DNA of 64,000 nt from Solibacillus sp. FSL R7-0682 (GTDB lineage: Bacteria; Bacillota; Bacilli; Bacillales_A; Planococcaceae), in NCBI RefSeq assembly GCF_038005985.1, contig NZ_JBBOUI010000001.1, positions 3,874,501-3,938,500 of the forward strand. The letters run 5' to 3'. Under the pieces are notes generated by a model, which saw only the letters and a list, made by a program, of their open reading frames with translations, did not search any database and had not been told where the DNA came from. This document shows, in pieces, positions 1-64,000 of the stretch (within the stretch, counting starts at the first letter, position 1; each line of letters opens with the position of its first letter). The translations under genes were made by a program, and so were the position numbers.

Positions 1-203
1 CCTGCGATTTCAGAAGCACGACGAGTTAAAGTGTTTTTGTAAACTTTGAACTCAACACCAGCTTCACGTAATTGCTTACGTAATTCTGTTACTTGGGCAA
101 CTGTTAAACCACGGTAGTCAACTACTACTACAGAAGCAGCAGCTTCGAATTTAGCAGCGATTTCTTGAACTTGTACTGATTTTGTTTCGATTGCTTTGCT
201 CAT
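1..203 (-). CDS. rplJ: 50S ribosomal protein L10, N-terminal part (cut by window edge)
   Basis: The minus-strand frame from an ATG at 203 reads [15 protein letters not shown] and continues to the window edge with the L10 core [21 protein letters not shown]10 anchors the L7/L12 stalk on the 50S subunit. A clear RBS (AGGAGGTG) lies 5-12 bases upstream of the ATG. The gene follows rplA and an L10-type leader, as in other Bacillales. Only about 67 residues are visible; the C-terminus, which binds L7/L12, lies outside the window. Confidence 0.95.
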
Positions 204-224
204 GATGACACCTCCTATTAGAAT

Positions 225-450
225 GAGTCATTTATACCGACAAAAGAAAAGCCTCTATATCAAAAAGACATAGAGGCTGAAAGTCATCATCTTAAAAAGA
301 ATCCGAATTCCGATGTCCTCGGTAGGATCATTAAGTGCTTAACGCACTCCTACTGTCTACGGTACAAATGGATGATTCACAACAGCATCCATCTTACCAA
401 GTAAGCGGCGCGTTGTCAACTAATTTAATTAAACGGTTTTTAAACCGGGA
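225..450 (-). ncRNA. Ribosomal protein L10 leader (rplJL autoregulatory leader)
   Basis: The spacer between rplA and rplJ is about 250 bases, structured and GC-richer than its surroundings. It has the position and features of the Firmicutes L10 leader, in which L10(L7/L12) binds its own mRNA. At its 3' end a hairpin (arms gcctctat / atagaggc, 251-277) followed in transcription direction by a T-rich tract (241-250) looks like an intrinsic terminator, consistent with attenuation. Identification rests on position and structure; a covariance-model scan was not possible. Confidence 0.75.
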
Positions 451-455
451 ATAAA

Positions 456-1154
456 TTATTTGATTACTACGTTAGCAGCGTCAACTTTAACAGCAGGACC
501 CATTGTAGTTGTAACATTTACAGACTTCATGTAAGTACCTTTTGCTGCAGCTGGTTTAGCTTTTTGAACAACTTCAAATACTGCTAAGAAGTTTTCTACT
601 AATTTTTCTGTATCGAAAGAAACTTTACCAATAGGAGCGTGGATGATACCAGCTTTTTCAGCACGGTATTCTACTTTACCAGCTTTGATTTCTTCGATAG
701 CTTTAGTTACGTCGAAAGTAACTGTACCTGTTTTAGGGTTTGGCATTAAACCTTTAGGACCTAATACACGACCTAATTTACCAACTTCACCCATCATGTC
801 AGGAGTTGCAACGATTACATCGAAATCGAACCAACCTTGTTGGATTTTTTGGATGTATTCTGCATCGCCTACATAGTCAGCGCCAGCAGCTTCTGCTTCT
901 TTAAGTTTTTCACCTTTAGCGAAAACTAATACGCGTTGAGTTTTACCAGTACCGTGTGGTAATACTACAGCACCACGGATTTGTTGGTCATTCTTACGAG
1001 TGTCGATACCTAATTTGAATGCTACTTCTACAGTTGCATCGAAGTTAACTGTAGATGTTTTTTGCGCTAAAGCTACTGCTTCTTCTACAGAGTATAAAGT
1101 AGCGCGATCGATTAATTTAGCTGCATCTTGCAGTTTTTTACCTTTTTTAGCCAT
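456..1154 (-). CDS. rplA: 50S ribosomal protein L1
   Basis: 232 residues, the usual length for bacterial L1, starting [16 protein letters not shown]. It contains the L1 signature region [20 protein letters not shown] in the second half of the protein. L1 binds 23S rRNA at the L1 stalk and in many bacteria represses its own mRNA. The reading frame is open 21 codons further upstream, but the ATG at 1154 is preceded by a strong RBS (AAGGAGGAAATT) and matches the family start. It lies between rplK and rplJ in the standard order. Confidence 0.97.
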
Positions 1155-1205
1155 TATAATTTCCTCCTTGATTGTGGTTGTAACGGATTTGACCTCCCAC
1201 GAATA

Positions 1206-1249
1206 AAGGTTGCGCACCCCTCAAACAAGTATCCGAGTGCAGCAACCTT
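1206..1249 (-). promoter_or_regulatory. Stable hairpin in the rplK-rplA spacer, possible L1-binding site
   Basis: Between rplK and rplA, arms AAGGTTGC and GCAACCTT can pair perfectly, and the stem can extend through TGCAC/GTGC with a bulge. No T-run long enough for a terminator follows directly. L1 autoregulatory sites commonly lie upstream of rplKA or rplA, so this could be an mRNA site for L1. That role is inferred from position only. Confidence 0.4.
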
Positions 1250-1285
1250 CCAAAAACAAAAACATCATCAAGTGTGAAGATGGGA

Positions 1286-1711
1286 TTAGTCTTCGATAAC
1301 GATACCCATGCTTCGTGCAGTACCTTCAACCATTAACATTGCAGCTTCAACTGATGCTGCGTTAAGGTCTGGCATTTTTTGTTCAGCGATTTCGCGAACT
1401 TTATCACGTTTAACCGTTGCAACTTTCTTACGGTTTGGTTCACCAGATCCAGATTGGATACCAGCTGCTACTTTAAGTAATACTGCTGCAGGTGGAGTTT
1501 TAGTAATGAAAGTGAATGAACGGTCTTCGAATACTGAAATCTCAACCGGAATAATAAGACCAGCTTGATCAGCAGTACGAGCGTTAAATTCTTTACAGAA
1601 TCCCATGATATTAACACCTGCTTGACCTAATGCAGGACCAACCGGTGGTGCTGGGTTTGCTTTACCAGCAGGGATTTGAAGTTTTACAACTTTAATAACT
1701 TTTTTAGCCAC
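1286..1711 (-). CDS. rplK: 50S ribosomal protein L11
   Basis: 141 residues with the GTG start at 1711, exactly the normal L11 length. The frame is open for 17 more codons upstream, but TAAGGAGGTG sits just before this GTG and the protein then begins with the family start (M)[20 protein letters not shown]11 forms the GTPase-associated centre with 23S rRNA and is the target of thiopeptides and of stringent-response sensing. The C-terminal RNA-binding domain ([20 protein letters not shown], then [18 protein letters not shown]) is intact. Confidence 0.97.
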
Positions 1712-1891
1712 GAGACACACCTCCTTAAGTCCGTGATGTGGTAATTGGGTTGCCCCTCCCACTCAAATATCTGTTCGTCAGCTAACTTGCCGATAACATT
1801 AAAACTAAACTATAATCATCTATCAAATGAATGACAGTCTGACCTATGAAATGATAACACTTTTAAAATGCTTAATCAAGTCTAAATAATT

Positions 1892-2431
1892 CTATATTTT
1901 TTGAACTTGGTTAAAGTCTAGCTCCATCACTGTTTCGCGACCAAACATATCAACAAGAACTTTTAATTTTGCTTTCTCGATATCTACTTCTTCTACACGA
2001 CCTTGGAAATGAGCGAATGGTCCTTCTAACACTTCAACAACTTCACCAACAGTAATTTCCACTTCACCGATTTGCGTTTCGTTCATACCCATTTGTTCTA
2101 ATAGACGATCTGCTTCTTCCGGTAATAATGGTGTTGGTTTTACCCCACCACCTGAAGATCCAATGAACCCCGTAACACCTGGTGTATTACGTACTACATA
2201 CCAAGCATCATCCGTCATAATTAACTCTACTAATACATAACCTGGGAATACTTTACGCATTACTGCTTTTTTCTTACCGTCTTCTTTTACATCGATTTCC
2301 TCGTGCTCTGCAACAATTACACGGAAAATTTTATCTTGCATTCCCATTGTTTCAACACGTTTTTCAAGATTCGCTTTCACTCGGTTTTCATAACCTGAGT
2401 ACGTATGCACTACATACCAATTTTTTTCCAT
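1892..2431 (-). CDS. nusG: Transcription termination/antitermination protein NusG
   Basis: 179 residues beginning MEKNWYVVHTYSGYENRVK, the NusG N-terminal (NGN) domain, with FPGYVLVELIMTDDAWYVVR and a C-terminal KOW domain (VGEVVEVLEGPFAHFQGRVE) from about residue 127. NusG binds RNA polymerase and affects pausing and termination. It lies directly upstream of rplK as in B. subtilis. A terminator-like hairpin separates it from secE, so it may be partly transcribed on its own. Confidence 0.97.
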   Translation of the reverse strand: MEKNWYVVHTYSGYENRVKANLEKRVETMGMQDKIFRVIVAEHEEIDVKEDGKKKAVMRKVFPGYVLVELIMTDDAWYVVRNTPGVTGFIGSSGGGVKPTPLLPEEADRLLEQMGMNETQIGEVEITVGEVVEVLEGPFAHFQGRVEEVDIEKAKLKVLVDMFGRETVMELDFNQVQKI

Positions 2432-2554
2432 ATAGGTAGGACTAAATCGTCCGCCCCTCCTTTACATTCAATGTGGTAGAAATACTATTCCCATTCACAA
2501 AACTTCATTAATCTATTTTTTCAATTTAAACAAACAAATCACTTTAAAACAAAT

Positions 2555-2586
2555 GAAAAAACCCGTTATATGGCATGGACGGGCTA
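2555..2586 (-). terminator. Intrinsic terminator between secE and nusG
   Basis: In the transcription direction the stem AGCCCGT...ACGGGTT is followed by a run of T residues. It lies 25 bases after the secE stop codon. A terminator here would lower read-through from rpmG-secE into nusG, so nusG probably has its own promoter in the remaining spacer. Confidence 0.65.
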
Positions 2587-2611
2587 TTTCGAAATATTAA
2601 CATGATAGAAC

Positions 2612-2797
2612 TTATAAAGACAAGAACCAACGGAATAATTCTGAGATTCCTAAGTCTACTACTGTAAAGAATAACGCCATTACAATAACAGTTGAAACTA
2701 CTACTACTGTATACTTTGTTAACTCTTTGCTTTTTGGCCAGCTTGTTTTACGCATTTCTGAGCCGACTTCTTGGAAAAAGCTTGTAACTTTACTCAT
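2612..2797 (-). CDS. secE: Preprotein translocase subunit SecE
   Basis: 61 residues, typical for the short Gram-positive SecE. A cytoplasmic amphipathic region ([20 protein letters not shown]) carries the conserved W-P motif, followed by one transmembrane helix ([20 protein letters not shown]). It clamps SecY in the membrane. It lies between rpmG and nusG as in other Bacillales. Confidence 0.96.
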
Positions 2798-2838
2798 CTT
2801 CGCCTAACCTCCGTACTACGTGTTTATCTATGTTTCAA

Positions 2839-2985
2839 TTATAACGTTTGTTTATGCATTGTATGTTCATTGCAATGCGAACAAAATTTCTTAAGTTCAA
2901 GACGTTCTGTAGCTCCTTCTTTTTGAGGAACATGATAGTTTCTAGAACCGCATTTTTCGCAACTTAAAACGACTTTCTTTGCCAT
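2839..2985 (-). CDS. rpmG: 50S ribosomal protein L33 (zinc-ribbon form)
   Basis: A 48-residue protein read directly from the sequence: it starts [18 protein letters not shown] and ends [15 protein letters not shown]. Two CxxC pairs (CEKC and CSHC) mark the zinc-containing C+ type of L33. It sits between sigH and secE, its standard place. An AAAAAGGTGATATAA sequence upstream provides the RBS. Confidence 0.95.
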
Positions 2986-3063
2986 TTATATCACCTTTTT
3001 GGGCATTTTGTCTTTTCAAGACTAACACCTAAATTTGCCACTGTCAATAAAGGCTCCAAGTGT

Positions 3064-3711
3064 TTAAGTCATTTCTTTTAATTCGATATGACGCTCTAAT
3101 TTCCTCTTTACACGTTGTAAAGCATTATCGATTGATTTTACATGACGATTCAAATCTTCCGAAATTTCATTGTAGGATTGTCCTTCTAAATATCGGATTA
3201 ATACTTGTTGCTCTAACTCACTTAATACTTCACCCATCTTACGTTCTAAATGGCGGTAATCTTCACGATGAATCATTAAGTATTCAGGGTCTTCTGAAAT
3301 AGGACTTGTAATGACATCCATTAATGTACGTTCGGATTCCTCATCGTAAATGGGCTTATCTAATGAAACGTACGAATTAAGTGGGATATGCTTTTGGCGC
3401 GTTGCCGTCTTAATAGCCGTAATTATCTGTCTTGTAATACAAAGCTCCGCAAATGCTCTAAACGACGCAAGCTTATCCTCCTTAAAGTCACGAATCGCCT
3501 TATACAGACCAATCATGCCTTCTTGAATGATATCCTCTTTATCTGCGCCTACTAAAAAATACGACCTTGCCTTTGCTTTGACAAAAAGTCGATATTTCGA
3601 GATCAAAAAATCTAACGCATCCGCATTGCCTTGATGCACTTGTTCTATAAGATCTTCATCTGTTAAACTCTCAAACTGCTGTATGACTTGTATCTTCTCA
3701 CTTTTAAGCAA
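3064..3711 (-). CDS. sigH: RNA polymerase sigma-H factor
   Basis: 215 residues. Sigma region 2 is seen in DALDFLISKYRLFVKAKARS and DIIQEGMIGLYKAIRDF, and region 4 in LSELEQQVLIRYLEGQSYNE. Sigma-H drives early stationary-phase and sporulation genes in Bacillus. The start is a TTG at 3711 with GAGGTG seven bases upstream; no ATG gives a better match. Its place between rae1 and rpmG is the Bacillus order. Its presence fits a spore former. Confidence 0.95.
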   Translation of the reverse strand: MLKSEKIQVIQQFESLTDEDLIEQVHQGNADALDFLISKYRLFVKAKARSYFLVGADKEDIIQEGMIGLYKAIRDFKEDKLASFRAFAELCITRQIITAIKTATRQKHIPLNSYVSLDKPIYDEESERTLMDVITSPISEDPEYLMIHREDYRHLERKMGEVLSELEQQVLIRYLEGQSYNEISEDLNRHVKSIDNALQRVKRKLERHIELKEMT

Positions 3712-3781
3712 TGGAAATCACCTCAGCTACGCCAGAATCATTAGGAACAGTATAACTTAATTGGAAATTACGGGCAAATTA

Positions 3782-4294
3782 TTACTTAAGCCCTCTTCGC
3801 CATTTTTCAAACTGCAACTCTACCTCTTTAGATAATTGTATCCTCGAGGCTGGTTTTTCGTCTATTGTCTCTTTTACTTTAGATGATATTTTAGATTGAA
3901 TAATTTGCATTTCAATTTCTAGTTCACGTGCTGATTTACGTAATGCGCCATGACCAAATACGACGTTTTGTTCCGTCATATCAGAAGTTGCTACATGAAT
4001 TTGTACTTTTCGTCCTTTAAGCTCATTTGATAATTTTTCAATTCGTTCGTCTGCTGTTTCATTTTTCCCTGTGTAAATAACCTCTACGTCATGTTGGATA
4101 TAAAGCTGTTCCGTCCCAGGGACAAGATGCGCATCAAATACAACAATGACGCGCCATCCAGTATGTGCTTTATATTCAGCCATTCTTTCAACTAATCGAT
4201 CTCGTGAATCTTCGAAATGAGGCTCTCGTAATGGACGAAGCTCACTCCATGCACCGATCATATTATAGCCGTCTACTAGCAAAATGTTTTGCAT
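3782..4294 (-). CDS. rae1: Ribosome-associated endoribonuclease Rae1 (YacP, NYN domain)
   Basis: 170 residues from the ATG at 4294, four bases after the rlmB stop codon. The N-terminus MQNILLVDGYNMIGAW carries the first aspartate of the PIN-like NYN nuclease fold, and VIVVFDAH and VHVATSDMTEQ-type strands (here IHVATSDMTEQ) carry further acidic residues. In B. subtilis this protein cleaves certain mRNAs in the ribosomal A site. The frame is open 14 codons further upstream, but that would overlap rlmB. Confidence 0.9.
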   Translation of the reverse strand: MQNILLVDGYNMIGAWSELRPLREPHFEDSRDRLVERMAEYKAHTGWRVIVVFDAHLVPGTEQLYIQHDVEVIYTGKNETADERIEKLSNELKGRKVQIHVATSDMTEQNVVFGHGALRKSARELEIEMQIIQSKISSKVKETIDEKPASRIQLSKEVELQFEKWRRGLK

Positions 4295-4298
4295 ACCC

Positions 4299-5165
4299 TC
4301 ATCCGTTAGCTTCTTGACGTTTGCGGTACACTTCATACATCAGCAACGCAGCTGCTACTGAGGCATTAAGTGATGTTACATGACCAACCATTGGTAAGTG
4401 GTACAAGAAATCACATTTATCCTTTAAGAGACGGCTCATCCCTTTACCTTCACTACCAATAATTAATGCAAGCGGTAATGTTGCATCCATATTACGATAA
4501 TCTGCTGAACCTTTTGCATCTGTACCTGCAATCCAAACACCGCGGTCTTTTAGCTCGTCCACAGTTTGTGCTAAATTTGTCACACGTACAACAGGTACGT
4601 GTTCAATTGCGCCTGTTGATGCTTTTGCAACGACGGCTGTTAAGCCAACCGCGCGACGCTTCGGAATAATAATCCCGTGAGCACCGATCGCATCTGCTGT
4701 ACGCATAATCGACCCTAAATTATGCGGATCCTCTAATTCATCTAAAATTAAGAAAAACGGATCTTCATTTTTGTTTTTAGCTGCTTGGAATAAATCATCT
4801 AGTTCCGCATAATTATAAGCTGCTACTGATGCTACGATTCCTTGATGATTATCGGCTAATTTATCAATTTTTTGCTTTGGAACAAATTGAACTAATACAC
4901 CTTGCTCTTTTGCTAAGTCCATTAACTCTTGTACACCTGTTTTTTTGACCCCTTCAGCAATCCATACCTTGTTAATTTCACGGCCTGAACGTAGTGCTTC
5001 TAATACCGGGTTTTTCCCTGCAATCATTTCTCCATTAACTTCTTCTGGAGCGGATTGTGGCTTCTCTTGTTGTTGTTTCTTATCATAGACTTTTAAAGCC
5101 GTTGATTTTTTATCGCGTCCTTTAAAATCACTCGGCTTACGATCTCGTTGTCTTCTCTCCGCCAT
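4299..5165 (-). CDS. rlmB: 23S rRNA (guanosine-2'-O-)-methyltransferase RlmB (TrmH family)
   Basis: 288 residues. A basic N-terminal extension (about 45 residues) is followed by an L30e-like substrate domain ([20 protein letters not shown]) and a SpoU/TrmH knot domain. The motifs [35 protein letters not shown] and [18 protein letters not shown] are those of the SAM-binding trefoil knot. It lies between mrnC and rae1, two bases from mrnC, in one operon. Confidence 0.93.
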
Positions 5166-5167
5166 AG

Positions 5168-5581
5168 TTACACTCCTTTTGACTGTTCTACAATTTGAAT
5201 TGCGTAGTCAATAATTTCATTTACACGTTCGTGCTCTTTGCATAAAAATAAACTCCCTAGAACCGCTTCAAAACCAGAACTATTTCGATACGTTCGTACA
5301 TCTGTATTTTTAGGGACTGAACCTGATTTGGCATTACGACCACGTCGAAAAGCTGCGAGTTCCTCTTCCGTTAAATAATCTTCGTCCATCATGCGATGGA
5401 CGATCATCGACTGAGATTTTGCTGATACGTAGCTTGTTGCTTCTTTATGAAGTGTATTCGGCTTGGCCCTGCCTGATAAAATTAAATGTTCACGAATTCT
5501 TTGCTCTAGTACCGCGTCACCCATATAAGCAACGGCGAGGGCATTGAGTTGTTTGACATCATGTGCTGTTAAGTTTTGCAT
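5168..5581 (-). CDS. mrnC: Mini-ribonuclease 3 (23S rRNA maturation)
   Basis: 137 residues, consisting of an RNase III catalytic domain only, without the double-stranded RNA binding domain. Visible motifs are [20 protein letters not shown] near the N-terminus and [15 protein letters not shown] near the C-terminus, holding the acidic catalytic residues. Mini-III matures the ends of 23S rRNA in Bacillales. It abuts cysS with no gap and is co-transcribed with it. Confidence 0.94.
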
Positions 5582-6985
5582 TTACTGACCTCGTTTCCAG
5601 CGTGTTCCTTGGCGAGTATCTTCTAGTACAATATCCATATTTAACAATTGGTCACGAATCTCATCTGAACGTGCAAAATCGTGGTTTTTACGGGCCATAT
5701 TTCGTTCTTCAATTAATGCTTCAATCTCTTCATCCAATAAACCCGCTTCTACTTTCACTTGCACGCCTAATACATCCCCAATTGTATTGAACATATTTAA
5801 GATAGCTTGTAATACTTGCGGGTCCGTATTGCTCTCGTTTAAATAAACGTTTGCGATGCGAGAAAGTTCAAATAGTGCGGAAATAGCATTTGCTGTATTA
5901 AAATCGTCATTCATAGCCGCTTCAAAGTCGACTTTTATTTGAACAATTTTTGCCAACCAATCTTCACTATTTTCAGCTAATCCAGCAGATGCCTCTAAAC
6001 GATGCTCGACATTCGCATAGGCTGTTCGAATACGGTCTAAACCATTTTTCGCTGCTTCCACTAAATCTTGCGCAAAATTAATTGGATGGCGGTAATGTAC
6101 AGATAACATAAAGAATCGCAAAACTTGCGGATCGATTTGCTGGCGAATATCATTTACTAAAATAAAGTTCCCTAATGATTTTGACATTTTTTCGTTATCA
6201 ATATTGATATACCCGTTGTGCATCCAATAACGCGCAAATGCCTTATCATTATGAGCCTCTGATTGTGCAATTTCATTTTCATGGTGAGGGAATGTTAAAT
6301 CTTGACCTCCCGCATGGATGTCAATTGTGTCTCCTAAATGCTCACGAGCCATTACCGAACATTCAATATGCCAGCCCGGACGCCCTGCACCCCATGGAGA
6401 ATCCCATTTCACTTCACCTGGCTTCGCTGATTTCCATAATGCGAAATCTAGCGGGTCTTCCTTCTTTTCACCCGCTTCAATACGCGCTCCTACTTTTAAA
6501 TCATCAATAGATTGGTGCGATAATTTGCCGTAACCATTGAATTTACGCGTGCGATAGTAAACATCACCTTGTGATTCATATGCAAAGCCTTTATCAATTA
6601 GCACTTGAACAAATTGAATAATATCATCCATGTGCTCTGTTACTCGAGGATGTGCATCTGCCTTTTTGCAACCTAAAGCTGTAATATCTTCAAAGTATGC
6701 TGCAATAAAACGCTCCGTAAGCTCTGATGTTGCTTCACCTAGCTCATTTGCCGCTTTTATAATTTTGTCGTCTACATCTGTGAAGTTCGAAACAAATTTC
6801 ACATCGTATCCTGCATATTGTAAATAGCGGCGTACTGTATCATAAACTATAACCGGTCTAGAATTGCCGATATGAATATAGTTGTATACAGTTGGACCAC
6901 ATACATACATTTTTACTTTTCCTTCTTCTAAAGGAATAAAAGGTTCTTTTTGACGTGTCAAGGTATTGAATATTTGAATACTCAT
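5582..6985 (-). CDS. cysS: Cysteinyl-tRNA synthetase
   Basis: 467 residues. Class I synthetase signatures are present: the zinc cysteine in [15 protein letters not shown] (C29), the HIGH-type motif HIGN (about 38-41) and KMSKS (about 267-271). The zinc ligands CS and HHENE appear in the centre. It charges tRNA-Cys. Its ATG overlaps the cysE stop by four bases, so the two are translationally linked, and both lie behind a cysteine-specific T-box. Confidence 0.97.
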
Positions 6986-7632
6986 AATTGTCGCTCCTTC
7001 TTTAAATTCGCAATTTCTTGGTGCAATGCTTCAATCGTTTTTTCTAACATATCACAGCGGTCGCCTACTGGGTCAGGTATGTTTTGATGATCTAATCTTT
7101 TCGCTTCTGTTCGCACACCATCAATCATTACAACCTTACCTGGAATACCTACAACCGTAGCATTGGGTGGCACTTCTTTTAATACGACCGAGCCGGCGCC
7201 GATTTTACTATTCGCGCCCACCGTAATTGAGCCGAGCACCTTTGCCCCTGTTGCTACTAAGACACCATCCTCTAACGTTGGATGACGTTTCCCTTTTTCT
7301 TTACCAGTACCACCAAGTGTTACTCCTTGATAAAGTGTTACATCATTTCCAATTTCACATGTTTCCCCAATCACTACTCCCATACCATGGTCTATGAAAA
7401 AGCGTCGGCCAATTTTTGCTCCAGGGTGAATTTCAATTCCTGTAAAGAAACGGGTAATTTGAGAAATCGCACGTGCAATAAAGAAAAATTTTCGTTTGAA
7501 AAACCAATGCGCAATACGATGCGACCATATCGCATGTAAACCTGAATAGGTTAACACCACTTCCAACACGCTTCGTGCTGCTGGGTCATTTTCAAAAATA
7601 TTATCTATATCCTCTTTCATCCTTATAAACAT
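6982..7632 (-). CDS. cysE: Serine O-acetyltransferase
   Basis: 216 residues. The left-handed beta-helix hexapeptide repeats are visible ([40 protein letters not shown]). The active-site region includes DHGMG and HPTLEDGV. The enzyme makes O-acetylserine, the direct precursor of cysteine. It is the first gene of the cysE-cysS-mrnC-rlmB-rae1 operon. The T-box upstream would raise expression when tRNA-Cys is uncharged, coupling cysteine synthesis to its charging. Confidence 0.96.
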
Positions 7633-7663
7633 ACTTCCCCTCCTTTTCGTTTTTTAAATTTTC

Positions 7664-7920
7664 CCAAAAATAAAAACGCCTCCATCACCTAAATTGGGGT
7701 GACAGAGACGCATACACGCGCGGTTCCACTCTGGTTGAAGAAGTACGAAGACTTTTTCCGCTTAAAGAGCCCGATAACGTGGACTAGACGATTTAACCTA
7801 CTTAAAAGTTCAATTAAATGCTCAAAGGTGCATTTCTGCTTTGCCTTGACCTAGATCACTTTCAGCCGGTGATGATCCTCTCTAATAGGTGTGCGCCACG
7901 TACTTCTCCTTCTCAACGCG
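7664..7920 (-). ncRNA. T-box leader, cysteine-specific, upstream of cysE-cysS
   Basis: On the minus strand a long leader contains the T-box core TGGAACCGCGCG (7717-7728) and then an intrinsic terminator (stem 7679-7711 with a T-run to 7672). In the stem I specifier region the sequence AGAAATGCACC places TGC, a cysteine codon, at the specifier position. Uncharged tRNA-Cys should therefore stabilise the antiterminator and turn on cysE and cysS. This agrees with the genes downstream. The AG-rich start GAGAAGGAGAAGTACG marks the 5' side of stem I. Confidence 0.93.
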
Positions 7921-7925
7921 TTTAT

Positions 7926-7954
7926 GTTATATACAATTTAAATTCATTTTACAA
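7926..7954 (-). promoter_or_regulatory. Sigma-A promoter for the cysteine T-box operon
   Basis: On the minus strand TTGTAA (7949-7954) and TATAAC (7926-7931) are separated by exactly 17 bases, just upstream of the T-box 5' end. Hence the cysE operon is transcribed separately from gltX. Confidence 0.65.
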
Positions 7955-7985
7955 TTATTTTCTGAAAAATCAATCAGTTTGTGCG

Positions 7986-9446
7986 TTAATTTGCAAATTT
8001 CTCTACACGAGCAATCGCTTTTTCTTTTCCAATTAATGCGATAGCGTTTGGTAATTCTGGACCGTGTGTTTGACCAGTCGTCACAACACGGATTGGCATG
8101 AATAAGTTTTTACCTTTCGCGCCTGTTTCTTTTTGAACAGCTTTAATCGCCGCTTTAATTGAATCTGCATCAAACGTTTCTAAACCTTCTAATTGCGTTT
8201 TGAATGAAGCCATTACAGCTGGAACCGTTTCACCAGCTAATACTTCCTTCGCTTCTTCATCATATGCTATTTCATCTGTGAAGAATAGGCTTGTTAATTC
8301 TACGATTTCCGCGCCAAAGCTCATTTGCTCATGGTAAAGACCAATTAATTCAGCAGCCCAAGCATGCTCTTTTGCAGTTAACTCAGCAGGAAGTAAATTT
8401 GCTTTTTGTAAATGAGGTAATGCTAAAGCAACTACTTCTTCACGAGATAGCTTTTTAATGTACTGATTATTCATCCAAGTAAGCTTTGTTTTATCAAACA
8501 TTGATGGTGATTTTGATAAACGTTTTTCGTCGAATAGTTTGATGAACTCATCGTGGGAGAAGATTTCTTCTTCCCCTTCTGGAGACCAGCCAAGTAATGC
8601 GAAGAAGTTAAACATCGCTTCTGGTAAATAACCAAGATCCTTATATTGTGTAACGAATTGAATAATCGACTCGTCACGTTTTGATAACTTTTTGCGTTCT
8701 TCATTAACAATTAATGTCATATGACCGTATTCAGGGTATTCCCAACCAAACGCATCAAATATCATCATTTGTTTAGGTGTATTTGATAAATGCTCTTCCC
8801 CGCGGAATACATGTGTGATGTCCATAAAGTGATCATCTAATACGACTGCATAGTTATACGTCGGAATCCCGTTTGCTTTTACAAGAACCCAATCCCCGAT
8901 ATCCTTCGATTCGAATGTTACATCCCCACGCACTAAGTCCGTAAATTTATATGTTGTATCAGCAGGAACACGCATACGAATTGTGTATGGAATACCAGAA
9001 GCTTCTTTTGATGCTACTTCTTCCGCTGATAAGTGACGACATTTCCCGTTATAAGTCGGTGCAGCTACACCTTGTGCTTTTTGAGATTCACGTGATGCTT
9101 CTAATTCTTCTGAAGAACAGAAACATTTGTACGCTTGGCCCGCTTCTAGCATTTTTTCAGCATGCTCTTTATAAATTTCTAAACGTTCCATTTGACGGTA
9201 TGGTGCGTATGGACCACCGATATCAATTGTCTCGTCTGGCGTAATACCTAACCAACGTAAGTTATCTAACTGAGAAGCTTCTCCGCCCTCTACGTTACGT
9301 TCGATATCTGTATCTTCAATACGTACTACGAAAGTACCGTTGTGATGTTTTGCATATAAATAGTTGAATAACGCTGTACGTGCGCCACCGATGTGTAAAA
9401 ATCCTGTTGGCGATGGTGCATAACGAACGCGGACTGATTTCGTCAT
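7986..9446 (-). CDS. gltX: Glutamyl-tRNA synthetase
   Basis: 486 residues, class I synthetase. The HIGH-type motif is HIGG (residues 18-21) in [20 protein letters not shown] and the KMSKS-type motif is KLSKR near residue 250. In Bacillales this enzyme usually charges both tRNA-Glu and tRNA-Gln, the latter then being amidated. The ATG at 9446 has AGGAGGCACAATT before it. It is flanked by ispF and the cysteine operon as in B. subtilis. Confidence 0.97.
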
Positions 9447-9521
9447 AATTGTGCCTCCTAATTTTGCGTCAGAAAAAACTTTTCGACCCTTTAACTTTGT
9501 TCATTTTACCACTGTAAGTTA

Positions 9522-9560
9522 CTAAATAAAAGTAGCGTGAGCCGAAATATGGCACACGCA
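9522..9560 (-). terminator. Intrinsic terminator downstream of ispF
   Basis: Stem GCGTGTGCC / GGCTCACGC (one mismatch) followed by TACTTTTATTT in the transcription direction, seven bases after the ispF stop. It separates ispF from gltX. Confidence 0.75.
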
Positions 9561-9566
9561 ACCTAT

Positions 9567-10046
9567 TTAAGCTTGGATTAATAAAATCGTTGCCATTGCC
9601 GCAATACCTTCTTCACGACCAACGAAGCCCAACTTTTCCGTTGTTGTTGCTTTCACATTTACTTGTGATGGATCTGCATTCAAAAGCTCTGCGATACGAT
9701 TACGCATTGGTTCAATATACGGAGCCATTTTAGGACGTTGTGCCATAATTGTGCAATCAACATTTCCTAATTTATAGCCGCGCTCCTCTACCATCTTCCA
9801 AATATACGCAAGTAGCTTAGCTGAGTCCGCATCCTTCCATTCCGGGTCTGTATCCGGGAAGTGACGACCGATATCCCCTTCACCGATAGCTCCTAGTGCT
9901 GCATCTGTTACAGTATGTAATAACACGTCTGCATCCGAATGCCCTAATAAGCCACGCTCATGTGGTATCGTAATGCCACCTAAAATCAAAGGACGTCCTT
10001 CTGCAAATTCGTGAACATCAAAGCCTTGTCCAATTCGAAACATCAT
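9567..10046 (-). CDS. ispF: 2-C-methyl-D-erythritol 2,4-cyclodiphosphate synthase
   Basis: 159 residues if the first of two adjacent ATGs is used. Metal ligands D and H are seen in [11 protein letters not shown] and H in [13 protein letters not shown]; the C-terminal [17 protein letters not shown] motif is also intact. It makes the cyclic diphosphate in the MEP isoprenoid pathway. No strong RBS is visible before the ATG pair, so the exact start is uncertain by one codon. A terminator and promoter separate it from ispD, although they act in the same pathway. Confidence 0.95.
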
Positions 10047-10112
10047 TTCACGCTAGCCTATCTAATAAGACAAACTAGCCCTCACCTTCTTTCTCGTAAT
10101 CTCATTAGTTCT

Positions 10113-10142
10113 AGTATAATCAAAACTTCGTAAGAAAAACAA
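10113..10142 (-). promoter_or_regulatory. Putative promoter of ispF
   Basis: On the minus strand TTGTTT (10137-10142) and TATACT (10113-10118) are 18 bases apart. This follows the ispD terminator and precedes ispF by about 65 bases. The match is moderate. Confidence 0.45.
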
Positions 10143-10214
10143 AACTTTCGCCAAAGAAAGCGAAGTATTGTCTTTTCTAAGTATGGACGAAAAAATTAAT
10201 TCCCTTTCCCTCGC

Positions 10215-10256
10215 AAACAAAAATGCCCTGAAAACATTAATTTGTTCCCGGGCACA
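10215..10256 (-). terminator. Intrinsic terminator downstream of ispD
   Basis: Stem TGCCCGGGAAC pairs with GTTTTCAGGGCA (one mismatch), followed by TTTTTGTTT on the minus strand, directly after the ispD stop. Confidence 0.75.
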
Positions 10257-10260
10257 TTTT

Positions 10261-10950
10261 TTATTGTATTGCATTACGACGATTTAATATTGCTTCACCA
10301 AAAATTAAATCTTCCTGCGTTGTCATTTTAACATTCTCATAGCTGCTTTCCACCATGTGAATTTCATGACCTAATCGCTCTACTAGCATAGCTTCATCTG
10401 TTCCTAAAAAGCCGACCTTTTCCGCAACATCTTCTGCCTCCACTAATAAATCAAACTTGAATGCCTGTGGGGTTTGAACCATCCATAACGAATCGCGGTC
10501 TACCGTTTCTTTAATGAGACCATTGTGCACAACTTTCATTGTATCTTTCGCACGTACACCCGCAATGGCAGCACCTTTTTCATAGGCTATTTTTGAAAGC
10601 TCTGCAATCGTTGAAAGCGTAATAAATGGACGCGCAGCATCGTGGACAAGTACAACATCTACTGCATTCATTTCTTTTATACATGAATGTACAGAATGTT
10701 GGCGCTCTGCACCACCTGTTGGCAAGCCCTTCACTTTCGAAATTTGGTATTTATCTAATAATGATTGTATAAATGGACGTTCTTCGTCTTTTACTGCTAG
10801 CCATATTCCTGTGCAATTTTCATCTTGCTCAAATACCTGCAATGTATGCACTAATATAGGCCTGTCTAATAAACGTAAAAACAATTTATTTTGACCTGCT
10901 CCCATACGCTTTCCACTACCTGCTGCAGGCAAAACAACTTCATAACGCAA
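10261..10950 (-). CDS. ispD: 2-C-methyl-D-erythritol 4-phosphate cytidylyltransferase
   Basis: 229 residues. The nucleotidyltransferase signature VVLPAAGSGKRMGAGQNK is at the N-terminus, with VLVHDAARPFI and VQTPQAF further on. It is the CTP-dependent step of the MEP pathway. The frame begins with a GTG at 10959, but the TTG at 10950 is preferred. It is eight bases after AGGAAG and gives (M)RYEVVLPAAG, which matches the family N-terminus. The yacL stop is 12 bases upstream. Confidence 0.93.
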   Translation of the reverse strand: MRYEVVLPAAGSGKRMGAGQNKLFLRLLDRPILVHTLQVFEQDENCTGIWLAVKDEERPFIQSLLDKYQISKVKGLPTGGAERQHSVHSCIKEMNAVDVVLVHDAARPFITLSTIAELSKIAYEKGAAIAGVRAKDTMKVVHNGLIKETVDRDSLWMVQTPQAFKFDLLVEAEDVAEKVGFLGTDEAMLVERLGHEIHMVESSYENVKMTTQEDLIFGEAILNRRNAIQ

Positions 10951-10962
10951 ACAATTCACTTC

Positions 10963-12039
10963 CTAATCTTCTTTTGGCTTTGCAAAGATCATTCGACCAG
11001 CTGACGTTTGTAATACGCTCGTCACCGTCACAGTAATCGCCTGACCTATATAGCTACGACCACCCTCAACAACGATCATTGTACCATCATCTAAATAGGC
11101 AACACCTTGGTTATGCTCTTTCCCGTCCTTAATCACTACGACTTGCATATCTTCCCCTGGAATAACAACAGGTTTTACGGCATTTGCCAAATCATTAATA
11201 TTTAATACTTGAACACGGTGTAATTCACATACTTTATTTAAGTTAAAATCATTCGTTAAAATTTGTGCATCCATTTTTTTCGCTAAGCGTACTAATTTTA
11301 AATCCACCTCAGATACGTCTTCAAAATCAATTTCTGTAATAAGTACTTTTGAAGCACGCTCGTCTTGTAGGCGTTTTAAAATATCTAGTCCTCGTCGACC
11401 ACGTGTACGTTTTAACGTATCTGAAGAGTCCGCAATATGCTGTAATTCAGTTAACACAAACTGCGGTACAACAAGAACACCTTCTACAAAGCCCGTCGCT
11501 GAAATATCTGCAATACGTCCATCAATAATGACACTCGTATCAAGTAATTTATAATGCTCTTGTACCTCTTTATTCGTTGAATCATTCACACGTTTTTTTC
11601 CAGTGGATTTCCCAGAAAATATTTGTAATAATTCATCACGCTTACTAAAGCCTAAACGGAATCCTAAATATCCTAAAACAATGGATAATATTGCTGGCAC
11701 TACAGCCGTTACAAAGGGAATATTCATTTGATTGATGGCAACACCTGCTAAAGTGGCAACGCTTAGCCCAACAATCAAGCCTAAAGTCCCGAATAATAAA
11801 TCTGCAGCAGGTAATTTAAATAAAACTTCCTCTAACCACGTTATTAACTTAACAAAGTAATCAGATAATGCAAAAGATAATACGAATAATAAAGCAGCAC
11901 CGATTGCAACACTAAAATATGGATTATTAAGCCATGGATGGGATGATAAATTCATAAATTCGTATAATGGCGGTAAGAAAATTAGACCTAATGCTCCACC
12001 GATAAATAAGAATGCTACTTGAATAACTTTCTTTAACAT
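10963..12039 (-). CDS. Membrane protein with PIN and TRAM domains (YacL)
   Basis: 358 residues. Four hydrophobic segments occupy about the first 150 residues. They are followed by a PIN-like nuclease domain (LLDTSVIIDGRIADI ... ILTNDFNLNKVCEL) and a C-terminal TRAM domain (GEDMQVVVIKDGKEHNQGVA). The acidic residues in DTSVIIDGRI and TNDFN are the usual PIN metal ligands. The exact function is not established. The ATG at 12039 has GGAGGTGAATTGT before it. It is the YacL orthologue by position and architecture; here disA is missing upstream. Confidence 0.88.
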   Translation of the reverse strand: MLKKVIQVAFLFIGGALGLIFLPPLYEFMNLSSHPWLNNPYFSVAIGAALLFVLSFALSDYFVKLITWLEEVLFKLPAADLLFGTLGLIVGLSVATLAGVAINQMNIPFVTAVVPAILSIVLGYLGFRLGFSKRDELLQIFSGKSTGKKRVNDSTNKEVQEHYKLLDTSVIIDGRIADISATGFVEGVLVVPQFVLTELQHIADSSDTLKRTRGRRGLDILKRLQDERASKVLITEIDFEDVSEVDLKLVRLAKKMDAQILTNDFNLNKVCELHRVQVLNINDLANAVKPVVIPGEDMQVVVIKDGKEHNQGVAYLDDGTMIVVEGGRSYIGQAITVTVTSVLQTSAGRMIFAKPKED

Positions 12040-12341
12040 ACAATTCACCTCCAATAGTAATTATACATGCATCTTGCTTTCAATGCTAAAAACAAACACC
12101 ATCATTTGTACTACAACAGAAAATAACAATTTTAACTACGTTACAACAAAATAATCTTTCTAATATAATTTTTTTCTAAACAATCCGTTTTGACTCGTTT
12201 TTTATTTGTTAAATTTGCGACTAATCACATCATTAATGACGTTCTTTCTTCAAATTAATATCACTTTATAGTTCATAATCCTATTTTAGTATATTATTTC
12301 GAATAATAGAAAAAATAGATCATGGAATAGGAGAATATGTT

Positions 12342-12989
12342 TTGAATACAACAAAAGATATTAAAATTTCTACTGCCGATCCATCAGCAATCGGTTTATT
12401 CGGTTTAGCGATCGTTACATTCGTAGCATCAACACAAAAGCTTGGTTGGACAGATGGTTTAGGCCTAGTGCTTCCTTGGGCACTATTTTTAGGGGGCATT
12501 GCACAATTTTACGCTTCAGTTTTAGACTCGAAACACAATAATACATTTGGGACAACAGCTTTCGGCGCATACGGTTTATTCTGGATGGGTGTTGGGATGA
12601 GCTGGTTAGTACAAGCGGGTGTATTTGGCGAAGCATTACAAGCTTCTGTCGATACACGTCAATTAGGCGTTGTGTACTTAGGCTACTTAATCTTCACCAT
12701 CTTCATGACAATTGGCGCAGCTGAAACGAACAAAGTATTATTCGCAATTTTTGTTATGATTGATTTATTATTTATCGGCTTATCATTAAGCTCTTTCGGT
12801 ATTATGGAGCATGGTATGCACTTATTAGCAGCTTACTCTGAATTGGTCATCGCATTATTATCGTTCTACGGTGCGGGTGCAAACGTATTAAACAAACATT
12901 TCGGCTTTAACTTTTTACCAATTGGAAAGCCATTCGGTATTTTTACACGTGAAGCATTTGAAAAAAAATCTTCAACAGCTAAAGCCTAA
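12342..12989 (+). CDS. Acetate uptake transporter, GPR1/FUN34/SatP family
   Basis: 215 residues with six predicted transmembrane segments, starting at DPSAIGLFGLAIVTFVAST, the place of the family NPAPLGL motif. FLGGIAQFYASVLDSKHNNT and GTTAFGAYGLFWM are typical of the family. These are succinate/acetate-proton symporters or channels. The TTG start at 12342 has AGGAG upstream. It is transcribed against its neighbours and occupies the slot of disA in B. subtilis. Specificity for acetate is inferred from the family. Confidence 0.88.
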   Translation: MNTTKDIKISTADPSAIGLFGLAIVTFVASTQKLGWTDGLGLVLPWALFLGGIAQFYASVLDSKHNNTFGTTAFGAYGLFWMGVGMSWLVQAGVFGEALQASVDTRQLGVVYLGYLIFTIFMTIGAAETNKVLFAIFVMIDLLFIGLSLSSFGIMEHGMHLLAAYSELVIALLSFYGAGANVLNKHFGFNFLPIGKPFGIFTREAFEKKSSTAKA

Positions 12990-13000
12990 TATAAAGATAA

Positions 13001-13036
13001 AGAGGAAGCGACCTAATTAGTTGCTTCCCCTTTTTT
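13001..13036 (+). terminator. Terminator between satP-type gene and radA, convergent
   Basis: Stem GGAAGC...GCTTCC (13004-13028) followed by a run of six T on the plus strand. It lies between two convergent genes and could serve both, although the T-run favours the plus strand. Confidence 0.75.
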
Positions 13037-13038
13037 AT

Positions 13039-14412
13039 TTATAAGTCTTGAAATGAAGCTCGCAACGAATCACTTATCGTTTCGACTCCGACGACTTGGA
13101 TTCCTGCCGGGAACTCCCATCCGCCTATATTGGATGCTGGAATAAAGGCACGCTGGAACCCTAATTTTGCAGCTTCTTGGACACGTTGTTCAATACGAGA
13201 CACACGACGAACCTCACCTGTTAAACCAACCTCACCGATAAAGCAATCGGTTGGGCGAACTGCTTGATCTTTAAAACTAGAGACAATACTTGTTAATACG
13301 GCTAAATCAATGGCAGGTTCATCAAGCTTCACACCGCCTGCTACTTTAATATAAGCATCCTGTGCTTGTAGCATCATCCCCATACGCTTTTCTAGCACCG
13401 CCATTAATAATTGCACCCGGTTTTGATCGACCCCTGTCGCCATTCGCTTTGGATAATTAAAGCTAGTTGGCGTCACTAGAGATTGGATTTCAACTAAGAT
13501 TGGGCGTGTTCCTTCCATCGAGGCAACAATTGTCGAACCTGGTGCGCCTTGAGAACGTTCTTGTAAAAATAATTCAGATGGATTTAACACTTCTTTTAAG
13601 CCACCTTGAAGCATCTCAAAAATGGCGATTTCATTCGTTGACCCGAAACGGTTTTTTTGACTACGCAAAATACGATGATTATGATGGCGTTCCCCTTCAA
13701 AATAAAGAACTGTATCCACCATATGTTCCAAAATACGTGGTCCGGCAATTTGTCCTTCCTTCGTTACGTGTCCGACTAAAAAGATAGCAATATTTTTCGT
13801 TTTCGCGATTCGCATTAATTCCGCCGTACATTCACGAACTTGCGATACGCTTCCTGGTGCACTCGTCACTTCAGGATGATGTACCGTTTGAATCGAGTCT
13901 ACAATTACAAACTTAGGCTGTACTTCTTCAATCGTTTGATTTAAAAATTCTAAGTTCGTTTCAGAGTAAATATAAAGCTCCGCTGATTTAACACCTAAAC
14001 GTTCAGCTCGTAACTTCGTTTGACGCACAGATTCTTCCCCTGAAATATATAAAACACGCTTTCCTTGGTTTGATAATAGGGCCGATACTTGCAATAACAG
14101 GGTCGATTTCCCGATACCTGGGTCCCCACCGATTAACACAAGAGAGTCAGGCACAATACCTCCGCCTAGCACACGGTTAAACTCGTCCATTTGCGTTACG
14201 ATACGAGTTTCTTCCTGTACTTCTACATGAATAATAGGTGTTGCTTTTGTCGTTGTAGAAGAGTGCTGGAATGCTCCACGAGGTCCTTTTGAAATAACCT
14301 CGACTTCCTCGTTCATCGTATTCCACTCGCCACATCCAGGACAACGCCCCATCCATTTTGCTGCTTCATAGCCACAGCTACTACACATAAATTTTGATTT
14401 TTTCTTTGCCAT
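13039..14412 (-). CDS. radA: DNA repair protein RadA
   Basis: 457 residues. An N-terminal C4 zinc finger (C10, C13, C24, C27), a RecA-like ATPase core with Walker [11 protein letters not shown] near residue 100, the RadA-specific KNRFG motif and a Lon-like C-terminal domain are all present. RadA processes recombination intermediates. The ATG has AAGGAGTACGCGAC before it. It follows the clpC operon but is separated from it by a strong terminator. Confidence 0.96.
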
Positions 14413-14504
14413 GTCGCGTACTCCTTCGAATGTTTGTTCTATTATTGTACATGAAACTCAAGTGAACGCCTAATATTCCATTGAAAATTTCTATTTCTTC
14501 AGTT

Positions 14505-14538
14505 AAAAAAACGAGGTAGGGAATTCCCCTACCTCGTT
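14505..14538 (-). terminator. Terminator of the ctsR-mcsA-mcsB-clpC operon
   Basis: Stem ACGAGGTAGGG / CCCTACCTCGT with a short loop is followed by seven T residues on the minus strand, eight bases after the clpC stop codon. radA must be transcribed from its own promoter. Confidence 0.88.
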
Positions 14539-14545
14539 CATACTA

Positions 14546-16990
14546 CTAATTTGTTGATACCTTTTCTTGTGGTCGAACGATAAATTCATTCTCTACATAA
14601 TCAAGTATAACTGTTTGAGATTTATCTAACGTCCCTTTTAACAGTTCTTCAGATAAACGATCTTCTACATGCTTTTGAAGAGCTCGACGTAGTGGACGTG
14701 CACCGTATGTTGGATCATACCCTTCATCCGTAATTTTCTCAAGCGCTGCATCTGTTAATTGAAGCTCGATATCTTGCTCCTTTAAACGTTTTGTCAATGA
14801 AGCGACCATTAGTGAAACAATTTCTTTTAAATGTTCTTTTTCTAATGAATGGAACACAATCATCTCATCGATACGGTTTAAGAATTCTGGACGGAATGCT
14901 TTTTTCAACTCTTCTAGCATTGTGCCCTTCATATCTTTATTTTTCGAAGTTACATCCCCAACGTTAAACCCTACATGCTTTCGATATTTCAATGCATCTG
15001 CACCTACGTTTGATGTCATAATAACGACCGTATTTCGGAAGTCTACTACGCGACCTTTTGAATCCGTTAAGCGCCCGTCTTCTAATACTTGTAATAAAAT
15101 ATTGAAGACGTCTGGATGTGCTTTTTCAATTTCATCTAAAAGTACAACAGAATATGGTTTACGACGTACTTTTTCCGTTAATTGACCACCATCATCGAAG
15201 CCAACATAGCCTGGAGGTGAGCCTACTAAACGTGAAGTTGAATGCTTTTCCATATATTCCGACATGTCGACACGAATCATCGCATCTTCATCACCGAACA
15301 TTACTTCTGCTAATGCACGAGCAAGCTCTGTTTTACCAACACCTGTTGGGCCAAGGAAAATAAATGAACCAATCGGACGTTTCGGATCCTTCAGACCTGC
15401 ACGAGCACGACGGATTGCGCGAGAAATGGCTTCTACTGCTTCACCTTGACCAACGACACGCTTGTGTAATTCATCTTCAAGATGTAATAGCTTCGCTGTT
15501 TCTTCCTGTGCAATTTTGGACACTGGAATTCCAGTCCACATAGCCACTACTTGCGCAATGTCATCAACGTTAACAGTCGATTCCTCTTTTCCTTGCTTTT
15601 CTTTCCATTCTTTTTTCAACTGTTCTAATTCCGTTTTAAGCTTTTGTTCGGAATCACGTAAAGCTGCTGCCTTTTCAAATTCTTGACCTGAAACCGCCGC
15701 ATTCTTTTCAGACTTAATGCTTTCAAGCTTATCTTCTAGTTCCTTTAAATTTGGTGGCACTGTGTACGAACGCAAGCGTACTTTAGAGCCCGCCTCATCA
15801 ATTAAATCGATCGCCTTATCTGGAAGGAAACGATCTGAAATATAACGATCTGATAATTTCGCTGCAGCTTCGACCGCTTCATCTGAAATTTTGACACGGT
15901 GATGCGCCTCGTAGCGGTCACGCAAGCCTTTAATAATTTGAATCGTTTCATCTACTGACGGCTCATCAACTTGAATCGGTTGGAAACGACGCTCTAACGC
16001 TGCATCTTTTTCGATATATTTGCGGTACTCATCTAACGTCGTTGCACCGATACATTGTAATTCACCGCGCGCTAACGATGGTTTTAAAATATTTGAGGCA
16101 TCAATTGCCCCTTCTGCACCACCTGCACCAATTAATGTGTGAAGCTCGTCGATAAAGAGAATAATATTCCCTGCTTGGCGTATTTCATCCATTACCTTTT
16201 TCAGACGGTCTTCAAATTCACCACGGTATTTTGTGCCAGCAACAACTGTCCCCATGTCTAGTGTCATAACACGTTTATCACGTAAAATTTCAGGCACTTC
16301 ATTATTAATAATTTGTTGCGCTAGGCCTTCTGCGATTGCTGTTTTACCTACACCTGGCTCACCGATTAAAACCGGATTGTTCTTTGTACGGCGAGATAAT
16401 ACTTCTACAACACGAGTAATTTCCTTTGAACGTCCAATTACTGGGTCAAGAGAGCCTTCTCGAGCAACAGCTGTTAAATCTCGAGCTAAACTATCTAGTG
16501 TTGGCGTATTCACTGTTTGATTCAATGTCGTGTTTCCAGCATTATTTGTATCATTATTGCCTAAAAGTAAGAGCACTTGCTGGCGTGCTTTATTAATACT
16601 TACACCTGTATTTGCTAATACTCGTGCTGCCACACCCTCGCCTTCACGAATTAATGCTAATAAAATATGCTCTGTTCCAACATACGCATGACCTAATTTG
16701 CGAGACTCATCTAAGGATAATTCGATTACCTTTTTTGCACGTGGTGTGTAGTGTACAATCGGACCAACCTCTTCTGTCCCTTTTCCTACAAGCTCTTCAA
16801 TACCTGATTCAATCATTTGAGGGCTAATATTAATGGCTTCCAGCGCTTTTGCTGCAATACCTCCACCTTCGCGAATTAACCCAAGTAAAATATGCTCTGT
16901 TCCAATTTCCTTGTGCTTAAGGCGAATGGCCTCTTCTTGAGCAAGTTGTAACACTTTTTGAGCGCGTTGTGTGAATCGATTAAACATCAT
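14546..16990 (-). CDS. clpC: ATP-dependent Clp protease ATPase subunit ClpC
   Basis: 814 residues. A double Clp-N domain ([20 protein letters not shown]) is followed by AAA+ module 1 (Walker A GEPGVGKT), a UVR/M-domain coiled coil ([19 protein letters not shown]) and AAA+ module 2 (GPTGVGKT), ending with a ClpB-D2-small domain. It unfolds substrates, including McsB-phosphorylated proteins, for ClpP. The start at 16990 (GGAGAGG upstream) overlaps the end of mcsB by 11 bases. The frame is open eight codons further up, without RBS. Confidence 0.97.
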
Positions 16991-18083
16991 ATAAATCCTC
17001 TCCTTCTTCCCCATTGTTTATGGTATCATCCTGTTGATTTAACTTATCCTGTAAAAGCTTTGCCCGATACATATCGCGTTCGGCTGGTTGAAGTGTTGTA
17101 CCTACATGTTGTTGAATAAATCCTGGTTGCATCAGTAACATACATTCATTTAGTCGACTTTGTGAAATCGGTTCTAATAATCCTAAATTTACCCCTAGAC
17201 GCACGTTGGATAAACAACTTGCGGCCTCTTCACTGGATAAAATTTTGGCATACTTTAATGTGCCAAGCGATCTACTCAAGCGATCTTCTAATATAGAAGG
17301 AGCGCTTGTTAGTAATTTTTTTCGGGCTAGCTGTTCTTTTTTTATAACTTGCTCAACAACATCACGTAACTCCTGTAAAATATCAAGCTCCGATTTCCCT
17401 AACGTGATTTGATTGGATATTTGATAAATATTGCCTAAATTTTCACTACCTTCACCATATATCCCTCGAACAACCATTCCTAGTCGCGTCATCATTTGAA
17501 TTAATGTATTCATTTGTTTCGTAAGGGTAAGGGCAGGTAAATGGAGCATGACAGAAGCACGTAAACCTGTACCGACATTTGTTGGGCAGCTTGTTAAATA
17601 ACCGTATTGCTCTTGATATGCATAGGTTATATGCTTACTTAAGAAACGGTCTATTTTACGGGCCTCCCTGAATGCCTCCTCTAAATTCATACCATGAGCT
17701 AAACATTGTATTCGAATATGATCCTCTTCATTCACTAGAATACTTATCGACTCATCTTTTGTTAAAAAAAACGAACCGATTTTCTTTCTATTTGCTAAAT
17801 TTGGGCTAATTAAATGCTTTTCCACTAAAATTTGTCGTTGCAAAAGCGGCATATCTTTAATTTGAAAGAAAGAAAACTGATACGGATTTTCTTCAATGCT
17901 AAGCAAGGCCTTTATCAATTTTTCTTCTACATTTTGTGCCTCTTGTTCGTTAAAACTAATCGGAAAGCGCGTACCTGCAATATTTCGAGCAAGTCGAATA
18001 CGTGTACTGATGACAATATCCGAAGCACCTTCACTTTGCATCCATCGTGGATTGGCATTCGTTAAAAAATGCTCGATATTCAT
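16980..18083 (-). CDS. mcsB: Protein-arginine kinase McsB
   Basis: 367 residues, ATP:guanido phosphotransferase family. [20 protein letters not shown] and a later nucleotide-binding region ([20 protein letters not shown], with the reactive cysteine of the family) are intact. McsB phosphorylates arginines to mark proteins for ClpC-ClpP and inactivates CtsR under heat stress. Its ATG overlaps the mcsA stop by four bases, so it is translationally coupled to its activator McsA. Confidence 0.95.
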
Positions 18084-18622
18084 GTCCGCTCCTCTCCTTT
18101 TAGAGGGATTTTACTTTCTAATAAACGTATTTCATCACGAACTTTCGCTGCATCCTCAAAGCGTTCTTCTGCGATTGCTTCTTGCATATGCTCACGAAGC
18201 TGTGAAATTTTTTGTTCGATTTTTTCAGATGAGGGTACCTCTTCCACAAACCCTACATGCTTTGTCCCTGCCTGAATTCGCTCTAGTAGCTGAGGTAATT
18301 GCTTATAAAAGGTTTCATAGCAATTTTCGCAGCCAAACTTCCCTTTCTTAAGGAATTGGCGATACGTAAACCCACAAGTTGGACAGGTATTACTCTGCTG
18401 CCCTTCTGCCACAGCATTTTCCTTCTTCGCTGCTGAAGGAGCAAAATTAAACCAGTTTGAAATCAGTTGCTGAAAAGATGCTGGCTCTTCTGTTGTCTGG
18501 AATTGAAATGGATGAAAATGCTCCGCACAAACATCACAGTAATGTCGCTCCATTTGCTGACCATTTTGAATTTGTGTCACCGTAACATTTGCCTGTCTTT
18601 GCTTACAATATTCACAAATCAT
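18080..18622 (-). CDS. mcsA: McsB activator McsA (zinc-binding, UVR domain)
   Basis: 180 residues. Four CxxC pairs are visible: CEYC (residue 3), CDVC, CPTC and CENC, which bind zinc. A UVR motif follows at the C-terminus (REHMQEAIAEERFEDAAKVR). McsA activates McsB and stabilises CtsR. It lies 12 bases after ctsR with GGGGTG as RBS. Confidence 0.94.
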   Translation of the reverse strand: MICEYCKQRQANVTVTQIQNGQQMERHYCDVCAEHFHPFQFQTTEEPASFQQLISNWFNFAPSAAKKENAVAEGQQSNTCPTCGFTYRQFLKKGKFGCENCYETFYKQLPQLLERIQAGTKHVGFVEEVPSSEKIEQKISQLREHMQEAIAEERFEDAAKVRDEIRLLESKIPLKGEERT

Positions 18623-18634
18623 GTGAAAACACCC

Positions 18635-19099
18635 CTATTTCTCAAAGGAAATCGTTTTTAACATCGCTTGCATAATACGTGCACGAATTTGATCTCGTAA
18701 CGGCAATCCTAATTGTAACGTTGCTCGATCCATTGCAGCCTTCATAAGAATCGCCTCACGTTCAGTAATAATCTCTTCCTCGAATAGACGATAAATAATT
18801 CGCTCTGCATTCATCTGTGCAATGGCCTCACCAATTTGTGTAGCCATTTCATCTAAAAGGGTTTTTTTCGAATGGATCGTCACACGCAATATTCGAATAT
18901 AGCCGCCACCACCACGTTTACTTTCTACATAATATCCGTGCTCAGTTGTAAACCGTGTATTAATGACATAGTTAATTTGCGATGGTGCACAAGCAAATTG
19001 CTTCGCTAATTCATTTCGCTTAATTTCAATATGTCCTTGACCATCTAATTCAATAACCTCTTTCAAATACCCTTCAATAATGTCAGATATATTCCTCAT
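18635..19099 (-). CDS. ctsR: Transcriptional repressor CtsR
   Basis: 154 residues from the ATG at 19099, which has AGAGGTGACAGACAGC before it; the GTG at 19111 lies inside that RBS and is rejected. The winged helix-turn-helix with glycine-rich wing (RFTTEHGYYVESKRGGGGYI) is the heat-sensing part of CtsR. It represses clpC, clpP and similar genes. A perfect CtsR operator in its own promoter shows autoregulation. Confidence 0.95.
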   Translation of the reverse strand: MRNISDIIEGYLKEVIELDGQGHIEIKRNELAKQFACAPSQINYVINTRFTTEHGYYVESKRGGGGYIRILRVTIHSKKTLLDEMATQIGEAIAQMNAERIIYRLFEEEIITEREAILMKAAMDRATLQLGLPLRDQIRARIMQAMLKTISFEK

Positions 19100-19127
19100 G
19101 CTGTCTGTCACCTCTCTTACAACTGAC

Positions 19128-19176
19128 TTTGACTATCTTTGACTTAAATATACAATACATAAATTTCACTTTGCAA
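19128..19176 (-). promoter_or_regulatory. CtsR operator and sigma-A promoter of the ctsR operon
   Basis: On the minus strand the two direct heptads AGTCAAA-GAT-AGTCAAA (19128-19144) match the CtsR box exactly. Just upstream lie TTGCAA (19171-19176) and TATATT (19147-19152), 18 bases apart. The operator therefore covers the transcription start region. Confidence 0.92.
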
Positions 19177-19213
19177 ATAATCACGCTTAAATGTTCTCTT
19201 CCCTAATAAAACG

Positions 19214-19253
19214 AAAAAAAACCGTAAAACCTGTACTAACAGATTTCACGGCT
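19214..19253 (-). terminator. Terminator downstream of the DUF4870 gene
   Basis: Stem CCGTGAAATCTG / CAGGTTTTACGG followed by TTTTTTTT on the minus strand, about ten bases after the 19264 stop codon. Confidence 0.8.
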
Positions 19254-19263
19254 TTTTCCGATG

Positions 19264-19569
19264 TTATACCCAACGACCAACAATTGGGTAGTTCCAATCA
19301 CTATCAGATATCGCTTTAACAATACCAATAATTGGGGCAATCCAGAAGATTGCTAAAAATACTAATAAGAATGGTAATCCTATTAAAATGAATGATAAAA
19401 AGCCCGCAATAGCAATTAAAATACCAAATACTACTTGGAATAATAACGCTTGAATGGAAATACGCTTCACATCATCATCTGTACTTATTAAGAAAAATAG
19501 AATCGGTACTAAAAAGGGAGCAAAAAATGCACTTGCGTGAACAATTACCTTTGACCATTTAGATTCCAT
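19264..19569 (-). CDS. Small membrane protein, DUF4870/TIC20-like
   Basis: 101 residues with three hydrophobic segments. The pattern (VIVHASAFFAPFLVPILFFL; RISIQALLFQVVFGIL; WIAPIIGIVKAI near the end) is that of the DUF4870 family of small membrane proteins, whose function is unknown. AGGTTGATTATAA upstream of the ATG can act as RBS. It is monocistronic. Confidence 0.7.
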   Translation of the reverse strand: MESKWSKVIVHASAFFAPFLVPILFFLISTDDDVKRISIQALLFQVVFGILIAIAGFLSFILIGLPFLLVFLAIFWIAPIIGIVKAISDSDWNYPIVGRWV

Positions 19570-19685
19570 TTATAATCAACCTCACTTTGTTTTCGTTAAT
19601 TAATTTACGGATAATGTTCAAAAAAGATTCATATTTTATATAAAATTTTAATATTCTTTTGAGGTTGAAATTAGTAAAAGCCTTG

Positions 19686-19901
19686 TTAATATGGTCCACG
19701 ATCTTTTGGATTATCTCCCTCTTGAGGAAATAAAAAATACGAAATAATCCCTGTTAATATCGCTGCTCCAATAACAATAAGTATACGATCCCGCCCAACT
19801 ACTTCTTCATAATTATTCACAAGCATAATATAGGAAGCAATTGCTACACCTAACGATAATGGTAAAACAAATTTTAAACGGCCTACATGAAATTTCATCA
19901 T
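19686..19901 (-). CDS. Hypothetical small membrane protein
   Basis: 71 residues if it starts at the ATG pair at 19901, which has AAAGGACGTTGG before it. Two hydrophobic segments (KFVLPLSLGVAIASYIMLV and ILIVIGAAILTGIISYFLF) flank a short polar loop, and the C-terminal tail is polar with proline. I do not recognise a family. The frame is open 11 codons upstream but without RBS. Confidence 0.6.
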   Translation of the reverse strand: MMKFHVGRLKFVLPLSLGVAIASYIMLVNNYEEVVGRDRILIVIGAAILTGIISYFLFPQEGDNPKDRGPY

Positions 19902-20051
19902 CCAACGTCCTTTTCTAGTAAATAATGAATGCAATCTTACCCATATGATACAATGCCAAAAAATAAATTACAAATATCGTCAATTTTAGAAGTTATACTA
20001 AAACTCATTTCTATGGACTATATAATCGATTTCATTATTACAGCTAATTTA

Positions 20052-20094
20052 AAAGGGGATGTCGCTCAGTTATTACTAGCTGGACACCCCCTAT
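20052..20094 (-). terminator. Terminator downstream of the acyl-CoA thioesterase gene
   Basis: Stem AGGGGGTGTCCAG / CTGAGCGACATCCCCT (imperfect) with TTTTAAA after it on the minus strand, five bases after the stop codon. Confidence 0.65.
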
Positions 20095-20099
20095 CATGA

Positions 20100-20588
20100 T
20101 TACCCGCGTCTTTTTTTTGATAAGGCACGTTTTTCTTTCCGGTGCTCTTGACGAATTGGACCCGTTTCGAATAAATGACGTTCGAAATCGGTCTCAGGCT
20201 CAATACCTGGAACCTCTTTTGGTTTTCCCTCTTCGTCAATCGCGACCATCGTTACAAAAGATTCTGTCGTTAACTTCTTCGCACCGTTTTTAATATTGCG
20301 TGAAACAACCCGAACATAAACTTCCATCGATGTACGACCTGTCCCAGACACAACGGCCTCTAGCTCAATCATATCCCCTGCGTAAGCGGCCGAAATAAAA
20401 TCTACCGAGTCAATGGATGCTGTCACCACTTCACCTTGTGCATGCTTCATCGCAGCAATTGCCGCAATTTCATCAATATATGCTAAAACTTTCCCACCAA
20501 AAATTGATTGATGATGATTCGTATCTGGTGGTAGTACTAATCGAGTTTGAATTGTTCGAGAATAACTCATAGGTAAAGTCGACTTCAC
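20100..20588 (-). CDS. Acyl-CoA thioesterase, hotdog fold (YkhA-like)
   Basis: 162 residues starting at GTG 20588 with GGGGGGAGTTA before it. The hotdog signature DTNHHQSIFGGKVLAYIDE near residue 25-43 holds the catalytic aspartate/asparagine region of hexameric acyl-CoA hydrolases, followed by VDFISAAYAGDMIELEAVV. The C-terminal tail is strongly basic (RKEKRALSKKRRG). It likely hydrolyses medium- to long-chain acyl-CoA in the cytoplasm. Confidence 0.85.
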   Translation of the reverse strand: MKSTLPMSYSRTIQTRLVLPPDTNHHQSIFGGKVLAYIDEIAAIAAMKHAQGEVVTASIDSVDFISAAYAGDMIELEAVVSGTGRTSMEVYVRVVSRNIKNGAKKLTTESFVTMVAIDEEGKPKEVPGIEPETDFERHLFETGPIRQEHRKEKRALSKKRRG

Positions 20589-20652
20589 TAACTCCCCCCC
20601 TTTCCAGCCTTTCATGCTACTCTCTAGTATACCACACCGCTAATCACTACTG

Positions 20653-22080
20653 TTAATAATTTAATTTCATTGTAATGAGTTTTAAATCTGTCATTTCCTC
20701 AACGGCATATTTAATACCCTCTTTTCCGTAACCACTCATCTTTACGCCACCATAGGGCATATTATCAACTCGGAACGTGGGAATATCATTGATAACGACC
20801 GCTCCAGCTTCAAGTAAATCCGCTGCCTTCATCGCATCAGTTAAAACGTTTGTATAAATACCCGCATTTAATGCAAGCTCCGACTCATTCACATATTCGA
20901 TGGCTTCATCTAATGTGTTATAAGGAATGATTGATACAATTGGCGCAAATGTTTCTTCACAAACAACTTTCATATGCGCTTTAACGTTTGTCATTACCGT
21001 TGGCGTACATGTACGGTCTGTAAATTTTGCTCCTGTTGCAACAATGGCACCTTGCTGTTTTGCTTCGTCAATCCAGTTTTTGATGCGCTCTACCTCACTT
21101 GGATTAATCATGGCACTAACGTCTGTTTTTTTATCAAGCGGATCTCCTACAGCTAATTTTTCAGTTTCTTCAACGAAGAGTTTTGTAAATTCATGATAGA
21201 TCGATTGGTGAACATAAATACGTTGTAACGAAATACAAACTTGCCCAGCAAAGCCAAAAGCTCCACTTACACAGCGCGCCATTATTTTTTCAAGTGGTGT
21301 AGAAGGCTCTACAATAACTGCTGCATTGGAACCTAGCTCTAACGTTACTTTACGAAGCCCTACTTTTTCTTTTATTTTTAAACCGACTGCACCACTTCCC
21401 GTAAATGTCACTTTTTTTACAAGAGGATGTGTCACAAGCGTATCACTTAATTCCCCGCCACTCCCTGTGACAATTTGCAGTGCCCCATCAGGTAAGCCTG
21501 CCTCCTTAAAAATATGTGCCATCACAAGAGCACTTAGTGGGGTTTGAGATGCTGGCTTTAATACAACGGTATTGCCTACTGCAAGTGCCGGTCCAAGCTT
21601 ATGGGCGATTAAATTAAATGGAAAGTTAAATGGCGTTATTGCTGAAACAACACCTAACGGAATTCGCTTCGTATAACCAATACGGTCCGTCACTCCCGGT
21701 GCTGCGTCCATCGGAATTGTCTCACCTGTCACTTGCTTCGCTGCCTCTGCTGCAAATTGATACGTTGCAATCGTACGATCAATTTCGGCTAATCCTGCTG
21801 TGAGGGGTTTAGCCGCTTCTTTTGCTAAAATTTCTGCTAGCTCCTGCTTTCGGTTCCGCATAATGGCTACAACCTTATACAAAATTTCTGCGCGTTCATA
21901 TGCAGTCGTTTTCTTAAATGATTGAAAGGTTTCATGTGCCCCTTCAATCGCACGTTCTACATCTGCAATGGTTGCCTTTGCAACCCTCGTTAATACTTCA
22001 CCTGTATAAGGCGCTTTTAACTCTGTAGATTTTTCAGTAGTTTCCCATACACCATTTATCCATAACTTAGTTTGTTTCAT
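20653..22080 (-). CDS. Aldehyde dehydrogenase family protein
   Basis: 475 residues. The Rossmann-side motif ITPFNFPFNLIAHKLGPALA, the glutamate region VTLELGSNAAVIV and the catalytic cysteine in FGFAGQVCISLQRIYVH are present, so the NAD(P)-dependent oxidation of an aldehyde is likely. The asparagine-for-glycine and CISLQR forms resemble the y4uC/lactaldehyde-like ALDH group rather than betaine aldehyde dehydrogenases. Substrate is unknown. The ATG at 22080 has ATAGGAGTGATTATA before it. Confidence 0.85.
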   Translation of the reverse strand: MKQTKLWINGVWETTEKSTELKAPYTGEVLTRVAKATIADVERAIEGAHETFQSFKKTTAYERAEILYKVVAIMRNRKQELAEILAKEAAKPLTAGLAEIDRTIATYQFAAEAAKQVTGETIPMDAAPGVTDRIGYTKRIPLGVVSAITPFNFPFNLIAHKLGPALAVGNTVVLKPASQTPLSALVMAHIFKEAGLPDGALQIVTGSGGELSDTLVTHPLVKKVTFTGSGAVGLKIKEKVGLRKVTLELGSNAAVIVEPSTPLEKIMARCVSGAFGFAGQVCISLQRIYVHQSIYHEFTKLFVEETEKLAVGDPLDKKTDVSAMINPSEVERIKNWIDEAKQQGAIVATGAKFTDRTCTPTVMTNVKAHMKVVCEETFAPIVSIIPYNTLDEAIEYVNESELALNAGIYTNVLTDAMKAADLLEAGAVVINDIPTFRVDNMPYGGVKMSGYGKEGIKYAVEEMTDLKLITMKLNY

Positions 22081-22122
22081 TATAATCACTCCTATAATAT
22101 CTATTCCCATTTTTCAAAAAGA

Positions 22123-23097
22123 CTACGTAAATAAATCCAAAATATCTAGTCCAAAGAAGAATGTAAAATCAAGTAGAAAATCACTTACGTCTAATGCTTG
22201 CATAAGCGATGAAATATCCGTTAATTGGACAAGTTTTTCCGCTTCAATCATTTCATGGACGACATAATGTATAGCCGTCATTAAAGGATAAACATGATCT
22301 CCTTGATACATTTTTAATGTACTTAATGCTTTCGTCATGTCAGCAATGTTCTCGACTATTGCTGTTGTCGATGCCGTTAATGCCAGTACAGCTAAGTAAG
22401 GATAATGTCTTTTTTTTACGAGAATCTCCTTGGATGCTAACGCTGCTTTAATAGCGCTAATGTAATCTACAAATTCAGGTTGAAACTGTTCATTATAAAG
22501 CGTTAATAGCTGACAAGCGGCCTGTAAGGAATCTCCACCTTTAAAGCCTTGATTTATTAAATGATCGTAATATGTACGCATTGTTTGTGCTTGTACTTGT
22601 GCATCAGCTAGATCTTTTGTTAATAAGACGGCATACGGAATATCATCTTTACCAGTTAAAAAATAATGATGCTTTCTCATCTCTTCATGGAGCTTTTTTG
22701 CTCGTTTTGCATGTGCTGCATCATTTAAGAAAACAGCCGCTATATTTTGATACGGACTTTTCTTAAAACCTGCTGCTACTAAATACTGTTCATTTTCGAT
22801 TAACCTCTCAACTTCCTTTTGAGACGTTTTATGTAATACTAAATACGCCGCTAGTTTATAGCTCAACGTAGACGTACTTGAAAAAGTTGTTATGAGTTCA
22901 ACAAAGGATTGCTTTGCATTTTCTTTTTGTATTTTTTCCACGTTTTTTTCAAACGCTACACCACTAAATGTTTCCCTTGAAAAAGTATATTGTACTGCTA
23001 ATGGAATTCGAATCGCGGTCGCCTTATCATAGCCAAAAAAATTCGAAATTCGATCGTAGTTTTGTTGTAGTAATGATAAAAAATTTAGTTTATCCAT
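22123..23097 (-). CDS. DUF4003 family protein
   Basis: 324 residues, largely alpha-helical, with no transmembrane segment and no catalytic motif I can name. The sequence pattern (SYKLAAYLVLHKT; VAAGFKKSPYQNIAAVFL; DIPYAVLLT) fits the DUF4003 family found in Bacillales, function unknown. The ATG has AGGAGTGTGAAAA before it. The gene sits 42 bases upstream of the aldehyde dehydrogenase gene on the same strand, so the two are probably co-transcribed. Confidence 0.75.
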   Translation of the reverse strand: MDKLNFLSLLQQNYDRISNFFGYDKATAIRIPLAVQYTFSRETFSGVAFEKNVEKIQKENAKQSFVELITTFSSTSTLSYKLAAYLVLHKTSQKEVERLIENEQYLVAAGFKKSPYQNIAAVFLNDAAHAKRAKKLHEEMRKHHYFLTGKDDIPYAVLLTKDLADAQVQAQTMRTYYDHLINQGFKGGDSLQAACQLLTLYNEQFQPEFVDYISAIKAALASKEILVKKRHYPYLAVLALTASTTAIVENIADMTKALSTLKMYQGDHVYPLMTAIHYVVHEMIEAEKLVQLTDISSLMQALDVSDFLLDFTFFFGLDILDLFT

Positions 23098-23147
23098 TTT
23101 TCACACTCCTATTTTAATTATACGCCTATTTTTTGTCATAGGAAAAA

Positions 23148-23190
23148 ATAAAAAAGCACGAAAAACAGCAAATGCCTTTTCTCGTGCTTC
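23148..23190 (-). terminator. Terminator downstream of the DUF779 gene
   Basis: Stem GCACGA...TCGTGC with internal AAAAGGCA/TGCTGTTTT pairing, followed by TTTTTTATTTTTT on the minus strand. Confidence 0.8.
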
Positions 23191-23197
23191 CTTATGT

Positions 23198-23554
23198 TTA
23201 ACTTGATAGATGGTCCAGTTCTTCTTTTGTAAATGCGCGTGAACGGGATAAAAAACGTTTACCTTCTACCCCTTCAAGGGAAAACATCCCTCCACGTCCA
23301 TTCACAACATCAATGATGATTTGTGTATGCTTCCAGTAATCATATTGATTTTTATGCATATAAAACGGGCTTCCTCCAATATAACCAAGCAATGCATCTT
23401 GGTTGCCAACAATTAAATCTCCATCTGGATAACACATAGGCGATGAACCGTCACAGCACCCGCCCGATTGATGAAACATAATGGGACCATGGCGTTCTTT
23501 TAACTTGTCTATTAGCTTCAGTGCTTCGTCGGTTGCAACTACTCGTTCAACCAA
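23198..23554 (-). CDS. DUF779 domain protein, aldehyde dehydrogenase partner
   Basis: 118 residues. The cysteine-rich motif SGGCCDGSSPMCY (residues 30-42) is the hallmark of DUF779. The TTG start at 23554 has GGGGGTG upstream. DUF779 genes commonly follow ExaC/AcoD-type aldehyde dehydrogenase genes, as here (18 bases after it). The function is unknown; the conserved cysteines suggest metal or redox work. Confidence 0.85.
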   Translation of the reverse strand: MVERVVATDEALKLIDKLKERHGPIMFHQSGGCCDGSSPMCYPDGDLIVGNQDALLGYIGGSPFYMHKNQYDYWKHTQIIIDVVNGRGGMFSLEGVEGKRFLSRSRAFTKEELDHLSS

Positions 23555-23572
23555 GTTAAAGCACCCCCTCTC

Positions 23573-25099
23573 TTAGAAGAAGCCTAAGCGATTTTCATCA
23601 TAGCTCACTAATAAGTTTTTCGTTTGTTGGTAATGACTTAGCATCATTTTGTGGTTTTCGCGTCCAATACCTGACATTTTGTAACCACCGAATGCCGCAT
23701 GTGCTGGGTAAGCATGGTAACAGTTTGTCCAAACCCGACCCGCTTGAATCCCACGACCGAAACGGTACGCTGTGTTCATATCTCGTGTCCAAACACCTGC
23801 CCCTAAGCCATATAATGTGTCATTCGCAATTTCCAATGCCTCTTCTTTTGTTTTAAATGTCGTCACTGCTACAACTGGGCCAAAAATTTCTTCCTGGAAA
23901 ATTCGCATTTTATTATGCCCTTTGAAGACAGTTGGCTTAATATAGTAACCTTCTTTAAACTCGCCGCCTAACTCATTTTTCTCTCCACCAATTAAGCATT
24001 CTGCCCCTTCTTCTTTACCAATTTGCAAATAGGACTGAATTTTTTCCATTTGTTCTGAGGAGGCTTGCGCACCCATCATCGTATTCGGATCCAGTGGATT
24101 CCCCGTTTGAATTGCTTCAACACGTTTTAATACGCGTTCCATGAACTTCTCATAAATCGATTCTTGAATTAATGCGCGAGAAGGGCACGTACATACTTCC
24201 CCTTGATTCAATGCGAATAATACAAAGCCTTCAACAGCTTTATCTAAAAATGCATCATCTGCATCCATAATATCTTCAAAGAAAATGTTTGGTGACTTAC
24301 CACCTAACTCTAGTGTGACAGGGATTAAGTTTTGGGATGCATATTGCATTATTAAACGACCTGTCGTTGTTTCTCCAGTAAAGGCAATTTTACCTATGCG
24401 TGGATTCGATGCTAATGGCTTCCCGGCTTCTAACCCAAAGCCATTAACCACATTTAAAACACCTGGAGACAATAAATCTTCAATTAGCTCCAACAACACC
24501 ATAATAGATGCCGGTGTTTGCTCTGCAGGTTTTAGTACAACACAGTTCCCTGCTGCAAGTGCCGGCGCAAGCTTCCATACGGCCATTAGCAATGGGAAAT
24601 TCCACGGGATAATTTGTCCAACAACCCCAATTGGTTCATGGAAATGATACGCAACCGTATTGTCATCGATTTGGCTTAATGCCCCCTCTTGTGCACGTAA
24701 TGCGCCTGCAAAATAGCGGAAATGGTCAATTGCTAATGGTAAATCTGCATTTAATGTTTCACGAACTGCTTTTCCATTATCCCACGTTTCTGCTACCGCT
24801 AACATTTCTAAATTTTGTTCCATACGATCTGCAATCTTCAATAAAATATTACTACGCTCTGTTGCCGAAGTTTTCCCCCAAGCATCTTTCGCAGCGTGTG
24901 CCGCATCTAATGCTAACTCTATATCTTCCTCCGTTGAACGAGCTATTTGTGTGAACACTTTCCCCGTGACTGGTGTCACATTGTCAAAATACTCTCCTTT
25001 TACAGGTGCTGTCCATTTGCCACCGATATAATTGTCGTAACGCTCTTTAAAACTTACTACTGCGCCATCTGTGTTTGGATTTTGATAAACTCCTGTCAT
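23573..25099 (-). CDS. NAD-dependent aldehyde dehydrogenase (AcoD/ExaC type)
   Basis: 508 residues. [20 protein letters not shown], the general-base region [14 protein letters not shown] and the catalytic cysteine in [14 protein letters not shown] are those of the acetaldehyde/aldehyde dehydrogenase group AcoD/ExaC. It probably oxidises acetaldehyde or other short aldehydes to acids. The ATG at 25099 has GGGGAG eight bases before it. The DUF779 gene downstream supports the subgroup. Confidence 0.88.
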
Positions 25100-25347
25100 T
25101 GAAAATTCTCCCCTTTGCATAAAGTTTTTGACATACCTTCTTTAAAGGCCGTGACTTATTCATGCTGAAAAACTTTCTCTTTCAAAAGGTATCCTCATTT
25201 AATATATTGTCAGAAATGTTATTTGATTTCAATTTTTAAAACTTCTTTTTTCTGAAAATTATAATATTATTTTAGATTTATTTCTGAAGAGCGAATTTAT
25301 TCGAGAGATATTGTATACTGAGGTTATTCTATTAGTAGGTGAAAATT

Positions 25348-26052
25348 ATGCGTATAAATAAATTTTTAGCAGAAACAGGCATCGTTTCTCGTCGCGGTGC
25401 GGATAAATGGGTCGAAGAAGGCCGCATTACAATTAACGGTGTCCTTGCGACAAACGGTAGTCAGGTAGAAACTGGGGATGACGTTTGTGTTGATGGCAAA
25501 CCAGTAAAACGTGAAGAAAAGCTTGTCTACATTGTGCTTAACAAACCAGTCGGTATTACGAGTACAACGGAAAAACATATTGAAGGCAATGTTGTCGATT
25601 TCGTCAATCATCCACTTCGCATTTTCCATATCGGGCGTTTAGATAAAGATTCCGAAGGTTTACTTTTACTAACGAATGATGGTGATATCGTGAATGAAAT
25701 TTTACGTGCTGAAAATCATCACGAAAAGGAATATGTGGTGCAAGTAGATAAACCGATTACAGAGAAGTTTCTACATGACATGGGCGCAGGTGTTGAAATT
25801 TTAGATACAAAAACATTACCATGTCGTGTAGAAAAGGTTTCTTCTCAAGTATTTAAAATTATTTTAGAACAAGGTTTAAATCGTCAAATTCGTCGCATGT
25901 GTTCAGCCCTTGGCTATTCAGTCAAACGATTACAGCGCATTCGAATTATGAATATTCACCTTGGGAATCTAAAGGTTGGTCAATGGCGAGATCTAACTGA
26001 AAAAGAGCAACAGGAATTATTTGATTTACTAAACTACACACCAAAGCAGTAA
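25348..26052 (+). CDS. rluF: 23S rRNA pseudouridine synthase RluF-like
   Basis: 234 residues. An N-terminal S4 domain (MRINKFLAETGIVSRRGADK) is followed by the RsuA/RluB/RluE/RluF catalytic domain with aspartate in HIGRLDKDSEGLLLLTNDG and the QGLNRQIRRMCSALGY motif. The RluF group modifies position 2604 or nearby uridines of 23S rRNA. The ATG at 25348 has TAGGTG before it; the GTG at 25339 overlaps that RBS. A TATACT element at 25314-25319 may be its -10 box. Confidence 0.88.
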   Translation: MRINKFLAETGIVSRRGADKWVEEGRITINGVLATNGSQVETGDDVCVDGKPVKREEKLVYIVLNKPVGITSTTEKHIEGNVVDFVNHPLRIFHIGRLDKDSEGLLLLTNDGDIVNEILRAENHHEKEYVVQVDKPITEKFLHDMGAGVEILDTKTLPCRVEKVSSQVFKIILEQGLNRQIRRMCSALGYSVKRLQRIRIMNIHLGNLKVGQWRDLTEKEQQELFDLLNYTPKQ

Positions 26053-26070
26053 CTAATTCTAAATACTATG

Positions 26071-26120
26071 AAAAGGTGAGGCTGTAACAGAAAATTACAG
26101 CTTCACCTTTTATATTTTTT
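26071..26120. terminator. Bidirectional terminator between rluF and the DUF985 gene
   Basis: A near-perfect stem (AAAAGGTGAGGCTGTAA / TTACAGCTTCACCTTTT) with TATATTTTTT on the plus side lies between the convergent genes. It overlaps the last codons of the minus-strand gene. Confidence 0.8.
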
Positions 26121-26601
26121 CATACGCCATCTTTTTAATAATTGCCTCGTGCGCTGGATATTGCTCGATTAACTGCTGCTGCGTAAATAACTCAAAATCA
26201 GCAAAATCAAAACCGGGTGCGACCATACATCCAACAAATCCATATGTATTGTCCGCTTCTACAGAGGAACCAAAAATCGTATTTTTCTGCACAACGATTT
26301 GAGGCTCTTCACCAAGGGCAACATTTAACCCAAGCTTTTTTGCTTCGTAAGTCCCATCTGGATGAATCATATGAACGGTTAAAGCACTGCCACCATGGAA
26401 ATACCAAACTTCATCTGATTGAAGTCGGTGAAAATGGGAAATATCTTCTGAGCGAAGTAAAAAATAGATGCTCGTATAAAAAGGGCGCTCTCCTCGTTCT
26501 AATAATAAGGACTCTTCTGCTCGTAACGTTGAACGATAAAAGCCCCCTTCTGGATGAGGTTGTAATTGAAATCCTTCTATCATTTGCTGTGGATTTAACA
26601 T
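26110..26601 (-). CDS. Cupin family protein, DUF985
   Basis: 163 residues. PHPEGGFYRST near the N-terminus, SHFHRLQSDEVWYFHGGSAL (cupin motif with metal-ligand histidines) and GFVGCMVAPGFDFADFEL near the C-terminus identify DUF985. The biochemical role of the family is not known. The ATG has GGAAAGGCGTGAGAAG before it. Confidence 0.85.
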   Translation of the reverse strand: MLNPQQMIEGFQLQPHPEGGFYRSTLRAEESLLLERGERPFYTSIYFLLRSEDISHFHRLQSDEVWYFHGGSALTVHMIHPDGTYEAKKLGLNVALGEEPQIVVQKNTIFGSSVEADNTYGFVGCMVAPGFDFADFELFTQQQLIEQYPAHEAIIKKMAYEKI

Positions 26602-26654
26602 CTTCTCACGCCTTTCCTATGTTGATGGATTCATTATACTATGGTTTACACATG

Positions 26655-26698
26655 AAAAAAGGAGACTTCTCGAAAGTTTCCAATCGAGAAATCTCTCA
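26655..26698 (-). terminator. Terminator of the liv operon
   Basis: Stem GAGATTTCTCGA / TTCGAGAAGTCTC with small bulges, followed by TTTTTT on the minus strand, just after the livF stop codon. Confidence 0.75.
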
Positions 26699-26701
26699 TT
26701 T

Positions 26702-27409
26702 TTATAGTCCACCTAAATAAGCGGCTTTTACTTCATCGCTTTCCTGTAATTCCTTTGCTCCCCCTGAAAGTACGATTTTTCCTGTTTCTAATACGTAAGC
26801 GCGGTCAGCAACGGACAATGCCATATTGGCATTTTGCTCGACTAGAAGGACCGTTGTACCCTCTTTGTTTACCATTTCAATAATATTGAAAATATTTTTT
26901 ACCATAAGTGGTGCAAGACCCATTGATGGTTCATCCATAATAATAAGCTTTGGCTTGGCCATTAGCGCTCGCCCCATTGCTAACATTTGCTGCTCGCCAC
27001 CAGATAATGTACCTGATAGCTGTTTTCGACGTTCAAAAAGGCGAGGGAATAATTCATATACATGGTCTATATCTTTTTTTATACCAACCCGATCATTTCG
27101 TAAGTAGGCACCCAGCTCTAAATTTTCTTCCACGGCCATATTAGAGAATACACGACGTCCTTCCGGCACATGCGAAATACCTGCCTTCACAATAGACTGT
27201 GCCGCTTTACCATCAATAGCTGTCCCTAAATATTCGATTGAACCACGTTTTGGCTTTAGTAATCCTGAAATCGTTTTAAGTAGTGTACTTTTCCCTGCAC
27301 CATTCGCTCCGATTAATGTGACAATTTCACCTTCATTTACCTCGAGGGAGATTCCTTTTAATGCTTGAATATTTCCATAGTATACATCGATGTCATTGAT
27401 TTTTAACAT
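26702..27409 (-). CDS. livF: Branched-chain amino-acid ABC transporter ATPase LivF
   Basis: 235 residues. Walker A GANGAGKST, signature LSGGEQQMLAMGRALM and Walker B LIIMDEPSMGLAP are present; the short length and LAPLMV after Walker B are typical of LivF. It powers uptake together with LivG. The ATG at 27409 has AGGAGG ten bases before it and follows the livG stop by one base. Confidence 0.93.
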   Translation of the reverse strand: MLKINDIDVYYGNIQALKGISLEVNEGEIVTLIGANGAGKSTLLKTISGLLKPKRGSIEYLGTAIDGKAAQSIVKAGISHVPEGRRVFSNMAVEENLELGAYLRNDRVGIKKDIDHVYELFPRLFERRKQLSGTLSGGEQQMLAMGRALMAKPKLIIMDEPSMGLAPLMVKNIFNIIEMVNKEGTTVLLVEQNANMALSVADRAYVLETGKIVLSGGAKELQESDEVKAAYLGGL

Positions 27410-27410
27410 A

Positions 27411-28184
27411 TTATTGTGTAACCTCCTCACCTAAGTAAGCTTCAATTACTTTTGGATTTGAACGGATTTCCTCAGGCGTCCCATCAGCTATTAATTGTCC
27501 GTGGTCGAGGACGTAAATACGCTCACAAATACCCATAACTAAGCTCATATCGTGCTCAATTAGCAAAATCGTTAAGTTAAATTCCTTTCGAATGAACGCA
27601 ATCAACTCCATTAAATCATGTGTTTCTTGAGGGTTCATTCCAGCTGCAGGTTCATCTAGTAATAAAAGCTTCGGACCAGCTGCTAGCGCACGTGCAATTT
27701 CTAAACGACGCTGCATCCCGTATGGTAAGTTTTTGGCGAGCTCGTTTTTGTACACATCTAGACCAAAAATCTTTAAAAAGGCTAATGACTCCTGTTCCAT
27801 TTTTTCTTCACCTTTAAAATGGCTCGGCAAACGGAAAATGCTCGATAAAAGATTATGCTTAGCTAAACCGTGGTTTGCTACTTTTACATTATCCAAAACA
27901 GAAAGCTCTTTAAATAGACGGATATTTTGGAATGTACGGCTAATTCCTTGGCGTGTTACTTTATATGGATCTAACCCACCAATTGATTTTCCATCAAATG
28001 CAATTGTCCCTTCAGTTGGTGCATAAACACCTGTTAACATATTAAATGTTGTCGTTTTACCTGCACCGTTTGGACCGATTAAACCGATAAGCTCGCCTTC
28101 ATTCATATATAAAGCCACATTTTGTACAGCTTTCAGACCACCAAACTGTATCCCTAATTGGTCTACCTTAAGAAGTGTACTCAT
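27411..28184 (-). CDS. livG: Branched-chain amino-acid ABC transporter ATPase LivG
   Basis: 257 residues. Walker A GPNGAGKTT, an ABC signature of the LivG form (LPYGMQRRLEIARAL) and Walker B LLLLDEPAAGMNP are seen. It pairs with LivF on the LivHM permease. Its ATG overlaps the livM stop codon by four bases. Confidence 0.93.
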   Translation of the reverse strand: MSTLLKVDQLGIQFGGLKAVQNVALYMNEGELIGLIGPNGAGKTTTFNMLTGVYAPTEGTIAFDGKSIGGLDPYKVTRQGISRTFQNIRLFKELSVLDNVKVANHGLAKHNLLSSIFRLPSHFKGEEKMEQESLAFLKIFGLDVYKNELAKNLPYGMQRRLEIARALAAGPKLLLLDEPAAGMNPQETHDLMELIAFIRKEFNLTILLIEHDMSLVMGICERIYVLDHGQLIADGTPEEIRSNPKVIEAYLGEEVTQ

Positions 28185-29119
28185 ACACGTGTACCTCCTT
28201 TTTTACCAAACTTGAAGAAATGGGTAATTTCTTTTGTTCCTAATAATCCTGTTGGGCGATAAAGCATGACTAAAATTAATACTAAAGAATAAATAATCAT
28301 ACGTGTCTCTGGGAAGCCTTGTAGGTATGTCGAGACAATCGTTAATAAAATCGCTGCAATAACAGAGCCCGAAAGACTTCCTAACCCTCCCAATACGACG
28401 AAGATTAAAATATCAAAAGATTTTAAGAAGCCAAATGCTGTTGGTTGAATTAAATAATAATTATGTGCGTATATCGCACCAGCTACCCCGGCAAAGAATG
28501 ATCCGATTGCGAATGCGACTACTTTATAGTATGTCGTATTAATCCCCATGGCATCAGCTGCAATCTCATCTTCACGAATGGAAATACATGCTCGACCATG
28601 GCGAGAATTCGTAAAGTTTGAAATTACTAAAATCGTAGCAAATACACCGAAGAATGCATATGTCCAAGTAGATTGATGCGTCACCTGCATTCCTGCCGCA
28701 CCACCCACATAATCAATATTTAAAAAGACAATCCGAATAATTTCAGCAAATCCCAATGTAGCAATAGCTAAGTAATCCCCTTTTAAACGTAATGATGGAA
28801 TGCCTACTAAAAGACCAGCTAATGCGGCCACTATAGCACCAATTAAAATCGCTGTAACGAATGGCATACCGAGCTTCATCGTACAAATAGCAGAAATGTA
28901 AGCACCTACTGCCAAAAATCCAGCATGCCCAATCGAAAACTGACCAGTAATCCCAATAATGATGTGCAAACTCACGGCAAGCATAATATTAATACACATC
29001 GTAATAAGCATATTTTGATAGTGGTACCCGACTGCACCCGTGTTAATTAATACTTGAATAATGGCATAAATAACAAGCGCTAAGATAGTATAGCCCCAAA
29101 AGATTTTAGACTTTTTCAT
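28181..29119 (-). CDS. livM: Branched-chain amino-acid ABC transporter permease LivM
   Basis: 312 residues with about eight to ten hydrophobic segments. IGITGQFSIGHAGFLAVGAY and GDYLAIATLGFAEIIRI, plus FILIFVVLGGLGSLSG-like text (DILIFVVLGGLGSLSG), are LivM signatures. The ATG at 29119 is preferred over the GTG three codons upstream because AGGTGG then has correct spacing. Confidence 0.92.
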   Translation of the reverse strand: MKKSKIFWGYTILALVIYAIIQVLINTGAVGYHYQNMLITMCINIMLAVSLHIIIGITGQFSIGHAGFLAVGAYISAICTMKLGMPFVTAILIGAIVAALAGLLVGIPSLRLKGDYLAIATLGFAEIIRIVFLNIDYVGGAAGMQVTHQSTWTYAFFGVFATILVISNFTNSRHGRACISIREDEIAADAMGINTTYYKVVAFAIGSFFAGVAGAIYAHNYYLIQPTAFGFLKSFDILIFVVLGGLGSLSGSVIAAILLTIVSTYLQGFPETRMIIYSLVLILVMLYRPTGLLGTKEITHFFKFGKKGGTRV

Positions 29120-29128
29120 GCTTTCCAC

Positions 29129-30004
29129 CTACACTTTCTCGCGTGTATTTTTGCCGAAAATACCCGCAGGACGTAAAATTAAAATTAAAATTAAAATCAC
29201 AAATGCGGCTGCATCACGCCATAAGGAGTAACCAAGAGCCGATACAATCGTTTCAACAACACCCAGTACTAATCCGCCGACCATTGCTCCGGGAATAATC
29301 CCAATACCACCAAGTACCGCTGCGATAAATGCTTTAATCCCCGGCATAACACCCATTAATGGATCGATACGTGTATAATAAATCCCAAAAATAACACCTG
29401 CCGCACCTGCTAAAGCTGAACCAATTGCAAAAGTTGCAGAAATTGTTCTGTCTACGTTAATTCCCATTAATCGTGCTGCATCAGCATCATGTGATACTGC
29501 ACGCATTGCTTTTCCGATTTTCGTTTTATGAACGATAAATTGTAGTAAAAGCATTAAGAAAATCGATACTGACAAGATGAAAATAGCTAGCGTGCTAATT
29601 TGCGCCCCAAAAATTTCAATGTTTGTTGTAGTAAACACTTTTGGATACGCCTCTGGTGAAGCTCCTCGGAAGAAAATTACTGTATACTCAATTAATAAGG
29701 AAACCCCAATTGCAGTAATAAGTGCTGCGATACGTGTTGCATTCCGTAACCTTTTATAGGCAACCCGCTCAATAATAACCCCAATTACTGCACAAAGAAT
29801 CATTGCTAATACTAATGCTAAAAAGATGTTCATTTCCCATCGTGCAATTGCATAAAAACCAATGAAGGCACCAAGCATAAACACATCACCATGGGCGAAG
29901 TTAATTAGTTTAATAATTCCGTATACCATCGTATAGCCAAGTGCAATGAGCGCATAAATACTGCCGAGAGATATCCCGTTCACAAGCTGCTGTACCCATT
30001 CCAT
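29129..30004 (-). CDS. livH: Branched-chain amino-acid ABC transporter permease LivH
   Basis: 291 residues, membrane protein. ISLGSIYALIALGYTMVYGI and LINFAHGDVFMLGAFIG at the N-terminus and KAFIAAVLGGIGIIPGAM near the C-terminus identify LivH. It forms the channel with LivM. The ATG at 30004 has AAAGGAG eight bases upstream. Ten bases separate it from livM. Confidence 0.93.
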   Translation of the reverse strand: MEWVQQLVNGISLGSIYALIALGYTMVYGIIKLINFAHGDVFMLGAFIGFYAIARWEMNIFLALVLAMILCAVIGVIIERVAYKRLRNATRIAALITAIGVSLLIEYTVIFFRGASPEAYPKVFTTTNIEIFGAQISTLAIFILSVSIFLMLLLQFIVHKTKIGKAMRAVSHDADAARLMGINVDRTISATFAIGSALAGAAGVIFGIYYTRIDPLMGVMPGIKAFIAAVLGGIGIIPGAMVGGLVLGVVETIVSALGYSLWRDAAAFVILILILILRPAGIFGKNTREKV

Positions 30005-30042
30005 ACACTTCACTCCTTTTATCTTTTGAAGTATGTTCTTAT

Positions 30043-30072
30043 AAAAAAAAGGAGGGCAAGTTCGCCCCCCTT
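30043..30072 (-). terminator. Terminator between livJ and livH
   Basis: Stem GGGGGGC GAACTT GCCCTCC followed by eight T on the minus strand. It is located inside the liv operon after livJ. Partial read-through would give more binding protein than permease. Confidence 0.82.
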
Positions 30073-30165
30073 ACTTGTTTAGAAAGACATATCTTGTACG
30101 AATATTACGCAAGATGATGTCCCTTCTTATGTCGAAGGAAAGCTGTATTTTCCTAGCGACCAAAA

Positions 30166-31374
30166 TTAAGGATTAACTTTCGAGTTGAACTGTTGCTTAC
30201 CGTCTACGAATTCTAGAACTGTTGCTGATTTTACTGGGTTATGGTTTTCATCAACTGAGAATGTTCCTGTAATTAAGCTAATATCCTTTGTAGCTGCAAG
30301 TTGTTTTTGAATTGCTTCCCCTGTAATCTCCCCATCCACACGCTTAATTGCATCTACAATAAAGTAAATAGAATCATAACCTAAAGCGTGGAATGCATTT
30401 GGTGCTTGGTTATACTCCGCTTTAAACGCTTCTACAAAGCCTTGAATTTTTGCATCTGGATCTTCAGAAGAATAGTGATTAGTAATAAATGTGTTGTTTA
30501 ATGCTTCTGCACCAGCTAAATCCACTAAAGTTGGTGAATCCCAACCATCTGCACCCATTAACGGCGCATTGATGCCTAATTCACGTGCTTGCTTTACAAT
30601 AAGACCTACCTCTTCGTAATAGCCAGGAATAAAGATGAAGTCTGGATTTTTTCCTTTAATATTTGTTAATTGTGATTTGAAATCTACATCTTTTGCTACG
30701 TACGCCTCTTCAGCTACTACTGTCCCACCATTCGCTTCAACCGTTTCTTTAAATGAGGCAGCTAAACCTTTTGCATAATCAGAAGCATTATCTGCAAAGA
30801 TGGCTACATTTTTTACACCAAGCTCATTTGTTGCAAAGTTTGCTGCAACCGTCCCTTGGAAAGGATCAATAAAACACGTACGGAATGCATATTCATTTAC
30901 TGAACCATCATCATTTACAGTTACATTAGGCGCTGTACCTGATGCAGTTACAATTGGCACCTTATGCTGTTTTGCAATTTGAACAGTTGCTACTGAGTTA
31001 CCCGAAGTAGCTGGCGCCAGCATTGCTACTACTTTTTCTTGCTCTGCTAAACGAGTCGCTGCAGCAGTTGCTTCTGCTGTTTCTGATTTATTATCTACAG
31101 CAACTAGCTTAATTTTTTTACCGTCAATACCGCCTGCAGCGTTAATTTCTTCAACAGCTAATTTTGCACCGTCATTGATTGATGAACCATATGAGGCTAC
31201 GCCACCTGAAAGCTCTAAGTTAGCACCAATTTTTATGACATCTCCAGTTACTGTGTTGCCACTTGAAGAGCTTGAATCGTCACTTGTTCCACAACCTGCT
31301 AATGCCCCCGTCACAAGCGCTGTCGCCATAAATAATGAGCCATATTTCTTCATCTTTCTGTACTTTGTCATCAT
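30166..31374 (-). CDS. livJ: Branched-chain amino-acid substrate-binding lipoprotein
   Basis: 402 residues. A lipoprotein signal peptide ends at the lipobox LAGC (cysteine about 28), followed by a serine-rich linker and a periplasmic-binding-protein type I fold (IKIGANLELSGGVASYGSSI ... VAMLAPATSGNSVATVQ). It is lipid-anchored outside the membrane and delivers leucine, isoleucine or valine to LivHM. The ATG pair at 31374 has AGGGGGAGTCA before it. Confidence 0.93.
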   Translation of the reverse strand: MMTKYRKMKKYGSLFMATALVTGALAGCGTSDDSSSSSGNTVTGDVIKIGANLELSGGVASYGSSINDGAKLAVEEINAAGGIDGKKIKLVAVDNKSETAEATAAATRLAEQEKVVAMLAPATSGNSVATVQIAKQHKVPIVTASGTAPNVTVNDDGSVNEYAFRTCFIDPFQGTVAANFATNELGVKNVAIFADNASDYAKGLAASFKETVEANGGTVVAEEAYVAKDVDFKSQLTNIKGKNPDFIFIPGYYEEVGLIVKQARELGINAPLMGADGWDSPTLVDLAGAEALNNTFITNHYSSEDPDAKIQGFVEAFKAEYNQAPNAFHALGYDSIYFIVDAIKRVDGEITGEAIQKQLAATKDISLITGTFSVDENHNPVKSATVLEFVDGKQQFNSKVNP

Positions 31375-31415
31375 TGACTCCCCCTAAAAAAGTAAAATGT
31401 TTGATATTTCTGATA

Positions 31416-31444
31416 ATTATACTGAATACCCTACTCTACGACAA
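31416..31444 (-). promoter_or_regulatory. Sigma-A promoter of livJ
   Basis: On the minus strand TTGTCG (31439-31444) and TATAAT (31416-31421) are separated by 17 bases, about 40 bases upstream of the livJ start codon. Confidence 0.65.
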
Positions 31445-31558
31445 TCTAAATTTAAAATATTCTGAACAATAGTATTGTTCTCATTTATTCCAACTTCTGT
31501 ATTGTAATAGAAACATAATTATTAGTCTAGTGTGATTTTTCTGTAAATTATGTATATT

Positions 31559-31620
31559 CTGAGTTGATTAAATTTACAATCAATTACTTGTCGATAATTT
31601 GTAAAATTTAATCAACTCAG
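31559..31620. repeat. Long near-perfect inverted repeat between livJ and a methyltransferase gene
   Basis: Arms of 21 and 22 bases (31559-31579 and 31599-31620) are identical in inverted orientation except for one extra base in the right arm. The loop is about 19 bases. There is no T-run on either side, so it is not a standard intrinsic terminator although it lies five bases after the methyltransferase stop. It could be an mRNA 3'-end stabiliser, a processing site or a remnant of a small mobile element. Confidence 0.7.
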
Positions 31621-31625
31621 ACTTA

Positions 31626-32222
31626 CTACATTCTGAAAACGACAATTCGTTCATTTTCGTTTTTTTCGTGTGGTAGCTTTACATCTAAAAGAAAATCTAC
31701 TGCTAATTCCTTTTGTAAGTACGCTATATATTCTGGCGAGGGATAATATAAAATGAGGTCTACAAGACGGGGATTTTTTTCAATTGAATTAAATATTTGC
31801 TTTATAAATTGACGAAATACATGCACCGAAAAGGGGTTAAAGAAGAAGAACACATTGTCTTGCTTTTTAATTTCATAATTTTCAGCTAAAACATTTATAA
31901 AGCGGATGGATGCCCCCTTTTTCTTCATCTTTTTTAAATATTGCTCCCTATTGTGCTCAGCTTCTACAAAAAATTTCGGATCCATTTCAATGCCCGTAAC
32001 AGGAATATCAAATTGATGATGAATATAAATTGGCACACGACCTTTACCGCAACCAATATCAAGGAAATGTGCATTTGGTGGAAGCTCATAGTGCTCAAAC
32101 AACTGATCTAACCCACTATAGGGTGTCGGTTCATAGCGATGGTACTGAACAAGTTTTGGAAATCCATATTGAAATCCTGATGTATTAATATTTAAATGCT
32201 TTTCATACTGTTGTTCATTCAT
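31626..32222 (-). CDS. Class I SAM-dependent methyltransferase, unknown substrate
   Basis: 198 residues. The SAM-binding motif I HFLDIGCGKGRVPIYIHHQF and motif II strand VTGIEMDPKFFVEAE are clear; FFFFNPFSVHVFRQFI takes the place of motif IV. Substrate is not recognisable. It lies nine bases downstream of the ogt gene on the same strand, so the two may be co-transcribed. The ATG lies within the ogt 3' region with weak GGGTCAG RBS. Confidence 0.75.
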   Translation of the reverse strand: MNEQQYEKHLNINTSGFQYGFPKLVQYHRYEPTPYSGLDQLFEHYELPPNAHFLDIGCGKGRVPIYIHHQFDIPVTGIEMDPKFFVEAEHNREQYLKKMKKKGASIRFINVLAENYEIKKQDNVFFFFNPFSVHVFRQFIKQIFNSIEKNPRLVDLILYYPSPEYIAYLQKELAVDFLLDVKLPHEKNENERIVVFRM

Positions 32223-32231
32223 CTGACCCGC

Positions 32232-32708
32232 CTAGCCCTTCTTTCTAAATTTCTGTTCATGAGCTAAGAGCCACTCTTTACGCCATAATCCACCTGCATA
32301 ACCTGTTAACTTTCCATTCGCCCCAATAATTCGATGACATGGCACAATAATACTAATCAAATTTTTCCCATTCGTTGTCCCAACAGCACGTACTGCCTTT
32401 TCATTTCCTACAAACGAGGCGATTTCTTTATAGGAAGCCGTTTTTCCATAAGGTACTGTTGTCAACGCTTGCCATACTGTTTTTTGAAATACTGTTCCTT
32501 CCAGGATGAACGGAACAGTAAACACCAAACGTTCTCCTAAGAAATACTCATTCAATTGTTCGAAACATTGCAAAACAACATTGGGCGTATTGGCTTGTTT
32601 CGTATAAAGCTCCTGTTCTCTTTTGGCAAATAATACAGAGAAAATTCCTTCCTCAGTTCCTTTTATTTCAATAATACCAAGGGGGGAAACATAATCTAAC
32701 GTATACAT
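32232..32708 (-). CDS. ogt: Methylated-DNA-[protein]-cysteine S-methyltransferase (copy 1)
   Basis: 158 residues. The active-site motif PCHR (acceptor cysteine about 124) in LISIIVPCHRIIGANGKLTG and the HTH VPYGKTASYKEIASFVGNE are intact. It removes methyl groups from O6-methylguanine in one suicidal turnover. The ATG at 32708 has GGAAGGGTG upstream. A close paralogue lies at 59673-60161 in the ada operon; this copy is outside that operon and may be constitutive. Confidence 0.9.
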   Translation of the reverse strand: MYTLDYVSPLGIIEIKGTEEGIFSVLFAKREQELYTKQANTPNVVLQCFEQLNEYFLGERLVFTVPFILEGTVFQKTVWQALTTVPYGKTASYKEIASFVGNEKAVRAVGTTNGKNLISIIVPCHRIIGANGKLTGYAGGLWRKEWLLAHEQKFRKKG

Positions 32709-32755
32709 ATCGATACACCCTTCCTTCAAATATTAAAATTACGACAGATTGTAAT

Positions 32756-32795
32756 TAAAAGAACCTTTAATCTCTCACAGATTAAAGGTTCTTTT
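32756..32795 (-). terminator. Terminator downstream of mqo
   Basis: A perfect stem (GAACCTTTAATCT / AGATTAAAGGTTC, loop about 5) with TTTT on both sides. It lies 14 bases after the mqo stop and upstream of ogt. Confidence 0.8.
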
Positions 32796-32809
32796 CTATA
32801 AAAATTAGC

Positions 32810-34288
32810 TTACTTTAAGCGTAAAGCTTCTGCTGTTGTCGTATGAATTTCTTTTAGTAATTCTGGGTTTTCTACTAATTTTGTGCCGTATGAAGGAATC
32901 ATTTCCTTAATTTTTGGCTCCCAAGCTTTCATTTCTTGTGGGAAACATTGCTTGATTACTTTTAACATTACAGATACTGCAGTAGAAGCACCTGGTGATG
33001 CACCTAATAATGCAGCGATTGATCCGTCTTGAGAGTTAATTACTTCAGTACCGAATTGTAATGTACCTTTACCAGCGTCCGTATCTTTAATAACTTGTAC
33101 ACGTTGACCAGCTACGATAATATCCCAGTCTTCACTCTTAGCAGCTGGAACGAACTGACGTAACTCTTCGATACGTTTTTCTTTTGATAATAGTAATTGC
33201 CCAACTAAGTAAGTTGTTAAATCCATGTTTTTCGCACCACAAGCTAATAATGTAAATAAGTTATGTGGCTTCACGGAAGCGATTAAATCCATATTTGAAC
33301 CTGTTTTTAAGAACTTCGGAGAGAAGCCTGCGAAAGGTCCGAATAATAATGATTTTTTACCATCGATATAACGAGTATCTAAGTGAGGTACTGACATTGG
33401 TGGAGCACCAACTGCCGCCTTACCATATACTTTTGCATGATGTTGGTTAATAATGTCTTCGTTTTTACAAACTAAGAATAAACCGGAAATCGGGAATCCA
33501 CCAACGTGCTTAGATTCAGGAATACCTGATTTTTGCAATAACTCTAAGCTACCGCCACCAGCACCTAAGAAGACAAACTTCGCTGTATGGTATTCTACTT
33601 TACCGCTATCTTTATCGTGTACTTTGACTTCCCAAGTACCATCTTTTAAACGTTTTACGTCACGCACATTGTGGTTGTAGTTCACGTCAGCGTCTTGCTT
33701 TTGTAAGTTATCGATTAACATACGTGTTAATGCACCGAAGTTCACGTCCGTACCCGAATCAATCTTTGTTGCTGCAATCGGTTCTTCAGAATTACGATCA
33801 TTCATAATTAATGGAATCCATTGTTTTAAAGTTTCAGGATCATCTGAGAATTCCATACCTTCGAATAATGGATTGTTTGCCATTGTTTCATGACGCTTTT
33901 TAAGGTACTCTACGTTTTTCGTACCTTGAACCATACTCATATGTGGCAATGGCATAATGAAATCTTGTGGATTTGAAATTTGACCACTTGCTACAAGGTG
34001 AGACCAGTATTGTAAAGACTCTTGGAATTGCTCGTTTACATTAATTGCCTTTGTAATATCGATTGTCCCGTCTTTTTTCTCACTTGTATAGTTCAGCTCA
34101 CATAAAGCGGCATGTCCTGTTCCTGCGTTGTTTAATTCGTGAGAACTCTCCTCACCAGCTTTTGCTAAGTTCTCAAAAACTGTAATTTTCCAATCCGGTG
34201 CTAATTCTTTAAGTAAAGTTCCTAAAGTTGCACTCATAATTCCGGCACCAATTAAGATAACGTCTGATTTGATATGCTTGTTACTCAT
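32810..34288 (-). CDS. mqo: Malate:quinone oxidoreductase
   Basis: 492 residues, FAD-dependent. The N-terminal dinucleotide fold ([20 protein letters not shown]) and conserved [17 protein letters not shown] and [16 protein letters not shown] segments identify Mqo. It oxidises malate to oxaloacetate at the membrane and feeds electrons to menaquinone, in place of or beside NAD-malate dehydrogenase. AAGGGAAGGTAAAA upstream of the ATG acts as RBS. It is monocistronic. Confidence 0.95.
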
Positions 34289-34557
34289 TTTTACCTTCCC
34301 TTATATATATATTAAGATTTGCAGAACTAATGTAAGCGCTCCCTTTATTATCGACAAAATAATAAAAGAAATCCTACTCATTCTGTATCATTTATTACCT
34401 TATTGTAGTGTAACACAATTGTTAAAAGATTAAAATATATACAAATCCCTTAGCAGGAAGCAATTGAAAAGGTTGTAATTAACGAGAAAACTAACAACAA
34501 TTGTAAGCATTTTTTGTATTATTGTTGTTAAATTCTGTATTTTTAAATAATATATTT

Positions 34558-35112
34558 CTACTTTTTTATTACCTTGCCTGTATATTTCTCTAATGCGGCA
34601 TATCGATTTTTTTTATGCGCTCGACTAACGATAAATTTAAATAAATTACGTTGTAACCAGTACGGAATTCCTGCAACTAGCGTATTTTGCATCGATAAAA
34701 TAAGGGCCGTGTAAGCAATATCTTTCGGGTTTCCCTTTGCATCTACAAGTCCATCGTCTATTAGTCCATAGTGAATTCGTACAGAATCCTCGAAATCACT
34801 AGGTGGAGTTAAGCGAACATGAAAAATGACAGGCTCATCATGGTTATTTGTAAATGTATGGGGCATGTTTAATGTTACTAAACGACGATCACCTGACTTC
34901 AGAATATGTATTTCCTTCCCCACTGTTACGGTTAAACTTCCTGAAATAACTTCAAATTCCTCTTCGAACTCATCATGAATATGTAAAGGTGGTCCAACTC
35001 CTTGAGGTGGTAATGATACCTCGATCAATAAATATTGCCCTTTCGTTTCTTTTGCTGTTTCTACAAAAGTAATTTGTTCACCAGTTACTTGATTTTTTAC
35101 AGTACGCTGCAT
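34558..35112 (-). CDS. Cupin domain protein
   Basis: 184 residues from the ATG at 35112 (CGAGGGGAACT before it). The cupin motif 1 PPLHIHDEFEEEFEVISGSL holds two histidines and glutamate as likely metal ligands, and motif 2 is MPHTFTNNHDEPV. The remaining C-terminal 70 residues are basic and helical. Function is unknown; many such proteins are enzymes or binding proteins for small acids. It is transcribed away from degV. Confidence 0.75.
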   Translation of the reverse strand: MQRTVKNQVTGEQITFVETAKETKGQYLLIEVSLPPQGVGPPLHIHDEFEEEFEVISGSLTVTVGKEIHILKSGDRRLVTLNMPHTFTNNHDEPVIFHVRLTPPSDFEDSVRIHYGLIDDGLVDAKGNPKDIAYTALILSMQNTLVAGIPYWLQRNLFKFIVSRAHKKNRYAALEKYTGKVIKK

Positions 35113-35300
35113 AGTTCCCCTCGTTTCCAAATATATTAATTCCATCATAATATAAAGGGATTTTATAACAAATGAAGAAGTAATAATATATCTTTAAAAA
35201 ATAAATGGTACAAACATCACTGCCAACACATGACAAATGTAATTAGTTCATCTATGTTATTCAATATAAAATTAGTTTTGAATGGAATAGGGGGATTTTT

Positions 35301-36146
35301 ATGCGAATTTTTACAGACAGCGGTTCTGACTTATCAAAGGACTTTTTTGAAAAGGAAGAGGTTCATTTATTTCCACTTCGCGTATTAGTCAATGGGACAG
35401 AATATGACGATATTGTTGGCATAACTACCGATCAAGTATATGCTGCAATCGAACAAGGAGAACAGCCTAAAACATCACAAGTTTCATTGGACGTTTTTTT
35501 AACAGCTTTTGAAGAGCTTGCAAAATCAGGGGAGGAAGGAATTTATCTTGCCTTTTCATCTGAGCTTTCTGGTACATGCCAAACTGCTATAATGGCCAAA
35601 AATCAAATTCTTGAAAGCTATCCAGATTTACAACTAGCTATTATTGATACAAAATGTGCTTCATACGGCTTAGGGCTAATTGTCAAAGAAGCAGTGAAGT
35701 TAAATAAATTTGGCATTAATTTTGATGAAGTAGTTGAATCTTTAACAAAAATGGCACAATCGATGGAGCATTTATTTACTGTTGGCGATTTAAATTACTT
35801 AGCAAAAGGTGGTCGCGTTTCAAAATCGAGTGCTTTTGTTGGTGGACTACTCAATATTAAGCCTATTTTAAATGTTGAAGATGGGAAGCTTGTTCCACTT
35901 GAAAAAACACGCGGCTTTAAAAAGGCGACACAACGTATGATTGCGTTAATGAAAGAACGTGGTGGCGATTTTTCAAATAAAACAATTGGTATTTCTCATA
36001 GCAATGATGAAACCCTTTTATATGAAGTAAAGGTTGCTATTGAGGAGGCATTAAACCCAAGGGTGATTGAACAAACAACGATTGGCTCTGTTATTGGTGC
36101 CCATGTAGGCCGTGGAACAATTGCTATTTTCTTTACAAATGATTAA
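35301..36146 (+). CDS. DegV family fatty-acid-binding protein
   Basis: 281 residues. The N-terminus MRIFTDSGSDLSKDFFEKE and the motifs VHLFPLRVLVNGTEY, KTSQVS and FSSELSGTCQTA are those of DegV proteins. These bind a fatty acid in a two-domain cleft. FakB-type DegV proteins present fatty acids to the kinase FakA. Whether this one is FakB is not certain. The ATG has AGGGGGATTTTT before it, and a terminator follows. Confidence 0.88.
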   Translation: MRIFTDSGSDLSKDFFEKEEVHLFPLRVLVNGTEYDDIVGITTDQVYAAIEQGEQPKTSQVSLDVFLTAFEELAKSGEEGIYLAFSSELSGTCQTAIMAKNQILESYPDLQLAIIDTKCASYGLGLIVKEAVKLNKFGINFDEVVESLTKMAQSMEHLFTVGDLNYLAKGGRVSKSSAFVGGLLNIKPILNVEDGKLVPLEKTRGFKKATQRMIALMKERGGDFSNKTIGISHSNDETLLYEVKVAIEEALNPRVIEQTTIGSVIGAHVGRGTIAIFFTND

Positions 36147-36166
36147 TTTTCTCACAATAAATTGGC

Positions 36167-36200
36167 GAAAAGGTGGATTCCAAAAGGATCCACCTTTTAA
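36167..36200. terminator. Bidirectional terminator between degV and a small gene
   Basis: Stem AAAAGGTGGATTC / GGATCCACCTTTT with four-base loop and T-runs on both sides, between convergent genes. Confidence 0.78.
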
Positions 36201-36202
36201 TA

Positions 36203-36460
36203 TTAAAAGAAGAATAGTGAGGCCAATGCAATACCAGTAATTGCACCTAGTGCAATTCCGTAACCGTAGCCGTAACCAAAGCCACCGAATCCCCAGAAGC
36301 CAATGCCATACCCACCGCCAACATTATCAGGCATAAGCCAAACCTTCCGATTATCTACTTTTGTGATACGTCCCATGTGTACATTGCCTCGATTATCCGT
36401 AATTCGTACACGCTTTCCTTGATATTTACAGCATAAATTATAGGCATCGGATACATTCAT
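36203..36460 (-). CDS. Small protein with glycine/tyrosine-rich C-terminus
   Basis: 85 residues from the ATG at 36460, with AAAGGAGGGGAAACAACG before it. The first 55 residues look like a small beta domain of the SH3/Sm type (GKRVRITDNRGNVHMGRITK, then VDNRKVWLMPD). The last 30 residues are rich in glycine, tyrosine and phenylalanine (GFWGFGGFGYGYGYGIALG) and end in a hydrophobic stretch. It could be membrane- or spore-coat-associated. I do not recognise a named protein. Confidence 0.7.
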   Translation of the reverse strand: MNVSDAYNLCCKYQGKRVRITDNRGNVHMGRITKVDNRKVWLMPDNVGGGYGIGFWGFGGFGYGYGYGIALGAITGIALASLFFF

Positions 36461-36566
36461 CGTTGTTTCCCCTCCTTTCACCAAGACTATCTTCTAATAT
36501 ATGTTTCAATTTTGCGCACACACGAGCGCATCGTCTAATTCATATATTGTGAAAAAGGGGATTGAA

Positions 36567-37304
36567 ATGCCCGTTATCGATACAAAACATCTTTTTGAAA
36601 ATACCGTAAATCGAGATCTTCTTGTAAGAGATTTATTACTCCCTATTTTTACTGGAGTCCCCCCTGAAGCAATTCAATATGAAATACTCCAACAAGGCTT
36701 AATGCAGAATGGTAAGATTCTGTTAACACTAGATGTTTGGGCACTTGTAAATCATCAGCTTCAACAGCTGATGCACGTATGGGATGGTCCAGACATTCCT
36801 ATTTATATCCTTCCTATTAAAAATGGATTTGTAAAAAATGGCGTAGCTTATCAAAACGGAATTTGTCTCTTCGTCTCTCCAAGGGTAACGATTAAAGAAT
36901 TACATGCCTTATTTTCCCACGAATATCACCATATGTGCCATCGCCAATTTATAAAGGAGCCCCCAACATTACTCGACTCGCTTATTATGGAAGGACTTGC
37001 AGAACATGCAGTGGAGGAGCTATTTGGTGAGCACGCTTTAAGTTCGTGGACTAAGCTATATACAATGGATGAAGTAAAAAGTTATTGGCAAACTCATTTC
37101 GTCTCTGCTCTTCAAATAAAAGGACTACACAATCATAAACCGTTTTTGTTTGGAGATGAGCTAGTAGGTTTGCCTCCATGGATAGGTTATTGTACGGGCT
37201 ACCGAATCATCCAATCTTTTTTGGAGAAGCACGGCCCGATGAATCAAATCGAATTAATGAAGATGGATGCATTTCTTTTAACAGAAATGGCTGGATTTAT
37301 TTAA
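36567..37304 (+). CDS. Putative zinc metalloprotease, DUF2268
   Basis: 245 residues from the ATG at 36567 (AAAAAGGGGATTGAA before it). The zincin motif HEYHH (118-122) is followed by LIMEGLAEHAVEELFG, which supplies the third ligand glutamate. GYRIIQSFLEKHGPMN near the C-terminus is typical of DUF2268. It has no signal peptide, so it acts in the cytoplasm. The target is unknown. Confidence 0.83.
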   Translation: MPVIDTKHLFENTVNRDLLVRDLLLPIFTGVPPEAIQYEILQQGLMQNGKILLTLDVWALVNHQLQQLMHVWDGPDIPIYILPIKNGFVKNGVAYQNGICLFVSPRVTIKELHALFSHEYHHMCHRQFIKEPPTLLDSLIMEGLAEHAVEELFGEHALSSWTKLYTMDEVKSYWQTHFVSALQIKGLHNHKPFLFGDELVGLPPWIGYCTGYRIIQSFLEKHGPMNQIELMKMDAFLLTEMAGFI

Positions 37305-37314
37305 AAAGTGCTCA

Positions 37315-37370
37315 AATAAAAAACATCCCACTAGCTAAAAGAGATATCTCTACTAGCAAATGGGATGTTT
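37315..37370 (-). terminator. Terminator downstream of the cyclophilin gene
   Basis: A long stem (AAACATCCCA / TGGGATGTTT, then CTAGC...GCTAG and GAGATATCTC) with TTTTTTATTTG on the minus strand. It lies between convergent genes. Confidence 0.75.
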
Positions 37371-37375
37371 ACTAT

Positions 37376-38029
37376 TTATTTTTGTACGACAGGCGCTGGG
37401 TAATCAAAGCCTTTTGTATCTACTTCTACTTTTTTCATTTTTTGATCTTCTATTGGTTTATTATTACCATCACGCTCAGCTCCAACGATTGCATCCACAA
37501 CGTCCATACCTTCGATGACTTTACCAAAAGCCGCGTACTTCCCGTCTAAATCTGTTGTCTCTTCTACCATAATGAAAAACTGTGATCCTGCTGAATCAGG
37601 TTCATTTGTACGTGCCATTGATACAACACCGCGCTCATGAGCTAACGTATTTTCAAAGTCATTAGAAGAGAATTCACCCTTAATTGTATAATCTGGCCCT
37701 CCCATTCCTGTTCCATCTGGATCGCCGCCTTGGACCATAAAGCCTGGAATGACACGGTGGAAGATTAACCCATTGTAAAAGCCCTCTTCTATAAGTGAAA
37801 TAAAGTTGGCCACTGTATTTGGCGCTACCTTAGGCTCTAATTCCATCACAATTTGCTCATCATTTTCCATTGTAATTGTAACAATTGGATTTTCTTTTAC
37901 TTCTGATGCATAGTCTAAATTTTGTGGCTCTGCATCCTGTTTTGAAGAATCATTATTACATGCAGTTAATACTACTGCAAGTGCCATTATGATAAGCATG
38001 AATAAAAATTGTTTATTTCGTGAATACAT
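37376..38029 (-). CDS. Lipoprotein peptidyl-prolyl cis-trans isomerase (cyclophilin)
   Basis: 217 residues. A lipoprotein signal with lipobox LTAC (cysteine 24) precedes a cyclophilin domain: GLIFHRVIPGFMVQGGDPDG, GVVSMARTNEPDSAGSQFFI and YAAFGKVIEGMDVV carry the active-site arginine, phenylalanines and glutamine. It is anchored outside the membrane and likely helps fold exported proteins. AAAGGGGAGTTGAAATTACA precedes the ATG. Confidence 0.92.
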   Translation of the reverse strand: MYSRNKQFLFMLIIMALAVVLTACNNDSSKQDAEPQNLDYASEVKENPIVTITMENDEQIVMELEPKVAPNTVANFISLIEEGFYNGLIFHRVIPGFMVQGGDPDGTGMGGPDYTIKGEFSSNDFENTLAHERGVVSMARTNEPDSAGSQFFIMVEETTDLDGKYAAFGKVIEGMDVVDAIVGAERDGNNKPIEDQKMKKVEVDTKGFDYPAPVVQK

Positions 38030-38195
38030 TGTAATTTCAACTCCCCTTTTTTCTAATGCTATTCAACCATATTTTTCAATTCGAAACAACTACTCATATT
38101 TTTCTCTCAAAGTATAAAAATATTCATTATTTTACAACTATTACTTATAATCAAATTATACACTTGATAAAACATATTGAATTGGAGAAATGATT

Positions 38196-38705
38196 ATGGA
38201 AAATCCTCACAAACAATTACTAATTGAAAATTGCCAAGAAAGCTTTGACCGTTTATTACAACTAATTGAAAAGATACCTCCTCGAAAGAGATTACTATCC
38301 ATCGAGACAGCAGATCGAGATAAGAACTTCCGAGATATTTTAATGCATTTGTATGAGTGGCATGCAATGCTGGAAAGATGGTACGTTGAAGGAATGTGTG
38401 GCGATATCCCCTCAATGCCTGCCCCAGGTTATAAATGGCGTACACTCCACCAATTAAATATGAAAATTTGGGATCATTATCAGGATGTTACATTATCTAG
38501 TGCCATTAAAAAACTAACACTTAGTCATCATAGAGTAATTCAACTTATTGAGGCGCATACCGATGAACAAATTTTCACAAAAAAATATTACAAATGGACA
38601 AAAACAAGCAATCTCTATAGTTATTTCGCAGCCAATACTGTTCATCACTATGATTGGGCATTAAATAAATGTCTTAAAATTGCCGAGGAAATTAAAGCAC
38701 AATAA
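38196..38705 (+). CDS. ClbS/DfsB-type four-helix bundle protein (DUF1706)
   Basis: 169 residues from the ATG at 38196, which has GGAG eight bases before it; the earlier ATG at 38190 is only two bases from the RBS. The features DILMHLYEWHAMLERWY, MPAPGYKWRTLHQLN and HHYDWALNKCLK fit the DUF1706 group of the DinB-like superfamily. Some members protect against colibactin-like damage; the role here is unknown. Confidence 0.78.
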   Translation: MENPHKQLLIENCQESFDRLLQLIEKIPPRKRLLSIETADRDKNFRDILMHLYEWHAMLERWYVEGMCGDIPSMPAPGYKWRTLHQLNMKIWDHYQDVTLSSAIKKLTLSHHRVIQLIEAHTDEQIFTKKYYKWTKTSNLYSYFAANTVHHYDWALNKCLKIAEEIKAQ

Positions 38706-38723
38706 AAGAGCAGCACCTAATAA

Positions 38724-38759
38724 AAAATCAGGCTTCTTTAAAAAGAAAAGCCTGATTTT
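38724..38759 (+). terminator. Terminator downstream of the ClbS-like gene
   Basis: Stem AAAATCAGGCTT / AAGCCTGATTTT with a 12-base A/T-rich loop, about 20 bases after the stop codon. The T-run is short. Confidence 0.65.
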
Positions 38760-38829
38760 GCTATAGAAATTGATTTTCGCTCCGAGTATACCTTCTAGGG
38801 GCGTACTCTTACCTGAACCTCAAGCCCTT

Positions 38830-39336
38830 TTATTCTTGCGCATTTAACACAAACGTATGATAGGCAATACCTTTATACTCCTTATCCGATGTCACTTTAT
38901 ATACATAATATTGCATTCCTTTTATATCAGGTACAATAAAAGACTCCTCTTTCACCTCAATTGGGATAATCTCGTCTCCTTGGTAAAGCATGAGTTCAAA
39001 ATGATTTCCTTTCGGTAACGTGCTGTAATTACTAAAATCATATTGAATTTTAACAACTTCCCCAATCTCAACTCTCCCTATAGGTAAATTGTGTTTCACT
39101 TCAACATCTTTCGGATGACGGGGTTCCATTTTTTTACACACTTTTATATCTTTGTTCCAACAAAATCGATCTGGATAAGCACTAAATGCTGCATCTTTTA
39201 TAATAATACTCACTTCACGAGGTTCAACATTTCCCACATAAACAGATTGTGTGTTCTCTATGGATAGAATTTCATCATTATTTGTACATCCGCTTACAAT
39301 AAAAAATGTAACAAAAATTAATAAAAGTCGTTTCAT
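38830..39336 (-). CDS. Hypothetical lipoprotein
   Basis: 168 residues from the ATG at 39336, preceded by AGGAGGGCGAAGG. A lipoprotein signal ends in VSGC (cysteine 17). The mature part is beta-rich with two cysteines close together (DRFCWNKDIKVCKKM), which may form a disulphide outside the cell. I do not recognise the family. Confidence 0.72.
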   Translation of the reverse strand: MKRLLLIFVTFFIVSGCTNNDEILSIENTQSVYVGNVEPREVSIIIKDAAFSAYPDRFCWNKDIKVCKKMEPRHPKDVEVKHNLPIGRVEIGEVVKIQYDFSNYSTLPKGNHFELMLYQGDEIIPIEVKEESFIVPDIKGMQYYVYKVTSDKEYKGIAYHTFVLNAQE

Positions 39337-39502
39337 CCTTCGCCCTCCTACTGTAAATATATACCACAATTATACATGACATCATAACATGTTCAATCTG
39401 CATTAATTTATTTATAAATTAAATTAATTGAAGGTATTTTTAGATACAGCTAGAAATAATATTATATAAGGTTACATATTACTTATTAAAGGATGAAACT
39501 AA

Positions 39503-40390
39503 TTGAAAAGTGAAATCGGAAGTAAACTAAAACTCATTAGAAAACAAAAAGGATTAACACAGCAGCAATTAGCCGATGGAATTTGTACACAAGCAATGAT
39601 TAGCCACTTTGAGAAAGGAGAATCAATCCCATCAAGTGTTGTCTTATATGAATTAGCTGACCGTTTGTCCATTGATATAAATGAATTCTTCACCGATCTT
39701 AAGCCCTCAACAAAACTTTTAGATAACCATAACCATATTCATCAACTAATTCGAAAGCTCGTCTCCCAGCATGACTATCCTTCTGTAAAAATTCTTGTAG
39801 AGGCAGAATTAGAAAAAAAATTTAATTTATCTTCTGAAGAGTTGGTTTTCTTGTACTGGCACAAAGGTATTTGCGAATGGGAGATTTCAAAGGATGCCCT
39901 AAGCGCACTTACTCTCTTTGAAAAGGCACTCAAAATTCCTCTAGATTCTAATAGCACATTGCCTATTTCAATTCGAAATAGCCGCGCAATCATCCATTTC
40001 AATCAAAGTAACTACACACTTGCGTTAGAAGAATATGAACGTTGTCTAAATCTTATTAAAGAAATTAAAGATGTAGATACGAGCATCGTTAAAAAAGTAT
40101 ATTTCGGATTATCGAGAGTTCATTTATACAATGGACAATATGAGCTTGCATTACTTTATTGTGAATCTGCTATTCAACTAGCTATTCAACAAGAATCCCT
40201 TTATTTACTTGGGGAACTGCTCTTCCAAAAAGGGCGCATTTATATAAAAACAAATGATTGGTACCATGGTAAATTTGCTTTAACTCAAGCAAAAACCATT
40301 TTTGAGATAGAAGGGAAAATTGAAAACATTAAAGTAATTAATAATTTACTTTATAAAGATGGAGAAAATGAGGAGGAGTTTCAAGAATGA
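39503..40390 (+). CDS. RRNPP-type quorum-sensing regulator (PlcR/NprR-like)
   Basis: 295 residues. An XRE-type helix-turn-helix covers about residues 5-62 (KLKLIRKQKGLTQQQLADGI, MISHFEKGESIPS). The rest is a series of helical TPR-like repeats (ALTLFEKALKIP, YTLALEEYERCLNLI, LALLYCESAIQLAI, KGRIYIKTNDWYHGK), as in PlcR, which is of similar length. This architecture binds a re-imported signalling peptide. The TTG start at 39503 has AAAGG ten bases upstream. Its stop codon overlaps the ATG of a small secreted-peptide gene, which strongly supports an RRNPP pair. Target genes are unknown; the ABC genes downstream are candidates. Confidence 0.85.
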   Translation: MKSEIGSKLKLIRKQKGLTQQQLADGICTQAMISHFEKGESIPSSVVLYELADRLSIDINEFFTDLKPSTKLLDNHNHIHQLIRKLVSQHDYPSVKILVEAELEKKFNLSSEELVFLYWHKGICEWEISKDALSALTLFEKALKIPLDSNSTLPISIRNSRAIIHFNQSNYTLALEEYERCLNLIKEIKDVDTSIVKKVYFGLSRVHLYNGQYELALLYCESAIQLAIQQESLYLLGELLFQKGRIYIKTNDWYHGKFALTQAKTIFEIEGKIENIKVINNLLYKDGENEEEFQE

Positions 40391-40548
40391 AAAAAGTGTT
40401 AAAGATTTTATTCGTTTCTACTTGTTTAATATGGTCTATCTCTCTTTCAAGTAACCTGCTTCTTTCTACAAATTCTGAGAAAGCTTTTTTTGATTATGTT
40501 GTGCCTTTCGGTCCTGATGATGATGATATCAAAGACGTACACAATTAA
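40387..40548 (+). CDS. PapR-like signalling pro-peptide, 53 residues (unannotated class)
   Basis: The ATG at 40387 overlaps the regulator stop codon (ATGA) and has GAGGAGTTTCAAG before it. The peptide begins MKKVLKILFVSTCLIWSISL, a basic start followed by a hydrophobic Sec signal core, and ends in EKAFFDYVVPFGPDDDD followed by IKDVHN. Size, signal peptide, location right after the regulator and overlap match papR after plcR. Within the tail, VVPFGP resembles the hydrophobic-proline-aromatic core of known PapR heptapeptides (ADLPFEF). Identification as a pheromone precursor is inference; processing sites are not known. Confidence 0.75.
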   Translation: MKKVLKILFVSTCLIWSISLSSNLLLSTNSEKAFFDYVVPFGPDDDDIKDVHN

Positions 40549-40688
40549 AGAAAACAATATACTAATAACAAAATAAATATATTAATTTTTTGAAGGAATC
40601 AATAAAATATAATCGAATATATAAAAGTACATGTATTTTTATTTACGGTGGAACTTATCTTATACCTACAATCTATCTGAAATTGAAT

Positions 40689-40732
40689 AAAAACAGCCAG
40701 TAGCAGGTTGTCTTCGCTACTGGCTGTTTTTA
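40689..40732 (+). terminator. Terminator after the regulator-peptide pair
   Basis: A 13-bp perfect stem (AACAGCCAGTAGC / GCTACTGGCTGTT) followed by TTTTTA. It separates the regulator-peptide pair from the ABC transporter genes, which therefore need their own promoter in the 100 bases that follow. Confidence 0.85.
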
Positions 40733-40829
40733 TAGCTGTAATTAAACGACTACTCTTCATCCTCATAGACTTATAAACATCGTAAATCTTAAATTTTCTG
40801 ACAAATGACATTTCTGTGGAGGTGGTAAA

Positions 40830-42095
40830 TTGATTCGACTTTTTCTATTTGAAATAAAAAAATTATCGCGTTCTTCATACTTCAAGTTTTTACTAACCTT
40901 TTTACTAGTTGTTGTAATTTCTTTCTATGTATACGCTTATGCGAATACAACGTCCATTGATACGATTATAGCTAGTGAACAGGATATGATATACCTCGCT
41001 GAGCAACAAGTAACTGAGATTAAAAATAAAATTGATGCGGGGATCGAGGAGCCTGGCCGTAATCTACAACAAGATTTAGAAATCACTGAACAAATACTTG
41101 CCCAAAATTATGCAATACTAGATGCACTCGAAAAACAAGACTGGTCCACTTACTCCACTCTACTCGCTAAAAATTACGAATCCTCCGTACAAATAGCGAA
41201 AGGAGAATTGCTTCAACAATCAATTAATAAATATATGTATCCAACACCGTACACTACCATATCCCTTGGTGATAAATATAAGTGGATGCAGCAACATGCA
41301 ATTAAACCTGTATTTCCTGTACATTACTTTTCATGGATGACGGCTTATGATGAGGAATTTACTGATCCGGTTATTGAAAATTTCGTTCTAACATCCTTTA
41401 ACAAGCATTCATCGACTGGGATGTATTTTTCCTATGAATTATTCGAATATGGACTTTCTCTTATCGGAATTATATTTTTACTGTTCCTTTTTAGCGATAT
41501 TGTAACAAAAGAGGGCTATGGGCGAAATGGGCCAATCCAATTTTTAAGAACACAACCAATAAAACGATATCAGATTTTATTTGTGAAGCTTTTTACGGTA
41601 TTACTTATTTCTATATTCCTTATAGCTCTAATATGGGGAATCGCTTTGCTTCTCGGTATTATTTTTGATGATATTGGTGATTGGTACTATCCTGTACTTA
41701 TTTATGGAGCAAATGATGTTTTATCATTTATGGCAATGGGAGAATTTTTAATTAGGAGCTTTAGTTTATTTATCCTACTTTTATTATTTAGCTATTCGCT
41801 CTTATTCTTTTATTCCATTATTACAAATCGTGCTATCCTGGCATTAGGTTTGACCATTACGACCTTTATATTAGGTACGCAAATAGTACCTCAAACTTTC
41901 CAATATAATTTTTCTCATTGGATACCATTTCACTATGTAAATGTATTCAAAATAGTAACAAATGAATATGCATTCCTTCATGATCAATTTTCATTTTCAT
42001 TACAAGTAGGATTATTGTCACTTTTAATAAGTAGTATTGTGCTATTAGCTCTGACATTTACTATTGCAAAGTTTAGAAAAGGAGGAATTGGATGA
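40830..42095 (+). CDS. ABC-2 type transporter permease subunit (first)
   Basis: 421 residues. One hydrophobic segment near the N-terminus (FLLTFLLVVVISFYVYAYA), a large extracellular domain of about 180 residues, then five hydrophobic segments in the C-terminal half, as in ABC-2 permeases. The TTG start at 40830 has GGAGGTGGTAAA before it. It overlaps the ATPase gene by four bases. The substrate is unknown; related exporters handle peptides or antibiotics. Confidence 0.82.
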   Translation: MIRLFLFEIKKLSRSSYFKFLLTFLLVVVISFYVYAYANTTSIDTIIASEQDMIYLAEQQVTEIKNKIDAGIEEPGRNLQQDLEITEQILAQNYAILDALEKQDWSTYSTLLAKNYESSVQIAKGELLQQSINKYMYPTPYTTISLGDKYKWMQQHAIKPVFPVHYFSWMTAYDEEFTDPVIENFVLTSFNKHSSTGMYFSYELFEYGLSLIGIIFLLFLFSDIVTKEGYGRNGPIQFLRTQPIKRYQILFVKLFTVLLISIFLIALIWGIALLLGIIFDDIGDWYYPVLIYGANDVLSFMAMGEFLIRSFSLFILLLLFSYSLLFFYSIITNRAILALGLTITTFILGTQIVPQTFQYNFSHWIPFHYVNVFKIVTNEYAFLHDQFSFSLQVGLLSLLISSIVLLALTFTIAKFRKGGIG

Positions 42096-42973
42096 TTGTC
42101 GAGGTAAAAGGGTTATTTAAAAAATATAAGAAACAGCTCGTATTGAAAGGTATTGATATTCAAATAGAAGAACCTCAGATTATTGCATTAGTAGGTCCTA
42201 ACGGTTCGGGAAAAACCACTTTAATGAACAGTTTAATGAACTTATTACCTTTCCATGAAGGTAGCATTCGGATTCTAGGGAAAAAGCATAACGATACTTC
42301 CTTATTTTATGAGGTTTCCTATTTACAAGATAACCGTATTTTATATGGAGATCTAACTGGTTACGATCACTTACGTTTCATATGTCGCATTCAAAAACTC
42401 CCTCGCGCTCGTATAAAAGAAGTAGCAGCATATGTAGGTATGGAAAGCTACTTAAAAAAACGTGTCCGCAGTTATTCTCTCGGTATGAAGCAACATCTTT
42501 TACTGGCAATGGCGATTATTAATCAGCCAAAATTAATCTTACTTGATGAGCCTGTTAATGGACTTGATCCAACTAGTGCCATTCACATGAGGAGTATCCT
42601 TCTAGATTTACATGAAAAAGGAACAACTATTATTATCTCTTCTCATAATTTAGATGAAATTGATAAACTGACAAATAATATTTATTTCATGAAGGATGGT
42701 GTTCTCTTAAAAGAATCATTAGAGGATTATTCAACAAGTCGCTACAAACTGACTGTATCTGATTTCGAGAAGGCAAAGGAAGTATTAGCTGGACAAGATG
42801 TGAATATTTCCTTTGACGATGCAACCATTTTGTTTGAAGAAACGGAAGTGTCACTCCAATCAGTTATTCATAGTCTTAATATTAACGGCATGGAAATTAA
42901 CAAAATAGAAAACTATAAAATTGGTGCTGAAAAACGTTATATGGAGCTTTTTGAAAGCGAGTTGGCGAGATGA
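42092..42973 (+). CDS. ABC transporter ATP-binding protein
   Basis: 293 residues. Walker A GPNGSGKTT (about residues 38-46), signature SYSLGMKQHLLLAMAI and Walker B LILLDEPVNGLDP, with ISSHNLDEID as H-loop, are intact. It drives the two permeases encoded either side. The order permease-ATPase-permease with four-base overlaps at both ends shows one translational unit. Confidence 0.92.
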   Translation: MIVEVKGLFKKYKKQLVLKGIDIQIEEPQIIALVGPNGSGKTTLMNSLMNLLPFHEGSIRILGKKHNDTSLFYEVSYLQDNRILYGDLTGYDHLRFICRIQKLPRARIKEVAAYVGMESYLKKRVRSYSLGMKQHLLLAMAIINQPKLILLDEPVNGLDPTSAIHMRSILLDLHEKGTTIIISSHNLDEIDKLTNNIYFMKDGVLLKESLEDYSTSRYKLTVSDFEKAKEVLAGQDVNISFDDATILFEETEVSLQSVIHSLNINGMEINKIENYKIGAEKRYMELFESELAR

Positions 42974-44082
42974 GAATGTTTCAATTTGAGATAAAGAAGA
43001 TTTTCTTTAATAAACGACTTCTTTACTTGTTGCTCTTTCTTCTAATTGGAATTGCACTATTGTTTGCAAGGAACTTTGCCTTTCAAGAATCGATTATGAA
43101 AGAACGAGAACAACAAATAATTTCGTACATTCAACAAGGTCAAAAAATTATTAACCAATATCAAACAACACTTGTTAAAGATCCAAATGATGAAAATACG
43201 AAGGCATTGCTTGTCATGATGACAAGCATGGTAGATACGTTATACGAAACCCGAACAGCATTTATCGAAAATGATTGGAAACAGGAGCTAGAGAAAGAAA
43301 ATCAATTTTTAAACGATGTATTAGCATTTAAAGCAGCTGGCGGAGATTACGCTCTACTTAACGATACGATACAACGAACAGTAGCTACGAATAAGCAACT
43401 ACTTACATCAAATATCCCTCCCGAAGCTGAAGGTTATAGTATTGCAGTGCCAAATTATTTGAAACAGGTTGTGGATATTCTTGTAAATTTCGGGGCTATT
43501 ATCATTATACTTATTGTAATAGGTGATATGCTGACCGTTGAATTTGAGCAACGAAGTATCAATTTTTTATATACTCAACCGTTGAAAAAAAGTACCATCA
43601 TCCATAGTAAGTTTTGGAGTGCAGTTGTTGTGTATGGCTTAGTTATATTTTGTGGACTAGCCACCGCCTTTGGAATTAGTGCTATGTTTGGCAAACAAGG
43701 TACTTTTTTATACCCTTTATTAGTTGAACAAGGTGACCAACTTAACTTTTTGACAATTTCAGAGTATCTCTTTTTCGCACTAACTTCTACAACGGTAATT
43801 GCTCTATTCGTTATTGCTCTTTGCTTATTAGTTAGCCTTATTTTTAAACACTCAATTGCTACATTACTCATTATAACGGTCATTCTAATTGGGGGTTATT
43901 TGTTACTTGGTCAACTAACATTTCCTTCAAAGGAATGGTTGAACCCCTTCCAATATGTGTTTACGAAAGAGACAATAATGTCTGTTGGGCACGACTGGTA
44001 TAAAGGGATTGCAATTACATTATTTTTAGCGCTTCTTTGTTATTTACTAGCAATTCTACGCATGCGCTTTATAAGAGTATAA
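42970..44082 (+). CDS. ABC-2 type transporter permease subunit (second)
   Basis: 370 residues. An N-terminal membrane helix (LLYLLLFLLIGIALLFA), an extracellular domain of about 130 residues and five or so C-terminal helices; MLTVEFEQRSINFLYTQPLK is a typical ABC-2 cytoplasmic loop. It resembles the 421-residue permease in layout (both have a QPLK/QPIK loop) and probably forms a heterodimer with it. Confidence 0.83.
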   Translation: MRMFQFEIKKIFFNKRLLYLLLFLLIGIALLFARNFAFQESIMKEREQQIISYIQQGQKIINQYQTTLVKDPNDENTKALLVMMTSMVDTLYETRTAFIENDWKQELEKENQFLNDVLAFKAAGGDYALLNDTIQRTVATNKQLLTSNIPPEAEGYSIAVPNYLKQVVDILVNFGAIIIILIVIGDMLTVEFEQRSINFLYTQPLKKSTIIHSKFWSAVVVYGLVIFCGLATAFGISAMFGKQGTFLYPLLVEQGDQLNFLTISEYLFFALTSTTVIALFVIALCLLVSLIFKHSIATLLIITVILIGGYLLLGQLTFPSKEWLNPFQYVFTKETIMSVGHDWYKGIAITLFLALLCYLLAILRMRFIRV

Positions 44083-44103
44083 TCCCCATATATAGTTATA
44101 GCT

Positions 44104-44147
44104 AAAGGCTAGTTTCCTTGTCCACTTGGAGACTAGCCTTATCTTTA
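44104..44147 (+). terminator. Terminator after the ABC genes
   Basis: Stem AAGGCTAGTTTCC / GGAGACTAGCCTT with an eight-base loop, followed by ATCTTTATG. The T-run is poor. It lies between the convergent ABC operon and the bpsAB-like genes. Confidence 0.55.
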
Positions 44148-44166
44148 TGAAAGCTTGTCTACACCT

Positions 44167-44703
44167 TTAATGAATCGTTTTCCGCTCCATATACAAACTA
44201 TAGTTCGTTGCTTCTTTTAATGCCCTTTCTTCAGCAGGGATTCGAATTGAAAGAATAATGAAATTTAAAATAGTAAAGCAAATCGTTGTAAAGTATGCCT
44301 GAAACATAAGGGGCAATAGCGCAATTTCAAGGCAAACGATTAAATAGTTAGGATGACGTATATAAGCATATGGCCCTCTTGCAACTACATTAGCACCTGG
44401 TAAGATTATGATTTTTGTATTCCAAAATGCACCAAGTGATAATAGACACCAAACTCTTGCCAATTGTAATAATAAAAAATCAACAAGTAATATGACATTT
44501 GGAGGTTGTATTGATTTAAAATACATCACTTCTACAAGTAGACTAATAAAAAAACTTACATGTAACACTATCATAAAAGGATAATGGGAAGCACCTACTT
44601 CATACGCACCTTTTGCAAGCAACGCTTTTTCGTTTCTTTTTGCTATGAGCAACTCTACAAGTCTTTGAATAATAACTAAAGCAAAAACGACATAAAAAAA
44701 CAA
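44167..44703 (-). CDS. bpsB: Isoprenylcysteine methyltransferase-family protein (BpsB/YpbQ-like)
   Basis: 178 residues, membrane protein with about four to five helices. The ICMT-family C-terminal motif RGPYAYIRHPNYLIVCLEI and later RIPAEERAL are clear. In B. subtilis the partner BpsB O-methylates alkylpyrones made by the type III polyketide synthase. The TTG start at 44703 overlaps the synthase gene end region, with GGAGGAAGTAG as RBS. Confidence 0.85.
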   Translation of the reverse strand: MFFYVVFALVIIQRLVELLIAKRNEKALLAKGAYEVGASHYPFMIVLHVSFFISLLVEVMYFKSIQPPNVILLVDFLLLQLARVWCLLSLGAFWNTKIIILPGANVVARGPYAYIRHPNYLIVCLEIALLPLMFQAYFTTICFTILNFIILSIRIPAEERALKEATNYSLYMERKTIH

Positions 44704-44704
44704 A

Positions 44705-45793
44705 CTACTTCCTCCATTCTAATAACAGTGCTTCACCACTAAATCCTGGTCCTAACGCTACCATTAAGCCATACGTATTGGCTGTATGTTCCTTATGCAT
44801 AAATTGCTCTAAAACGTACAATACAGTTGGAGAAGACATATTGCCATGAGCTTTTAATATTTCACGTGAAACATTTGTATGTGCCTTCGTTAATTGAAGT
44901 GCTTCTTCGTAAGCATTCAATACCTTTTTGCCACCGGGGTGAGCAACAAAATTTCCGATTTGATCAGGTTGTATATTGTATTTACTTAAAAATTCATGAA
45001 TAAATGGACCAAGCCACGTAGAAATAATTACAGGGATGCTTTTAGAAAACACGACATGTAATCCACCACTTTTCACATTCCAGCCCATTACATTTTCCGA
45101 GTTTGGCATCCACTTCGAGCCGCTCCCAAGAATATGTGGCAAATACATAGATTGTTCAAGTTCTACTTTGTCTCCACATACGAGTACACATGCCGCGCCG
45201 TCTGCAAATAATGATGTACCTACTAAGTTGCTTTTTGAATAATCATCTTTTTGAAATGTTAAGCTGCAAAGCTCGATACAAACGACTAAAACTTTAGCAT
45301 GTGGATAAGCTTTACAATAGTCATATGCTCTACTAATACCACCCGCTCCTCCTGCACAGCCTAGTCCCCAAATAGGAATTCGAACAAGCTGATCAGAAAA
45401 AGGGAGAATATTCATAACACGTGCATCAATACTCGGTGTGGAAATGCCCGTACTACTAACGAAAATAATGGCGTCAATATCCTCGGTAGAAAGATCATTG
45501 GATAAAAATGTGCGGTTCGTCAAGCACCTTTGAATAACTTCCACACTATATTTCGTAGCTAGCTCAATATAAAGCTCATTGCGCTCCTCAAACGTATGAT
45601 CCTCACGATACCAATCTGGAGGAACACAAAAATTTCGTGTTTCAATTTCACCATTTTCAAAAACTTTTAATAGTCGTTCTAGTTTTGAAATTTTGTGTTG
45701 AAAAAGCTCTTTTGTTAATTGTTCAATATTTGACTGAGCCAATGAAAAAGGTGGCGTATAAGTTCCAATAGAAGATATTTTAGGAATATTCAT
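44705..45793 (-). CDS. bpsA: Type III polyketide synthase (BpsA-like)
   Basis: 362 residues, chalcone/stilbene-synthase fold. The catalytic triad is visible: C146 in WGLGCAGGAGG, H285 in VAHPGG and N318 in AHGNMSSPT. BpsA-type enzymes extend long-chain acyl-CoA with malonyl-CoA to alkylpyrones or alkylresorcinols in the membrane. The ATG has TAAGGAGAA just before it. The gene is linked to the methyltransferase gene that would cap the product. Confidence 0.92.
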   Translation of the reverse strand: MNIPKISSIGTYTPPFSLAQSNIEQLTKELFQHKISKLERLLKVFENGEIETRNFCVPPDWYREDHTFEERNELYIELATKYSVEVIQRCLTNRTFLSNDLSTEDIDAIIFVSSTGISTPSIDARVMNILPFSDQLVRIPIWGLGCAGGAGGISRAYDYCKAYPHAKVLVVCIELCSLTFQKDDYSKSNLVGTSLFADGAACVLVCGDKVELEQSMYLPHILGSGSKWMPNSENVMGWNVKSGGLHVVFSKSIPVIISTWLGPFIHEFLSKYNIQPDQIGNFVAHPGGKKVLNAYEEALQLTKAHTNVSREILKAHGNMSSPTVLYVLEQFMHKEHTANTYGLMVALGPGFSGEALLLEWRK

Positions 45794-46160
45794 TTCTCCT
45801 TACGCTAATTATTTTATTTCAATATATTTAAAAAGTGTAAAAAATATACAAGTAAAAAAAGACTCATTGCTACTGTATTAAATATGACTGTTTTGTATTA
45901 CGGTTATATTTATTTTATTTATTTCATTCATTACCCACTATTACTAAAAAATAAGCAACCCTTTTAAAAGAGTTACTTAAATGTTTATGTATAGGAAGCC
46001 TCATAATAGTAACAACTATTATAAAGGCTAGTTGAGCTCACTTAATTTCATTAGTTAGCTACTTAAATTTCGCAGCAGTTCTCAATTTTTGTGATGAAGA
46101 AGAAGAAAAATATCTTCGCTTTACAGGTTTTGGAGTCAGTACTGATGGATGTTCTTTTAA
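45794..46160. other. Non-coding stretch between bpsA and tlp
   Basis: About 365 AT-rich bases hold the presumed bpsA promoter, a terminator-like hairpin for the minus strand (45945-45979: AAGTAACTCTTTT / AAAAGGGTTGCTT, then TTTTTT), and at 46059-46160 a 33-codon frame that continues tlp after its stop codon. No other gene is seen. Confidence 0.6.
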
Positions 46161-46391
46161 TTAATCTTCAAAACTTTTCTTTCGCTCTTTAAATGCTGCC
46201 TCATCCCGCATTTGTTGTTCCATTATGTCAATGGAATGTTTACGGCGAGCATTTTTCTCTTCCAAATTTTCGAGTTCCTCAGGTCCCGCGAATTCCTTAC
46301 TAATTTCCGCTTCCTTTATATTCTCTTTCGTATTATTAATCATCTTCCCAAGACTTAGCGCATTATTGGATTTCTTCTGCTTATCATTCAA
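46161..46391 (-). CDS. tlp: Small acid-soluble spore protein Tlp
   Basis: 76 residues, charged and helical. NNTKENIKEAEISKEFAGPE and NARRKHSIDIMEQQMRDEAA correspond to the core of Tlp spore proteins of Bacillus. Tlp accumulates in the forespore under sigma-G. AGGAGGTTAAATA upstream of the ATG is the RBS. Its presence supports a spore-forming host. Confidence 0.85.
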   Translation of the reverse strand: MNDKQKKSNNALSLGKMINNTKENIKEAEISKEFAGPEELENLEEKNARRKHSIDIMEQQMRDEAAFKERKKSFED

Positions 46392-46456
46392 TTATTTAAC
46401 CTCCTAATGCATTTTAAAATTGCCTTATTAGTTTGTTATTTTTCGTTTAATTTATA

Positions 46457-46488
46457 CAAAAAACGAATTCCAATGATAGGAATTCGTT
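46457..46488 (-). terminator. Terminator downstream of the broken acetyltransferase gene
   Basis: Stem AACGAATTCC / GGAATTCGTT with a seven-base loop, followed by TTTTTTGTAT on the minus strand. Confidence 0.8.
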
Positions 46489-46493
46489 AATCA

Positions 46494-46928
46494 TTAATAA
46501 TTTAGTTTGTAAACAATTTCTCCATCTATCTCTCGACCATCCGCTTTAAAACCAAGCTTTTCTTATAATTTTTTGGCTAAGGAATTATCTGGCTCAAAGC
46601 TTAAGTAAACGACACGATGTGTATGATCCTCTTTAATTCGATCAATAAGTTTCTTCATCGCTGCCTTTCCAAAACCTTTGCCCTGATATCTTTTATCTAT
46701 CATGAATCGGTAAATCCAATATTCATGATCCTCAGCATCGATACAATACATCGCAAACCCTACTAAACTATCCTCATAATATATTGCTATGCAAATACAC
46801 TCAGGATATGCTTTCGCTTGCGCTAAAGAGAATAGATTCGTTGCGATAAATGTTTTTTGTTCTTCTTCTACTGTTAAATCAATTACTTCAAAAAAATTAT
46901 GTCTGTCTATTTCTCTAAATTCAATCAT
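46494..46928 (-). pseudogene. GNAT N-acetyltransferase (BltD/SpeG-like) with an internal stop codon
   Basis: The first 121 codons encode a GNAT domain with the acetyl-CoA binding motif DKRYQGKGFGKAAMKKLI and then LSFEPDNSLAKKL, followed by TAA at 46563-46565. The same frame continues EKLGFKADGREIDGEIVYKL and NY to a second stop at 46494. That tail is the normal end of the spermine/spermidine acetyltransferase family, where LYEKLGF is conserved, so TAA has replaced a tyrosine codon. The truncated protein lacks the last beta-strand pair and is probably inactive. Confidence 0.82.
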
Positions 46929-46951
46929 GTACTCTCCCTTTCATTTGTAGG

Positions 46952-47092
46952 TCATAGGAAATTTCTTGATAACTTCATTTTATGGTTGCATTTAGGGTAA
47001 CTAGAACATCCATAAAATTCACCATATCTCCCCTTCTTTAACGTTAATTGTCCTCCGTGTTTTAAATCCCATTTTATACCACAAAATAACAA
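46952..47092 (-). pseudogene. Remnant of a topoisomerase-type zinc-ribbon protein
   Basis: A 46-codon frame with GRYGEFYGCSSYPKCNHKMK, the second half of the C4 zinc finger found at the end of topoisomerase I and in small stand-alone proteins. The first half (FCGIKWDLKHGGQL) keeps only one of the two expected cysteines, and two stop codons lie just upstream. It ends 24 bases before the broken acetyltransferase gene. It is best read as a decayed 5'-truncated gene. Confidence 0.6.
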
Positions 47093-47108
47093 CTTCCAAT
47101 ATCATTAA

Positions 47109-47146
47109 GAAAAAACAGCACCACTTCTTAATGTTGGGCGCTGTTG
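47109..47146 (-). terminator. Terminator of the ECF sigma/anti-sigma operon
   Basis: Imperfect stem AACAGCGCCCAAC / GTGGTGCTGTT followed by TTTTTTC on the minus strand, about 45 bases after the anti-sigma stop codon. Confidence 0.7.
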
Positions 47147-47190
47147 TTAACAGGTTCTTATGTTAATAATGTAACGAGTAGTCTTCATAT

Positions 47191-48027
47191 TTATTCTATC
47201 AAGCTTTGCGCATTTCTATTTGTCCTTTTAATGGTCTTCCATAGGATAAACATACACATTGTAATAATTAATGCTACAAAGGCAGGTGTGAAGATTTCTA
47301 TATATGAAGGTGCATAATGTTTCGTTTGAAAAGCACGCTCTACACTCTGTATATATTCAGGTGTATATTCAAATTGAATTATATAGTCATCACGTTCCAT
47401 TGCCATTGTAGCAATATCATAGTCCATTGGAATGATTTGTTCCGTATTCAATTGACCATTCCTATACGTGGCAACCGCTTTTTCATAAGGAATCGGATAA
47501 ATAGCTTTCGGAAATGAATTGACCGGAGATAAAGGCTCTACCTCTGTTGCATCAAATAGCGCTATATAATTGATTTTGTATTGATACTTCTCAGAGAGCT
47601 CCTCTAACCCTGCTTGACCGCCCTTAGCCACGCTATTAAAAGCATTTTCCATAATTTCCTTTTGCTCATTTTCAATAAATTGTTGATGCTTAAAATCACT
47701 TGTAACTTGTTTCATATCGAAAAATGCTTTACCAAATAATAATAAAACAAAAACAACGCCGATGACCGTCATCCATTCTAATAATTTTGAAATATAGCGG
47801 TAAGAATTAAAAACCTTTTTCATTTTCTCAAATGGTCGTTTTTGTTGCATGGACAATTTATTCACTTCTAAATGCTCCTCGCTTAATTCAGTCATCATTT
47901 GCTGGTGAACGAAGCGGCAATCTTCACACTGTTCAAGGTGCTCTTTTACATATATGCTACTTGTTTCACTGCACAACTCATCAATATAAATCGGCAGCAA
48001 ATCCTTTACAATTTCACATTGGTTCAT
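47191..48027 (-). CDS. Membrane anti-sigma factor with zinc-finger domain
   Basis: 278 residues. The N-terminal zf-HC2 region has C4, C19 and HLEQCEDC (histidine and two cysteines), the zinc anti-sigma motif. A membrane helix at about residues 88-105 (VIGVVFVLLLFGKAFFD) and a second near the C-terminus (AFVALIITMCMFILWKTI) flank an extracellular domain of about 130 residues that may sense a signal. It overlaps the sigma gene by 14 bases, so the pair is coupled. Confidence 0.85.
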   Translation of the reverse strand: MNQCEIVKDLLPIYIDELCSETSSIYVKEHLEQCEDCRFVHQQMMTELSEEHLEVNKLSMQQKRPFEKMKKVFNSYRYISKLLEWMTVIGVVFVLLLFGKAFFDMKQVTSDFKHQQFIENEQKEIMENAFNSVAKGGQAGLEELSEKYQYKINYIALFDATEVEPLSPVNSFPKAIYPIPYEKAVATYRNGQLNTEQIIPMDYDIATMAMERDDYIIQFEYTPEYIQSVERAFQTKHYAPSYIEIFTPAFVALIITMCMFILWKTIKRTNRNAQSLIE

Positions 48028-48496
48028 TTTGCTTGCCCTCCTCTAGTAATTTGACCTTTGCTCGATAAAATGTAACCCTAGCCCAATTTTCATTTTTCCC
48101 TAACACCTCACCAATTTCTTGAAAACTTAGTCCACCTAAAAGCCTTAGATGTAATACTTCTCTGAAGGGCTCCTTTAATTGATGCATTTTACGGTAAATT
48201 TCAATTTTGTCCTCTTGAGCGATTAATAGTTGCTCTATAGAAGGTCCTGATTGTAACGTTACCAATTCCGGTTGCTTCATTTGTTTGTCCACATATTGAT
48301 AATAGGTGTGCTTTGCAATTTGACAAAGCCAAACGGACATCTTACATGTGCCGTTAAATCGTTCAATCGACTGAATTGCCTTGTAAAATGTATCCTGCGT
48401 TAATTCCTCCGCTATGTGTGAATCTCTACATAGGGTCATTAAATATTTGAAGACAAGCTCTGAATATTCCTCATAAATTTCGGTTAACCGCTCCAC
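48014..48496 (-). CDS. ECF-family RNA polymerase sigma factor
   Basis: 160 residues. Region 2 (ELVFKYLMTLCRDSHIAEEL, TQDTFYKAIQSIERF) and region 4 (LKEPFREVLHLRLLGGLSFQ, EIGEVLGKNENWARVTFYRA) are intact with a short linker. The GTG start at 48496 has AAAGGAGGGACGAT before it. It should be held inactive by the anti-sigma factor encoded next. Its regulon cannot be read from the sequence. Confidence 0.9.
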   Translation of the reverse strand: MERLTEIYEEYSELVFKYLMTLCRDSHIAEELTQDTFYKAIQSIERFNGTCKMSVWLCQIAKHTYYQYVDKQMKQPELVTLQSGPSIEQLLIAQEDKIEIYRKMHQLKEPFREVLHLRLLGGLSFQEIGEVLGKNENWARVTFYRAKVKLLEEGKQNEPM

Positions 48497-48803
48497 ATCG
48501 TCCCTCCTTTCACCTATATATCTAAAAAAATTGTATTTCGTTACAAAAGACTGGAACTTTTTTATGCCACTGCCAAACTTCTATGCTGTTTTATAAGAAA
48601 TAGCGGTGAAGTAACATATAAGCTCTACAATTCTTTAATTTCTAATGATTCCCTATTTATTATACTAATCTTGTAAAAGGAACCGAGCCCTAAAAGCAGC
48701 TTCACTAAAATAGAAAACAAAAAATCCTCCAAAACACTAATTAGTGTTTTGGAGGACTAGTATTTCTCCTATCTTTCGCGCCCCAACTTAATTGGATAGA
48801 AAG
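48497..48803. other. Intergenic stretch between the ECF sigma gene and the dehydrogenase gene
   Basis: 307 AT-rich bases. It should hold the ECF operon promoter near 48500-48600 and contains the dehydrogenase terminator at 48718-48756. I found no open frame with an RBS and no structured RNA. Confidence 0.5.
48718..48756 (-). terminator. Terminator downstream of the zinc alcohol dehydrogenase gene
   Basis: A 32-base perfect palindrome (48725-48756; arms begin TCCTCCAAAACACTAA) followed by TTTTTTG on the minus strand. Confidence 0.85.
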
Positions 48804-49943
48804 CTATGGTTTTAATATAAACTTAATACTTTGATCTTCGTGATCGTGAAACATACGGTATGCTTCACTCGCTTCTGACAGCGGCATTTTATGCGTAATG
48901 ATTTCAGTAGGATCAATCTTCCCTTGCGCAACCATATCATAAAGCATCGGACTGTAATGGATAGCTGGAGCTTGTCCCATTTTCACCGTTACATTGCGCT
49001 CGAAAATATTACCTAGAGGGAACATATTGTACATCGAACCGTATACACCCGTCAGCTGAACTGTCCCAAACTTACGCACGGCTTTAATACCAACATTAAT
49101 AGCACTTAATGTTCCGCCTTGTAACTTCAGCTTCTGCTCTACCTTTTCAAATAGTGACATTTTGCCGTCCATACCTACACAGTCAATCACAACATCTGCG
49201 CCGCCCTGTGTAATTTCACGGAGATGTCCGCCTATATCATCAAAATCATCAAAATTAAATATTTCTACATTATTTTTTTTCTTAGCATGCTCCAGGCGAT
49301 AGGATAGAGGGTCTACTACAAGCACACGTTTTGCGCCCTTCATCCATGCAAACTTTTGAACCATTAAACCGATAGGACCAGAGCCGAGCACAATGACAGT
49401 ATCTCCCTTTTTGACGCCTGCGTGCTCCACACTCCAGTAAGCAGTTGGTAAGACGTCCGATATAAACAGCAGTGCCTCATCCTCTAACTCACAAGAATCC
49501 GGCACTTTAAACGGGATAAAATTCCCATACGGTACACGCATATATTCTGCCTGTCCCCCTGGAAAATTCCCATAGCGCTCTGTATAACCAAAATAAGCAC
49601 CGGAATCAATTTCCGGATTATTATTGGCGTTATCGCACTGACTTTCCATTTCATTTTGACAGTAGAAGCACTCCCCACAAGATACATTAAAGGGAATCAC
49701 AACCCGGTCACCCTTTTTTACTTTTGTGACTTCTGGGCCAACCTCTTCAACAATACCCATCGGTTCATGTCCAATCACAAAGTCTTCTTTTGTCGGAATT
49801 ACTCCACGGTATATATGCAGATCTGAACCACAAATAGCGGTTGAGGTAATTCGGACAATAATATCATCTGGCTTTTCAATTTTTGCATCTGGGACTTCTT
49901 TTACTTGCACATCTTTTGCACCTTGATATGTTACTGCTTTCAA
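48804..49943 (-). CDS. Zinc-dependent alcohol dehydrogenase family protein
   Basis: 379 residues. Catalytic zinc ligands appear in STAICGSDLHIYRG and IGHEPMG, and structural zinc cysteines in SCGECFYCQNEMESQC. The NAD-binding fold GSGPIGLMVQKFAWMKGAKR follows. It is close to the glutathione-independent formaldehyde dehydrogenase-like MDR group; the true substrate is unknown. The ATG at 49943 has AGGAGGGATCGGTTTGA-type RBS (GGAGGGATCGGTTTG). Confidence 0.88.
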   Translation of the reverse strand: MKAVTYQGAKDVQVKEVPDAKIEKPDDIIVRITSTAICGSDLHIYRGVIPTKEDFVIGHEPMGIVEEVGPEVTKVKKGDRVVIPFNVSCGECFYCQNEMESQCDNANNNPEIDSGAYFGYTERYGNFPGGQAEYMRVPYGNFIPFKVPDSCELEDEALLFISDVLPTAYWSVEHAGVKKGDTVIVLGSGPIGLMVQKFAWMKGAKRVLVVDPLSYRLEHAKKKNNVEIFNFDDFDDIGGHLREITQGGADVVIDCVGMDGKMSLFEKVEQKLKLQGGTLSAINVGIKAVRKFGTVQLTGVYGSMYNMFPLGNIFERNVTVKMGQAPAIHYSPMLYDMVAQGKIDPTEIITHKMPLSEASEAYRMFHDHEDQSIKFILKP

Positions 49944-49976
49944 ACCGATCCCTCCTACTGGCTAAAGTTTAGAATT

Positions 49977-50005
49977 AAGAATGTAACTTCAATGAAGTCA
50001 TTCTT
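49977..50005. repeat. Inverted repeat upstream of the dehydrogenase gene
   Basis: Arms AAGAATGTAACTTC and GAAGTCATTCTT pair with a two-base bulge. They lie 34 bases upstream of the dehydrogenase start and could be an operator or 5' UTR hairpin. Confidence 0.35.
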
Positions 50006-50125
50006 TAAGTTAATTACCCTCACTGCAAAAAAATATACCTCCAAGCTTTTTTATCTTTGCAACGACACTCAATAATATGATTAATGGTTCTTTACTGCTC
50101 ATTTTTAATTCGCTTCATCAAACAG

Positions 50126-50165
50126 CAAAAAGGACCTAAAACATTGCAAACAATGTTTTAGATCC
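50126..50165 (-). terminator. Terminator downstream of the VanW-domain gene
   Basis: Stem GGATCTAAAACATTG / CAATGTTTTAGGTCC with a four-base loop, followed by TTTTTGC on the minus strand. Confidence 0.8.
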
Positions 50166-50192
50166 AATATTTCATCTTTAAATTAATAAAGC

Positions 50193-51194
50193 TTATCTTT
50201 CTTTCAAAATTTTTTCATATTTGGAAGCTGTTCTTACTTCTACTGTAACAAAGTTTTTTCCGTAAATTGCTTTTATTAGGAAAGGGGCATCGCTTGCATT
50301 TTGAAATCGGAAATCTAGTCCGCCATAAGAAACCGTTGCATCTCTTTCTTTTGGTACATAACCGACATCTAATGAATGAAAATGACGCTCCACCAATTTT
50401 ATAGGTACTTGATCAACTGCATTAAATAGCGTAGAAGACGTTTGACAAATCCCTCCCCCAATACCCATGACTAACTTTTTATTGATGATTTCTGGTGCGG
50501 GTTGATAGCCGCTCGCCTCATCTCTCGGGCCAACAACCGTATTAAAGGAAAAATAATCGCCACTTCCAACGATGACATTATTGATAGCCTTTGCCGACAA
50601 TTCAATGTTTTTATTTCTATTAGCGTCCGCAGCATTAAAATACGTTGTATAGGAGCCAACTAATACATCATCTAGATACGGTATATCCTGTGAATCATAG
50701 CCACTTTCTGTCACATATATGGGTAGTTCAACATTTCCTCCAATCGCCGACGCAGCAAGAATTTTTTCTACCAATTCACTTTCCTTTAACAAAACCATAG
50801 GACTTCCTTTTATAATTTCTCCATTTTCATCTAAACGATCCAGCACCATGCGTTTGTCATATCCAGGGTTATTTTCCGTCCCTCTTGCAAGTTCCTTCGC
50901 TAACTTTTTAATATTATTTTTATACGTTTCATAGCCTTCTCCATAACCTAAGTCTTGTGGCGTAAGCGTGTGTAGGATTTCCAATGTATTTGGATCAACA
51001 ATCGTTATCATTAAAGGACCATTCACTGGCTCCTCCTCTTGCTCGTCAGAAGCCGAATTTTTAATTTCCTTAATTTGTTGTTCCAATTCGACTACTTTTT
51101 TCTCTAACGATTTTTCTTTCTCCGATTTCCCCTGACATCCTGCTAATACAATTGCGCATACTATACATAGTAAAGCCATCCAGCTTTTTTTCAC
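50193..51194 (-). CDS. VanW-domain lipoprotein
   Basis: 333 residues. A lipoprotein signal ends with VLAGC (cysteine 20) and is followed by a coiled-coil stretch of about 30 residues. The C-terminal VanW domain carries NRNKNIELSAKAINNVIVGS, YFSFNTVVGPRDEASGY and GIGGGICQTSSTLFNA. Such proteins sit outside the membrane near the cell wall; their role is unclear. The GTG start at 51194 has AGGTGTTCAAAA before it. Confidence 0.85.
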   Translation of the reverse strand: MKKSWMALLCIVCAIVLAGCQGKSEKEKSLEKKVVELEQQIKEIKNSASDEQEEEPVNGPLMITIVDPNTLEILHTLTPQDLGYGEGYETYKNNIKKLAKELARGTENNPGYDKRMVLDRLDENGEIIKGSPMVLLKESELVEKILAASAIGGNVELPIYVTESGYDSQDIPYLDDVLVGSYTTYFNAADANRNKNIELSAKAINNVIVGSGDYFSFNTVVGPRDEASGYQPAPEIINKKLVMGIGGGICQTSSTLFNAVDQVPIKLVERHFHSLDVGYVPKERDATVSYGGLDFRFQNASDAPFLIKAIYGKNFVTVEVRTASKYEKILKER

Positions 51195-51302
51195 TTTTGA
51201 ACACCTACCTCTAAGGTACTTCTACAAAGAACATCTTATTCTTGTTCACATAGTAATGTGTTTATTTTTAGCCTTTTTATTAATATCTACATATTTGCAA
51301 AA

Positions 51303-51350
51303 TAAAACACGCTCCAAAAGTTTTAAATAGTCACTTTCGGGGCGTGCTAT
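51303..51350 (-). terminator. Probable terminator downstream of cotD
   Basis: Imperfect stem AGCACGCCCCGAAAG / CTTTTGGAGCGTGTT with a 12-base loop, then TTATTTTG on the minus strand. It lies 140 bases after the cotD stop. Confidence 0.6.
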
Positions 51351-51489
51351 TGAACAACATGTTAATTTATGATGCATGACGCAGCCTTTTTTAAGGGAAA
51401 GTAAATAATTTCAATTTATATAAGAAGAAGGTGAATGTGAAATAGATCCTGTAAAGAAAAGAAGCATACATCTTTAATCAAACAAACCT

Positions 51490-51825
51490 CTACCAGTGTC
51501 TACGTTTTGAACAACCACATGTGTGTGGTCTAAATGGCGTTCCGCACATTGTATTCGTTTCAAAGCATTCATTTACTACGGATTCAGTATGTGGAAAATA
51601 GTGCTGATTATTAATATAGTGTTGATTTACTGTAGTTAAGTGTGATGGATGATAGTGTGGCACAACTGTGTTTGTCACATTCCGTTGAACGAATTGTTGT
51701 GTTGGAGATACTTGTGGCTGTGCGAATTGAGTAGGCGCTGTCTGCGTTGGGAGTTCTTGTGCATAATTTGGGAAGTTGGGACCTCTTTCACCATCAAATA
51801 ATTCAAACCAGTTTCTATTAACCAT
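51490..51825 (-). CDS. cotD: Spore coat protein, CotD family
   Basis: 111 residues, rich in histidine, threonine, glutamine and proline. The centre (VPHYHPSHLTTVNQHYINNQ, then HYFPHTESVVNECF) and the cysteine-rich end (HTCGCSKRR) match CotD coat proteins. It is an inner-coat component of endospores, probably made in the mother cell. AAGGAGGATATTA precedes the ATG. Confidence 0.85.
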   Translation of the reverse strand: MVNRNWFELFDGERGPNFPNYAQELPTQTAPTQFAQPQVSPTQQFVQRNVTNTVVPHYHPSHLTTVNQHYINNQHYFPHTESVVNECFETNTMCGTPFRPHTCGCSKRRHW

Positions 51826-52019
51826 TAATATCCTCCTTCCTTAATAGTATTGTGTCTTTACTAACGTATGAAGAGGAACCTAGAAGAACTATTTACATGC
51901 CTATTATTCACAATAAATTTAACACCAGTTTTATTAAAAATGAAATTGGAATTAATTGAGGAACAGTGTTACAGAATAAGATTCCTTACGAAACATATAT
52001 TTTTTCAAGGAGGTTTCGT

Positions 52020-52919
52020 ATGGTCATCACACCCGGTATTCAGGATTTACCCTTTGTACTTCAAAAAAATGGGGTGAAATTTTTTACTTTAGTGGCGGAA
52101 GAAATTACATGGGAATTAGTGGATGGTATATTTATTAAGGCATGGGGATATAACGGCTCTACACCTGGGCCCACAATTCGTGTATGTCCTGGAGATCACG
52201 TATGCATTCGGGTCATTAATCAACTACCTGTTGCTACAAGCGTCCATTGGCATGGCTTAATCGTCCCTAATAATATGGATGGTGTCCCTCCAATTGAACC
52301 TTCTCCATTTATTGAACCTGGGCATTATTTTGATTATCATTTTACAATTATTAATCCTCCAGGGACATATATGTACCATTCTCATGTAGATGTTTCTATA
52401 CAAGATAATGCGGGGCTATTAGGTGGTTTTATTGTCGAAGAACCCGCGAAAAAAAACAAATCTAATTATAAAGATTATCTTTGTTTACTCCAAGAATGGG
52501 CGATTGGTGCTTTACCTTGGGGGGATCTACAAAAAGGTACGTACGATTTAACCTTTGTTAAACCCGACTTTAATTTCTTTACAATCAATGGGCGTTGCTA
52601 CCCTTTAACGGAACCTTTACTCGTAAAATATGGGGATACGGTTCGAATACGTTTTGGTAATATTCAAATGAACCATCACCCTATTCATTTACATGGACAT
52701 CAATTTAAAGTAGTAGGTGCGGATGGCTTTCCAATTGCCCCACATACGCAAATATATAAAAATACAATACTCGTTGCCTCAGGTGAAACATGGGATATTC
52801 GATTCCAAGCCAACAACCCTGGAATTTGGCCAATGCACTGCCATATGCCTCACCATGTTACAAATAATGGCGTAGTTGGTTTAGGTGGTATGTTTACGAC
52901 ATTGAAATATGAAAAATAA
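52020..52919 (+). CDS. Two-domain multicopper oxidase
   Basis: 299 residues from the ATG at 52020 (AAGGAGGTTTCGT before it; an open frame upstream lacks RBS). Copper motifs are HWHG (76-79), HSH (120-122), HPIHLHGH (220-227) and HCHMPHH (273-279) with an axial methionine about 291. This spacing gives one type 1 and one trinuclear site spread over two cupredoxin domains, as in small laccases. No signal peptide is seen. It stands beside cotD, so it may be coat-associated like CotA. Confidence 0.87.
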   Translation: MVITPGIQDLPFVLQKNGVKFFTLVAEEITWELVDGIFIKAWGYNGSTPGPTIRVCPGDHVCIRVINQLPVATSVHWHGLIVPNNMDGVPPIEPSPFIEPGHYFDYHFTIINPPGTYMYHSHVDVSIQDNAGLLGGFIVEEPAKKNKSNYKDYLCLLQEWAIGALPWGDLQKGTYDLTFVKPDFNFFTINGRCYPLTEPLLVKYGDTVRIRFGNIQMNHHPIHLHGHQFKVVGADGFPIAPHTQIYKNTILVASGETWDIRFQANNPGIWPMHCHMPHHVTNNGVVGLGGMFTTLKYEK

Positions 52920-52937
52920 ATTAAATTTACGCATTTT

Positions 52938-52976
52938 TAGCCCATTTTTCTTTTTCAAAGATGGGCTATTTATTTA
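52938..52976 (+). terminator. Terminator downstream of the multicopper oxidase gene
   Basis: Stem AGCCCAT...ATGGGCT (52938-52967) followed by ATTTATTT on the plus strand, 20 bases after the stop codon. Confidence 0.72.
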
Positions 52977-53081
52977 TCATCAAAAACTAAACTATCCGCT
53001 CACCTAGTTAGCGCATGGTCTCTCATCATAGTATAAGTGAAGGTGTGAACTATACTATCGTTCAAAAGACGAATAAAGAAG

Positions 53082-53792
53082 GTGGGGGTCCTAATTCAGA
53101 ATTCTAAGTATCTAGATTTCCTAACAAAACTTGGTATTGGTGGTGCACATCCAGGCGGTATTAATCTAACCAAAGAAATTTTTAAGAAGGAAACTATAAA
53201 AAAATCTTCTCGTATTTTAGATGTGGGGTGCGGTACCGGGCAAACGGCAGCTTATTTAGCCTATAAATATGGAGCATATGTAACTGGCATAGATATCAGT
53301 CCAATAATGGTGGCAAAAGCCAAAAGACGAATAGAAAAAAAACACCTAGCAGTAAACATCATTCATTGCTCAGTAGAAGAAATCCCACTGCCAGATAGTG
53401 ATTTTGATTTTGTTATATCTGAATCCGTTCTTTCCTTTGCAAATAAACCAAGAGCACTTAAAGAAATCTTTCGGTTATTAAAAACCGGTGGACGTTTCGT
53501 TGCGATTGAACAAACGATTAATTATCCACTAAAGGAAGACGAAGAAACCGAAATAAAAGAATTTTATGGATTTGATTCCCTCTCTACGAAAAAAGATTGG
53601 GTTACTTTTTTTAGGGAGGCTGGTTTCGAACATATCCGTATACAAAAAAATACAGCCATACATTCAGTGCCTGATTTCCATTATTCAGAAGATATTGCCC
53701 CTGAAATTTATGAGATTATGCAAAAACATTTTGAGTTAATTTTCAAATATCAAGGAAATTTAGGCTATAGAATTTATACGTGCACAAAATAG
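53082..53792 (+). CDS. SAM-dependent methyltransferase, tandem copy 1
   Basis: Up to 236 residues. SAM motif I is RILDVGCGTGQTAAYLA, and later VTGIDISPIMVAKAK, FDFVISESVLSFANKPRAL and LLKTGGRFVAIEQ complete a class I fold. The N-terminus contains LTKLGIGGAHPGG, shared with copy 2. There is no ATG: the GTG at 53082 lies within the strong RBS AAGAAGGTGG, and an ATT codon 12 bases on is an alternative. Substrate is unknown. Confidence 0.8.
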   Translation: MGVLIQNSKYLDFLTKLGIGGAHPGGINLTKEIFKKETIKKSSRILDVGCGTGQTAAYLAYKYGAYVTGIDISPIMVAKAKRRIEKKHLAVNIIHCSVEEIPLPDSDFDFVISESVLSFANKPRALKEIFRLLKTGGRFVAIEQTINYPLKEDEETEIKEFYGFDSLSTKKDWVTFFREAGFEHIRIQKNTAIHSVPDFHYSEDIAPEIYEIMQKHFELIFKYQGNLGYRIYTCTK

Positions 53793-53886
53793 TTTCACTT
53801 AATACGAGTTACGCATAATTTACATTTACCTCAAAGGCACCATGTATTTTTTATTTCATAGAATAAGGATATGAACATTAAAGAAG

Positions 53887-54603
53887 GTGGTCGCTATTTC
53901 GAATTCCAATTACAATTATCTAAATTTTTTAGCGAAGTTTGGTATTGGCGGTGCGCATCCTGGGGGGATTGAATTATCAAAGAAAGTCTTTCAAAAGGAA
54001 AGTATTAAAAGATCTACACAAATTTTAGATGTGGGATGTGGCACCGGGCAATCGGCTGCTTATTTAGCGCTAACCTATGGTGCCAACGTTACAGGGATTG
54101 ATAATAACACCATAATGGTTGAAAAAGCAAAAGAGCGAATGGCAAGTGGACCGTTATCGGTAAAAATTATTGAAGGTTCCATAGAAAATACTTCTTTACT
54201 TGACGACCAATTTGATTTAATTATTTCAGAATCTGTTCTCTCTTTTGTAAATAAGCCACGTGCCTTAAAGGAGATTTCTCGATTATTAAAGAGTGGTGGG
54301 CGCTTAATAGCCATTGAGCATACACTGAACGAGCATACTATAAACAAAGAAGAGGAAAATGAAATTAAACAGTTTTTTGGCTTTGACGCGCTTTTAAAAG
54401 AAAACGATTGGATTTCATTACTCCAACAAGCTGGTTTTCATAACATTGAAGTTGAAAAAGGTATCGTAGTGGATTCAGAGGCAGATTATCATTTCTCAAA
54501 GGATATCGATCTGGAATATTATTCCACCATGGAAAAGCTAGCTGAGATAAACGAAAATTATGAAGAAATTTTGAGTTATCGAATTTACTTATGTACGAAA
54601 TAA
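53887..54603 (+). CDS. SAM-dependent methyltransferase, tandem copy 2
   Basis: Up to 238 residues, clearly a paralogue of the preceding gene: FLAKFGIGGAHPGGIELSKK, QILDVGCGTGQSAAYLA and SESVLSFVNKPRALKEISRL are nearly identical. As in copy 1 the GTG at 53887 lies in the RBS (AAGAAGGTGG) and an ATT at 53896 aligns with the ATT of copy 1. A 94-base spacer separates the copies, so each may have its own promoter. Substrate is unknown. Confidence 0.8.
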   Translation: MVAISNSNYNYLNFLAKFGIGGAHPGGIELSKKVFQKESIKRSTQILDVGCGTGQSAAYLALTYGANVTGIDNNTIMVEKAKERMASGPLSVKIIEGSIENTSLLDDQFDLIISESVLSFVNKPRALKEISRLLKSGGRLIAIEHTLNEHTINKEEENEIKQFFGFDALLKENDWISLLQQAGFHNIEVEKGIVVDSEADYHFSKDIDLEYYSTMEKLAEINENYEEILSYRIYLCTK

Positions 54604-54667
54604 TTAAGATTTACGAACGAACTAACAGAAGGAAACGACTATAGTTATTAATTGAATGCATAGCAAT

Positions 54668-54712
54668 CACCATTTAAAATGTTGGATATTCAACGCTTTA
54701 GGTGGTTTTTGT
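54668..54712 (+). terminator. Terminator after the tandem methyltransferase genes
   Basis: Imperfect stem CACCATTTAAAATGTTG / CAACGCTTTAGGTGG with a six-base loop, followed by TTTTTGTC on the plus strand. Confidence 0.7.
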
Positions 54713-54763
54713 CTATCCTTTACATTATAATTATCAGGAAAAATATTAAATAGGAGGTAAATT

Positions 54764-55198
54764 ATGTTTAAAGTAGGTAGCATATTTATTCCGGTTACAG
54801 ATGTTAAAAAATCCTCAGAATGGTATGAAAAATATCTAGGTGCAAAAGAAATTGATAGCTGGGAAGATGGAGCTGGTTTTTATTTACCCACTGGTTCAAC
54901 GCAATTAGCATTAGTAAAGGTTGAATTTTCTCAGCCCACTGAGTTTTTTATCAACGAAAACAAGAAGAACTCCTACTATAATTTTGTCGTGGATGATATT
55001 GAAGCTGCCTATCAACACTTTAATGCCGCCAACATAACAACAACCGAAATTGATGCATATGGTGATATGAAGTTCTTTGACTTTTTCGATTTAGATGGAA
55101 ATCCATTTAGTGTAGTAAATGAAGTTACGAGTTCTCCCTATCATTCACAACATATAAGACAACTGCAGGAAAATGAGTATAAGGGGGCAGGTTCCTAG
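54764..55198 (+). CDS. VOC (glyoxalase/bleomycin resistance) family protein
   Basis: 144 residues. Two beta-alpha-beta-beta-beta halves: SIFIPVTDVKKSSEWYEKYL with FYLPTGSTQLALVKV, and YNFVVDDIEAAYQHFNAANI with FDLDGNPFSVV. The N-terminal metal histidine is replaced, so metal use is doubtful. The function is unknown; some are resistance proteins. The ATG has AGGAGGTAAATT before it. Confidence 0.82.
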   Translation: MFKVGSIFIPVTDVKKSSEWYEKYLGAKEIDSWEDGAGFYLPTGSTQLALVKVEFSQPTEFFINENKKNSYYNFVVDDIEAAYQHFNAANITTTEIDAYGDMKFFDFFDLDGNPFSVVNEVTSSPYHSQHIRQLQENEYKGAGS

Positions 55199-55502
55199 AA
55201 TCACTCGCTAATTTTACGTAATACGAAAATTATAATTATATAATGTAGATAGTTAAAAGAGCGCAATCTATTTATTCTAATTAAATCATGATTATGTAAA
55301 GTCATGGTTTTTATTATGCAGTTAATTGGCTAGCATGAATTAGGTATTGGAACTAGCTCAAGCTGGCTAATTCTTGATGTTAAATATCAGTAAGTTTATG
55401 AACCAATAAATACCATTATAAAAAGAAGGATTACTAATAACCTCCAAAGAATATACAATATAGGAAATTTTTAATTCATAATAAAAAACTTGGAGGTCAC
55501 AA
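55199..55502. other. Non-coding stretch upstream of the small secreted protein gene
   Basis: About 304 AT-rich bases with no frame that has an RBS. It must hold the promoter of the next gene; no strong consensus element or operator was seen. Confidence 0.5.
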
Positions 55503-55835
55503 ATGAAACAAACATCATCCATTTTTGCAGCACTTATTTTAGCATTAGGTATTATTACGAGTATACCACATCCATCTTCTGCTACAACTACTCAATCCGA
55601 TATTGTCGAAATGCAAGTACAGTCTAAAAAGGTAGTTGAAACGGTGTATTATGAAGGTATCATCTCATTCCCACCAAAAACAATTTACTACAATAAGGGC
55701 GGATGGACAGGTACATTAAATTTAGGTTTTTCTAGATTTGACCATGATAGGAATCAAACAGTATCTCAATATTCAGGTATTGTTAGTTGTACCGGGAATT
55801 GTTATTTACCAACTAGCTTAACTGACATAAAATAA
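55503..55835 (+). CDS. Small secreted protein of unknown function
   Basis: 110 residues. A Sec signal peptide (MKQTSSIFAALILALGIITS) ends near HPSSA-TT. The mature part of about 82 residues is beta-rich, with a tyrosine-rich segment (VVETVYYEGIISFPPKTIYY), then GGWTGTLNLGFSRF, and two cysteines in SCTGNCYLPTS that could form a disulphide. TTGGAGGTCACAA precedes the ATG. I do not recognise a family. Confidence 0.72.
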   Translation: MKQTSSIFAALILALGIITSIPHPSSATTTQSDIVEMQVQSKKVVETVYYEGIISFPPKTIYYNKGGWTGTLNLGFSRFDHDRNQTVSQYSGIVSCTGNCYLPTSLTDIK

Positions 55836-55847
55836 TTTAATTTTTGA

Positions 55848-55888
55848 GCCACTAGCAGATTTTCTTCCGCTTCTGGCTTTTTTTCTTA
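55848..55888 (+). terminator. Terminator after the small secreted protein gene
   Basis: Stem AGCCACTAGCAG / CGCTTCTGGCT (imperfect), followed by seven T on the plus strand. Confidence 0.72.
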
Positions 55889-55983
55889 AACAAGTAGAAA
55901 CGCTTTTTTAAAAGTTTTATTTTTTAATATAGAAGAACATAAAAGCTATAGTAACATAACAAAAAATGAGGAGCTGTTCTATT

Positions 55984-56556
55984 ATGAATTTCGATAAAGA
56001 GAATTATAAGATTTACACAGATAGATTGGAATTAAGACTTTTTAACAAGCAAGATGCAGAAATGGTAAAAGAACTTTGTAATAATATTAATATTTACAGA
56101 ACTACACTTTACATACCATATCCTTATACGTTAAACGACGCATTAGTATGGATAGAACGCCATAAGAAAAATTTTGATGAAGATCGCTCCTATGAATTGG
56201 CGATCACAGATAAAGAAAATGGCGATTTATTAGGCGCAATTTCATTATCTAATAACCGGCAGTTTAATAATGGAGAAATCGCATATTGGATCGGTGAAAA
56301 ATACTGGGGTAAAGGTTACGGTACAGAAGCTGCAAAAGCAATCATCGATTTTGCATTTAAAGAAAAGAAATTACATAAAGTATTCGCACGTTATTTTAAA
56401 TCAAATCCAGCCTCAGGTAAAATAATGAAAAAAATTGGTATGAAACAAGAAGGTTTATTAAAAGATCAAGTAATAAAAGATGGAAAATATGAAGATCTGT
56501 TTTATTATGGCATTATTAATCCAGAAGAAGTGGATGAAGAATTAACAAGTAGATAA
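55984..56556 (+). CDS. GNAT N-acetyltransferase, RimJ/RimL type
   Basis: 190 residues from the ATG at 55984 (GAGGAG ten bases before it). The first beta strand TDRLELRLFNKQDAEMVKEL, NNGEIAYWIGEKYWGKGYGT (acetyl-CoA loop) and LHKVFARYFKSNPASGKIMK are typical of the RimJ/RimL group. The target may be a ribosomal protein N-terminus or a small amine; unknown. Confidence 0.85.
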   Translation: MNFDKENYKIYTDRLELRLFNKQDAEMVKELCNNINIYRTTLYIPYPYTLNDALVWIERHKKNFDEDRSYELAITDKENGDLLGAISLSNNRQFNNGEIAYWIGEKYWGKGYGTEAAKAIIDFAFKEKKLHKVFARYFKSNPASGKIMKKIGMKQEGLLKDQVIKDGKYEDLFYYGIINPEEVDEELTSR

Positions 56557-56611
56557 ATCAAATGACCAGGAGAAGGTGGTAACATCCCTTCTCACTGGTT
56601 TATATTCAAAA

Positions 56612-57151
56612 CTACACTTCTGTTAGTCGTTTTTCCTTTATTGCTAGTCCTTGACTTAAAATTAAAGCACCTAACAGTTGAACGACCGTTTTTACAACTA
56701 CTTGGCCTACAATAGCAGCCGGTACAGCTGCCCACGGTAAAAAACCTGCGCCAAGGGGACTCAACCCAACGATGACAAAAATAACAGAATCAAAAAGACC
56801 ACCAACAATTCCACTGTAGAAAACACGCCAAGCCATTGGGAGCTTCAAACGTGTGTAAATTTCTGTATCGGCTGTTTCAGCAATAACAAATGATAACGCA
56901 GATGCCGCAACAATCATTAAAGTATCGCCTAATAAAAATGAAGCCGTTCCTGATAAAAATAGTGCTAAGAAAATAAAGAAATAGGTTTTTTTTCGGCCAT
57001 ATTTATTTTGTACAAGGTCCCGAAAAATAAAGGTTGCTCCAACAAAAAATGTACCCATAGGAACGATAAACATACCAAACTCTAACGGTGCAAACCTTGC
57101 TGTTACGACGTTGGCAACAACAATGGATAATAAATAAAATACTATTCTCAT
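56612..57151 (-). CDS. VUT family transporter, probable queuosine precursor uptake
   Basis: 179 residues, membrane protein with about five to six helices. The VUT/YhhQ pattern PMGTFFVGATFIFRDLVQNK and ASALSFVIAETADTEIYTRL, FDSVIFVIVGLSP and the charged GRKK loop are visible. YhhQ-type proteins import preQ0/preQ1. Its position 14 bases after queC, under a preQ1 riboswitch, supports this role. The ATG has AAAAGGAGAAAAATT before it. Confidence 0.85.
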   Translation of the reverse strand: MRIVFYLLSIVVANVVTARFAPLEFGMFIVPMGTFFVGATFIFRDLVQNKYGRKKTYFFIFLALFLSGTASFLLGDTLMIVAASALSFVIAETADTEIYTRLKLPMAWRVFYSGIVGGLFDSVIFVIVGLSPLGAGFLPWAAVPAAIVGQVVVKTVVQLLGALILSQGLAIKEKRLTEV

Positions 57152-57165
57152 AATTTTTCTCCTTT

Positions 57166-57825
57166 TTAAAACTTCCTTTTCTCGATTAAATAATCCTCAA
57201 GCCCTTTTTTTCGTAACTTACATGCTGGGCATTCACCACAACCATCTGCGATTATACCGTTATAGCAAGTAAGAGTTCTTTCTCTCACAAATTCAAATAC
57301 GCCAAGTTGGTCTGCTAGCCCCCATGTTTGTGCTTTGTTAATCCACATTAATGGCGTATGAATGACAAAGGAATAATCCATTGATAAATTTAATGTGACA
57401 TTCATTGATTTAATAAAAATGTCACGACAGTCAGGGTATCCGCTAAAATCTGTTTCACAGACACCTGTTACGATATGCTTTGCGCTCACTTGACTTGCTA
57501 AAACACCTGCAAAGGAGAGAAAAAGTAGATTATGCCCAGGAACAAATGTCGTTGGTAGCGCATCACTATCCCCTTCTTCAACCTTTATTTCTTCCCGAGT
57601 TAAAGCATTCGGGGTAAGCTGATTCAGTAAGGACATATCAAGTATGTGATGATTAATCCCCAGTTCTTTTGCAATTTCTTTGGCACATTCAATTTCAAGC
57701 AGATGTCGTTGACCATAATCAAAGGTCACAGCCTCCACTTCTGCAAAACGTTCCATTGCCCAAAATAAACAAGTTGTACTGTCTTGCCCTCCGCTAAATA
57801 CAACGAGTGCTTTCTCTTGTATCAT
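57166..57825 (-). CDS. queC: 7-cyano-7-deazaguanine (preQ0) synthase
   Basis: 219 residues. The ATP-pyrophosphatase P-loop [16 protein letters not shown] is at the N-terminus and the zinc-binding cysteines [13 protein letters not shown] near the C-terminus. It converts 7-carboxy-7-deazaguanine to preQ0. GAAGGAGAATGTAA precedes the ATG. Expression should be controlled by the intercistronic preQ1-I riboswitch just upstream. Confidence 0.95.
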
Positions 57826-57845
57826 TTACATTCTCCTTCATCGAG

Positions 57846-57879
57846 AAAAAAACAGCATTCTAAGAGAAATGCTGTTTTT
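57846..57879 (-). terminator. Attenuator terminator of the second preQ1 riboswitch (before queC)
   Basis: Stem AACAGCATT / AATGCTGTT with TTTTTTT after it on the minus strand, 20 bases before the queC ATG. In its loop UCUUAG (57860-57865) is complementary to CUAAGA at the 3' end of the aptamer (57882-57887), a natural antiterminator pairing. Confidence 0.82.
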
Positions 57880-57882
57880 CAT

Positions 57883-57917
57883 CTTAGTTTTTTTAAGAGG
57901 GTCGCTAATAACCTCTT
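57883..57917 (-). ncRNA. preQ1-I riboswitch, second copy, between queF and queC
   Basis: On the minus strand AAGAGGTTATTAGCGACCC followed by TCTTAAAAAAACTAAG matches the preQ1 class I aptamer. The AGAGG/CCUCU stem, a UAGC loop with the ligand-pairing cytosine, and an A-rich tail ending ACUAA that forms the pseudoknot are all there. The loop is two bases shorter than in the first copy. An attenuator follows directly. Lying 33 bases after the queF stop, it appears to be an internal operon switch. Confidence 0.82.
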
Positions 57918-57949
57918 CCTTACCAACAAGGATTTATTCTATTTCTCTT

Positions 57950-58450
57950 CTATCGGTTATCGATTTTTTCAGGATTTAAATCATGATTCATTAAACGATA
58001 ATTGGCGATTTCTTCGTATTTAGTTCCCGGTCTTCCATAGTTACACCATGGATCAATTGAGATTCCCCCACGCGGAGTAAATTTCCCCCATACCTCGATG
58101 TATCTTGGGTCTAAAAGTTTGATTAAATCATCCATAATAATATTCACGCAGTCTTCATGGAAGTCTCCGTGGTTTCTAAAACTAAATAAATAAAGCTTTA
58201 ATGATTTACTTTCAACTATTTTTTTATCCGGAATGTACGAAATATACATCGTTGCAAAATCCGGTTGTTGCGTAATCGGACATAAACTCGTAAACTCTGG
58301 ACAGTTAAATTTCACGAAGTAATCCCGATTTGAATGTAGATTGTCCACTGACTCTAATACTTCAGGTGAATAATTAAATGCATACTGCACTTTTTGATTC
58401 CCTAATAATGTTAAATCTTCTAATCCTTCAGTAGGCTTGCGGCCAGACAT
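57950..58450 (-). CDS. queF: NADPH-dependent preQ0 reductase
   Basis: 166 residues, unimodular QueF. The substrate-binding cysteine and partner region [20 protein letters not shown] and the [18 protein letters not shown] motif (QueF signature with catalytic histidine/glutamate) are present. It reduces the nitrile of preQ0 to preQ1 for tRNA-queuosine. It is first in the queF-queC-VUT operon under a preQ1-I riboswitch. Confidence 0.95.
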
Positions 58451-58455
58451 AAAAA

Positions 58456-58495
58456 AACCCCCTTGAAAAGTAATACCATTTTTTTCAAGGAGAGG
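58456..58495 (-). promoter_or_regulatory. Hairpin covering the queF RBS
   Basis: The RNA strands CTCCTTGAAAA and TTTTCAAGGGGG can pair and would hide the Shine-Dalgarno AAGGGGG directly before TTTTTTTATG. The 5' side CCTCTCCT (58488-58495) is exactly complementary to AGGAGAGG in the riboswitch (58610-58617), so the aptamer strand could compete for it. The role in translation control is inference. Confidence 0.5.
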
Positions 58496-58530
58496 GCTCT
58501 GACATTATCTATACAACTACATACAGGATG

Positions 58531-58561
58531 AAAAAAAGCCATGTCCATATATGGACATGGC
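58531..58561 (-). terminator. Attenuator terminator of the queF-leader preQ1 riboswitch
   Basis: A 24-base perfect palindrome (58538-58561, arms begin GCCATGTCCATA) followed by TTTTTTT on the minus strand. UAUGGA in the aptamer tail (58576-58581) can pair with UCCAUA of the stem (58550-58555) as antiterminator. Confidence 0.85.
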
Positions 58562-58577
58562 GTATTCGTCACGTATC

Positions 58578-58617
58578 CATAGTTTTTTATAGAGGGTATC
58601 AGCTATGAACCTCTCCT
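58578..58617 (-). ncRNA. preQ1-I riboswitch, first copy, in the queF leader
   Basis: On the minus strand AGGAGAGGTTCATAGC is followed by TGATACCCTCTATAAAAAAC and TATGG. This is the preQ1-I aptamer: the AGAGG/CCUCU stem, the UAGC loop and the A-rich tail with ACUA. A perfect terminator follows. High preQ1 should stop transcription of queF and genes behind it. Confidence 0.9.
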
Positions 58618-58748
58618 GAGAAGTTTCAGGTATTTTATCTTAAAACATAATATATTACATGGAGATAAATGTCAAACCGCTATATTCGGAATAAATATCA
58701 CTATTACCATGACCATCCGCGGTAAGCTAATAAAACCTGCTCTTTTAT

Positions 58749-58825
58749 AAATAGTAATCATTACTATTTATGTTGACAGCACACAAAATGTCATTTATAA
58801 TTTCAAAACGTAACGATTACTATTT
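58749..58825 (+). promoter_or_regulatory. Zur-regulated promoter of the zinT-like gene
   Basis: A perfect 10-1-10 palindrome at 58749-58769 (halves AAATAGTAAT and ATTACTATTT) has the form of a Bacillus Zur box. A consensus promoter follows: TTGACA (58773-58778), 17 bases, TATAAT (58796-58801). A second, imperfect Zur-like box (AACGTAAC-G-ATTACTATTT) lies at 58806-58825, at the expected transcription start. Zinc-loaded Zur would thus bracket the promoter. Confidence 0.82.
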
Positions 58826-58841
58826 GAGGAGGTTAATAATA

Positions 58842-59537
58842 TTGAAGAAAACAGCAAAGTGGATAACTATTTTAGCCGTTAGTTCGCTGCTAGCAGCGTG
58901 CCAAGAAAACAACACAGCAATGAAAGAGGATGTAAGTGAAACCGTGGTGACAGAAAGCACAAAAGATGTTCATGTCCATACAAATTTAACGAATGAGCAA
59001 AAAAAGATTTACGACGGTTATTTTGATGATGCACAAGTTAAAGATCGTAAGCTTTCAGATTGGGCCGGAGACTGGCAATCTGTTTATCCTTACTTATTAG
59101 ATGGCTCTTTAGATGAGGTTTTTGAACATAAAGCGTCCCTTAATACGGAGAAAACAGCTGAAGCTTATAAGGAATATTATGAAGTTGGATACAAAACATC
59201 GGTGGAACGTATTGTCATCGAGGGCAATCATGTAACATTTTATGATCATGGGCACGGACATACTGGAGAGTACTTATATGACGGCTACGAGATTCTTACG
59301 TATACAAAAGGAAACCGTGGTGTACGCTATATTTTTAAGCTAAATGGGAATGGCGAGGGGTTACCAAAATATATTCAATTTAGTGATCATAACATCTCTC
59401 CAAAAAAGGTAGACCATTATCACATTTATATGGGAGATGACCGTAACCAACTGTTAGAGGAAATGGATAACTGGCCAACATTTTATTTTTCACACCTAGA
59501 TGGTCATACAATTGCCCATGAAATGATCGCACATTAG
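58842..59537 (+). CDS. zinT: ZinT/YodA-family zinc-binding lipoprotein
   Basis: 231 residues from the TTG at 58842, which has GAGGAGGTTAATAA before it; the open frame reaches 24 codons further up through the promoter. The lipobox LAAC puts the lipid cysteine at 20. The ZinT domain shows the pattern LSDWAGDWQSVYPYLLDGSL, the histidine-rich YDHGHGHTGEYLY and VDHYHIYMG, with metal-ligand histidines. It probably scavenges zinc outside the cell under limitation. Zur boxes support this. Confidence 0.92.
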   Translation: MKKTAKWITILAVSSLLAACQENNTAMKEDVSETVVTESTKDVHVHTNLTNEQKKIYDGYFDDAQVKDRKLSDWAGDWQSVYPYLLDGSLDEVFEHKASLNTEKTAEAYKEYYEVGYKTSVERIVIEGNHVTFYDHGHGHTGEYLYDGYEILTYTKGNRGVRYIFKLNGNGEGLPKYIQFSDHNISPKKVDHYHIYMGDDRNQLLEEMDNWPTFYFSHLDGHTIAHEMIAH

Positions 59538-59575
59538 TTACTACAATTTTTCTTTGGAAACTATGTTAAACCTTT

Positions 59576-59618
59576 TTAAACCACCTAAACCATTATTAAA
59601 TCAATGTTTAGGTGGTTC
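59576..59618 (+). terminator. Terminator after the zinT-like gene
   Basis: Stem AACCACCTAAACC / GTTTAGGTGGTT with a 15-base AT-rich loop, about 40 bases after the stop codon. T-run is short; it may also serve the converging ogt operon. Confidence 0.62.
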
Positions 59619-59672
59619 CTTGATTAAACTCATTTATTTATGACAGTTCCCAATTTTACATCAATAACTCAT

Positions 59673-60161
59673 TTACAGATTATTCTTGATAATCGCTTTT
59701 TCATGCTGAAGCAGCCATTCCTTTCTCCATAGCCCGCCTGCATAACCTGTTAATTTTCCTGAAGAGCCAATAATCCGATGGCATGGAATGACTATACTTA
59801 ATTTATTTTTACTATTTGCATTCCCTACCGCTCTAATCGCATTTTCATTTCCAATTAAACTCGCTATATCCTTATATGATGCTATTTTAGCGTAAGGAAT
59901 TTTTTCTAAAGCGTTCCATACTGATTTTTGAAAGGGGGTTCCTTCAAATTCATATGGAAACGTAAATTGTTTCCGATGACCATTAAAATATTCATTAAGT
60001 TGGTTGTAGCATTCTATTAAAACCATAGGGGTTTCCATCATCTGTAAATTTTCTATTTCACCCTCTTCACAAAACATAATAGAACGAATTACTTTAGTGC
60101 TACCTATAATTTCTATCGTTCCAATCGGTGATCTATAATATAGTGTATAACTTCTAGTCAT
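59673..60161 (-). CDS. ogt: Methylated-DNA-[protein]-cysteine S-methyltransferase (copy 2, AdaB/Ogt)
   Basis: 162 residues from the ATG at 60161 with TTGGAGGTCATTAT before it. The acceptor cysteine is about 127 in LSIVIPCHRIIGSSGKLTG, with the HTH IPYAKIASYKDIASLIGNE. It is a paralogue of copy 1 at 32232-32708 (shared LTGYAGGLWRKEWLL). Its start overlaps alkA by eight bases, making it the third gene of ada-alkA-ogt, so it is probably alkylation-inducible. Confidence 0.92.
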   Translation of the reverse strand: MTRSYTLYYRSPIGTIEIIGSTKVIRSIMFCEEGEIENLQMMETPMVLIECYNQLNEYFNGHRKQFTFPYEFEGTPFQKSVWNALEKIPYAKIASYKDIASLIGNENAIRAVGNANSKNKLSIVIPCHRIIGSSGKLTGYAGGLWRKEWLLQHEKAIIKNNL

Positions 60162-61062
60162 ATAATGACCTCCAAAGATAAAAGGTAGCATACGCTTGCC
60201 ACCCTTCCCATTTAGCTGAATATTCCTCTAGCTCTTCAATAGTAGGCTTCTCGTTAAGATTTAATACTCTCTTTACAGCATTATGCAGTCCGACATCCGC
60301 TTTTGGAAAAGCCGAAGTTTTATGCAAGCATTTCATCATCACATAATCTGTTGTCCAAGCACCCACGCCTCTTAACAACATTAATGATTTTCGAATTTGA
60401 TCCTCATCTTTTACTTGAAGTAATAACTCCTTTGTTAAGGATCCGCTCTCCATTTCCTTTGCAATGCCTATAATATATTCCGCCTTCCTCGTCGTAAATT
60501 GAAGTTGCTTTAACTCCTCTACATCTAGGGAAGCTATTTTATTAAAGGTTGGGAACAACCAATGTCTTTCTCCTTCGACATCCACCCATTCTCCATATTG
60601 TTCAACAAATCTTTTCTTTAATGTGTACGCAAATGTTAAATTAATTTGTTGGCCCAATATTGCCCAAACTAGTGCTTCAAATAAATCTGGAATACATATA
60701 ATCCGTAAGCCCCTATATTTATTGGCAAGTGTCTTTAACACTGCATCATTATTAGCCAATTGGTAAAATAAATATAAATCTTGATTTAAATCAAACCACT
60801 CCCAAATATAGTTCCCTACAAGCTGACGGTTAAGAATATCTGGAGTCCCTAAAGGAAATTCTACTTTTAAGTAATTATCAATATAATCTACTTTACATAA
60901 AGTGAGCGCATCATTTAAATTTATTACTTTATATATAGTCTCATCTTTAACTTTATGAAGTACTTCTTGGTTGGACCTACACAAAAAAATTAAACACTCG
61001 TTGAAATTAAAGTCCTTTGGAGGAAAAATCTTTATATAAGATTCATAGTCGATCCACTTCAT
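60154..61062 (-). CDS. alkA: DNA-3-methyladenine glycosylase II
   Basis: 302 residues. The helix-hairpin-helix LLRGVGAWTTDYVMMKCL and catalytic aspartate (about 256) in FPKADVGLHNAVKRVL identify AlkA, and LVWAILGQQINLTFAYTLKK is the substrate-side helix. It excises alkylated bases. Its ATG lies inside the 3' end of ada (20-base overlap), indicating co-translation. Confidence 0.92.
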   Translation of the reverse strand: MKWIDYESYIKIFPPKDFNFNECLIFLCRSNQEVLHKVKDETIYKVINLNDALTLCKVDYIDNYLKVEFPLGTPDILNRQLVGNYIWEWFDLNQDLYLFYQLANNDAVLKTLANKYRGLRIICIPDLFEALVWAILGQQINLTFAYTLKKRFVEQYGEWVDVEGERHWLFPTFNKIASLDVEELKQLQFTTRKAEYIIGIAKEMESGSLTKELLLQVKDEDQIRKSLMLLRGVGAWTTDYVMMKCLHKTSAFPKADVGLHNAVKRVLNLNEKPTIEELEEYSAKWEGWQAYATFYLWRSLYD

Positions 61063-61621
61063 GTTGGAATCCCTTTCTATATTCGCTAGGTGTACAGTTA
61101 GTTAAATTGCGGAATACTTTATAAAAATTTGAAGGACTTTGGAAGCCTACTTCATAGCAAATCTCTATGTTTGTCAACTTAGTGCTTTTAAGAAGATACG
61201 TTGCTTTATCTACCCGTATTTTTTCTAAATACGTACGTGGTGTTTCAGCAGTTTCCTGTTTAAATAAACGCTCTAAATAGTAAGGGCTTAAGCCAACGTT
61301 TTCTGCTATATCTTTTAACAACAACTGTTGTTTATAATGGGTAACTAAAAAAGCGACGATACTTTTGACAATTTCAATATGTGGAGAATGTTCAACTTCT
61401 GGCTGACATCTTTTACACGGACGAAAACCAGCTGCTTCTACAGCCTGAATATCTTTATAAAATGTTACATTTATTTTTTTAGGTTTTCTTGATCTGCAGG
61501 AAGGGCGACAGTATATTTTCGTTGTTTTCACAGCAGTAAAAAATAAACCATCATACTTATGATCGCAGGCCATGATTTTATCCCACATCTCTTCAAAAGA
61601 GAGATTAATATTATTGATCAT
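61043..61621 (-). CDS. adaA: Ada-type methylphosphotriester-sensing transcriptional activator (AdaA)
   Basis: 192 residues. The N-terminal zinc site has C38, C42, C69 and C72 (IYCRPSCRSRKPKK ... FRPCKRC), where C38 accepts a methyl group from DNA phosphotriesters. An AraC-type HTH follows (LLKDIAENVGLSPYYLERLF, then IEICYEVGFQSPSNFYKVFR). Methylated protein should activate its own operon. The ATG at 61621 has GGAG five bases before it. It lacks the C-terminal Ogt domain, which is encoded separately here. Confidence 0.93.
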   Translation of the reverse strand: MINNINLSFEEMWDKIMACDHKYDGLFFTAVKTTKIYCRPSCRSRKPKKINVTFYKDIQAVEAAGFRPCKRCQPEVEHSPHIEIVKSIVAFLVTHYKQQLLLKDIAENVGLSPYYLERLFKQETAETPRTYLEKIRVDKATYLLKSTKLTNIEICYEVGFQSPSNFYKVFRNLTNCTPSEYRKGFQHEVDRL

Positions 61622-61651
61622 ATCAGCTCCACTATCCTTTCTACCCTCCAA

Positions 61652-62020
61652 CTAACACTCATATAAACAGGACGTATCCATAAATGATAGTAATTCAGCT
61701 GCCCTCTTTTCAATAAAAGCCATGACTTCATCAGATAAGGCATTTCCAAAACCAAATCTTCTCACGCCTATTTCTTTAAGCTTATTACAATTGGTTAGAC
61801 CTGGTAAAGATAATACATTGATTGGTGCATTTACATTCATTGTAATTTCATTAATATCTTCAAATTCCTTCATCCCTGGAACAAATATTCCACTAGCAAC
61901 GTGTTCTACATATACTTTTGCCCGTTCGATTGTTTCAATTAAATCATATAAAATCCTCCTAATGTTTGATGGACTCATTTTAACAAGCAATTGCCTTGGA
62001 TTTCGTCCTCATTCTTGCTT
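61652..62020 (-). pseudogene. Remnant of an isocitrate lyase/PEP mutase family protein
   Basis: The frame to 61652 encodes ETIERAKVYVEH and SGIFVPGMKEFEDINEITMN, INVLSLPGLTNCNKLKEIGV, RRFGFGNALSDEVMAFIEKR, which is the last third of a PEP mutase/isocitrate lyase-like barrel. The first 150 or so residues are absent. Just upstream, in another frame, MRTKSKAIAC (ATG near 62011) could be the old N-terminus. A large internal deletion of an ordinary gene explains both. The fragment lies 30 bases upstream of ada. Confidence 0.72.
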
Positions 62021-62042
62021 TTATGGTCTGTCCTTAAAATAA

Positions 62043-62076
62043 AAAAAGTGAAGCAATATCTGCTTCACTTTTCATA
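62043..62076. terminator. Bidirectional terminator between the DHHW gene and the PEP-mutase remnant
   Basis: Stem AAAGTGAAGCA / TGCTTCACTTT with a short loop and T/A runs on both sides. It is 50 bases downstream of the DHHW gene stop codon. Confidence 0.7.
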
Positions 62077-62126
62077 GTCTATACTTATTATTAATTCAAG
62101 TTTAAATTCATCTAACAAATGCTTTT

Positions 62127-63269
62127 TTAGTTATTCAGCTTTAATAATGATGCTTCATCAACGAAGGTAGCAGTATTAAATAAATATAAAACATTCTTCA
62201 GTGCATTCTCAGACATATACTCAGCAATACTCCCATTATAATACCGTATGTCAATCACGTGGATTTCGGATACGTGATTTGTAAGGAATGGGATTACATT
62301 ATGGGCATAGGAGTCTTTAATAATGAGCAACTTTTCCTGTTCAATGTGCTGTGCATCAAGATCGGATTTAATCGTCATCAACGCATGTACGCCGCCTAGA
62401 AAATAGGAGTATTGATCCTTCTTCTGAAGAAAGCTTTCATCATACATATTTGTCAACCTTTCATTCGTATCCGCGATGAATAGTTCGGTTGCTACTTGCT
62501 CATGGGGAAGGTAAGCTTCAATCGTATCTGGAGATAATCCTTGAAACTGACTTCTTGTATGATAGCTACCAAGAAACGAATTACTCACCTCTCGAATCAA
62601 AAATTCCCGTTGAGAAAGAGGCTGCCACCCCTTTTTCTCCGCATATGCAACATATGCCAAATAAGCTCCGTATGTCGTCCAGTGATGATCGGTACGATAG
62701 TAGATGGATTCCGAAACATGGGGCCGAAGAAAATTAAAGCCGTCCAAATATGTTACCTCTTTCTTTAGTTGATCACCAATATAATTATTTACCTTTTCTT
62801 GCGAATACGAAGGGGCAAGCCATGGCAAGCGCTCGGGATAAAGTCCTACTGATGTAGGTGCCAACATTAATGTCATGTCTACATCAGGATGATTCCCAGA
62901 AAATACATTTAATGCTTCTATATATTCCTGTAACTTTTCATAATTAGGCTGTAAAAACTTTTCAAATAAGTATTCGGCTTCCCCTTTGTAAATACCATTA
63001 TTTTCTTGCTGTAGTCGAGCTTGTTCACTCACGGACTTTGCCCATAGCCATTTATTTCGGAAAGGAAAGTGATCCGTTACATAATTCTCAGCTTCTTCTG
63101 CATATTTTGAGGACAGTACATTTTCTAGCGTTAGCTTTGGTGGACGTTGTAAATATCTGTTTTCTAGCTCAGAAAAACGTTGGTGTGGCAAAAGAAAAAA
63201 TAACATCGACAAAAGAAACAATGTCCCAACAAACAAAATGACTAATAGTTGCTCAGCTTTCTTCTTCAA
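62127..63269 (-). CDS. DHHW family protein (AlgJ/AlgX-like polysaccharide O-acetylation partner)
   Basis: 380 residues. One N-terminal membrane helix (LLVILFVGTLFLLSMLFFLL) anchors an extracellular SGNH-hydrolase-like domain. Motifs ELENRYLQRPPKLT, the name-giving YYRTDHHWTTYGAYLAY (catalytic aspartate/histidine) and LLIIKDSYAHNVIPFL (serine) are present. These proteins transfer acetyl groups to exopolysaccharide together with an MBOAT protein. The TTG start at 63269 has GGGGTGAAAAC before it, 12 bases after the MBOAT gene. Confidence 0.87.
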   Translation of the reverse strand: MKKKAEQLLVILFVGTLFLLSMLFFLLPHQRFSELENRYLQRPPKLTLENVLSSKYAEEAENYVTDHFPFRNKWLWAKSVSEQARLQQENNGIYKGEAEYLFEKFLQPNYEKLQEYIEALNVFSGNHPDVDMTLMLAPTSVGLYPERLPWLAPSYSQEKVNNYIGDQLKKEVTYLDGFNFLRPHVSESIYYRTDHHWTTYGAYLAYVAYAEKKGWQPLSQREFLIREVSNSFLGSYHTRSQFQGLSPDTIEAYLPHEQVATELFIADTNERLTNMYDESFLQKKDQYSYFLGGVHALMTIKSDLDAQHIEQEKLLIIKDSYAHNVIPFLTNHVSEIHVIDIRYYNGSIAEYMSENALKNVLYLFNTATFVDEASLLKLNN

Positions 63270-63280
63270 GTTTTCACCCC

Positions 63281-64000
63281 TTAGAAACGGAAATATAAAA
63301 ACGGATTAAACGTTGCGTCTACTAAATAGGCAACCGCAAGAAGGAAGAGAAAGCCGTACCATACTAGATGAAGCAGCGACAATTCACTCGTTCTTGCCCA
63401 TTGCTTCTTCGGTAAAGAGACGATAACTAATACAAACAACAAAACTGCGTTCGTATAAAAAAAGTATCCGGTTTCAGTATTCCATAGTGGTTGATCATTG
63501 AAGCCCGCCATAGCACTTAAATAAGCCACGATTAAAGACGGTGTTTCAAAAGCGAACAATACCCAGCCTACTAAAATTAGAATAATCGCATATACATGTC
63601 GAACCCAGCGTGGCAAGGCAGACAATAGCTTTAATCCCCACCACTTTTCAATCATGAGGATAATACCAAAATACAGCCCCCATAAAATGAAATTCCAGCT
63701 TGCTCCATGCCAAAATCCTGTCAGCAGCCAGACAATCAAAATGTTCCGTGCTTGTTTGAGTAACCCATGCCGGTTGCCTCCAAGCGGAATATAAACATAC
63801 TCCCTGAACCAGCTACCAAGCGAAATATGCCATCTCCTCCAAAAATCGGTTATGCTCTGGGAAGTATACGGCTTATTGAAATTTTCATTAAACCGAAAAC
63901 CGAACATAAGCCCAAGACCAATCGCCATATCAGAATAGCCGCTAAAGTCAAAATAAATCTGGAAGGCAAACGCAATGATTCCCAGCCAAGCGGTTAACAT
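63281..64000 (-). CDS. MBOAT family O-acyltransferase (AlgI/PatA-like), N-terminus beyond window
   Basis: At least 239 residues, with the gene continuing past 64000. IYFDFSGYSDMAIGLGLMFG, ITDFWRRWHISLGSWFREYV and the catalytic histidine in FWHGASWNFILWGLYFG are hallmark MBOAT motifs. Several membrane helices follow to the C-terminus. It would move acetyl groups across the membrane for the DHHW partner to place on a secreted polymer. The true start is outside the window. Confidence 0.93.
   Translation of the reverse strand: MLTAWLGIIAFAFQIYFDFSGYSDMAIGLGLMFGFRFNENFNKPYTSQSITDFWRRWHISLGSWFREYVYIPLGGNRHGLLKQARNILIVWLLTGFWHGASWNFILWGLYFGIILMIEKWWGLKLLSALPRWVRHVYAIILILVGWVLFAFETPSLIVAYLSAMAGFNDQPLWNTETGYFFYTNAVLLFVLVIVSLPKKQWARTSELSLLHLVWYGFLFLLAVAYLVDATFNPFLYFRF

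Follow-up and report, generated by a model that had tools for sequence, protein, structure and literature searches.

A regulator gene and an overlapping small gene on the chromosome of Solibacillus sp. FSL R7-0682 very probably form a PlcR-PapR-type quorum-sensing pair of the RRNPP class, a function predicted from the sequence of the window, a stretch of 64,000 nucleotides of contig NZ_JBBOUI010000001.1. The assignment is well supported, since the regulator matches the RNPP_C domain family and lies near PlcR, the tail of the peptide is under selection and small ORFs follow 12 of the 13 regulators of its clade. Compared with its sisters, the branch of the window appears to be set apart by an acidic extension of the peptide and by changed positions in the receptor pocket. 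The receptor falls into a clade of PlcR-like proteins, found in the family to which Metasolibacillus and Viridibacillus belong, whose members keep the pheromone gene beside that of the receptor. Since the two remain linked and the peptide ends differ, receptor-ligand co-evolution becomes testable. Throughout this clade, linked as it is to peptide genes, the "strictly conserved" RNPP asparagine is replaced, a finding relevant to the way in which such receptors hold their peptides.

Results

The regulator and the overlapping peptide gene

The first-pass annotation had described an HTH/TPR regulator whose stop codon overlaps by ATGA the start of a peptide ORF with its own ribosome-binding site, and both ORFs and the site were found as described (Table 1). 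Against Pfam, the regulator reached 45.7 bits with RNPP_C (cut-off 26.5) and also passed the cut-off of HTH_3; TPR models matched too, and this was the only RNPP_C match in the whole genome. When the regulator was compared with known receptors, its best solved relative was PlcR (PDB entry 2qfc), with E values of 2.2e-14 for the single sequence and 7e-35 for the clade profile, the profile match spanning residues 4-273 of 2qfc. PlcR was the sole RNPP entry in the PDB that aligned along almost the full length, in a comparison made against the RNPP entries of the PDB and with the sequences of TprA and PlcRa outside it. The GICTQAM motif and S34 of the HTH domain were invariant in 13 of 13 clade members.

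The pro-peptide, MKKVLKILFVSTCLIWSISLSSNLLLSTNSEKAFFDYVVPFGPDDDDIKDVHN, has a basic N-terminus, a hydrophobic stretch and then a polar tail, and it reached the cut-off of no curated protein family. An adjacent small gene with exported-peptide features, as expected beside an RNPP receptor, is thus present, export being judged by hydropathy. The Sec-type signal segment is a prediction from hydropathy and the basic N-terminus. The peptide gene of the congener G158 has the ribosome-binding site GAGGAGGA. The peptide gene is easily overlooked, as it has only 53 codons and overlaps a neighbour.

Table 1. Features of the regulator-peptide unit and its surroundings (window positions)
Feature	Position	Strand	Remarks
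Small lipoprotein-like gene	38830..39336	-	Divergent, same variable block; 52% identity in G158
PlcR-box-like palindrome TATATAAGGTTACATA	39463..39478	+	1 mismatch from TATGNAN4TNCATA
PlcR-like RNPP regulator (receptor)	39503..40390	+	295 aa, TTG start, stop TGA 40388-40390
Helix-turn-helix DNA-binding domain	39527..39688	+	Residues 9-62, Pfam HTH_3, 47.2 bits
TPR peptide-binding domain	39749..40318	+	RNPP_C (Pfam), residues 83-272
Gly202	40106..40108	+	Aligns with PlcR Asn201, the RNPP asparagine (single-sequence and profile alignments)
Glu238	40214..40216	+	Aligns with PlcR Gln237
Ribosome-binding site GAGGAGGAG of peptide gene	40370..40378	+	Within final codons of regulator, 8 nt 5' of ATG
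Pro-peptide gene	40387..40548	+	53 aa, ATG 40387, TAA 40546-40548; ATG overlaps regulator TGA
Conserved tail YVVPFGPDDDDIKDVHN	40495..40545	+	Constrained relative to G158; core candidate and extension
Candidate core YVVPFGP	40495..40515	+	In conserved tail
Extension DDDDIKDVHN	40516..40545	+	3' of YVVPFGP in tail
Strong intrinsic terminator	40689..40731	+	Ends regulator-peptide unit; -27.1 kcal/mol, z -9.0
ABC-2 permease (candidate target operon, first gene)	40830..42095	+	Syntenic in G158, 65% identity
ABC ATPase (candidate target operon, second gene)	42092..42973	+	80% identity in G158
ABC-2 permease (candidate target operon, third gene)	42970..44082	+	Syntenic in G158, 55% identity
Small secreted-looking protein	55503..55835	+	110 aa, 44% identical to G158 gene

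Selection on the peptide tail

Codon-level conservation of the tail, whose absence would have spoken against the first-pass reading, was found in the sole species pair available, the window genome and G158. Over the 15 codons compared from Tyr37 there were 5 synonymous and 3 nonsynonymous differences (dS 1.15, dN 0.09, dN/dS about 0.08), and the signal part gave dS 1.5 and dN 0.57. With counts rounded to whole numbers, the synonymous against nonsynonymous comparison within the tail gave a Fisher p of 0.004 and the nonsynonymous changes of tail against signal part a p of 0.0004. In this one species pair, strong purifying selection acts on the tail of the peptide, and its signal segment is drifting. 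The regulator and its orthologue in G158 differed with dN 0.12 and dS 1.04.

In the window and 40 related loci, 411 distinct genes with a length of 100 aa or more were screened for a small ORF behind them, with a filter for 40-80 aa, a start between -12 and +150 nt from the stop, a ribosome-binding site, basic residues at the start, a hydrophobic stretch and a polar end. Nine of the 411 genes passed, six of them clade regulators (window, L084, L029, L030, L031 and L033) and three of them genes outside the regulator clade. The filter overlooked the clade members L032 and L034, and at L035-L053, which are RNPP relatives at a greater distance, it found nothing.

Relatives and distribution

At the family level, 19 of 261 genomes matched at 1e-15. 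Within the genus the pair occurs in 2 of 16 genomes, namely the window genome (G000) and G158 (one of the 15 others), whose regulator is 81% identical and has the same ATGA overlap. Eleven further clade regulators (38-44% identity) are spread over three other genera, one with Metasolibacillus and Bacillus ndiopicus and one with Viridibacillus soli; Metasolibacillus and Viridibacillus belong to the Caryophanaceae (Planococcaceae). Relatives in named genomes were found with an alignment as query, and a single-protein query gave none. The 13 family regulators formed one clade (support 100/99) with the window and G158 on a long branch; in this midpoint-rooted tree the program flagged long branches at the junction where the window branch meets the two Metasolibacillus groups, and the clade of 13 is independent of that junction.

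The small frame expected behind orthologous regulators was intact and of secreted type in 12 of the 13, and each of these 12 ORFs starts with basic residues, continues with a hydrophobic stretch and closes with a short polar tail. The 13th, in Viridibacillus soli (L034:4867-5050), is broken: its pro-peptide ORF ends after 32 codons, and LPDLPTQP is encoded further on in a different frame. The clade tails comprise DIPDLPSQH, LPDLPSRH, LPDLPSRP, LPDLPSLP, INIPSEP, INIPDRP, DIPAEP and INIPLRP, many of them PapR-like. Tandem pro-peptide-like copies per regulator were seen at L028 and L032, the copies of L028 ending in LPDLPSLP and LPDLPSRP, and a second similar ORF of 68 aa lies at L031:5630-5836.

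In a sample of the class, 22 of 398 genomes matched at 1e-55, including the window genome and one genome of the Metasolibacillus group. Among the 25 new class-level loci (L150-L174), 15 had a small secreted ORF nearby (13 divergent, 2 downstream) and 10 lacked an adjacent pro-peptide, L164 being partly masked. Twelve of the 15 ORFs end in LPxxH (LRLPYQH, LTLPPQH, YTLPFQH, DLPNQH, DLPPCH, ELPLMH); the other three end in EELPHENGLKV (L162), IDLPPQHGFERTI (L163) and NELPPLY (L167). The 17 relatives in Alkalibacterium and Marinilactibacillus (L037-L053, 26-29% identity), genera of the Lactobacillales, had no PapR-like secreted ORF in a crude downstream and divergent scan. In one RRNPP survey, no Lactobacillales were found to have PlcR systems. 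Three PlcR-like regulators stand in a row in Rossellomorea aquimaris (L035:2877-6011), with no pro-peptide recognised by the crude scan. Another member of the family, L017 (regulator 29% identity, RNPP asparagine kept), has at 2515-2670 of the unoriented locus a divergent ORF with the very PapR-like end DDDEELPFRH.

No relative was found at 1e-10 among 50,697 phage records. Relatives were found at 1e-15 in 15 of 72,556 plasmid records, with at most 32% identity among the ten rows listed, and such regulators therefore do occur on plasmids. For the window copy a mobile element was rejected, as this copy is chromosomal and syntenic with G158.

The receptor pocket

Pocket positions were read from the alignment to PlcR. 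The window regulator lacks the conserved TPR asparagine of RNPP receptors, having Gly202 instead. This residue has been called strictly conserved across the RNPP superfamily, and the N227A exchange in RapF impairs peptide binding (PMC3601957, in part). In 59 related rows the position was N in 39, G in 16 and S in 4, and every one of the 13 clade regulators is among those with G. Twelve of these 13 have an intact pro-peptide-like ORF next to them, and so have L159 (G) and L174 (S) outside the clade, the latter two with peptides of the LPxxH type. The asparagine is therefore not strict in these PlcR-like relatives, and its loss does not amount to loss of peptide sensing.

The positions of PlcR Lys87 and Lys89 are Ser88 and His90 in the window regulator. 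Loss of both basic positions as a mark unique to the window branch was dropped, as the window has His at the second and the first was neither Lys/Arg nor His in 4 of 30 rows (L001, L008, L017 and L167).

PlcR Gln237 is a contact of PapR Glu6 (PMC6568020, in part). Where the receptor is non-acidic at this position (238 in the window), peptide position Pro+2, the second residue past the core proline, tended to be acidic (29 pairs; table 1,2/24,2; p 0.042); with PlcR included, p was 0.037 for 19 collapsed types and 0.009 for 30 rows, all in statistics that ignore relatedness. Peptides with an acidic Pro+2 are paired with receptor Asn or Gln in L009, L011 and PlcR and with Glu in L162, and position 238 is Glu or Asp in 24 of the 26 other pairs. 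In the Metasolibacillus group a peptide Glu goes with receptor Asn/Gln and a peptide Arg with Asp. L162, L036 and L167 are exceptions, and a weak covariation of Pro+2 with position 238 is suggested.

Promoter box and terminator

G158 has a box site with one mismatch at the aligned place before its regulator. In the window, a second box-like site with one mismatch (55397-55412) precedes the 55503 gene, and there were 9 one-mismatch sites against 4.65 expected, a number reached by 7 of 100 shuffles. The genomes were searched with a degenerate palindrome built on the promoters of the two regulators, those of G000 and G158, at no more than 2 mismatches and with the reversed pattern as control, and no enrichment was found (G000, 72 against 93 in the control; G158, 79 against 82). 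The counts lay below the control in both genomes and do not point to a PlcR-box regulon. No site with one mismatch or fewer was found within 200 nt before or 130 nt behind the regulators of the 11 other clade members and L017, nor was there a box in the stretch before the ABC operon (40732-40830; best, 4 mismatches). That the site before the window regulator may be functional is suggestive only. The terminator behind the peptide gene was missed by a consensus scanner and is kept in G158 (-22.7, z -5.2).

Neighbourhood and candidate targets

An ABC operon of three genes follows the terminator. The next best match of its ATPase in the genus had 42% identity. The nearest NCBIfam model was that of lantibiotic-protection ATPases, TIGR03740, of which it is not a member, because its 179.5 bits are under the cut-off of 309.75. 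The products of the 38830..39336 and 55503-55835 genes matched no Pfam or NCBIfam family. In G158, a gene for a 107-aa secreted-looking protein stands directly behind the peptide gene and ahead of the terminator, and its only homologue in the genus at 1e-6 is the 55503-55835 gene.

At the thresholds used, the ABC ATPase, the 55503 protein and the pair shared one distribution in the genus, the same two genomes out of 16. In 12 of the 14 congeners that lack the pair, other genes stand between the flanks of the block (the peptidyl-prolyl isomerase gene at 37376 and the genes at 44167 and 44705); the remaining 2 differ. Because of the distribution shared with the pair, the exporter operon and the 55503 secreted protein may be considered its likeliest targets, as candidates by association. 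Since the pair is in only 2 of 16 genomes, its co-occurrence with the ABC operon could also reflect mere linkage, or a close relationship between G000 and G158. Peptide-binding proteins of the SBP_bac_5 family, which could serve peptide import, gave 11 matches in 10 frames of the genome. Elsewhere in the window, two adjacent similar methyltransferase-like ORFs (53082-53792 and 53887-54603) look by eye like a tandem duplication.

Discussion

Proposed mechanism

As read from the sequence, the genes of regulator and peptide make up a single unit that ends with the strong terminator, and the ATGA overlap would be expected to couple their translation. After export of the pro-peptide by Sec, signal peptidase and an extracellular protease would cut it down to a short peptide around YVVPFGP, or alternatively DDIKDVHN. 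An oligopeptide permease could then take the short peptide back in, and the peptide would bind the concave TPR face of the regulator. With the peptide bound, the regulator would change how it binds DNA, both at its own promoter and at a small number of targets, of which the adjacent ABC exporter operon and the small secreted protein are the most likely.

The mature signal

Placing the mature peptide around YVVPFGP is a guess. Aligned by eye, VPFGP of the window pairs with the ends IPSEP, IPDRP, IPAEP and IPLRP of the sister peptides. In the window ten residues, DDDDIKDVHN, follow VPFGP, and G158 has VPLG and then DDDIKDIHNY. The description as a PapR-like peptide is hence only partly true: the P-F core is there, but the tail YVVPFGPDDDDIKDVHN has ten extra residues and lacks the LPxxH or IPxxP end of its relatives. 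It likewise lacks the C-terminal end of PapR type (xLPFEx), with which it shares only the P-F core.

DDIKDVHN is at least equally well conserved, and both segments therefore remain candidates for the mature form. It is possible, though we consider it rather unlikely, that the regulator is a pheromone receptor whose signal is the C-terminal DDIKDVHN instead of YVVPFGP, in line with most RRNPP systems, which have their pheromone at the C-terminus. Between G000 and G158, DDIKD(V/I)HN has one conservative change (G158 adds a final Tyr), and YVVPFGP/YIVPLG has two changes next to a two-residue gap; moreover, pro-peptides with a single pheromone carry it in their C-terminal region (PMC9765709, in part). 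On the other hand DDIKDVHN has no proline-hydrophobic core, unlike the sister tails and the class-level tails, and internal pheromones have a precedent in CSIPYEY of PapRa (PMC3519770, in part; compare also IDLPPQHGFERTI of L163).

Tentatively, and with some doubt, the branch of the window may have changed the format of its pheromone, from an IPxxP end to VPFGP with an acidic tail. The Asn to Gly exchange of the clade would have come earlier, Lys87 and Lys89 would also have changed, and recognition would work without the standard anchors. In this scheme the system would control the variable block of ABC exporter and secreted protein.

Other explanations of the small ORF

Several points count against the pair: Asn201 is replaced by Gly202, the peptide has no LPxxH or IPxxP end, the codon comparison covers a single species pair, the pair is rare in the genus, the box-like site is not enriched and is missing before the ABC operon, and some relatives have no adjacent pro-peptide. 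The small ORF could encode a translation-coupled secreted protein with another job, for example a bacteriocin-like or envelope peptide served by the ABC exporter, with the regulator sensing something else. The resemblance of the adjoining ATPase to lantibiotic-protection ATPases, below the cut-off as it is, and the co-occurrence of the ABC operon with the pair speak for this. However, at L029-L033 the small ORF accompanies the sister regulators and the ABC genes of the window are missing from the flanks of up to 4 kb, the sister tails are PapR-like, and the tail is far more constrained than the remainder of the peptide, and we consider such a role improbable.

Still less probable, to a degree that makes it hardly credible, is decay of the system, with an RNPP receptor that has degenerated or lost its partner and a small ORF that is a mere remnant. 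The lost asparagine and the rarity of the pair in the genus would fit decay, but purifying selection acts on both partners, as the dN and dS values of regulator and tail indicate, and Gly is at the asparagine position in every clade member, 12 of which have an intact peptide ORF. A functional receptor-pheromone pair thus remains our preferred reading.

Comparison with known systems

The Rgg/MutR, NprR, AimR, TprA and ComR receptors have the general RRNPP logic in common with the pair. PDB entries of Rgg/MutR type match only about the first 70-100 residues of the regulator, and NprR, AimR and ComR were not among the PDB matches listed.

The first-pass annotation had suggested that the pair may be undescribed in this lineage. 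Among the matches listed in open-access full texts, no RNPP pair was named in Solibacillus, Metasolibacillus or Planococcaceae/Caryophanaceae, and three surveys of RRNPP systems (PMC10075063, PMC9765709 and PMC12700828) do not mention Lysinibacillus, Planococc-, Solibacillus or Caryophan- in their main text, as far as available. The suggestion thus stands for these texts, but as PMC10075063 reports 11,872 strict pairs, the pair may already be listed there.

PlcRa, a PlcR paralogue of 297 aa, is similar in size to the window regulator, and the heptapeptide proposed for it, CSIPYEY, lies within the pro-peptide, a placement that YVVPFGP would share (PMC3519770, in part). In contrast, papRa lies upstream and encodes 93 aa, and the modelled contacts of PlcRa include Asn205, whereas the window has Gly at the Asn201 position of PlcR; PlcRa was set apart here by its published description (same source). 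The pairs of Metasolibacillus, Viridibacillus and their kin within the family (L009-L016, L026-L034) belong to the same clade and share the downstream peptide gene and the same Gly. They differ in that the first start of the small ORF lies 9-123 nt past the stop of the regulator and in that tails such as LPDLPSRH and INIPSEP have no extension.

Compared with PlcR-PapR of the Bacillus cereus group, the peptide gene of the window overlaps its regulator by ATGA, its core continues as GPDDDDIKDVHN where PapR ends in FEF, Gly stands for Asn201, Ser/His for Lys87/Lys89 and Glu for Gln237, and the box counts of the genome give no evidence of a PlcR-box regulon. The two systems share an HTH and TPR receptor with a domain of RNPP_C type, a small gene for an exported peptide that immediately follows the regulator gene in the same orientation (the PlcR arrangement according to the available text of PMC9765709) and a hydrophobic-Pro-aromatic core, VPF in the window and LPF in PapR.
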